In this document: piece after piece, positions 1-33,372 of the stretch
Position numbering within the stretch: the first letter of the stretch is position 1
Layout of the letters: each line of letters starts with the position of its first letter
Source: Microcystis aeruginosa Ma_MB_S_20031200_S102
GTDB taxonomy: Bacteria; Cyanobacteriota; Cyanobacteriia; Cyanobacteriales; Microcystaceae
Length of the DNA: 33,372 nt
Direction of reading: 5' to 3'
Assembly (NCBI GenBank): GCA_007095845.1
Contig: SFBI01000123.1
Location: forward strand, 1 to 33,372
Made by a program: the position numbers and the translations under genes
Notes under the pieces: model-generated
Told to the model about the DNA's origin: nothing
Databases searched by the model: none
What the model saw: only the letters and a program-made list of their open reading frames with translations

Positions 1-130
1 CTATCTTTTGATATTAATTTATTTGTGCCTTAAGTCCTTTCCTGTATGAATTTCAGCTACTTTTGAGCGTAGTTGCTCTCATCGAATTTTATTTTAAGTT
101 AATTATTTGCATAACAATTTCCGAAGAGCC
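1..130. mobile_element. terminal segment of an unidentified mobile element
   Basis: Positions 25-130 match the reverse complement of 33257-33362 over 106 nt without gaps, at roughly 85-90% identity. Two near-identical segments in inverted orientation 33 kb apart are best explained as two copies of one dispersed element. The outer end is the decamer CCGAAGAGCC at 121-130; at the other copy it reads GGCTCTTCGG. The copy at the right interrupts a kinase gene exactly at that decamer, which supports it as the true element boundary. No transposase reading frame is visible in the part present. The family (IS or MITE) cannot be named from this. Confidence 0.6.
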
Positions 131-301
131 GAATACATTTTGCCCACCAAACCTGAGAGAGCGGACTGTTGGAAAAATTAGGCAGGAAGTCTAGGTTGAT
201 CTAATGGTCACGAGGATATATAACCACTGATTCCGAGCCGATAATGATACACTAGGCATGATTTAACTAAAAACCTCGATCGCAAAAGGAAATAAATATC
301 G

Positions 302-1465
302 ATGAAAGCCATGATTTTGGCGGCAGGCAAAGGAACTCGCGTGCGTCCGATTACCCATACGATTCCCAAACCCCTGATCCCGATTTTACAAAAGCCGGTG
401 ATGGAGTTTTTGTTGGAACTGTTGCGACAGCATGGCTTTGATCAGATCATGGTGAATGTCAGTCATTTAGCCGAAGAAATTGAGAGTTATTTCCGCGATG
501 GTCAGCGTTTTGGTGTGCATATCGGCTATTCTTTTGAAGGTAGAATCGAAGAGGGCGAGTTAATCGGTGATGCCCTAGGGTCGGCGGGCGGTTTACGACG
601 AATTCAAGATTTTAATCCTTTTTTTGACGATACTTTTGTGGTTCTCTGTGGTGATGCGCTGATTGATCTAGATTTAACCGCAGCCGTTAAATGGCATCGA
701 GAAAAGGGAGCGATCGCCACCATTATCACCAAAACCGTCCCCAGAGAGGAAGTATCTAGTTACGGGGTGGTAGTTAGCGACGAGGAGGGAAGGATTCTCA
801 GTTTCCAAGAAAAACCCGCCATCGATGAAGCTTTGAGTACCTGCATTAACACGGGTATCTATATTTTTGAACCAGAAATCATTGATTTTATTCCCCCTAA
901 TAGTAAATACGACATCGGGGGCGAGTTATTCCCTCAATTAGTCGCTAAAGGTGCGCCTTTCTACGCTTTAAACATGGATTTTGAATGGGTGGATATTGGT
1001 AAAGTCCCCGACTACTGGCAGGCAATTCGTGGGGTGTTATCCCGAAAAATTAAAAATGTTGCTATCCCCGGCATCGAAGTTAAACCGGGCATCTACACGG
1101 GCTTAAATGTGGGGGTAAACTGGGATCGAGTCGATATCACCGGACCTGTGTATATCGGGGCAATGACGCGCATTGAAGACGGGGCGAAAATTGTCGGTCC
1201 GAGTATGATTGGCCCGAATTGTTGGATTTGTGGCGGCGCAACAGTGGATAATAGCGTTATTTTTGAATATTCTCGCCTCGGTTCAGGGGCCCGTTTGGTG
1301 GATAAGTTGGTCTTTGGGCGCTACTGTGTTGATAAAACCGGCGCGGCGATCGATGTAGAAGCAGCCGCCTTGGATTGGTTGATTACCGATACCCGCAAGG
1401 TTCTCCCAGAATTTGATCACCCTAAACATCAGGCAATTCGTTCTTTATTTAATCAAGGAAAATAG
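302..1465 (+). CDS. nucleotidyltransferase (sugar-nucleotide pyrophosphorylase, mannose-1-phosphate guanylyltransferase type)
   Basis: This 387-residue protein should transfer a nucleotide to a sugar 1-phosphate, making an activated sugar for polysaccharide or glycoconjugate synthesis in the cytosol. The N-terminus carries the NTP-binding signature MILAAGKGTRVRP (residues 4-16) followed by KPLIPILQKP, and the catalytic-domain Asp lies in VLCGDALIDLD near residue 115-123. The C-terminal third (about 250-345) has short Gly/Ile-rich repeats (GPVYIGAMTRIEDGAKIVGP, then GPNCWICGGATVDNSV) typical of a left-handed beta-helix. The start is supported by the purine-rich AAAAGGAAATAAAT just upstream. 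Length is normal for GDP-mannose pyrophosphorylase-like proteins. The exact sugar and nucleotide cannot be read from sequence. It is followed at 113 nt by an LpxB-related gene on the same strand. Confidence 0.85.
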   Translation: MKAMILAAGKGTRVRPITHTIPKPLIPILQKPVMEFLLELLRQHGFDQIMVNVSHLAEEIESYFRDGQRFGVHIGYSFEGRIEEGELIGDALGSAGGLRRIQDFNPFFDDTFVVLCGDALIDLDLTAAVKWHREKGAIATIITKTVPREEVSSYGVVVSDEEGRILSFQEKPAIDEALSTCINTGIYIFEPEIIDFIPPNSKYDIGGELFPQLVAKGAPFYALNMDFEWVDIGKVPDYWQAIRGVLSRKIKNVAIPGIEVKPGIYTGLNVGVNWDRVDITGPVYIGAMTRIEDGAKIVGPSMIGPNCWICGGATVDNSVIFEYSRLGSGARLVDKLVFGRYCVDKTGAAIDVEAAALDWLITDTRKVLPEFDHPKHQAIRSLFNQGK

Positions 1466-1578
1466 GGAGATGGGGAAATGGGGAGATAGGGAAATGGGGA
1501 GGTGGGGAAATTTGAATTAATACCCTAACACCCTAACACCCCAACCCCTTTTTTACTTTTTACTTTTTACTTAACACC
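1466..1578. repeat. low-complexity purine-rich repeat followed by pyrimidine-rich runs
   Basis: The spacer is built from near-repeats of GGGGAGAT and GGGGAAAT (about 1466-1510), then TACCCTAACACCCTAACACCCC, then TTTTTACTTTTTACTTTTTAC just before the next start codon. Slippage-prone filler of this kind is common between cyanobacterial genes. No terminator or gene is visible. Confidence 0.7.
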
Positions 1579-2817
1579 ATGTTTGATTCTCCTGTTGATC
1601 TTCTTATTCTCTCCAATGGTCCCGGAGAAATATCCACATGGGTGTGTCCAGTTGTCAAGAGATTGCGACAAAACTTAACAGAAGATCGATCGCGGTTGCG
1701 GATTTCGGTGATTCTTTCCCCTTGTACTCATTCTATGGGGGCGGAAACGGAAGTAGTTAGGAAATATCCGGAGGTTGATCGAGTCCAGTCGCCAGAAAAC
1801 TTCTTTAATTTTCTTTTCTGGGGAAAAACCGCCGATAATTGGGATTGGCACCCCAAGGGCATCGTTTTATTTTTAGGGGGCGATCAATTTTTTGCCCTCA
1901 CCATCGGTAAACGTTTGGGTTATCGCACCGTTATCTATGCGGAGTGGGAAGCGCGTTGGTATCGGGGGATTGATCGCTTTGCTGTGATGAATACAAGTGT
2001 ATTAAATAACATTCCCCAACAATATCAGCATAAATTTACTGTTATCGGCGATTTAATGGTGGATTTGCCCAATTCTATCACCCCTGATGATGCTACCTTA
2101 ATTGCACTCCTCCCCGGTTCCAAACCCTCGAAATTAGCCCAAGGTGTACCCCTAACCCTAGCCATTGCTGAAAAGATACACGCGCAGGATACCCAGACTA
2201 AATTCTTAATTCCCGTCGCTCCTACCCTAAATTTAGCTTATTTGGCGAAATTTGCTGATCCTAGCTATAATCCGATGATCACTAAAACTGGTTGGAGTGC
2301 TGCCCAATTAAAAAACGGTGAAAAACCCTATCTAGAAACAGCTAAAGGGGTAAAAGTTGACCTAATTACCGATTTTCCCGCTCATAACCAGCTTTCTCGC
2401 TGTCATTTAGCTTTAACGACGGTGGGTGCTAATACTGCCGAATTAGGGGCGCTGGCAATCCCGATGATTATTTTACTACCGACTCAGCAACTAGATGCGA
2501 TGAGAACTTGGGACGGTTTACCCGGTTTATTAGCCCAACTGCCCGGGGTGGGTTCTTTATTTGCTAAGATAATTAACCTCTATATGTTACGGAAAAAGCG
2601 TTTATATGCTTGGCCAAATATTTGGGCCAGTGCCGAAATTGTTCCAGAATTATTAGGGGAATTACAACCAGAGGAAGTGGCAAATATAGCTATATCTTGG
2701 TTAGAAAATCCCGAACAATTAGAGGCTATCCGGCAAAAATTGCGGGCAGTGCGCGGCCAAGCAGGAGCAGTGGATAAGTTAGTATCTATTATTGCCGAAC
2801 AATTGTCTAGTTTCTAA
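1579..2817 (+). CDS. lipid-A-disaccharide synthase-related protein (GT-B-like)
   Basis: This 412-residue protein resembles LpxB in its N-terminal motif (LLILSNGPGEISTWVCPVVKRL, about 8-29, compared with the SGEASGD region of LpxB) and in its C-terminal sugar-nucleotide half (LIALLPGSKPSKLAQGVPLT at about 174-193, then LALTTVGANTAELGALAIPM at about 277-296). The second motif is the donor-binding region of LpxB and MurG folds. The family is conserved in cyanobacteria as an LpxB-related protein distinct from true LpxB; its substrate is not established as far as I know. It converges on dnaG with only 12 nt between the stop codons. The upstream neighbour makes activated sugars, so a glycosyl-transfer role is plausible but inferred. 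Confidence 0.75.
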   Translation: MFDSPVDLLILSNGPGEISTWVCPVVKRLRQNLTEDRSRLRISVILSPCTHSMGAETEVVRKYPEVDRVQSPENFFNFLFWGKTADNWDWHPKGIVLFLGGDQFFALTIGKRLGYRTVIYAEWEARWYRGIDRFAVMNTSVLNNIPQQYQHKFTVIGDLMVDLPNSITPDDATLIALLPGSKPSKLAQGVPLTLAIAEKIHAQDTQTKFLIPVAPTLNLAYLAKFADPSYNPMITKTGWSAAQLKNGEKPYLETAKGVKVDLITDFPAHNQLSRCHLALTTVGANTAELGALAIPMIILLPTQQLDAMRTWDGLPGLLAQLPGVGSLFAKIINLYMLRKKRLYAWPNIWASAEIVPELLGELQPEEVANIAISWLENPEQLEAIRQKLRAVRGQAGAVDKLVSIIAEQLSSF

Positions 2818-2829
2818 TCAATTAGAGAA

Positions 2830-4734
2830 TTAAGCTTGTTGGTAGTGAGGATCAAGGGCTGTTAGTTTCTGAGAAGTTTGATAGAATTCCTGCTGATAAA
2901 ATTCCCGTTGATTGCTGTCGAGGGAATTAATTAATTGTTCTTGACAGTAGCGACGATATTCCATTAAACTAATTTTTTCCATAGCTATAATAGCATCTTT
3001 AATTTGTTCTTCTGGTTGCAAAATTTCCTGACTGGTATGTTCATTTAAGTGAAATAAAGAATTAAAATCACGATTTTTGTCTGTAGTTATCATCAATAAA
3101 TGATTCTGTAAAGCTGACATCAAATCTCTTGGTTTAGTAATTTGGTTTTCTAACTCTAGAATTACTTGCCATAACCAACGATAATCAGGGACATTAAAAA
3201 TTAAATCTTTTTCATCCAAAAGTTCACAAATGAGCCTCCGATATTCGGGAGAATGGAGATAGATTAATAATAATAACCATTCGGCTTTTTCTGTGCCATT
3301 TTTTTCGGATTTATCTAAGATATTTTTCCTCTTAATTGCTGGAGATTTTCCTTGTGGTTTATTAACCTGTTTAGAGAGATTTTTTAAAATATAAGGCAAA
3401 CGAGTAGCATCTTTTTGAGCCAAAATTTCAGCACAATAATCTAGATAAAAAGTGCGTTGATTGCCATCGATTAACTTTTGCAGTAAACTTACCATACTAC
3501 TGGCTACTTGTTGAAAGTGTAGTCCCTGTTTTAAGTCTTTATTAACCAACATTTGCGAGATTTGCCAATCAATCCAAAAAGGAGATTTTTCGATTAATTC
3601 TTGATAAATACTGGCGATGAGATTGTCGAATCCGTTAACCCCGTTAGTACGAGATTTAAGAAATTCATCGGCATCTTTACCATCGGGAAGATTGAGGATT
3701 TTTAGGTTAACTTGTCCTGAATAAACTAGGGAGTTAATTTCCTCGATTGCCCTTTGTGTCGCCTTAATTCCCGCTTGATCAGCATCAAAATTAAAGATTA
3801 TTTGTTTACTTTCACTGTAGCGCAAAAGTAGCTTAATTTGCTCTTGACTTAAAGCTGTTCCTAAACAGGCAACCACATTAGTAATACCGGCAGCATGGAG
3901 AGCGATTGCATCAAAATAACCCTCGACAACTATTGCTAAATCTTGCTGAATAATTGCCTGTTTAGCTCGATCAAGAGCAAAGAGAGTTTTTCCTTTTTCA
4001 AATAGAGGAGTATCGGGAGAATTTAGATACTTTGGTTGTTGATTAGCTAAAGTGCGACCACCAAAAGCGATCGCACGTCCTTGACTATCAAAAATAGGAA
4101 TCATTAAACGATCTCGAAATTGATCGTAATAACCACTACCATTTTGACGTGCTTTAATTAATCCTGCTTGTTCTACTAAAGCCACAGGATAGCGCTTTTG
4201 CTCCACCAAATAACGATAGAGCGTTTCCCAACCCTCTGGAGAATATCCCAGTTGAAAAGTTGTGATAGTTTCTGCGGTTAATTGTCGTTGTACCTTGAGA
4301 TAATCTAACGCTTTTTCTCCTTGGGGTTGACTAAGAGCGTGTTGGTAAAAACTCACCGTCACGGCCATTATTTCGTATAATTGTTCCTTGAGGGATAATT
4401 TCTGTTCTAATTCCTGACGCTGTTCTGCTGCCAGAGTTTTAATCGGGATTTGATATCTTCTAGCGAGATCGAAAACCACTTCACCAAAAGATTGTTTTCC
4501 CACTTCCATAAGAAATTTAATTCCGTTTCCCCCCGCACCACAGCCAAAACAGTAATACATTTGTTTGGCAGGACTAACCGTAAAACTAGGGGATTTTTCC
4601 TCATGAAAAGGACATAAACCGACGTATTCCCGTCCTCTTTTTTTTAAGACAACTCTCTCCGAAATTAAATCCACAATATCAATTCTTTGTTTAACTTCTT
4701 CGATCGTATCTGGATGTAGTCGCGGTGTATCCAT
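2830..4734 (-). CDS. dnaG: DNA primase
   Basis: DnaG makes the RNA primers for chromosome replication. The N-terminal zinc-ribbon is complete (C41, H44, C62, C65 in CPFHEEKSPSF and YYCFGCGAGG). The catalytic core contains FGGRTL, KYLNSPDTPLFEKGKTLFAL, and the TOPRIM motifs VVEGYFDAIALHAAG (Glu for metal binding) and NFDADQAGIKA (DxD). The remaining C-terminal part (about residues 450-634) is divergent, as usual for the helicase-interacting domain. The length of 634 aa is typical. A methionine start at 4734 places the zinc finger correctly near the N-terminus. The upstream spacer to pabC (about 180 nt) has heptamer-type TTATCAG repeats. Confidence 0.97.
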   Translation of the reverse strand: MDTPRLHPDTIEEVKQRIDIVDLISERVVLKKRGREYVGLCPFHEEKSPSFTVSPAKQMYYCFGCGAGGNGIKFLMEVGKQSFGEVVFDLARRYQIPIKTLAAEQRQELEQKLSLKEQLYEIMAVTVSFYQHALSQPQGEKALDYLKVQRQLTAETITTFQLGYSPEGWETLYRYLVEQKRYPVALVEQAGLIKARQNGSGYYDQFRDRLMIPIFDSQGRAIAFGGRTLANQQPKYLNSPDTPLFEKGKTLFALDRAKQAIIQQDLAIVVEGYFDAIALHAAGITNVVACLGTALSQEQIKLLLRYSESKQIIFNFDADQAGIKATQRAIEEINSLVYSGQVNLKILNLPDGKDADEFLKSRTNGVNGFDNLIASIYQELIEKSPFWIDWQISQMLVNKDLKQGLHFQQVASSMVSLLQKLIDGNQRTFYLDYCAEILAQKDATRLPYILKNLSKQVNKPQGKSPAIKRKNILDKSEKNGTEKAEWLLLLIYLHSPEYRRLICELLDEKDLIFNVPDYRWLWQVILELENQITKPRDLMSALQNHLLMITTDKNRDFNSLFHLNEHTSQEILQPEEQIKDAIIAMEKISLMEYRRYCQEQLINSLDSNQREFYQQEFYQTSQKLTALDPHYQQA

Positions 4735-4736
4735 AA

Positions 4737-4916
4737 TTAGTTATCAGTTATCAGGAGATTATTTTTGTTTATTCTCCCACACTCTTAAAATATGTGAGTA
4801 ATCACCACAGAAGTGATAGAATCAAAATAGAGGTGTGCTTTTGAGCTTAGTAGTTGTTTTTCATTCCTTGACTCCTGACTGCTGATAGCTGACGGCTAAA
4901 ATAACTGATAACTGGA
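4737..4916. repeat. divergent intergenic region with TTATCAG-type heptamer repeats
   Basis: The gap between the divergent dnaG and pabC genes must hold both promoters. It contains TTAGTTATCAGTTATCAGG at its left end and TGATAGCTGACGGCTAAAA with ATAACTGATAACTGG at its right end. These relate to the heptanucleotide short tandem repeats seen again at 8781-8822, 9006-9043 and 21515-21541. No promoter could be assigned with confidence. Confidence 0.5.
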
Positions 4917-4918
4917 TC

Positions 4919-5728
4919 ATGTATTGGTATAATGGCGAATTAATCGAGGATGAGCGAATCAGTCTGGGGATTGATGATATCGGGCTGCTTTATGGAGCGA
5001 CAATATTTACTACCCTGCGTGTCTATCAACACAGCTTAGATCATCCCCTGACCCATTGGCAAGAACATCTCAAACGTCTCCACTCTAGTTTACAAGTTTT
5101 CCAATGGACCGATCCCGATTGGCAGCGAATTCGTCAAGGATGCGAGGAGTTATCCCTATTCTATCCTGTCCTGAGAATCACAATTTTTCCCGATGGCAGG
5201 GAGTGGATTAAAGGCAGATTTCTCCCCGAAGATTTAAACCTAAGACAAGAGCGGGGAATTATTGGGTGGGTAGTGGATAATCCCACTTGGCAACGCGTTT
5301 TAGGAGAGCATAAAACTGGTAATTATTTAACCCCTTGGTTAGCGTCACAAACTGCTCAAAAAAAAGGAGCAAAAGAAGCGATATTAGTCGATCGAGTCGG
5401 TAATTGGTTAGAAACTAGCACCGGCAATTTATGGGGATGGAAAGATAATTGCTGGTACAGTCCCCTGCTTACTGCTGATATTTTACCCGGAATCGGGCGC
5501 TCGGCTTTGATCGGCTGGTTAAAAAAACAAAATATTTCCCTAGAAGAAAATCTCTGGACTCCTGAATTTGTCGAAACTTTACAAGCGATCGCCTATAATA
5601 ATTCCGTGGTGGAAATTATCCCTTTTAATTCTATTCTTGGATGGAATCTAGAGATAAATACAGCTATTTATAGAGAAATTTTACCAGATTTACAGCAATA
5701 TTTTTCCAGTCAACTAGAGAATAAATAA
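4919..5728 (+). CDS. pabC: class IV PLP aminotransferase, probable 4-amino-4-deoxychorismate lyase
   Basis: This 269-residue protein belongs to the fold-type IV PLP enzymes (PabC, IlvE, D-amino acid aminotransferase). It starts MYWYNGELIEDERISLGIDD, with the class hallmark LLYGATIFTTLRVY. The Lys in HKTGNYLTPWLASQ (about residue 135) is the expected PLP Schiff-base lysine. The stretch EAILVDRVGNWLETSTGNLW matches the family pattern around the cofactor phosphate, and DILPGIGRSALIGWL is the GITR-like motif. The length favours PabC, which releases pyruvate from aminodeoxychorismate to give p-aminobenzoate for folate, over branched-chain aminotransferase; a true IlvE is present elsewhere in the window. 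A D-amino acid aminotransferase cannot be excluded. Confidence 0.75.
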   Translation: MYWYNGELIEDERISLGIDDIGLLYGATIFTTLRVYQHSLDHPLTHWQEHLKRLHSSLQVFQWTDPDWQRIRQGCEELSLFYPVLRITIFPDGREWIKGRFLPEDLNLRQERGIIGWVVDNPTWQRVLGEHKTGNYLTPWLASQTAQKKGAKEAILVDRVGNWLETSTGNLWGWKDNCWYSPLLTADILPGIGRSALIGWLKKQNISLEENLWTPEFVETLQAIAYNNSVVEIIPFNSILGWNLEINTAIYREILPDLQQYFSSQLENK

Positions 5729-5755
5729 GGGTGTGTACTAGAGGCTAACACACCC
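5729..5755. terminator. hairpin between convergent pabC and ssb
   Basis: GGGTGTGT (5729-5736) and ACACACCC (5748-5755) form a perfect 8-bp stem with an 11-nt loop, starting right after the pabC stop codon. It lies between two convergent stops, so it may end transcripts from both sides. Only short A/T stretches flank it, so it is not a textbook intrinsic terminator. Confidence 0.5.
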
Positions 5756-5783
5756 AAAATCGGGAAATAATACCGCTCAAGCT

Positions 5784-6134
5784 TTAAAATTCTCGCTCGG
5801 AATTAGCCTCACTATCGCGTTTAGAACCGAGTAAATCTAATTGATCAACTAGAATCACCGGTTTAGAGCGAGCTAATCCCGTGTTTTTATCATTCCAAGT
5901 ATCCATTTTTAAAGACCCTTTAACCCCGATTAAACCGCCTTTTTTCACATAATTAGCGGCCACTTCCGCCGTTTTGCCCCAAATTTCCAGATCGAACCAA
6001 TCCGGCTGATCGCTATTTTTCGAGCGACGATTAACCGCTAAAGTTAAAGTACATAAAACCTTACCCGACTCGAAATACTTGGTTTCTGGGTCTCTCCCCG
6101 CTCGTCCCACCAAATGAACCAGATTTACACTCAT
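5784..6134 (-). CDS. ssb: single-stranded DNA-binding protein
   Basis: This 116-residue protein is a single OB-fold SSB that coats single-stranded DNA in replication and repair. It shows the start MSVNLVHLVGRAGRDPETKY, the core LAVNRR..DQPDWFDLEIWGKTAEVAANYVKKGGLIGVKGSL and KPVILVDQLDLLGSK. The C-terminus ends SEREF; the usual acidic DDDIPF protein-interaction tip is replaced by a shorter, less acidic version that keeps the terminal Phe. The size fits short cyanobacterial SSBs. A GAGG ribosome-binding site lies about 10 nt upstream of the ATG on the minus strand. It faces mreB divergently. Confidence 0.93.
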   Translation of the reverse strand: MSVNLVHLVGRAGRDPETKYFESGKVLCTLTLAVNRRSKNSDQPDWFDLEIWGKTAEVAANYVKKGGLIGVKGSLKMDTWNDKNTGLARSKPVILVDQLDLLGSKRDSEANSEREF

Positions 6135-6359
6135 GGTCTTAAATCCTCAATTTAGTACAATAGTATGTTCATTTTAGCCCGAAACCTTAGCCTTGACCGG
6201 TGGCTAGGGAGAAAATTAGGGCAAGACCTGGGTAAATCTGGAGAGAAAGAAGCGATAATTAACTAGACTTGAGACACAAAACCTAATAAAATCCAAGTCG
6301 ATTCGATCGAAAGTCTAGCTATAGCAACGTTTTATTGATCAGAACAGGAGTGAAAACAA

Positions 6360-7400
6360 GTGGCGGGTTTTTTTAGAAGACTAGGCTTATCAAGGGACAT
6401 AGGTATAGACTTGGGGACAGCAAACACCCTCGTTTATGTATCAGGGAAAGGCATCGTTTTAGAGGAACCATCGGTAGTGGCGATCGATCAAGATCGTAAC
6501 CCGGTCGCTGTCGGGGAGGAGGCCAAAAAAATGCTCGGTCGCACTCCGGGCCATGTCACCGCTATGCGACCCCTGCGCGATGGGGTAATCGCCGATTTTT
6601 ACAGTTGCGAGATCATGTTAGCGGAATTCATCAAACGAGCGCTCGATGGCACGATTGGCAATCCCCGCATGGTAATCGGTGTTCCTAGTGGGATTACTGG
6701 AGTAGAAAGACGCGCAGTGGTGGATGCGGCCAAAAATGCCGGCTCGCGAGAAGTGGGGTTAATTGATGAACCGATTGCGGCAGCCTTGGGTGCTGGTTTA
6801 CCCGTCTCGGAAGCGACGGGAAATATGATCATCGATATCGGTGGTGGCACCACGGAAGTGGCGATTCTCAGTCTTGATGGGACCGTGATTAGCGAATCGG
6901 TGCGCGTCGCTGGGGATGAACTAACGGACTCAATTATCGCCTATCTAAAAAAAGTCCATAACCTGATTATCGGGGAACGTACAGCCGAAGATATTAAAAT
7001 TCGCCTTGGTTCAGCTTATCCCTCCCCCGAAGATGAATTTCCTCCTCTGGAAGTGCGGGGATTGCATCTCATGTCCGGTTTACCCCGCACCGTGACGATC
7101 AAAGCGGAAGAAGTGCGGGAAAGTATGGATGAACCACTTTCCGTGATCGTTGATGCGATCAAACGTACCCTAGAAAAAACTCCCCCCGAATTAGCGGCCG
7201 ATATTATCGATCGCGGGATCATGTTAGCGGGAGGGGGTGCTTTATTACGGGGACTCGATCGCCTAGTCAGTCACGAAACCGGTATCGTTACCCATGTCGC
7301 TGAAGATCCCCTGCGCTGTGTGGTCAAAGGTACGGGAGAAGTGTTAAAAAATCAGAAACTCTTTGAGCGGATCGTTAATGAAACAACTCGCAATGTCTAA
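6360..7400 (+). CDS. mreB: rod shape-determining protein MreB
   Basis: MreB is the bacterial actin that polymerises along the inner membrane and guides peptidoglycan synthesis. The 346 residues show the actin-fold phosphate-1 motif DIGIDLGTANTLVYV (about 14-28), the phosphate-2 region NMIIDIGGGTTEVAILSL and the adenosine motif IMLAGGGALLRGLD. The start is GTG at 6360, preceded by AACAGGAG about 10 nt upstream; it gives the canonical short MreB N-terminus. It is first in the mreBCD order, with mreC 73 nt downstream. A coccoid host still uses this block for wall synthesis and shape control. Confidence 0.97.
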   Translation: MAGFFRRLGLSRDIGIDLGTANTLVYVSGKGIVLEEPSVVAIDQDRNPVAVGEEAKKMLGRTPGHVTAMRPLRDGVIADFYSCEIMLAEFIKRALDGTIGNPRMVIGVPSGITGVERRAVVDAAKNAGSREVGLIDEPIAAALGAGLPVSEATGNMIIDIGGGTTEVAILSLDGTVISESVRVAGDELTDSIIAYLKKVHNLIIGERTAEDIKIRLGSAYPSPEDEFPPLEVRGLHLMSGLPRTVTIKAEEVRESMDEPLSVIVDAIKRTLEKTPPELAADIIDRGIMLAGGGALLRGLDRLVSHETGIVTHVAEDPLRCVVKGTGEVLKNQKLFERIVNETTRNV

Positions 7401-7473
7401 AGGTCACTAGGATCGGTTAGCGGCAAAACACACGGATTCTCACTCTACACAGTCAAGAGGTTTTTAATCGCTC

Positions 7474-8223
7474 ATGTATTCAGCACGACGAAAATGGACA
7501 CAGCAGGGATGGCGACTTTTTCTGCTCGCTGCCGCTTTGGGGGTAGCTTGGTACATTCGCACCTATCAAAGTGGGGCGATTTTAGAATTGTATGGTTTAT
7601 TAACTCGTCCTTTTCAGGGAGAGGAAACTAATCTGCAAGAGCAACTTCTGGCCGATCAACGGGTGCGAGAATTACAAAATCGTTTAAGTGAAGTCGAATA
7701 TCAAAATCAACAATTAAAAAAACAGCTTGGTTATTATCAAACCCAGAAAAAACCCCTGATTTCTGCCCCAATTATTGGCCGCAGCGCCGATGATTGGTGG
7801 CAACAGGTAATTATCGGTCGGGGTAGCGCCGATGGTGTGCCAGTGGGTGCTTCGGTGACGGGAATTGGTGGTTTAGTGGGACGGATTACGGAAGTTACTC
7901 CTCACACCAGCAAAGTTTTATTGATCAGTAATTCCCAAAGTCGCATCGGAGCAACGGTGAATCGCAGTCGGGCCATGGGTTTAATTCAAGGTCAGGATTC
8001 CCAAGTCGCCACCCTGCGCTTTTTTGAAAAAGCTCCCGATGTCAAACCGGGAGACGTGGTGACAACTTCGGCTTTTAGTAGTCTTTTTTCGCCGGGGTTG
8101 CCCATCGGTCGCATAATTTCCCTTAATTTACAGGAAAATCCCGCCCCTACCGCCAAAATTGAATTTACTGCCACCGTGGACAATCTCGAATGGGTGTTCG
8201 TTCACCCGCAACCCCAGCAGTGA
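7474..8223 (+). CDS. mreC: rod shape-determining protein MreC
   Basis: MreC links cytoplasmic MreB to the wall-synthesis enzymes outside the membrane. The 249-residue protein has a short basic N-terminus (YSARRKWTQQ), one membrane segment (about 14-28, LFLLAAALGVAWYI), a coiled-coil stretch (about 52-90, rich in Q, E and L) and a periplasmic beta domain with APIIGRSADDWWQQVIIGRG, GVPVGASVTGIGGLVGRITE and LISNSQSRIGA, all typical of the family. The stop is 11 nt before the mreD start, so the two are almost certainly co-transcribed. Confidence 0.95.
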   Translation: MYSARRKWTQQGWRLFLLAAALGVAWYIRTYQSGAILELYGLLTRPFQGEETNLQEQLLADQRVRELQNRLSEVEYQNQQLKKQLGYYQTQKKPLISAPIIGRSADDWWQQVIIGRGSADGVPVGASVTGIGGLVGRITEVTPHTSKVLLISNSQSRIGATVNRSRAMGLIQGQDSQVATLRFFEKAPDVKPGDVVTTSAFSSLFSPGLPIGRIISLNLQENPAPTAKIEFTATVDNLEWVFVHPQPQQ

Positions 8224-8234
8224 GAGGGGGAATT

Positions 8235-8771
8235 ATGCTGAAATTAAGCCGTTTATCAGCCCGTTCTCGTTTTATCCTGAATATTTTAGTCACTATCGCT
8301 TCGCTGCTTCTGTGTACCTTTCTTTCCTTAATGCGGCTACCCGGGATGGAGATTTTAGGCATCGCTCCCAACTGGTTACTGATTTGGTTGGTTAGTTGGA
8401 GTCTCAATCGCTCTTGTCTCGATAGTGTGGTGGCCGGATTAGCGATCGGCGCTATTCAAGATAGTTTAACCTCTAATTATCCTTCTCATATCATGGTTTT
8501 TGGTCTGATCGGTTTCCTCACTTCCCGTTTACACCGACAACGTTATGTTAAAGAAGAATTGATCGCCGTGGTCTTAATTGTCTTTGCTATGACTTTAATC
8601 TCTGATGGTGCGATCGCTTTTCAATACTATCTACAAGGAGGCAAAAATCTCGCTGATCTTTGGTTCGATTATCAACGCATTGGCCTCACTTCTGCTCTGC
8701 TTAGTAGTCTCTGGACTCCCCTCGTCTATTACCCTCTCCAGCAATGGTGGCGACAATTTAGCGATCTTTAA
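8235..8771 (+). CDS. mreD: rod shape-determining protein MreD
   Basis: MreD is an integral membrane partner of MreC in the elongasome. The ATG at 8235 (MLKLSRLSARSRF) is chosen over a longer in-frame GTG at 8190 inside mreC because GAGAGGGGG lies 5-12 nt upstream of it; this gives 178 residues. About five hydrophobic segments are visible: LNILVTIASLLLCTFLSL, APNWLLIWLVSWSL, SVVAGLAIGAIQ, HIMVFGLIGFL and ELIAVVLIVFAMTLIS. Sequence conservation in this family is low, so the call rests on topology and on its position directly behind mreBC. Confidence 0.88.
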   Translation: MLKLSRLSARSRFILNILVTIASLLLCTFLSLMRLPGMEILGIAPNWLLIWLVSWSLNRSCLDSVVAGLAIGAIQDSLTSNYPSHIMVFGLIGFLTSRLHRQRYVKEELIAVVLIVFAMTLISDGAIAFQYYLQGGKNLADLWFDYQRIGLTSALLSSLWTPLVYYPLQQWWRQFSDL

Positions 8772-8780
8772 AGAGTCAGC

Positions 8781-9043
8781 TTTTCAGTTATCAGTTATCA
8801 GTTATCAGTTATCAGTGATCAGATTTGAGTTTTCAGTTCACTGTGTGGAAACGAGGTCTATACTGATAGTTTCTTCCGCCGCTCGACTGAGCATCGCCGA
8901 ACGTCAAAATAGCACTAAAAGTCTTGCCCGATAAGCATTTCACGATTCCATAAGCAAAAATTATCACACAAAGTCGAGAAGAGTCCAGATTTGAGTTTTC
9001 AGTTCACTGATTACTGATTACTGATTACTGTTCACTGATTACT
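8781..9043. repeat. short tandem heptanucleotide repeats in the mreD-PBP spacer
   Basis: Two heptamer clusters lie in this 294-nt gap. At 8781-8822 TTATCAG is repeated in tandem; at 9006-9043 TGATTAC is repeated. Each cluster adjoins a copy of the sequence AGATTTGAGTTTTCAGTTC (near 8820 and 8991), so the spacer also contains a direct repeat about 170 nt apart. Heptanucleotide STRR sequences are known from cyanobacteria. The DNA between them has no recognisable gene or terminator. Confidence 0.75.
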
Positions 9044-9065
9044 CACCCTCACCCGCTCAATCAAC

Positions 9066-11516
9066 ATGAAATACAAACAAAAACTTAGTCAATTTTTTCA
9101 TAATCTCGCTAATAAATTAGAGAAATCCAAGCAACCCACTAAAGTCAATCCCATTGACTCCGAATCTGCGCCAGTTGCCCCAGAAAAGCCAGTAGAAGCA
9201 TCTTCCGAAGAAAAAAAGGTTAATTTAGTCTCCCAAGCCAGTAGCAAGGCTCTAGAGACATTTAAACCCATAAAAAACAAATTTACTACCCTGATTGATA
9301 ATTCCCCCTTACCGCAATGGCGACAACATCCCCGCTTTGGCTTGTACTTGGGATTGGGATTAGGGGTGACAGGGGGACTTTTGGGGGTAGGTTGGGGCAT
9401 TTATCGCCTTGAAACCTCTCTACCGCAAAACATCGCCGATATACAAACCTATACTCGTCCCGGCACCCTGACAATTCAAGCCGCTAATGGGGAAATCCTC
9501 AAGCAAAATGGCCCTAGTACCTACGAAACCGTGAAAATTGCCCAAGTTCCCCCACTGGTACAGGAGGCCTTTATCGCTAGTGAAGACCGCCGTTTTCGTG
9601 AACACGGGGGAGTGGATGGCCAGGGTATTGCTCGCGCTCTCTTTTCTAACCTGAGAGCCGGGGGAGTGGTGGAAGGAGGCAGCACCATCACCCAACAATT
9701 GGCCCGGATTGTCTTTTTATCCCAAGAAAGGAGTTTTGATCGCAAATTACGGGAAATGCGTATCGCTCAGAAAATAGAAGATAAATATACAAAAGACCAG
9801 ATTTTAGAGCGTTATTTCCACCTAGTTTATCTCGGTTCCGGGGCCTACGGTCTGGCCGATGCCGCTTGGTTATATTTCAGTAAACCCGTCGATAAATTAA
9901 CTCTAGCCGAAGCTGCCACCCTTGCCGGCATTGTTCCCGCTCCTAGTCTCTATTCTCCCCTCGAAAACCCCAAAGCTGCCCTAGAACGGCGTAATATCGT
10001 CCTCAAAACTATGGCCGAGGTGGGATTTATTACTAACGCTCAAGCCGAACAAGCGATCGCATCTCCCCTAGTCCTTAAAATCAGTCCCCTAAAACGTCTG
10101 CAACGGCAAGCGGCCTATTTTACCGATTATGTGGAAAAAGAACTGCCGCAACTGGTTCCCGCTAAAACCCTAGAAGCGGGGGGATTGGTGGTAAAAACCA
10201 CCCTTAATCCTCGTTGGCAAAGCGAAGCGGAGGAAGTGGTAGAAAGAGCGGTTTCTCGTTATGGCCAGTGGCAGAACTTCCAACAGGCGGCTTTAGTGGC
10301 AATTGACCCCAAAAATGGGCAAATTAAGGCTATGGTCGGAGGAATTGACCACGAGAAGAATCAATTCAATCGGGTGACACAGGCAAAACGTCAGCCGGGA
10401 TCTACTTTTAAACCTTTTGTCTATGCGGCGGCGATTGCGGCGGGGAAATCCCCCTATTCTAGTTATAAAGATGCTCAGTATGTGGTGGATGGTTATAAAC
10501 CGGAAAACTACGGGGATAGGTATAGCGGCCGCGAGGTGTCCATGCGCGATGCTTTGACTTCTTCCCTGAATGTGGTGGCAGTTCAGGTGTTAGTGGCTGT
10601 GGGTTGGAATCCGGTGATTAAATTAGCTCAAGATATGGGTATCCAGTCGAAACTTTTACCCACTTATTCTTTGGCTTTGGGTGCTTCGGAAGTCAATCTT
10701 TTAGAATTGACCAGTGCCTACGGGACTTTTGCTAATAATGGTGTGCATCAACCAGTTTACGGTATTAATCAGGTACTCGATCGCAATGGTAAGGTAATTT
10801 ATCAGGCCAATTTTAAACCGAAAACTGCTCTGAATAAAAACACGGCAGCGACGATGACTTGGATGCTGCAGGATGTGGTTAATTCGGGAACGGGAACCCC
10901 CGCACAAATTGGTCGTCCGGTGGCGGGAAAAACCGGCACTTCTGATAAAGCTCGCGACCTTTGGTTTGTCGGTTATATTCCCCAATTAGTCACGGGAATT
11001 TGGCTCGGTAATGACAATAATAAACCCACCAATGGAGCCAGTACCATGTCCGCTTGGATGTGGCGACAATTTATGTTAGAAGCAATTAAGGATATTCCCT
11101 ATCAAGGTTTCCCAGAACCGAATTTAGGCAAACGTCCGGTGACATTAAAAGCGGAACCAATTAAACCCCGACGTACCTACTTTACCCAAACTACTAACAA
11201 TCGTTTAGCCAGCAGTGATGAGGGTTCCCCCACCGAGGGACCCATCCGCAGACGGCGCCGGGTTCGGGTAAGTCGCGAGCAAACTATCGTCCGTTCTAAT
11301 ACTAGCGAACCGGGCCAACGTCGTTCTAGTCGTCGGCGTACTAGAGTCGCTCCTACCAGCGCCGCTGCTCCTAGTCCTCAAAATACGGCCCCCGCAGCAG
11401 CCGAACCGATTACCGTTCCCGTCAATGTGGCGGCTCCCGAAACTCGTTCGGTTCCCCTAGAGGTAACTTCTCCCCCCGATGTGGCTCCTCCCGCACCCCC
11501 GGCAGAAAGACGCTGA
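9066..11516 (+). CDS. class A penicillin-binding protein (PBP1A family)
   Basis: This bifunctional wall synthase polymerises lipid II into glycan strands and cross-links the stem peptides in the periplasm. The 816 residues run: a charged cytoplasmic N-terminus (1-95), a membrane segment (about 96-112, LGLGLGVTGGLLGVGWGIY), a GT51 transglycosylase domain with catalytic Glu in EDRRF (173-177), GGSTITQQLAR and KLREM, then a transpeptidase domain with STFK (Ser446), SSLN (499-502) and KTGTS (622-626). The tail from about 700 is Arg-rich then Pro/Ala-rich (RRRRRVRVSRE, SSRRRTRVAP) and probably disordered. All catalytic motifs are intact. It follows mreBCD in the same direction, consistent with joint work in wall growth. 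Confidence 0.95.
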   Translation: MKYKQKLSQFFHNLANKLEKSKQPTKVNPIDSESAPVAPEKPVEASSEEKKVNLVSQASSKALETFKPIKNKFTTLIDNSPLPQWRQHPRFGLYLGLGLGVTGGLLGVGWGIYRLETSLPQNIADIQTYTRPGTLTIQAANGEILKQNGPSTYETVKIAQVPPLVQEAFIASEDRRFREHGGVDGQGIARALFSNLRAGGVVEGGSTITQQLARIVFLSQERSFDRKLREMRIAQKIEDKYTKDQILERYFHLVYLGSGAYGLADAAWLYFSKPVDKLTLAEAATLAGIVPAPSLYSPLENPKAALERRNIVLKTMAEVGFITNAQAEQAIASPLVLKISPLKRLQRQAAYFTDYVEKELPQLVPAKTLEAGGLVVKTTLNPRWQSEAEEVVERAVSRYGQWQNFQQAALVAIDPKNGQIKAMVGGIDHEKNQFNRVTQAKRQPGSTFKPFVYAAAIAAGKSPYSSYKDAQYVVDGYKPENYGDRYSGREVSMRDALTSSLNVVAVQVLVAVGWNPVIKLAQDMGIQSKLLPTYSLALGASEVNLLELTSAYGTFANNGVHQPVYGINQVLDRNGKVIYQANFKPKTALNKNTAATMTWMLQDVVNSGTGTPAQIGRPVAGKTGTSDKARDLWFVGYIPQLVTGIWLGNDNNKPTNGASTMSAWMWRQFMLEAIKDIPYQGFPEPNLGKRPVTLKAEPIKPRRTYFTQTTNNRLASSDEGSPTEGPIRRRRRVRVSREQTIVRSNTSEPGQRRSSRRRTRVAPTSAAAPSPQNTAPAAAEPITVPVNVAAPETRSVPLEVTSPPDVAPPAPPAERR

Positions 11517-11795
11517 ATCGGCAAAAAAAACCGCAGGATTTGCGGGGGTTACAGTTCCAAAACTGCTCGGTCAAATCTTGGAAAACCATCGGATTTTTCG
11601 CACCGCTATAATACGGCCATCCGTTGAGTATAGGCTACAACATATCAGGAGAGGCACTCCTGCAAGTGCAGTGACTCTTGATTTATTACAGATGCGTCAG
11701 CGGCTGCGTGTAAGCATCCCACCGAAAAACTAATGCGCGGGGGGTTTGGGGGGTAGAACCCCCCAAAGGCTTGGATTGAGTGATAAAATCGCAAG
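11517..11795. other. intergenic region with MITE-1 fragment and small hairpins
   Basis: After the PBP stop there is a short hairpin CCGCAGGATTTGCGG (about 11532-11546) without a clear T-run. A truncated MITE-1 left half lies at about 11610-11672 (described separately). At 11745-11767 TTTGGGGGG and CCCCCCAAA form a 9-bp stem with a TAGAA loop. No open frame here looks like a real gene. Confidence 0.5.
11610..11672 (+). mobile_element. MITE-1 family, truncated left half
   Basis: AATACGGCCATCCGTTGAGTA and the downstream ATATCAGGAGAGGCACTCCTG match the fuller copy that begins at 11796, differing by one base and a short insertion. The right half (AATAAATAATCAGTTTTTAATAACC) is missing here, so this copy is a fragment or an abortive tandem duplication of its neighbour. 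Confidence 0.6.
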
Positions 11796-11894
11796 TAATA
11801 CGGCCATCCGTTGAGTACAGGCTACATATCAGGAGAGGCACTCCTGCAAAAGGGGGAATAAATAATCAGTTTTTAATAACCGGACTCAGTAGAA
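11796..11894 (+). mobile_element. MITE-1 family element (variant ends)
   Basis: This roughly 100-nt copy begins AATACGGCCATCCGTTGAGTA and ends with AATAAATAATCAGTTTTTAA followed by TAACCGGACTCAGTAGAA. The middle carries a small hairpin AGGAG-AGGCA-CTCCT. The same left and right blocks occur at 20489, 25533 (inverted) and 31675. It lies about 20 nt upstream of the peptidase start and so may form part of that gene's leader. Confidence 0.65.
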
Positions 11895-11913
11895 TAACTA
11901 AAAAGCTTGTTTA

Positions 11914-13674
11914 ATGCCGATGACCAGTCTTATTTCCCCCGCTACCATCTCCTCAACTCGTTTAAGTCTCAGCTATCAAGTGGCTATGTCGGAACCGACT
12001 TCACACCTCTTTGAAGTCACTCTACAGATTACCGGTTGGCAAGCTCCGATTTTAAACCTAAAAATGCCGGTTTGGACTCCCGGTTCCTATCTAGTGCGGG
12101 AATACTCCCGTTTAGTCCAAGATTTTCAAGCTATTAACCTCAACAGTCGCAAAGTTGCTAAAAATCACTGGCAGATTGACAATGGTGACAGTTCCGAAAT
12201 AACGGTCAAATATCGCGTTTTTGCCCACGATTTAACCGTCAGAACCAACCATCTCGATGATACTCACGGTTACTTCAACGGGGCTGCTTTATTTCTCTAT
12301 ATCCCCGATTATCAAAAACATCCCCTCACCCTGACAATTATCCCCCCCCATGGCGATTGGCGCGTTACCACTGCCTTACAATCTTTACCCGGACAGAAAA
12401 ACAGCTTTCACGTTCCCGATTTTGACACCCTAGTGGACAGTCCTGTGGAAGTGGGTATTCATCAGTTATATGATTTTGTCGTCGAGGGAAAACCCCATCA
12501 ATTAGCTATCTGGGGACGGGGAAACGCCAATCCTAGTCAAATTATCGCCGATACCACTAAAATTATTCAAACCGAGTCGGCCATGTTCGGTGGACTCCCC
12601 TATGATAATTATCTCTTTTTGCTACATCTTTCGGCCAGCGGTTACGGGGGACTAGAACATAAAAATTCCTGTACCCTTAACTATGCGCGTTTGGGATTAC
12701 GAGATAAGGATAAATATCATCGTTTTCTGCAATTAGTCGCCCATGAGTTCTTTCATCTCTGGAATATCAAGCGTATTCGCCCAAAAGCTTTAGAAAGCTT
12801 CGATTATGATGCAGAAAATTATACTTCTTCCCTCTGGTTTGCCGAAGGAACCACCAGTTATTACGATATGATAATCCCTCTACGGGCGGGAATATACGAT
12901 AGTAAGACTTTTTTAGAGCTTTTAAGCAAAGAAATCACCCGTTATCTCAATATACCCGGTCGTCTTGTCCAACCGCTAGGCGAATCGAGTTTCGATGCTT
13001 GGATAAAACTCTATCGACGGGATAGCAATAGTGATAATAGTCAAATTTCCTACTATCTCAAGGGGGAATTGTTGTCGCTGCTTCTAGATTTACTAATTCG
13101 TACTCACACCGATAACCGTCGTTCCCTCGATGATGTTTTACGCTCGATGTGGCAACATTTCGGTAAAGAGGAGATTGGTTATACCGATGGGGAGTTGCAG
13201 GCAATTCTCGAATCGGCTGCGGGAGTGGATTTAAGCGACTTCTACCAGCGTTATATCGACGGTTTGGCAGAATTACCCTTTAATGAATATCTTGAACCTT
13301 TTGGACTCTATCTGCGGGGTGTTGGCAATGGGGAGACGATACCTTATCTGGGAATGCGGGTACAGAGTGAAGCGGGTAAAGAAATAATTAAATTTGTCGA
13401 GATGGGTTCTCCTTGCCAAAAAGCGGGAATTAATGCTGATGATGAATTATTGGCTATCGATGGATTGCGGGTGACGGCGGAACAGTTAAACGAAAGATTA
13501 AAAGACTACCGCGCAGGTGATATTATTCAGATCACAGTCTTTCATCTCGATGAATTGCGAACCCTTGCTGTTCCACTGGCCACCCCGCAGACGATTCGCT
13601 ATGAAATTATCAGGGTAGAAAATCCTTCTAATAGCCAGAAACAAAATTTTTCTGCATGGGTAAATCCCGTTTAG
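11914..13674 (+). CDS. M61 family metallopeptidase with PDZ domain
   Basis: This 586-residue protein matches the M61 (glycyl aminopeptidase-like) family. The zinc motif is HEFFHLWN (HExxH, His277-His281) with the following KRIRPKAL typical of M61; the third ligand Glu is expected in WFAEGTTSYY (Glu311). The N-terminal beta domain (about 15-170) shows MPVWTPGSYLVREYSR, a family signature. A PDZ domain occupies about residues 475-560 (YLGMRV, GSPCQKAGINADDELLAIDG). No signal peptide is evident, so a cytosolic location is likely. Two ATGs (11914 and 11920) are possible starts. It is followed 23 nt later by ilvE on the same strand; a shared transcript with a role in amino acid recycling is possible but inferred. 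Confidence 0.9.
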   Translation: MPMTSLISPATISSTRLSLSYQVAMSEPTSHLFEVTLQITGWQAPILNLKMPVWTPGSYLVREYSRLVQDFQAINLNSRKVAKNHWQIDNGDSSEITVKYRVFAHDLTVRTNHLDDTHGYFNGAALFLYIPDYQKHPLTLTIIPPHGDWRVTTALQSLPGQKNSFHVPDFDTLVDSPVEVGIHQLYDFVVEGKPHQLAIWGRGNANPSQIIADTTKIIQTESAMFGGLPYDNYLFLLHLSASGYGGLEHKNSCTLNYARLGLRDKDKYHRFLQLVAHEFFHLWNIKRIRPKALESFDYDAENYTSSLWFAEGTTSYYDMIIPLRAGIYDSKTFLELLSKEITRYLNIPGRLVQPLGESSFDAWIKLYRRDSNSDNSQISYYLKGELLSLLLDLLIRTHTDNRRSLDDVLRSMWQHFGKEEIGYTDGELQAILESAAGVDLSDFYQRYIDGLAELPFNEYLEPFGLYLRGVGNGETIPYLGMRVQSEAGKEIIKFVEMGSPCQKAGINADDELLAIDGLRVTAEQLNERLKDYRAGDIIQITVFHLDELRTLAVPLATPQTIRYEIIRVENPSNSQKQNFSAWVNPV

Positions 13675-13697
13675 TTCTTGGTTAAATCAACAAAAAA

Positions 13698-14624
13698 ATG
13701 TCTATTACCGCCGAAATTCCTTTCCTTCCTCTCGCCTATTTTGAGAATAAATTTATCCCTTTTAGTGAGGCAAAATTATCCGTTGCTACCCACGCACTAC
13801 ACTACGGAACTGCCGCTTTTGGGGGTTTACGAGGTACTCCCGACCCTAACAATCCCGGACAGATATTATTATTTAGATTAGAACGTCATTGTCAGCGTTT
13901 AAGTCAAAGTGCTAAGTTTCTTAATTACGAGATTCCTGCCGATAAAATCTATCAAATAATTATCGATTTTGTCAAAAATAATCAGTGTCATCGACCTTTT
14001 TATATTCGTCCCCTTATCTATAGTTCCGGGTTGGGAATTGCTCCGCGATTGCATGGTATCGAGAAGGATTTTCTAGTCTATGGTCTAGAAATGGATGATT
14101 ATTTGGCAGCTGATGGGGTTAACTGTCGGATTAGTTCTTGGTATCGTCAAGAGGATAGAAGTTTCCCGTTGCGAGGTAAAATTAGCGCCGCTTATATCAC
14201 TTCTGCTTTAGCAAAAACGGAAGCGGTAGAATCCGGGTTTGATGAGGCAATTTTAATGAATTCTCAGGGTAAAGTCTGTGAAGCGACAGGAATGAATATT
14301 TTTATTATCAGAAATGGTCAGCTAATTACTCCTAGTTTTGACCAAGATATCCTAGAGGGGATTACTAGAGATAGTGTTTTAACTATTGCGCGGGATTTGG
14401 CTATTCCGGTGATTGAAAGACCTGTAGATAAGACGGAGTTATTTATCGCTGATGAGGTGTTTTTAAGTGGCACTGCGGCGAAAATTACTCCGATTAAAAA
14501 GATTGAAACTTTTTCTTTACCCGCAGCTAAACCAATTACTTATCAGTTAAAAGAAAAGTTAAGTTCTATTGTTCTCAATCAGGAACCAAAGTATCAAGAT
14601 TGGATTACTAAAGTTCCTTTGTAG
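13698..14624 (+). CDS. ilvE: branched-chain amino acid aminotransferase
   Basis: IlvE transfers amino groups between glutamate and the keto acids of leucine, isoleucine and valine, using PLP. The 308-residue protein starts MSITAEIPFLPLAYFENKFI and has THALHYGTAAFGGLRG, FYIRPLIYSSGLGI and the PLP lysine K161 in PLRGKISAAYITSALAKTEA. EATGMNIFIIRNG, LEGITRDSVLTIARDL and ADEVFLSGTAAKITPI are the expected family blocks. Length and motifs fit IlvE better than PabC or a D-amino acid enzyme. Confidence 0.93.
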   Translation: MSITAEIPFLPLAYFENKFIPFSEAKLSVATHALHYGTAAFGGLRGTPDPNNPGQILLFRLERHCQRLSQSAKFLNYEIPADKIYQIIIDFVKNNQCHRPFYIRPLIYSSGLGIAPRLHGIEKDFLVYGLEMDDYLAADGVNCRISSWYRQEDRSFPLRGKISAAYITSALAKTEAVESGFDEAILMNSQGKVCEATGMNIFIIRNGQLITPSFDQDILEGITRDSVLTIARDLAIPVIERPVDKTELFIADEVFLSGTAAKITPIKKIETFSLPAAKPITYQLKEKLSSIVLNQEPKYQDWITKVPL

Positions 14625-14645
14625 TTAGAGAAATTTACTTGATTT

Positions 14646-14684
14646 TTCCTTGAGATGTGCCATTATTTGACGCATCTCAAGGAA
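14646..14684. terminator. long hairpin between ilvE and the small minus-strand ORF
   Basis: TTCCTTGAGATGTG (14646-14659) pairs with CGCATCTCAAGGAA (14671-14684): 14 bp including one G-T pair, with an 11-nt loop. It lies 21 nt after the ilvE stop and 18 nt beyond the stop of the convergent 49-codon ORF. Neither side has a proper T-tract on the transcript, so it may be a bidirectional terminator or an RNA-stabilising hairpin. Confidence 0.5.
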
Positions 14685-14702
14685 CCCTGAAATAAACAGA
14701 AT

Positions 14703-14852
14703 TTATCTATTTTTCGGTTTGATTCCTTCCTGTATATAGGGTATAGTTTTCTTAGGATCAATCTTCAGCACGGGTTTCTTCCCTGTTGCTGTTTTTTCTG
14801 GTTGATTGTCGGTTTTTTGCTGATTTTGATTATTATCGGTTGTATGTTCCAT
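14703..14852 (-). CDS. small Lys/Gln/Asn-rich protein of unknown function (49 aa)
   Basis: The minus strand has an ATG-to-TAA frame of 49 residues beginning MEHTTDNNQNQQKTDNQPEK and ending GIKPKNR. The first half is polar and Gln/Asn-rich, probably disordered. The second half (GKKPVLKIDPKKTIPYIQEG) is basic with a hydrophobic IPYI segment. There is no signal peptide or membrane segment. It stops beside a 14-bp hairpin, as a genuine short gene might. I do not recognise the family. It may be a real small protein or a chance frame; conservation would decide. Confidence 0.4.
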   Translation of the reverse strand: MEHTTDNNQNQQKTDNQPEKTATGKKPVLKIDPKKTIPYIQEGIKPKNR

Positions 14853-15179
14853 AGTAGAGCAAATAAGTATGACAAATATTCGGCTTACCTATGATTATAC
14901 CTTAAACTCTATCAAAGTTATCAAAGATAGTATTAATCAACTAAATACAAAACTTAACTTTGATTCTGACTATTAGGGGTGTTTTGGTTAATTGTGGCCG
15001 AGATTTACCTGCTTATCTAGTTTCCATTTATTCTTGGGTTAAGGTGTCCTGCATTTAAACTATGTCTTGGAAATTTTATTACCAATGCTCAAACTCTCAA
15101 ACTAGGGATGAATTTCTGGTATCACTGGTCACTGAAATAGGTACAATAAACAGTGGCTCGTTTTCATAGAGAACTTAGA
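14853..15179. other. AT-rich region upstream of kaiC-like gene
   Basis: No gene is supported here. The region must contain the promoter of the kaiC-like gene. It holds an inverted repeat, ATCAAAGTTA (14911-14920) and TAACTTTGAT (14955-14964), separated by 34 nt. That could be an operator or a weak hairpin, but nothing else marks it. The in-frame GTG at 15153 is an alternative start for the downstream gene. Confidence 0.35.
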
Positions 15180-16700
15180 ATGACGCAAAATAATCCCCTA
15201 GAGTTGATTGAGAAGTTAGAAACAGGAATCCCCGGCTTTGATTTTCTTTCGGAAGGGGGATTACCGAAAGGAAGAGCAACTTTGATAGCGGGGACGGCAG
15301 GAAGTGCTAAAACGGTCTTTGCCTGTCAATTTCTCGCAGAAGGCATCAAAAATGGAGAAAATGGCGTTTTTGTCACCTTTGAGGAGCCACCCCACGCACT
15401 CAGAAAAAATATGGGTGGTTTTGGTTGGAATATCCGGCAGTGGGAGGAAAATCGTCAGTGGGCCTTTGTCGATGCTTCCCCCCAACCGGAAGAAAAGCCG
15501 ATGGTGACAGGAGAATACGACCTAGGCGCATTAATCGCTCGCATTGAATTTGCTATCCGCAAAAATAAAGCCAAACGGGTGTCTATGGATTCTTTAGGCG
15601 CAATTTTTAGCCATTTAAGTGATAGTGCTCAAGTGAGAAGTGATCTTTTTCGTCTGGCAACCGCTTTGCGAGAATTGGAAGTAACAGCGATTATGACCGC
15701 AGAAAGAACCCAAGAATACGGCGAAATCAGTCGTTATGGGGTGGAGGAGTTTGTGGCCGATAATGTGGTGATTTTACGCAACGTTTTAACCGATGAGAAA
15801 AGAAGAAGGACGATCGAAATTTTAAAATATCGCGGAACCGATCACCAAAAAGGAGAATTTCCTTTTACAATTATTCCCAATAAAGGGGCCGTGATCATTC
15901 CTTTATCAGCTATTGAATTAGAACAAAAATCCTCTAATATTCGTATTACTTCCGGCAGTCTGGAACTCGATAGAATGTGTGGGGGTGGTTTCTTCCGCGA
16001 TTCGGTTATTTTGGTTTCGGGAGCCACAGGAACAGGAAAAACCCTGATGGTGACAGAATTTATGGCTGGGGGAGTAACCAATGGGGAAAGATGTTTAATT
16101 TTTGCCTTCGAGGAAAGTCGCGAACAGTTATTTAGAAATGCTACTGGTTGGGGGGTGGATTATGACCGCATGGAAAAGGAAGGTAAATTAAAGGTAGTCT
16201 GCCGTTATCCCGAAACTACGGGTTTAGAAAATCATTTAATTATGATGAAGGAAATTATCGAGGAGTTTCAACCGAATCGAGTGGCAGTAGATAGTTTATC
16301 TGCTTTAGAAAGGGTTTCTAATCTGAAAGGATTTCGGGAATTTATTATCGGTTTGACTTCTTTTATTAAGCAAAAAGAGGTGGGAGGATTATTTACTTCC
16401 ACCACTCCCACTTTATTAGGAGGTTCCTCGATTACAGAAGCACATATTTCGACAATTACTGATTCAATTATTCTGCTGCGTTATGTGGAAATGTATGGAG
16501 AAATGCGCCGCGGTATCACTGTTTTAAAAATGCGCGGTTCTATGCACGATAAGGATATTCGTGAGTTTTCGATCGATCATCAAGGTATGCACATCGGTCA
16601 ACCTTTCCGCAATGTTACCGGAATTCTGGCTGGAACTCCTATGTACACAGCACAAACAGAAGTAGAACGTTTGAGTGGATTATTTGAGGATCGTAGTTAA
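15180..16700 (+). CDS. KaiC-family circadian clock ATPase/kinase, orphan, probably KaiC3 type
   Basis: KaiC is a tandem-RecA hexamer whose CI half is a slow ATPase and whose CII half autophosphorylates. The ATG at 15180 gives 506 residues, close to standard KaiC (519). CI has Walker A GTAGSAKT (38-45) and catalytic Glu pair FEEPP (68-69). CII has GATGTGKT (281-288) and EES (311-312). The phosphosite region reads SITEAHISTITDS, keeping Ser424 and Thr425 (S431/T432 of Synechococcus) and Thr419 (T426). No kaiA or kaiB lies beside it, whereas the main clock kaiC normally follows kaiAB. The C-terminal tail after GILAGTP is shorter than in KaiC1. Orphan position and divergence suggest KaiC3, which is inference. 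A GTG at 15153 would add nine residues. Confidence 0.88.
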   Translation: MTQNNPLELIEKLETGIPGFDFLSEGGLPKGRATLIAGTAGSAKTVFACQFLAEGIKNGENGVFVTFEEPPHALRKNMGGFGWNIRQWEENRQWAFVDASPQPEEKPMVTGEYDLGALIARIEFAIRKNKAKRVSMDSLGAIFSHLSDSAQVRSDLFRLATALRELEVTAIMTAERTQEYGEISRYGVEEFVADNVVILRNVLTDEKRRRTIEILKYRGTDHQKGEFPFTIIPNKGAVIIPLSAIELEQKSSNIRITSGSLELDRMCGGGFFRDSVILVSGATGTGKTLMVTEFMAGGVTNGERCLIFAFEESREQLFRNATGWGVDYDRMEKEGKLKVVCRYPETTGLENHLIMMKEIIEEFQPNRVAVDSLSALERVSNLKGFREFIIGLTSFIKQKEVGGLFTSTTPTLLGGSSITEAHISTITDSIILLRYVEMYGEMRRGITVLKMRGSMHDKDIREFSIDHQGMHIGQPFRNVTGILAGTPMYTAQTEVERLSGLFEDRS

Positions 16701-16772
16701 AATATAGCAGCATTTGCTAATCGCACGTCGGTGGTTAGCTTTTTCTCCCTATCTCCTTCTTGCTTTCTTGAT

Positions 16773-17603
16773 ATGTCTAAAAACTTTTGGTTGATTTTTC
16801 TAGGTCTTTTACTGATAAATAACCTACATTTATCAGTCTTAGCAGAAACAGTTTTACAAAGAATTGCTCGCACGGGAGAATTAAAAGCGGCAGCCAGAAA
16901 AGACGCTACTCCCTTTAGTTATATCAATGAGAAAACGGGACAATGGACAGGTTACGGAGTGGAATTAATGCGCTTAGTCCAACGTCGATTAGAACAAGAA
17001 TTAGGTAAACCGATTACAATAACCTTTACAGAAACGACGACTAATAATCGTTTTCTGCAAGTGGAACAGGGACAAGTAGATTTATCCTGTAATGCGGCAA
17101 CAATTACGGAAGAAAGACTAAAAAATGTTAATTTTTCTATTCCCTATTTTATGACAGGAGCGCAATTTTTAACTAAAAGGGAAAATGTTGATAAAATAGA
17201 TATTAATAACACTTTAGCATCAGTTGCGATCGCCTATATTCCCCACACCACCACCGATAGTATTATTCGTTATATCTATCCTCTGGCTAATTGGCAAGCT
17301 GTCAGCGATCGAAGTGAGGCAGTGGCAAAATTACAAAGGGGAGAAGTTAAAGCAGTGGTTAGTGATGGAATTCTTCTGCTGGGGGAAATCGTTAAACAAG
17401 GACAGGATCCCCGACAATTTGTTCTACTACCCCGTCAACCGATTACCACCGAACTTTATGGCTGTATTTTACCCAAAAACGATCCCGAATGGAAAAAATT
17501 TGTTGATACTGTTGTCAGCAGCAATGATAACCGGAAACTGCGAGAACAATGGTTTAATTTAGAACAAGGTTTTTTTCCCTATACGATTCTCAATCAACCC
17601 TAA
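16773..17603 (+). CDS. periplasmic solute-binding protein (amino-acid ABC transporter type, SBP family 3)
   Basis: This protein binds a small polar solute, probably an amino acid, in the periplasm and delivers it to a transporter. From the ATG at 16773 it has 276 residues and a signal peptide (MSKNFWLIFLGLLLINNLHLSVLA, probable signal peptidase I site after VLA). The mature part begins ETVLQRIARTGELKAAARKDATPFSY, the classic SBP_bac_3 opening. GYGVELMRLVQRRLEQ, LQVEQGQVDLSCNAATITEERLKNVNFSIPY and VAKLQRGEVKAVVSDG are family blocks. A longer start at 16731 would put 14 residues ahead of the signal peptide and is unlikely. No permease or ATPase gene is adjacent. Confidence 0.88.
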   Translation: MSKNFWLIFLGLLLINNLHLSVLAETVLQRIARTGELKAAARKDATPFSYINEKTGQWTGYGVELMRLVQRRLEQELGKPITITFTETTTNNRFLQVEQGQVDLSCNAATITEERLKNVNFSIPYFMTGAQFLTKRENVDKIDINNTLASVAIAYIPHTTTDSIIRYIYPLANWQAVSDRSEAVAKLQRGEVKAVVSDGILLLGEIVKQGQDPRQFVLLPRQPITTELYGCILPKNDPEWKKFVDTVVSSNDNRKLREQWFNLEQGFFPYTILNQP

Positions 17604-17687
17604 AAATAGACTGTAATTGCTGAAAAATTAAAAGTAAGTAAATTCTAGTTTTTTTTCTTTTTCCTTGTCACTTTTTCCTGAAAAACT

Positions 17688-20312
17688 ATGTCTTTTGTCG
17701 GTTTACATATTCACAGTGATTATAGCTTACTTGATGGTGCTTCCCAATTACCGGCACTAATTGATCGAGCGATCGAATTAGGACAAACAGCGATCGCTTT
17801 AACCGATCATGGAGTCATGTATGGTGCGATCGAATTAATTAAAACCTGTCGTAATAAGGGAATAAAACCAATTATTGGCAATGAAATGTATGTAGTTAAT
17901 GGTGATATTGAAGTCAATCTTCGCCACCGAAAATATCATCAAGTTGTTCTAGCAAAAAATACCCAAGGCTATAAAAATCTGGTTAAATTAACTACTATTT
18001 CTAATCTGAAAGGTATTCAAGGTAAAGGCATTTTTGCTCGTCCTTGTATCAATAAAGAGTTACTCCAACAATATCACGAAGGATTGATAGTTACCAGTGC
18101 TTGCTTAGGTGGAGAGATTCCCCAAGCAATTTTAGCTAATAACAGAAAATTGGCTAAGGAAACTGCTAAATGGTATAAAAAACTTTTTGGTGATGATTTT
18201 TATTTAGAAATTCAAGATCACGGTTCTAAAGAAGATCGGATTGTTAATGTAGAAATAGTTAAAATTGCTAAAGAATTAGGAATCAAAGTAGTTGCTACTA
18301 ACGATTCTCACTTTATTTCCTGTTACGATGTAGAAGCACACGATGCCTTACTTTGTATTCAAACTGGCAAGTTAATTACTGAAGATAAACGCCTCCGTTA
18401 TAGCGGCACAGAATACTTAAAATCTGCTGATGAAATGCGTTTACTTTTCCGTGATCATCTGCCAGAAGATGTGATTGAAGAAGCGATTAATAACACCTTA
18501 GAAGTAGCAGAAAAAGTTGAACCCTATAACATATTTAATGAACCAAGACTACCTAACTATCCAGTTCCTGCGGGACATACTGCTGATAGTTATGTAGAAG
18601 AAATTGCTTGGTTAGGATTACTAGAAAGATTAAAATGTCCTTCTCGTCACGAAATTGAAACTACTTACAAAGAAAGGCTAGAATACGAATTAAAAATGTT
18701 ACAGAAAATGGGATTTTCTACCTATTTTCTCGTGGTTTGGGACTATATAAAATATGCTAGAGATCATGATATTCCCGTCGGTCCAGGACGCGGTTCTGCG
18801 GCGGGTTCTTTGGTAGCATATTCTTTAAAAATAACTAATATTGATCCCGTTCATCACGGTTTATTATTTGAGCGTTTTCTCAATCCTGAACGGAAATCTA
18901 TGCCTGATATTGATACGGATTTCTGTATCGAGAGACGGGATGAAATGATCCAATACGTCACGGAAAAATATGGGGAAGCTAATGTTGCCCAAATCATTAC
19001 TTTTAACCGCATGACATCAAAAGCTGTCTTAAAAGATGTGGCGCGGGTGTTAGATATTCCCTACGCTGAATCGGATAAAATGGCGAAAATGATTCCCGTT
19101 TCTCGCGGTAAACCCACACCTTTAAAAGTGATGATTTCTGATGAAACTCCCGAACCAGCATTTAAAGAAAGATACGATACGGAACCCCATGTGCGTCATT
19201 GGTTAGATATGGCAATTCGGATCGAAGGTACTAACAAAACCTTCGGAGTTCATGCTGCGGGAGTCGTCATTTCCTCCCAACCTTTAGATGAAGTGGTTCC
19301 CCTCCAGAAAAATAATGATGGAGCGGTAATTACCCAATACTTTATGGAGGATTTAGAATCATTAGGATTGTTAAAAATGGACTTTTTAGGGTTAAGAAAT
19401 TTAACCACTTTGAAAAAAACCGCCGACTTAATTAAACAAAATCAGGGCATAGATATTGATCTTGATCAATTGCCTTTAGATGAAAGAAAAGCCCTGCAAA
19501 TTCGGTCTAAAGGGGAACATAAAAAACTACCTCCCGATATTCTTAAAACCCACGGATTGCTAGAAGAAGGGGATTTAGAAGGTATTTTCCAGTTAGAATC
19601 ATCGGGGATGAAACAGATCGTTAAAGAGTTAAAACCATCGGGTATTGAGGACATATCTTCAATCCTAGCACTCTATCGCCCCGGTCCTTTAGATGCGGGA
19701 TTAATTCCCCTCTTTATTGGTAGAAAACACGGTAAAGAACCCATTCGTTATGATCATCCTTTATTGGAACCAATTCTTAAAGAAACCTACGCGGTTTTAG
19801 TCTATCAAGAACAGATCATGAAAATGGCGCAGGATTTAGCGGGTTATTCCCTAGGAGAAGCGGATCTATTGCGTCGAGCAATGGGTAAGAAAAAAGCCTC
19901 CGAAATGCAGAAACAAAGGGAGATGTTTATCGATGGTGCTGCTAAAAATGGTGTGGAAAAAAGAATCGCTGAAAATCTCTTTGAACAGATGGTAAATTTT
20001 GCCGAATATTGTCTAGGAGGTCAGACGTTAATTTTAACTGAGGAATACGGATTATTGCCAATCGCTAAAATTGTAAGCGAAGAAATTAACTGCACTGTTT
20101 ATAGTGTAGATAAAAATGGTTTTATATATAGTCAACCGATCACCCAATGGCACGAGCGAGGTTTACAAGAAGTCTTTGAATATACCCTAGAAAATGGGCA
20201 AACTATCCAAGCAACCAAAGATCATAAATTTATGACTAGCGATGGAGAAATGTTAGCCATAGATACAATATTTGAGCGAGGTTTAGATTTAAAATCCTCT
20301 GATTTTTCCTAA
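17688..20312 (+). CDS. dnaE-N: DNA polymerase III alpha subunit, N-terminal part, fused to DnaE split-intein N half
   Basis: The replicative polymerase is encoded in two pieces in many cyanobacteria and joined by protein trans-splicing. Residues 1-774 are the N-extein: PHP domain ([21 protein letters not shown]7/H9), palm with [14 protein letters not shown] (D407, D409) and D565 in [10 protein letters not shown], which form the catalytic triad, then [18 protein letters not shown] and [12 protein letters not shown]. The N-extein ends NFAEY. Residue C775 starts the 100-residue intein N half (20010-20309), which ends KSSDFS before the TAA. The matching dnaE-C with intein C half is not in this window and should lie elsewhere on the chromosome. 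The total of 874 aa is as expected for such a precursor. Confidence 0.97.
20010..20309 (+). other. DnaE split intein, N-terminal fragment
   Basis: The fragment has splicing block [19 protein letters not shown] (nucleophile Cys1), and block [13 protein letters not shown] with the conserved TxxH (Thr69-His72 of the intein). [14 protein letters not shown] and [13 protein letters not shown] lie between them. There is no endonuclease domain. It agrees closely with the naturally split DnaE inteins of cyanobacteria (Npu, Ssp) and, from memory, with the Microcystis one. Positions 3-4 are GG, where Npu has SY and Ssp has SF. Confidence 0.96.
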
Positions 20313-20409
20313 AAGTCTCTCCCTTTCTTTATAATTCAAGGCAGGGGATTTCAATAAAAAAGAGAAGCAGTAAAATACAGATTATAGCTAAATAGACCAG
20401 CGTAAAAAA

Positions 20410-20488
20410 ATGCTTTTTCTAGAACAATTAAAGCAAATACCAGACCGTAGTGACAACCCCAAAAAGTATCCTCTCTGGCTACTAATGA
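20410..20488 (+). pseudogene. N-terminal fragment of a transposase (ISAs1-like), interrupted by a MITE
   Basis: The frame MLFLEQLKQIPDRSDNPKK followed by YPLWLLMI resembles the opening of ISAs1-type DDE transposases, where a Leu-rich helix precedes an IPDPR-like motif and a hydrophobic YPL..IL segment. The frame meets the left end of a MITE-1 element at about 20489 and does not continue as transposase beyond the right end. Only about 26 residues remain. The family call is tentative because the matching stretch is short. Confidence 0.4.
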
Positions 20489-20608
20489 TAATAAATCCGT
20501 TGAGTATAAGCTCCATATTAGCACAGGCAAAAGACTTCAGATGTAAGATCGGACGAATGGCAAAAAGGGCAATAAATAATCAGTTTTTAATAACCAGATT
20601 TAGTATTA
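20489..20608 (+). mobile_element. MITE-1 family element
   Basis: The left end reads ATAAATCCGTTGAGTATAAG; the right block reads AATAAATAATCAGTTTTTAA followed by TAACCAGATTTAGTATTA. The ends form short terminal inverted repeats (TACTAAATCYG type). Its 120 nt carry no coding capacity. It lies in a transposase remnant. Confidence 0.7.
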
Positions 20609-20881
20609 AACGAGATTTTTTTTTATTTTTAAAAACTGAGTTTTTCACAGGGTTGCAGAGATGACATTTTTAGGGTAGCAAAAAGACGCTACTTTAAGGA
20701 TGAATTCATTCACCCCGTTTACATCTTTAGGAAATTGATTCTTATGGAACTCCAGTTTTAACGGTCAAAACTATTCAGTTTCATATTTTGTTCCTCTCTT
20801 GATGAGTTTTTGTTCGGCAAACCCTATATAATTAAACTTTGGATAATTTATCTCACCATATTTCTTGACCGCAAAAAACTG

Positions 20882-21517
20882 ATGTCCTCTTTACTCTCCG
20901 CTATTCCCCTCGATGCGATCGCTTATAATGCACAGGGTTTAGTACCAGCGATCGCTCAAGACTATCTTGATGCTACAGTTTTAATGATGGCTTGGATGAA
21001 TCGGGAATCTCTCGAAAAAACTCTTACCACTGGGGAAGCGTGGTACTGGAGTCGTTCCCGTCAAGAATTATGGCACAAAGGAGCCACCTCAGGCCATATC
21101 CAAAAAGTGCATCAAATTCGCTACGATTGCGATAGTGATGCTATCTTGCTGACTATTGAGCAAATTGGTGATATCGCCTGTCATACTGGCGAAAGAAGCT
21201 GTTTTCACCAAGTAAATTCGCAAAAATCACCGCCAGCGGCCGACACCCTCTCGGAATTGTTTAAAGTAATTTGCGATCGCAGAGACGATCCTTATCCGGA
21301 ATCCTATACCTGTAAACTTTTGGCCGGAGGAGATAACAAAATTCTCAAGAAAATCGGCGAAGAATCGGCAGAAGTGGTCATGGCCTGCAAAGATAATGAT
21401 GGCGATGCTATTGCCTCAGAAGTGGCCGATCTTTTCTATCATACCCTCGTTGCCCTCGTCTATCATCAAGTCCCCCTGCGAGATGTCTATAAAAAACTGC
21501 AAGACCGGCGCCGGTAA
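20882..21517 (+). CDS. hisIE: bifunctional phosphoribosyl-AMP cyclohydrolase / phosphoribosyl-ATP pyrophosphatase
   Basis: HisIE carries out steps 2 and 3 of histidine synthesis. The ATG at 20882 ([19 protein letters not shown]) gives 211 residues; a longer in-frame start at 20810 adds only non-conserved hydrophobic residues. The HisI domain (about 1-110) has [38 protein letters not shown], and the metal sites DCDSDAILL and [11 protein letters not shown]. The HisE domain (about 115-211) has [29 protein letters not shown] and [14 protein letters not shown]. Both domains look intact. The next gene begins 83 nt downstream on the same strand. Confidence 0.95.
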
Positions 21518-21541
21518 TCAGTAATCAGTTATTGGTTATCA
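21515..21541. repeat. TAATCAG/TTATCAG repeat remnant at the hisIE 3' end
   Basis: Immediately at the hisIE stop lies TAATCAGTAATCAGTTATTGGTTATC, followed by AGATTTGAGTTTTT. It is the same repeat vocabulary as at 8781-8842. It explains why the longest in-frame start of the next gene (TTG at 21532) is not credible: it would translate this repeat. Confidence 0.6.
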
Positions 21542-21600
21542 GATTTGAGTTTTTACTGTTAATTTTCCGACTCCTGAATACTGTCTCCTACTTTATATTT

Positions 21601-22986
21601 GTGGTTTACGACTTAGTAATTATCGGTGCCGCTCCTGCGGCGAAAGAAGCAGCTTTGTTGGCTGTTCACCTCAAAAAAAGGGTGGCTTTAGTGCAACAGC
21701 CTTCTAGGGACAATTTAGAGGCATCTGAAGACATTTTTAGCAGGGGATACAGCCAAATTATTCATCTCTATAAACTGCTTAATTATTGGCAAAAAACGAC
21801 CATTTATCCCCAATGGCAACGGTTGCGGGAATGGCTAGAGGAAGTAGATAAAACTATTAATAAATATCATTCTTTGGCAAGATTAGCCACGGAAGGAATA
21901 GATGTGATATCGGGTGGGGGAGAATTTGTCCGGTTGCCCCATTTAGGATTCGTGGTTAACGGTCGGCAATTATTGGCTAAACACTATATTATTGCCACGG
22001 ATTTTTATCCGCAAGTACCGAAAATTTTAGGCTTAGATGAAGTTAATTATTTTACCGCTCAAAACCTTTGGCAAGAGCCAAATTTAGACAATTTAGGACA
22101 ACATTTAGCAATTATTGGTAACAGCAGCATGGCTGTGAGTTTGTCCCAAATTCTCCGACGTTTGGGGAAAGAAATTAGCTTAATTATCGAGGATAATTAT
22201 CTACTACCAGATATTGATCGGGAAATTTCCCATTTAGTTACTGCCATTTTAGAAGCGGAAGGAATTAAGATTTTACCAGGCTATTGTCCTAGTCAAGTGA
22301 AAGCGATCGAGGGTAAAAAATGGTTACAATTAGGCAATCGTGTTATCGAAGTTGATGATCTCATTTTTGCTGGTAATTATCAAGTCGATGAACGGGGATT
22401 AAATTTGGCTGGAGTTGGAGTTAAACTAGAGCAAGGATTAATTAGGGTTAATCAGCAATTACAAACCGATAATTCTCGCATTTATGCTCTAAATTTGCTC
22501 AGAAATAATTATCCCGATCCTACTTTAAATCACCGGGCTGCTTTTGGGTTAGTCAAGCATCTGCTCACGGGAGAAAAATTTAACTTTAATCCCCAGCAAA
22601 TTCCCTCATTTATTGTTTTTGATCCGACTATTGCTTGGGTGGGTTTAACCGAAAAAGCAGCCCAGGACAGCTATGGTGAGGAGGTAAAGATGATCAACTA
22701 TCCCATCAAAAATATGGTTCCCCAGCAAATCTGGGGAGAAACCACAGGATTTTGTCAATTAATCTACCGACAAGATGGTAAAATACTAGGAGCGCAAATA
22801 GTCGGTAATCAAGCGGCAGAAATGATTAGTATCATCAGTTTAGCTTTGCAAGAAAATTTAACCATACAATCCCTAAATAAAAATATTTATACCTGGGGAA
22901 GTATGGGAGAGATGATCGGAGAAATGACCCAATTAATCCCCCAGAAAAAATCTTGGTTAACTTGGCTAAAAAAATTATTTAGATAA
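21601..22986 (+). CDS. degenerate pyridine nucleotide-disulfide oxidoreductase family protein
   Basis: From the GTG at 21601 this is 461 residues with the overall plan of dihydrolipoamide dehydrogenase/mercuric reductase: FAD domain (1-155), NAD domain (about 165-285), and C-terminal dimerisation domain (about 345-461, from SFIVFDPTIAWVGLTEKAAQ). Key residues differ. The FAD motif GxGxxG reads GAAPAA (9-14), the CxxxxC redox disulfide is absent where EASEDIFSRGYSQ stands, the NAD motif reads GNSSMA (173-178), and the C-terminal HPTxxE motif reads YTWGSMGE. It therefore probably lacks disulfide chemistry and may bind cofactors weakly or serve as a scaffold. It lies 24 nt before the tmk-like gene, so it is likely co-transcribed. 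The start is chosen because upstream codons fall in repeat DNA. Confidence 0.75.
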   Translation: MVYDLVIIGAAPAAKEAALLAVHLKKRVALVQQPSRDNLEASEDIFSRGYSQIIHLYKLLNYWQKTTIYPQWQRLREWLEEVDKTINKYHSLARLATEGIDVISGGGEFVRLPHLGFVVNGRQLLAKHYIIATDFYPQVPKILGLDEVNYFTAQNLWQEPNLDNLGQHLAIIGNSSMAVSLSQILRRLGKEISLIIEDNYLLPDIDREISHLVTAILEAEGIKILPGYCPSQVKAIEGKKWLQLGNRVIEVDDLIFAGNYQVDERGLNLAGVGVKLEQGLIRVNQQLQTDNSRIYALNLLRNNYPDPTLNHRAAFGLVKHLLTGEKFNFNPQQIPSFIVFDPTIAWVGLTEKAAQDSYGEEVKMINYPIKNMVPQQIWGETTGFCQLIYRQDGKILGAQIVGNQAAEMISIISLALQENLTIQSLNKNIYTWGSMGEMIGEMTQLIPQKKSWLTWLKKLFR

Positions 22987-23010
22987 TTGGATCGAGAAAA
23001 AAATTAAATT

Positions 23011-23634
23011 ATGAAACCGAAATTTATTGTCTTTGAAGGTATTGATGGATCGGGAACAAGTACCCAAGCAAAACTCCTACAAGAATATTTTTTAAAACGA
23101 GGGGAAAAAGCAGTTTTAAGTCCCGAACCTTCCGAGGGTGTCATCGGTCGTTTGATTCGAGAAATAATGCAAACTAATCTTATTTATATCGAAGATCAAA
23201 ATAAATTTGATCAACAAATGGCCTATTTATTTGCAGCCGATCGCCATTATCACTTATATAATGATCACGATGGTGTTTTCAAACTTATTCACCAAGAACA
23301 AACCCATGTGATCACTACTCGTTATTATTTTTCTTCCCTGGCCTATAATTGCAATAATTCCGAAGAATTTGCTTTTGTTCAGCAGTTAAATCAGCATTTT
23401 CCCAATCCAGATTTAGTCATTTATATCGATGTTATTCCTGATATTTCTCTAGCAAGAATTAAAAACCGAGCCATCACAGAAGTGTACGAAAAACAAGAAA
23501 AATTAATGAAAGTTCGTCAGATGTTTCTCAATATATTTAAAGAATATAAAGATAATTGTTTACAACTGGATGGCAGTGATACAATAGAACAGCTTCACCA
23601 AAATATTATTAATTATCTTGAACAATTAATTTAA
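23011..23634 (+). CDS. tmk: dTMP kinase family protein with atypical P-loop
   Basis: The family phosphorylates dTMP to dTDP. The 207 residues begin MKPKFIVFEGIDGSGTSTQ. The P-loop (GIDGSGTS, 10-17) has Thr16 where the usual GSGKS/T has Lys. Other blocks are present: SPEPSEGVIGRLIREIM (EP substrate motif), AADRHYHL, TTRYYFSSLAYN (a variant of DRYxxSxxAY with Thr for Asp) and DLVIYIDVIPDISLARIKNR. The Arg-rich lid is weak. The start lies 24 nt after the flavoprotein-like gene and the stop is 4 nt before the MtrA/ThyA-like gene, so translation is probably coupled. It may be a dTMP kinase or a kinase for a related deoxynucleotide. Confidence 0.8.
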   Translation: MKPKFIVFEGIDGSGTSTQAKLLQEYFLKRGEKAVLSPEPSEGVIGRLIREIMQTNLIYIEDQNKFDQQMAYLFAADRHYHLYNDHDGVFKLIHQEQTHVITTRYYFSSLAYNCNNSEEFAFVQQLNQHFPNPDLVIYIDVIPDISLARIKNRAITEVYEKQEKLMKVRQMFLNIFKEYKDNCLQLDGSDTIEQLHQNIINYLEQLI

Positions 23635-23638
23635 ATCC

Positions 23639-25132
23639 ATGCTTAGTATAGAAACCACCCCTAAATTCACCTACCAACCCCACTATAAACCCAATCAATT
23701 AATCTGCGGTCACGGACAAACAGCAATTATCACGGGATGGACAGTAAAACAGTCCCTTGCTAAACATTTAAATCCTGACCAATACGCAGTGATTGGCAAT
23801 CTTTATAGTCCCACTAGAGGAATTAGTCCCCTGCTGAGAAACTTAATCGCAAATCCCCACGTTAGATACTTAGTTATTCTCAACGCTACAAAGGAAGATA
23901 AAAATTCTGGTAGCTGTCAATGTTTGCTAGACTTTTTTAGTCAAGGATTTCAGCTAGGGAAAAGTGATACAGGTCGAGAATGTTGGCTAATTAGTTCTCC
24001 CATCACGGGATATATTGACCAAGAAATTGACCGAGAAACTCTCGAAAAATTACGTCAATCGATTCAATATCAACTGGTTAAATCTATCTCAGAAGCGATT
24101 GAAACTGTCAAAAATTATGCAGCACAATCACCCCTACCAACTTGGGGAGAACCATTAATCTTTCCCCTCTTAGAAAATCTTCCTTCCCTCCTACCCGGAA
24201 CAAGATACGGTCATCGCATTGAAGGAAAAACTATTGCTGAAACTTGGGTGAAAATTCTCCAAAAAATTAAAACCACTGGCACAATTAGACCCACAGGATA
24301 TGATGGTAAATGGCAAGAATTAATTGACTTAATGGCCGTTGTCACCGATGAACCCCTAGACTTTTATTTTCCCGAACCTAATTATTTACCTATAGACAGA
24401 GCTTTTCTTACCGAATATATCGGACAAATTCTCGATGATTCCCCTATACACCAAGGAGTTAAATACACCTACGGTCAAAGATTACGCTCTTGGTTTGGAC
24501 GAGATCAAATTGCACAGGTTATTAATAAATTAATCTCAGAAATTGACGCAGCCAGTGCAGTTATGTCCCTCTGGGATGTGAAAGACCACGAAAAAGGAGG
24601 TAGTCCCTGTCTAAATCATATTTGGGTGCGAGTGGTGGAAAATGAATTATCTCTCACCGCAATATTTAGAAGTAATGATATGTTTGCAGCTTGGCCAGCA
24701 AACGCTATGGGATTACGCGCTTTACAGCAATATATTAGGAATGAGATTAGCAAGCAATCTGACTACAATTTATCAATAGGTCCATTGATTACTATCAGTC
24801 AATCGGCCCATATATACGATGATACTTGGGAAAATGTTGAACGATTAATCGCCACCCAGTACGATAAGATTATCAATCAGCGTGATTTTTTTGACCCTAG
24901 CGGTAACTTTTTGATTTCCGTGGAAGAAGAACAAATTCTCGTCCAACAAACTACCCCCGGCAGTGGGGAAATTGTCGCTTGTTATCAGGGCAAAAATCCC
25001 CTAAAATTAATTCGCGAGCTTGCTGCCACCAATCCGGCAATTATTCCCGAACATATCGGTTATCTGGGAATCGAGTTACAAAAAGCATACAATTGTCTCA
25101 AGAATAATCAACCATATATGCAAGACCAGTAG
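23639..25132 (+). CDS. MtrA-like domain fused to thymidylate-synthase-like domain
   Basis: This 497-residue protein has two recognisable parts. Residues 18-150 resemble subunit A of methanogen tetrahydromethanopterin S-methyltransferase: AVIGNLYSPTRGISPLLRNL, IANPHVRYLVIL and ISSPITGYIDQEIDRETLEK line up with MtrA, but the cobalt-ligand His is not seen. Residues about 190-420 resemble ThyA: YTYGQRLRSW, then SPCLNH with the catalytic-type Cys324, FRSNDMF (344-349, the RSxDxF motif), PAN (Asn355, equivalent to E. coli N177) and HIY (391-393, the HxY motif). The Arg pair that binds dUMP phosphate across the dimer is replaced by Ala-Ser (305-306). It starts 4 nt after tmk, so a role in deoxypyrimidine metabolism is likely. 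The exact reaction is unknown. Confidence 0.8.
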   Translation: MLSIETTPKFTYQPHYKPNQLICGHGQTAIITGWTVKQSLAKHLNPDQYAVIGNLYSPTRGISPLLRNLIANPHVRYLVILNATKEDKNSGSCQCLLDFFSQGFQLGKSDTGRECWLISSPITGYIDQEIDRETLEKLRQSIQYQLVKSISEAIETVKNYAAQSPLPTWGEPLIFPLLENLPSLLPGTRYGHRIEGKTIAETWVKILQKIKTTGTIRPTGYDGKWQELIDLMAVVTDEPLDFYFPEPNYLPIDRAFLTEYIGQILDDSPIHQGVKYTYGQRLRSWFGRDQIAQVINKLISEIDAASAVMSLWDVKDHEKGGSPCLNHIWVRVVENELSLTAIFRSNDMFAAWPANAMGLRALQQYIRNEISKQSDYNLSIGPLITISQSAHIYDDTWENVERLIATQYDKIINQRDFFDPSGNFLISVEEEQILVQQTTPGSGEIVACYQGKNPLKLIRELAATNPAIIPEHIGYLGIELQKAYNCLKNNQPYMQDQ

Positions 25133-25532
25133 TAGGGAGCTTATGAGAACATAAATTACCATTTATCTGCTGGGAGTACCCCCCAGAAAAAATAATCTAA
25201 AACCTGAGATAATTAAATAGATTACCTGAGTTGCCAAAATGGTTTGTGGAAATAACAGGTACTTCTACGGAATAATCCCATCATTATTTCGAGTCTGCTG
25301 AAAAAGCTTTTCTGGGGACAGGGTGTAGGGTTTAGGGTTTTACCCATTTTCATCTGGTCAATTATCTAATTTTCAGGGAAAAAGTAACTGAATTTTTCCC
25401 CCAATCACTCCAAGGGTCAAGACTTTTTGCAGTCCAAAGGGTCTAAAAGTTTTTACCCAACAAGGTCTTTAGATTTATTCAGCAAATCCTATTATAATAT
25501 CGGTTTTCGAGAATTGTCCATATACAAAGTCA
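25133..25532. other. intergenic region, probably mobile-element remnant
   Basis: No gene is supported in 25133-25772. In its left part TCTGCTGAAAAAGC (about 25293-25306) and TTTATTCAGCAAATCC (about 25473-25488) sit as imperfect inverted ends about 190 nt apart around AGGGTTTAGGGTTTTACCC-type sequence. This looks like a degenerate MITE, but it is single-copy here. The right part is a MITE-1 copy and the psbO terminator, listed separately. Confidence 0.35.
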
Positions 25533-25651
25533 GACTAAATCCGGTTATTAAAAACTGGTTATTTATTCTCCGTTTTGCCTTTTGAATGAGCAGAAAACGG
25601 GTTTCTGCGAGAAACCCGTTTTCTGTGCGTTACTCAACGGATTTAGTATTA
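25533..25651 (-). mobile_element. MITE-1 family element with palindromic insert
   Basis: The element is inverted relative to the other copies: it starts ACTAAATCCGGTTATTAAAAA and ends ACTCAACGGATTTAGTATT. The middle differs from the other copies and holds a perfect palindrome, CAGAAAACGGGTTTCT (25591-25606), then GCG, then AGAAACCCGTTTTCTG (25610-25625): a 16-bp stem with a 3-nt loop. Confidence 0.7.
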
Positions 25652-25710
25652 GCATTCATCCCCGAAGCACTCAAGCGAGGGACTTCTGCGGACAATAAGT
25701 TAAAGCTTAG

Positions 25711-25742
25711 AAAAAAGCGAACTTCTCTAGGGAGAAATTCGC
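25711..25742 (-). terminator. rho-independent terminator of psbO
   Basis: Read on the minus strand, GCGAATTTCTC and GAGAAGTTCGC form an 11-bp stem (one G-T pair) with a CCTA loop, followed by TTTTTT. It lies about 30 nt downstream of the psbO stop. This is a textbook intrinsic terminator. Confidence 0.85.
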
Positions 25743-25772
25743 CTTAATTTCCAGAAATTCTGAATTTATTAG

Positions 25773-26606
25773 TTAGGCACGAGCTTCGAGACGACCGTAG
25801 AAAATGCCGCGAATTTTCACTTCCTCAGCGTCTTTTGCCCCTAAATCGGTGTCGGAAGGCTGTTCACTTTCAAAAACACCAGCAAACTCCCCAGTAGAAG
25901 CGTCAACTTTAGTTACCTGTAAAGACATAGTACCTTTACCCAGTTCCGTCGCTTTGACGTTAGCACGCTGGAAATCTTGACTATCAGCACTAGCGGGTAA
26001 AGCGACAGCATTATCATAACCCGTCACCACACCCCGACCTTTGGGATCCAAGAAACCAGCGCCACGATAGGAAGGAACTTTAAAGTCACCTTCAAAATCC
26101 GTGGAACTGTTGATAGAGCTAAATCCAGCTTCGGTTTTGCCAGTGAAACCTTTCATGGTAAAGAAGAAGGGAACTCTTTCACCTCCGGGCAATTGTACGG
26201 TAACTGGTTGGAAATCGATACCGTCTTCTTCCTTGAGGGTTAAAACACCGTCTTCACCTACGGTTAAGGTCGCTGTCATCTGTTCTAAACTGGTGGTATC
26301 TCTGGTTAAGAGTTTACCCTGTACAAAGGTTGCCGCTTCCCGCTTATTAACTGGTTCACCCTTGACAAAATATTCTTGGGGTTCCAAGCATAAATCTGTC
26401 ACCACATAACTTTCACCGCTTTCTAAGGGGAGAGTACCCCGGGTAAACTCAGAAATCTGTGGACATTTGTTAGCTAATCCAGTGTTTAAAATTTCATCAT
26501 AGGTTAGCTCGTTTCTATTCAGGACGGCACTAGGCGCGTCGCTACAAGCTGTCAACACCCCTAAGCACAAGGCTAAAAAGGCAACTAACAAGGCACGAAA
26601 TCTCAT
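25773..26606 (-). CDS. psbO: photosystem II manganese-stabilising protein PsbO
   Basis: PsbO is the 33-kDa extrinsic lumenal subunit that stabilises the Mn4CaO5 cluster of photosystem II. The 277-residue precursor has an N-terminal export signal (MRFRALLVAFLALCLGVLTAC). The mature region begins LTYDEILNTGLANKCPQISE and contains FVKGEPVNKREAATFVQGKL, DGIDFQPVTVQLPGGERVPF, FTGKTEAGFSSINSSTDFEG and VPSYRGAGFLDPKGRGVVTG. The two Cys of the conserved disulfide (in ANKCPQI and TDLCLEP) are present. An AGAGG ribosome-binding site precedes the ATG on the minus strand. It has its own terminator and probably its own promoter. Confidence 0.98.
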   Translation of the reverse strand: MRFRALLVAFLALCLGVLTACSDAPSAVLNRNELTYDEILNTGLANKCPQISEFTRGTLPLESGESYVVTDLCLEPQEYFVKGEPVNKREAATFVQGKLLTRDTTSLEQMTATLTVGEDGVLTLKEEDGIDFQPVTVQLPGGERVPFFFTMKGFTGKTEAGFSSINSSTDFEGDFKVPSYRGAGFLDPKGRGVVTGYDNAVALPASADSQDFQRANVKATELGKGTMSLQVTKVDASTGEFAGVFESEQPSDTDLGAKDAEEVKIRGIFYGRLEARA

Positions 26607-26933
26607 CTATGTCAACCTCTCTTTGTCAATCTTTACAATTACTACCCTTGATCCATAGCCTGATCAATTATCGAATCGGTTGCGCCAATTCACCGAAATT
26701 CAGTTTATCAAAGATCAGTGACCATTGAGAAGATGGGACACAGGAGAGAGGAGACAGAAGGCAGTCCCGATTCCAAAGTTGGCACCGCCCAGCATGAAAA
26801 GATGATAGCCTCCTATTAAGGCCAAGACAAAAAAGCTGTTCCCTCAATAGAGCTTTCTAGCCTGAGAGGCAGTCGAACCAGGATACCCAGAGGCATCAAT
26901 CACCCCTACCCAAGCTGCCTGTTCAATATTTAC
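26607..26933. other. intergenic region upstream of psbO
   Basis: The 327-nt gap between the rodZ-like stop and the psbO start carries the psbO promoter and leader. No gene is visible. The psbO-distal part (26740-26930) is relatively GC-rich. The stop codon of the rodZ-like gene is followed in frame by 29 open codons, but these show no clear family motif. Confidence 0.4.
26639..26667 (-). promoter_or_regulatory. candidate psbO promoter
   Basis: On the minus strand TTGATC (26662-26667), a 17-nt spacer and TAGTAA (26639-26644) fit a sigma70-type promoter about 32 nt upstream of the psbO ATG. The -10 box matches only moderately and the implied leader would be short. It is a guess from spacing and consensus. 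Confidence 0.3.
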
Positions 26934-27560
26934 CTAGGCTGAGAGAGGAACTTTTGGCTGAGGAGAAGGGGAAGGAGAGGCTACCAGTGTAGGAGGGACT
27001 ACCGGTGCGGGGGAACTCAAGGGCGAAGGAGAGGGAGTAACAGCAGGGGGGTTAGAGAGAGGGGGACGGAGAAAAAGATAGCCGATACCGCAAAATATGC
27101 CCGCCAGCAAGCCTAACCAGAGATACATCCCGAAAAAGGTCGATTTAGCTGGTTGGGGGCTAGTTTCTGGGGCTGGTTCTTCTGGTTTCACCCGGTCCAC
27201 TTTCGGGGCAGCGGGTTCAGCCTTGGGGAGAGGGGTAACTTTTCTGGGCAGTGTTTTCGGAATAGTTACCTCTAGAGCTAATTGTTCCGCACTAGGAGAC
27301 AAACGATCGGCTAAAGCTTTACCATCAATTTTTAGAGCATCACCGTAGCGTTTGATAAATCCCTTGACATAAATTAATTCTGGTAATTTCTCCCAATTCC
27401 CCGTTTCCAACGCTTCTAGCATTGGTAATCTAATCATCGTCAGGGCGGCGATATCGTCTATGCTCAGGCAGCTTTCTTCTCGTTTTTGACGTAAATAAGT
27501 CCCAATTTCCTTGATTTGTTCGGCTTGTAGGGGACTGAGTTGACTCATAATTCCAGTCAT
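26934..27560 (-). CDS. RodZ-like helix-turn-helix membrane protein
   Basis: This 208-residue protein has a RodZ-type N-terminal helix-turn-helix (IGTYLRQKREESCLSIDDIA, then TMIRLPMLEALETGNWEKLP and YVKGFIKRYGDAL), which in RodZ binds MreB on the cytoplasmic side. A Pro/Lys-rich linker (about 100-145) leads to one membrane segment (about 149-167, LWLGLLAGIFCGIGYLFL), then a Pro/Ser-rich periplasmic tail to the stop. The usual C-terminal beta domain of RodZ (DUF4115) is missing, so this is a short form. Either M1 or M5 (MSQLSPL, with GGA upstream) could be the start. It probably cooperates with MreBCD encoded at 6360-8771. Confidence 0.8.
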   Translation of the reverse strand: MTGIMSQLSPLQAEQIKEIGTYLRQKREESCLSIDDIAALTMIRLPMLEALETGNWEKLPELIYVKGFIKRYGDALKIDGKALADRLSPSAEQLALEVTIPKTLPRKVTPLPKAEPAAPKVDRVKPEEPAPETSPQPAKSTFFGMYLWLGLLAGIFCGIGYLFLRPPLSNPPAVTPSPSPLSSPAPVVPPTLVASPSPSPQPKVPLSA

Positions 27561-27791
27561 GATTTATACCAATTAGATGATAATCTCGATTTTGTTATTT
27601 TGGGATAATCTCTTCTCTAAAAGATCCTTTTACCTTGTCACCATTACTGGCGAAAAAGTTCCAAAAACCAGTAAAAATCAGCAATACTTGCCAAAGTTAA
27701 GTTTTTTATCCTAGGGTGACTGCACTGACCAGATAATACATACATTTGTTCTTAATGCTTGTTTTTCTCGAACCTTCAACAAACCCTAATT

Positions 27792-28295
27792 ATGACCTTT
27801 ATTCCCCATCCCGACACCACCCCCCTTCACCTTACCTGTGCCGTAGTCACGGTGAGCGATACTCGTACCCCAGAGACGGATAGAAGTGGCCAAATAATTC
27901 AAGAGTTACTAACTCGATCGGGTCATGATATCGCTCTCTACTTAATTATTCCCGATGAACCCTCACAAATTCAAGCAATCTTACCAGAAATTAGCAATCA
28001 AAATCGGATAAAAGTTTTAATTCTCAATGGGGGGACGGGTATTGCTCCTAGAGATACTACATACGATGCTTTAGTACCTTTATTAAGGATTACTTTACCC
28101 GGTTTTGGTGAATTATTTCGTTATCTTAGTTATCAAGAAATTGGCTCCCGTGCCATGGCATCAAGGGCAATAGCTGGGGTTTATAAAAACCTATTAGTCT
28201 TTTCTCTACCTGGTTCCACTAATGCCGTTAAATTAGCACTAGAAAAACTGATTCTCCCCGAAATTTTACATCTGGTTAAACAGATGCAAGGATAA
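27792..28295 (+). CDS. moaB: molybdenum cofactor biosynthesis protein (MoaB/Mog family)
   Basis: MoaB/Mog proteins bind molybdopterin; Mog-type members adenylate it before molybdenum insertion. The 167 residues from the ATG at 27792 show CAVVTVSDTRTPETDRSGQI (18-37 region), LILNGGTGIAPRDTTYDAL, the molybdopterin-binding signature GGTG, and GFGELFRYLSYQEIGSRAMASRA. VFSLPGSTNAVKLALEKLI closes the domain. The TTG start at 27759 is unlikely because the ATG gives the normal N-terminus. It converges with the next gene, with one base between stops. Confidence 0.92.
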   Translation: MTFIPHPDTTPLHLTCAVVTVSDTRTPETDRSGQIIQELLTRSGHDIALYLIIPDEPSQIQAILPEISNQNRIKVLILNGGTGIAPRDTTYDALVPLLRITLPGFGELFRYLSYQEIGSRAMASRAIAGVYKNLLVFSLPGSTNAVKLALEKLILPEILHLVKQMQG

Positions 28296-28296
28296 T

Positions 28297-28908
28297 TTAT
28301 TTTGACTTGATCTGGGCTGAAATTTCTTGAAAACATACATCCCAAAAATAGCTGGCTAGATTCACTGCGCTTAACAGTTTAGGGATTCCTTCACTTAGAC
28401 TAGCAAAATCTCGATTGTTAATATGGAGAAAATCAATAGCGATTGCAAAAGTTAAAAGTGCTAAAGCAATAATTAAAATTTGGCAATAAGTTTGTCCTAT
28501 TCGCCGCCAAAATGCTAAACCATAAATCAGAATTGCGAGGCCATAAACAGAGATAGTCAAGAATTTGGGAATATTAAAATAGAGGAGAATGATATGAACT
28601 CTGAAGATTTCATTGATGGCAAAAAATCCCGTTATTATACCAGAAAAAAGTAAAAAATTGTCAGAATTATTGAAACTTGTCTTGCGGGACAATAAAGTAT
28701 AACTAAAAAGGCAAACAATCGGAGGTAAACAACAAAGAAACTGAAAAGAATGGGTTAATAAACCAGCGATCGGAGTTGGGGGAGTAGCGGGAGGATAAAA
28801 CAAAAGACTAGAGGGTAATTTTACCCGATCAACCCCAGCAATCAAAGCTAAAATCAAGAGGAGAACGACAAGATTTATTTTCAGAAAATGCTGTTCTCGT
28901 GAGGACAT
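28297..28908 (-). CDS. hypothetical multi-pass membrane protein
   Basis: The 203-residue protein has about five hydrophobic segments: NLVVLLLILALIAGV (near 12-26), FQFLCCLPPIVCLFSYTLL (about 55-73), LLFSGIITGFFAI (about 86-98), FLTISVYGLAILIYGLAFW (about 115-133) and ILIIALALLTFAIAID (about 143-158). The C-terminal 45 residues are more polar. I recognise no family or catalytic motif. The base composition is like its neighbours. It may have been retained as a lineage-specific membrane protein; function unknown. Confidence 0.6.
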   Translation of the reverse strand: MSSREQHFLKINLVVLLLILALIAGVDRVKLPSSLLFYPPATPPTPIAGLLTHSFQFLCCLPPIVCLFSYTLLSRKTSFNNSDNFLLFSGIITGFFAINEIFRVHIILLYFNIPKFLTISVYGLAILIYGLAFWRRIGQTYCQILIIALALLTFAIAIDFLHINNRDFASLSEGIPKLLSAVNLASYFWDVCFQEISAQIKSK

Positions 28909-29042
28909 AAGTATAACAGTTGATAATTGTGGCTATTAATCACGATATAATTCACAAAGTGCCGCTTTCTACCCGCTCGATCTAAATAACGAAGCCCCAA
29001 GCATTTCCCCAGTTGTGTTAAGGACAATTTTCTCGGTTTTCC

Positions 29043-29708
29043 ATGCTCAATCAAAAAGAACTTTTGTGTTTATTGCAATTGGCTAGTCCCATTTTACCCG
29101 TCGGGGCCTATAGTTATTCCGAAGGGCTAGAAACCCTCGTCGAAAAGGGGATTATCTCCAATAGTGCCAGCTTAAATGATTGGTTAGAGCGATCGCTTTG
29201 TCAAGGCTCGATTCGCTTAGAATCGGCTGTTTTGCTAAGGGTATATCGTTGTTTTTGTCAAGAGGATTTTACAAAACTTAATTATTGGGACAATTGGTTA
29301 TCGGCAACGCGGGAAACAGCCGAATTAAGACAACAAAGCTGGCAAATGGGGCGATCTCTGTTAAACCTATTGCGGGAGTTAGCACCAGACAGAGATGATC
29401 TACCGGAACAGGCTAATTATGCCACCGCTTTTGCGATCGGGGCAAGTCATTGGCAAATTGGGGAAGAATTAGCGGTTTTAGGCTATTTACACAGTTGGGC
29501 AAGTAATTTAATCAATGCAGGACTGCGTTTAATTCCCCTTGGACAAACCCTAGGACAAGCGCTTCTGATCGGTTTACAGCCCAGTTTATTAACAGCAACA
29601 GCAGATATGATCAGTTTAGCCGATGAAAACCTGAGCAGTTGGAGTTGGGGGCTAAGTTTTGCCAGTATGAACCACGAAACCCAGTATAGTCGTCTATTTC
29701 GCAGTTAG
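29043..29708 (+). CDS. ureF: urease accessory protein UreF
   Basis: UreF works with UreG, UreH/D and UreE to load nickel into urease. The 221 residues carry the family opening [30 protein letters not shown] (about 5-34), then ARE-type helix text ([24 protein letters not shown]), [47 protein letters not shown], and the C-terminal [24 protein letters not shown], which resembles the usual [11 protein letters not shown] ending. No other ure gene lies nearby, as is common in cyanobacteria where the genes are scattered. Confidence 0.95.
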
Positions 29709-29857
29709 CAATTTAGGGAGAAGAGCAGGAGAATGACGGAAAAAACCGAATAAGGTATAGTATGATTGAAAAAAATCCTAGGTCCTAGTTCTCGCTTTCT
29801 GAGTGACCGAGGGTTTTAAGGAAAGATGCGAACACTCTACCTAGCCACAGTGTACCA

Positions 29858-30808
29858 ATGTTTAGTCAATCAGAAAAAATTCCCGTTTCGGTGTTAATTC
29901 CCGCCAAAGACGAGGAATCTAACCTTCCCGCTTGTTTAGAGAGTGTTGCTAGGGCTGATGAAGTGTTTGTCGTCGATTCCCAAAGTAGCGATCGCTCGAT
30001 CGAAATATCTACAAACTATGGTGCTAATGTAGTCCAGTTTTATTTTAACGGTCGTTGGCCAAAAAAGAAAAACTGGTCCCTTGATAACCTGCCTTTTCGC
30101 AACGAATGGGTATTAATCGTCGATTGTGATGAGAGAATCACCCCCGAACTATGGGACGAAATCGCCACCGTGATCCGAGATCCCAACTATAACGGTTATT
30201 ATCTCAATCGTCGCGTCTTCTTCCTCGGACAGTGGATCCGTTATGGTGGCAAGTATCCCGACTGGAATCTGCGTTTATTTAAACATAAGTCGGGTAGATA
30301 CGAGAATTTAAACACGGAAGATATCCCCAACACAGGAGATAATGAAGTTCACGAACACGTTATCCTCGATGGCAAGGTGGGCTATCTGAAAAATGATATG
30401 CTGCACATCGATTTTCGCGATATCTACCATTGGTTAGAAAGACATAATCGTTATTCCAACTGGGAAGCGCGGGTTTATTACAATATTCTCACGGGTAATG
30501 ACGAAAGCGGTACGATCGGAGCGCACCTGTTCGGTGATGCAGTGCAGAGAAAACGCTTTTTAAAGAAAATTTGGGTAAAACTGCCCTTTAAACCGCTACT
30601 GCGCTTTATTCTCTTTTATTTTATCCGTCTCGGTTTCTTGGATGGCAAAGCTGGTTATATCTACGGTCGTCTTTTGAGTCAGTATGAATACCAAATTGGG
30701 GTTAAATTGTACGAATTACGGCAATTTGGCGGTAAATTAAACGTTAATGCCCAGACTAATCCCCCGATTAAACCCTCGGAACCTCAACCGGTAGAAATGA
30801 TTAAATAA
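29858..30808 (+). CDS. family 2 glycosyltransferase (WaaE/KdtX-like)
   Basis: This 316-residue GT-A enzyme probably adds a sugar to a lipopolysaccharide core or exopolysaccharide precursor at the inner face of the membrane. It opens with IPVSVLIPAKDEESNLPACL, has EVFVVDSQSSDRSIEI, the metal motif VDCDERITPELW (Asp89, Asp91), and WIRYGGKYPDWNLRLFK with EVHEHVILDG, as in WaaE-like proteins. A moderately hydrophobic stretch (about 245-262, LLRFILFYFIRLGFLDG) may anchor it to the membrane. The acetyltransferase gene follows after 5 nt, so the two form an operon. The substrate is not readable from sequence. Confidence 0.88.
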   Translation: MFSQSEKIPVSVLIPAKDEESNLPACLESVARADEVFVVDSQSSDRSIEISTNYGANVVQFYFNGRWPKKKNWSLDNLPFRNEWVLIVDCDERITPELWDEIATVIRDPNYNGYYLNRRVFFLGQWIRYGGKYPDWNLRLFKHKSGRYENLNTEDIPNTGDNEVHEHVILDGKVGYLKNDMLHIDFRDIYHWLERHNRYSNWEARVYYNILTGNDESGTIGAHLFGDAVQRKRFLKKIWVKLPFKPLLRFILFYFIRLGFLDGKAGYIYGRLLSQYEYQIGVKLYELRQFGGKLNVNAQTNPPIKPSEPQPVEMIK

Positions 30809-30813
30809 GTCCT

Positions 30814-31404
30814 ATGTCCCCAGAAATCCGCACCAATGAGGAAGCGTGGCTAGATCTGCGTACCTACGATCAATCTTGGTTTGATCGTGGTCGTTCTAAT
30901 CCAATTATCCTACTTTGGTGGTTAGTACAGGGAATTCTTTTCCCCCTCACTTTGCACCAGATGGATAGCTTTCGCTGCGCTGTTTTGCGGCTATTCGGGG
31001 CTAAAATCGGCCTTGGGGTGAAAATTCGCCCGACGGTTAGGGTGACTTATCCTTGGAAAGTAGCGATCGGTGATTATACTTGGATCGGCGATGATGTGGT
31101 GATTTATAGTTTAGATAACGTTACTATCGGCAATCATTGTGTGATTTCTCAAAAATGCTATCTTTGCACTGGCAGTCACGATCCGGGCGATCGCTCTTTT
31201 GGCTTAAAAACTACTCCCATCCTCATTGGTAATGGTACATGGATCGCAGCCGATTGTTTTTTGGCTCCGGGGGTAAAAATTGGCTCTAATGTTGTTATTG
31301 GGGCAAGAAGTAGCGTATTTGCTGATATTCCCGCTCAAAAGGTCGCTTGGGGTAGTCCCTGTCGTCCTCAATACGATAGAAAGATGAATTCTTATAGTAG
31401 TTAA
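30814..31404 (+). CDS. WcaF-like acetyltransferase (left-handed beta-helix)
   Basis: The 196-residue protein is of the hexapeptide-repeat acyltransferase type and probably O-acetylates a sugar in surface polysaccharide. The N-terminal part (NPIILLWWLVQGILFPLTLHQMDSFRCAVLRLFGAKIG) matches colanic-acid WcaF-type proteins. Repeats such as AIGDYTWIGDDVVIYSLDNV and TIGNHCVISQKCYLCTGSHD follow; SHDP carries the catalytic-type His. The C-terminus (VFADIPAQKVAWGSPCR) is also typical. It is translationally close to the glycosyltransferase upstream. Confidence 0.9.
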   Translation: MSPEIRTNEEAWLDLRTYDQSWFDRGRSNPIILLWWLVQGILFPLTLHQMDSFRCAVLRLFGAKIGLGVKIRPTVRVTYPWKVAIGDYTWIGDDVVIYSLDNVTIGNHCVISQKCYLCTGSHDPGDRSFGLKTTPILIGNGTWIAADCFLAPGVKIGSNVVIGARSSVFADIPAQKVAWGSPCRPQYDRKMNSYSS

Positions 31405-31466
31405 GCTAAGAGGCATTATTTTAAAAGGGTTTTGCCATCATTCAGCAAGCTCCAATAAATGTGCAT

Positions 31467-31525
31467 GGTGCGTTCCCAAAAAAATCTATTAGTGGAGCAG
31501 TAGGGGCCACATTAGGGAACGCACC
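31467..31525. repeat. inverted repeat GGTGCGTTCCC / GGGAACGCACC
   Basis: The 11-bp arms (31467-31477 and 31515-31525) are perfectly complementary and separated by 37 nt. They may be the ends of a very small element or a hairpin downstream of the acetyltransferase gene. Confidence 0.5.
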
Positions 31526-31784
31526 CTACGACGATAGCGAGCGCTGAAAAAATACATCCCTCAACCTAGTCCGAGGATTAGGAAAAAACGGGCAATATAA
31601 TTGAATTTCTCGGCAGTTATCATCGGAGATGCTCAAGTTTGGCTCTTCTAGGTTCTGTGTGATAAGTTTAACTTATACTAAATCCGTTGAGTACAGGCTA
31701 GTTATGAGGAGAGGCAACAGGCTTCGGCCGTGAGATCAGGCTTCGACAGTGAGACTTCGGCGTGAGACTTCGGACGTTCGGCGA

Positions 31785-31889
31785 GCTCAGTAGTTCGACA
31801 GGCTCACTAACACGAACGCTCAGTAGTTCGACAGGCTCACTAACACGAACGCTCAGTAGTTCGACAGGCTCACTAACACGAACGCTCAG
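31785..31889. repeat. 33-bp tandem repeat, 3.2 units
   Basis: Units at 31785-31817, 31818-31850 and 31851-31883 are identical and a partial fourth (GCTCAG) follows. Each unit contains AGTTCGACAGGCTCACTAAC. Because 33 is a multiple of 3, the repeat makes an open frame of 11-residue repeats, which is not evidence of a gene. There are no spacers, so this is not CRISPR. Confidence 0.9.
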
Positions 31890-31954
31890 CCGAACCGCCG
31901 AACGGCAAGAGGCAAAAGAGGGAATAAATAATCAGTTTTTAATAACCAGATTTA

Positions 31955-32046
31955 TAGCGTTTCTCACACCTGTGTGGTACAGTTAAACCTTTGCTAATTA
32001 AGCTTTTCACCATCGACAATGTACCTCTTGCGAACAGGAAACGCTA
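31955..32046. mobile_element. MITE-2, TA-flanked 92-nt element nested in MITE-1
   Basis: The element runs from TAGCGTTTCTCACACC to GAACAGGAAACGCTA. Its ends are inverted repeats (TAGCGTTTC / GAAACGCTA) and it is flanked by TA on both sides (31953-31954 and 32047-32048). A TA target duplication is typical of IS630/Tc1-mariner-type elements and their MITEs. Removal of the element plus one TA restores the MITE-1 right end. It has no coding capacity. Confidence 0.7.
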
Positions 32047-32265
32047 TAGTATAAATACGTTGAGTATTACATACTTTGTGTCCTCTGTGTCTCTGTGGTT
32101 GCCTCCACTTCCTCGCCAGCAGGACTATATCTTAGAATACATTTTACCCACCAAATCCAAAAGAGCCCAAGTTTTGATAATTCGGTCAAACTTCCGTTTT
32201 CTTAGCTTGCAGTTTAGAAATTTCTCGATTAACCTAGAATTAGGATTCTCCTAGGAATACATTGT

Positions 32266-33288
32266 ATGCTGCCAGGGCAAATTTTAGGCGATCGATACCA
32301 AATTCAAAATCAGTTAGGTAAACAAACCGGAAGACGCACTTTTCTCGCCCAAGATCTCAAAACGGGTACTACTGTTGTCGTCAAATTATTAATCTTCAAT
32401 CCCGATTTTGAATGGACAGATTTAAAACTTTTTGAACGGGAGTCCGAAACTCTTAAACATCTAGATTGTCGCTCGATTCCCGAATATATCGACTATTTTG
32501 AAGTTCGCAACGATACCTATCAAGGTTTTGCTCTTGTTCAGAGTTATATCGAGGCGAAATCTCTCAAGGAACAGATAGAAACCGGTCGCAAATTTAGTGA
32601 ATCAGAGCTGCAAGAATTAGCTAAATCTATCCTAGGTATTTTAATTTATCTTCATGGACTTAACCCGCCAATTATTCACCGGGATTTGAAACCTAGTAAT
32701 ATTTTACTAAAAGATCGATCGGGTCATAGTATCGGTAATGTTTATTTAATTGATTTTGGTTCTGTCCAGACTGTTGCTCAACAGGAACAGTCCACTTTAA
32801 CTATCGTCGGAACCTACGGTTATATGCCCCCAGAACAATTCGGTGGTCGCACCGTTGCCGCTTCTGATTTATACAGTTTAGGAGCGACTTTAATCTATCT
32901 AGCTACAGGCATTCATCCCGCCGATTTACCCCAAAAAGATGGCAAAATTCAATTAAATAATTTAGCCAATTTAAGCCCTGCTTTTGTTCATTGGTTAGGG
33001 CAGTTAATCGAACCTAGTCTCGAGAAAAGATTTGTTTCAGCACAGGCAGCCAATCAAGCTTTAAATACTCTCCACGAAATGCAATTAACTTCCTCAAACC
33101 TTGCAAAACCCGCCGGAAGTCGGGTACAGTTGCAAAAAAATGAGGAGAAAATTAAAATATCTTTACCTCCCGAAGGTTTTACCCCTAAATTAATTTATCT
33201 TGGAACCTTTGCTATCGCTTGGAACGCTTTTTTATTAGTATGGACAGGAGGAGCCAGGCTCTTCGGTAACTGTTATGCAAATAATTAA
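32266..33288 (+). pseudogene. Ser/Thr protein kinase gene, 3' end replaced by mobile-element DNA
   Basis: This eukaryotic-type kinase has the usual motifs over residues 10-265: Gly-rich loop LGKQTGRRTFLAQD, Lys in TTVVVKLLIF, catalytic loop IIHRDLKPSNILL, DFG in LIDFGSVQTV, activation segment GTYGYMPPEQFGG and DLYSLGATLIYLATG. A segment after it (KLIYLGTFAIAWNAFLLVWTGGA, about 310-332) begins a membrane region. At 33257 the sequence changes to the mobile-element end GGCTCTTCGG and the frame stops after a foreign RLFGNCYANN tail. In related cyanobacterial kinases this membrane region and a further domain continue. The kinase domain itself is complete, so a truncated active kinase could still be made. 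Confidence 0.8.
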
Positions 33289-33372
33289 CTTAAAATAAAA
33301 TTCGATGAGAGAGCCTACACCCAAAAATAGCTGAAACCCATACAGGAAAAGGTTTAAGGCACAAACTGGTTA
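33257..33372. mobile_element. terminal segment of the mobile element, inverted relative to 1-130
   Basis: Starting at GGCTCTTCGG this stretch matches the reverse complement of 25-130 without gaps for 106 nt (to 33362). Shared inner blocks include TAATTAACTTAAAATAAAAT and TCGATGAGAG. It truncates the kinase gene. The rest of the element lies beyond the window. Confidence 0.65.

Follow-up and report, generated by a model that had tools for sequence, protein, structure and literature searches.

A three-domain ThyA fusion as the probable replacement of ThyX in Microcystis and other cyanobacteria

Introduction

The synthesis of dTMP is essential. The window analyzed here, a stretch of 33,372 nucleotides from Microcystis aeruginosa, raises the question of what a protein joining an MtrA-like domain to a ThyA-like domain does in a photosynthetic bacterium. 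Its gene (23639..25132, forward strand) encodes 497 residues and begins 4 nt after the stop of a dTMP kinase gene (tmk; 23011..23634, forward strand), the putative kinase of its product. We confirm this arrangement, which was reported in the first-pass annotation together with the proposal that the fusion transfers a one-carbon unit to a uracil-type deoxynucleotide. By comparing domains, residues, genomes and gene neighborhoods, we consider it very probable that the fusion is the dTMP synthase of the organism, functionally replacing the ThyX used by most cyanobacteria.

Domain architecture of the fusion

The protein contains three domains, the last of which had been overlooked. Domain 1 (residues 4-177; 23648..24169, forward strand) is an MtrA-like Rossmann domain, domain 2 (residues 187-413; 24197..24877, forward strand) is a ThyA domain of the methanogen type, and domain 3 (residues 419-496; 24893..25126, forward strand) matches the PterinBD-DUF4346 profile. 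The ThyA domain scores 55.4 bits against PF00303, above the curated cut-off of 24.3, over profile positions 91-225 of 266 only. Its closest NCBIfam profile is TIGR03283, the methanogen thymidylate synthase (E 2.3e-38), although the score of 131.7 bits lies below the cut-off of 174.55. Domain 3 reaches 71.5 bits against a curated cut-off of 29.6 and may bind a pterin, a predicted role taken from the name of the Pfam model. When domain 3 was compared with PDB sequences, no convincing relative appeared, the single match having an E of 0.085.

Domain 1 shows the MtrA fold in the structural comparison, with scores from the first, weaker model; the PDB list of the second model consists entirely of ThyA folds. 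Against PF04208 (MtrA), domain 1 scores 16.9 bits, below the cut-off of 25. Among the best 50 predicted viral structures matched by the first model, we found single-domain thymidylate synthases and dCMP hydroxymethylases, and none described as such a fusion.

We also notice a standalone DUF4346 protein (e.g. G000:C184:98021-98338), with frames mostly of about 125-150 aa, which matches in 186 of 386 genomes of the phylum. It seems to be present in almost all photosynthetic cyanobacteria; of the 20 listed genomes without a match, G195 alone belongs to the same order or class.

Catalytic residues of the ThyA domain

Conservation was counted over 165 aligned rows. The correspondence to ThyA was taken from PDB alignments, except that Glu227 was matched to Glu58 by eye, and the reference numbers (Glu58, Asn177) are those of E. 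coli ThyA. Glu227, Tyr278, Cys324 (codon 24608-24610, forward strand), Arg344, Ser345, Asn346, Asp347, Asn355 (codon 24701-24703, forward strand), His391 and Tyr393 are invariant, so that the ThyA signature, consisting of the catalytic Cys, Arg-Ser-x-Asp, the Asn177-type residue, His-x-Tyr and the Glu58-type residue, is present in 165/165 rows. Asp347 corresponds to the pterin-side Asp169 of ordinary ThyA. Arg126 and Arg127 of the partner subunit, the phosphate binders of ordinary ThyA, are mostly replaced in the fusion, by Ala305 in 159/165 rows and by Ser306 in 129/165, with Arg at the latter position in 35/165.

In the excerpt of PMC5175136, dUMP-type enzymes are marked by Ser and Asn at the substrate-choosing positions. 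The fusion carries Ser345 and Asn355 there in every one of the 165 rows, which supports the earlier suggestion that Asn355 fits a uracil-type base rather than cytosine.

Distribution of the fusion and ThyX

The first-pass annotation had proposed looking for thyX or a second thyA in the same genome. In the host genome (99.7% complete), the fusion gives the one PF00303 match, and neither PF02511 (ThyX), fusion included, nor PF00265 thymidine kinase was matched anywhere. This leaves the fusion as the sole thymidylate synthase candidate.

The class-wide survey comprised 291 cyanobacterial genomes. PF00303 is found in 36 and PF02511 in 243 (238 above its cut-off), whereas 14 have neither by arithmetic. 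Both families occur together in two genomes, G400 and G564, with 8% and 4% contamination, respectively. When a fusion was counted from a PF00303 frame of at least 498 aa, 32 genomes, about a tenth, carried one. Twenty-seven of these align with the Microcystis protein over at least 474 residues, G387, G465 and G039 have domain 1, and G099 and G564 are counted by frame length alone. Four PF00303 genomes fall outside this count: G563 and G581, which are incomplete and whose ThyA is more canonical; G400, with a 359-aa frame; and G455, in which a fusion is apparently split over contigs. ThyX is present in one of the 32 fusion genomes (G564), against about 27 expected under independence, and the two enzymes nearly exclude each other. 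A similar division is seen in the excerpt of PMC5954106, where a COG table gives 23 ThyX and 8 ThyA among 31 cyanobacteria.

A search of 145 genomes for domain 1 gave 18 with a match, made up of 16 intact fusions, the broken one of G455 and a weak match in G422. The latter (G422:C35:41374-41718; E 1.1e-4) lies in a 385-aa frame of a genome with no counted fusion.

At the cut-offs used, canonical Dcd occurs in 223/291 genomes and dCMP deaminase in 56/291; by appearance, the two are largely alternative across cyanobacteria. Sixteen of the 32 fusion genomes have the deaminase and 16 have Dcd, with both in one and neither in one. The host genome has dCMP deaminase (contig 83) and no Dcd.

Gene neighborhoods of the fusion and ThyX

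For this comparison, 69 named fusion loci were set against 38 ThyX loci chosen by hand. Flank lengths differ between loci, and full flanks are available for 42 of the 69. Nostocales fusion loci (L012, L018, L025) have the order aroA-cl53-redoxin-fusion-dcd-like-dCMP deaminase-cobO-adk-pnp. In the ThyX loci L215 and L217 the order is aroA-cl53-redoxin-thyX-dcd-cobO-adk-pnp, with a dcd-like gene following thyX in L215 and aroA a 49% fragment match in L217. The Pfam names of these neighbors are EPSP synthase, AhpC/TSA-redoxin, DCD, CobO/BtuR, adenylate kinase and RNase PH-domain protein, and cl53 has no Pfam match. Judging from gene order, an exchange of ThyX with the fusion seems visible in place in some Nostocales. 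The redoxin/aroA side is common to five of the 38 ThyX loci (L214-L218), and L219 shows the dcd-cobO-adk-pnp side as in the fusion loci, plus a MerA-like oxidoreductase upstream. Most of the 38 have neither side.

dCMP deaminase lies nearby in 43/69 fusion loci versus 0/38 ThyX loci, a dcd-like gene in 23/69 versus 1/38, canonical dcd in 9/69 versus 7/38, and cobO in 28/69 versus 9/38. Within four ORFs of the fusion, in 43 loci chosen from the 69, there are 28 dCMP deaminases and 22 dCTP-deaminase-like genes. The pairing with tmk, whose absence in relatives the first-pass annotation had named as one possible refutation, does not hold as a family feature. It occurs in 9/69 fusion loci (4/42 of those with full flanks) and in 0/38 ThyX loci. 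All nine, namely seven from Microcystis, the Gomphosphaeria locus L008 and L068, are among the 61 loci with at least 1.5 kb upstream. Other genes of the dTMP pathway often take the place of tmk beside the fusion.

Upstream of tmk in the window lies a MerA/Lpd-like FAD pyridine-nucleotide oxidoreductase (21532..22986, forward strand). Related flavin oxidoreductases again lie immediately upstream of the fusion in L043, L046 and L055, and in one case (L219) upstream of ThyX; such an enzyme is found nearby in 17/69 fusion loci and 1/38 ThyX loci. It is possibly a redox partner, or the association is plain synteny. Elsewhere in the window, positions 17688-20312 encode a part of DnaE with an intein N-terminal splicing region at its end, presumably of the split DnaE intein of cyanobacteria.

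Viral copies of the fusion

An IMG/VR scan yielded 84 relatives of the fusion, of which 80 loci (L134-L213) were kept. Within flanks of up to 5 kb, NrdA is found in 46/80, NrdB in 27/80 and RusA in 37/80. Of the 46 NrdA-bearing copies, 42 fall into a single group defined by at least 85% identity; L170, L203, L205 and L213 lie outside it. In this group of uncultured viruses, the fusion and class I ribonucleotide reductase genes appear as a nucleotide cassette. L134 encodes a portal protein and has a dCMP deaminase directly after the fusion; L136 likewise has the deaminase. A thymidylate kinase directly precedes the fusion in L199, which also has a phage-type DNA polymerase, and L195 carries a tail-fibre-like protein. 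In two sets of ten proteins, four and three had no PHROG match. The viral nature was checked in part, and some of the IMG/VR contigs may derive from hosts or plasmids. Neither a cultured phage in INPHARED nor a plasmid record covered 80% of the fusion. By its starred branches, a quick tree requires at least four changes between phage and cell, although its branches are long and 40 of its 85 forks are unresolved. The viral match L198:5001-6474 reads through five stop codons and is perhaps frameshifted.

The MtrA-like domain and the corrinoid question

In MtrA, His84 is the cobalt ligand, together with Glu54, and Thr53, Gly57 and Asn64 are among the contacts of the nucleotide tail (PMC4915002, in excerpt). 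By alignment and by eye, the His84/Glu54 pair has no counterpart in the fusion. The matching loop (residues 82-99) lacks His in 163/165 rows, any His occurring in two, while Asp87 is present in 165/165 and Asn89 in 160/165. Position 58, matched to Glu54 by eye, is Pro, Ala, Ser or Cys. The letters of the tail pocket are kept as Ser57 (161/165), Gly61 (165/165) and Asn68 (165/165). These residues suggest that domain 1 may bind something in the tail pocket, and that a His-on cobamide is unlikely.

The corrinoid role implied by the MtrA likeness is unsupported, because the cobalt-ligand pair is absent. We had also considered the neighboring cobO gene, which encodes the ATP:corrinoid adenosyltransferase CobO/BtuR, as support and dropped it as evidence. 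Because cobO is also near ThyX (three of these nine loci, L251-L253, being weak matches) and lies on the opposite strand in the slot common to both genes, its position near the fusion is regarded as old synteny. The most likely reading of domain 1 is a Rossmann domain that has been retooled and carries no His-ligated cobamide; it would have a structural, cofactor-binding or redox role.

Proposed reaction and dihydrofolate recycling

We propose that the ThyA domain would attack dUMP with Cys324, while the invariant Ser345 and Asn355 would select a deoxyribosyl, uracil-type substrate. The one-carbon unit would come from a reduced folate, probably handled partly by the C-terminal pterin-binding domain, and in Microcystis the resulting dTMP would pass to Tmk, encoded just upstream. 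The earlier proposal, in which a uracil-type deoxynucleotide receives a one-carbon unit and a kinase acts on what is formed, gains support from the sole-candidate status of the fusion, the invariant Ser and Asn, and the dTMP-pathway neighbors. Given a role as dTMP synthase, ordinary ThyA chemistry with methylene-folate, in which domain 3 helps to hold the pterin, is the reading we favor with some confidence.

FolA-type dihydrofolate reductase (PF00186, E < 1e-30) was counted by hand in 6/32 fusion genomes and 27/243 ThyX genomes. Two more fusion genomes have weak matches, and in the other 24 of the 32 none was found. We tentatively entertain that the fusion works as a self-contained thymidylate synthase from which dihydrofolate is never released, although we regard this as rather doubtful. 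Its C-terminal domain would hold the pterin, and together with the MtrA-like domain it would form an internal module, in which methyl passes from a methyl-pterin through a His-off cobamide to dUMP, or electrons are fed to the bound dihydrofolate. Such an enzyme would have spread among cyanobacteria and viruses and been swapped into the thyX locus, and the cell would need neither the FAD-dependent ThyX nor a separate dihydrofolate reductase. The idea draws on two extra domains with one-carbon or pterin kin, the kept nucleotide-tail pocket and the strong FolA matches in so few fusion genomes, though a plain ThyA should need the reductase. It is opposed by the loss of the His84/Glu54 ligation and by the invariant Asp347, the counterpart of the pterin-side Asp169 of ordinary ThyA. 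FolA absence was rejected as proof of such a mechanism, given that ThyX genomes mostly lack FolA too. Its scarcity is only suggestive, because Prochlorococcus and similar cyanobacteria have no recognisable dihydrofolate reductase (PMC1971073, in excerpt), so that other reductases must exist.

Base-modifying alternatives and the bacimethrin proposal

The locus has an alternative interpretation in print, with a CMP hydroxymethylase of bacimethrin (a thiamin antivitamin) biosynthesis proposed for Microcystis (mBio 2025). The excerpt of PMC12345177 draws a putative cluster in which genes for thymidylate synthase, thymidylate kinase, mercuric reductase and HisIE adjoin one another, an order that matches the present locus (HisIE at 20810..21517, forward strand), except that the gene after the fusion is psbO, unlike in the drawing. 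The synthase described there appears 50% larger than bacterial versions, with at most 30% homology to one. Because each of three Microcystis genomes has one ThyA-family match, it should be the present fusion gene. We consider CMP hydroxymethylation very unlikely as its main role, because the fusion is the only thymidylate synthase candidate found in the genome, and synteny and residues point elsewhere. In MilA and BcmA, Ala replaces the Ser of deoxyribosyl enzymes and Asp the Asn of uracil enzymes (PMC5175136, in excerpt), and the fusion retains Ser345 and Asn355 throughout. Orthologues in many other genera occupy the ThyX slot or lie near dCMP deaminase, viruses carry the fusion with ribonucleotide reductase, and the kinase beside the synthase has an ordinary reading in dTMP synthesis. 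CMP hydroxymethylation is possible as a second, minor activity, and our argument is directed against the main-role assignment, not against bacimethrin production by Microcystis. A phage-spread hydroxymethylase or hydroxylase of dCMP or another base, making a precursor of hypermodified DNA, appears extremely improbable: Asn355 is never Asp in the 165 rows, cellular copies replace ThyX, and no other thymidylate synthase was found in fusion-bearing cells.

The first-pass description of the system as undescribed is not supported. The gene run had already appeared in the excerpt of PMC12345177, and ThyA in that of PMC5954106 (the eight cyanobacteria above). Our searches of the PMC literature, outside which most subscription papers lie, revealed no description of the three-domain make-up. 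A bloom-forming genus and, in total, 32/291 sampled cyanobacterial genomes seem to make dTMP through this one undescribed three-domain enzyme. It bears on the published bacimethrin gene assignment and is the mark of a nucleotide cassette found in uncultured viruses. It also prompts one to ask how dihydrofolate is recycled in cells that mostly show no FolA.

Comparison with known systems

ThyX is unrelated to the fusion as a protein, whereas its inferred cellular role is the same, as is its chromosomal slot in some Nostocales. MtrA, the corrinoid subunit of methyl-H4MPT:coenzyme M methyltransferase, differs from domain 1, which has neither the cobalt-ligand His nor its Glu54 partner and is joined to ThyA. 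The CMP hydroxymethylases MilA and BcmA share the ThyA fold with the fusion. At Ser167 and Asn177 (E. coli numbers) they have Ala and Asp, and the fusion has Ser and Asn at the same 10-residue spacing. Their Lys133, which substitutes for an active-site Arg, falls in a region aligning with Ala305/Ser306, where no Lys is among the letters listed. The standalone cyanobacterial DUF4346 proteins and the archaeal DHPS-like TIGR00284 have the C-terminal domain in common with the fusion and differ from it in having no ThyA domain. Among methanogen-type enzymes, the ThyA of the Methanobacteriales virus vir249 (L234) has the FRSND-(I/M)-F and S-SAHIY motifs, as the fusion does, but is a standalone protein of 230 aa without the MtrA-like or DUF4346 domains.
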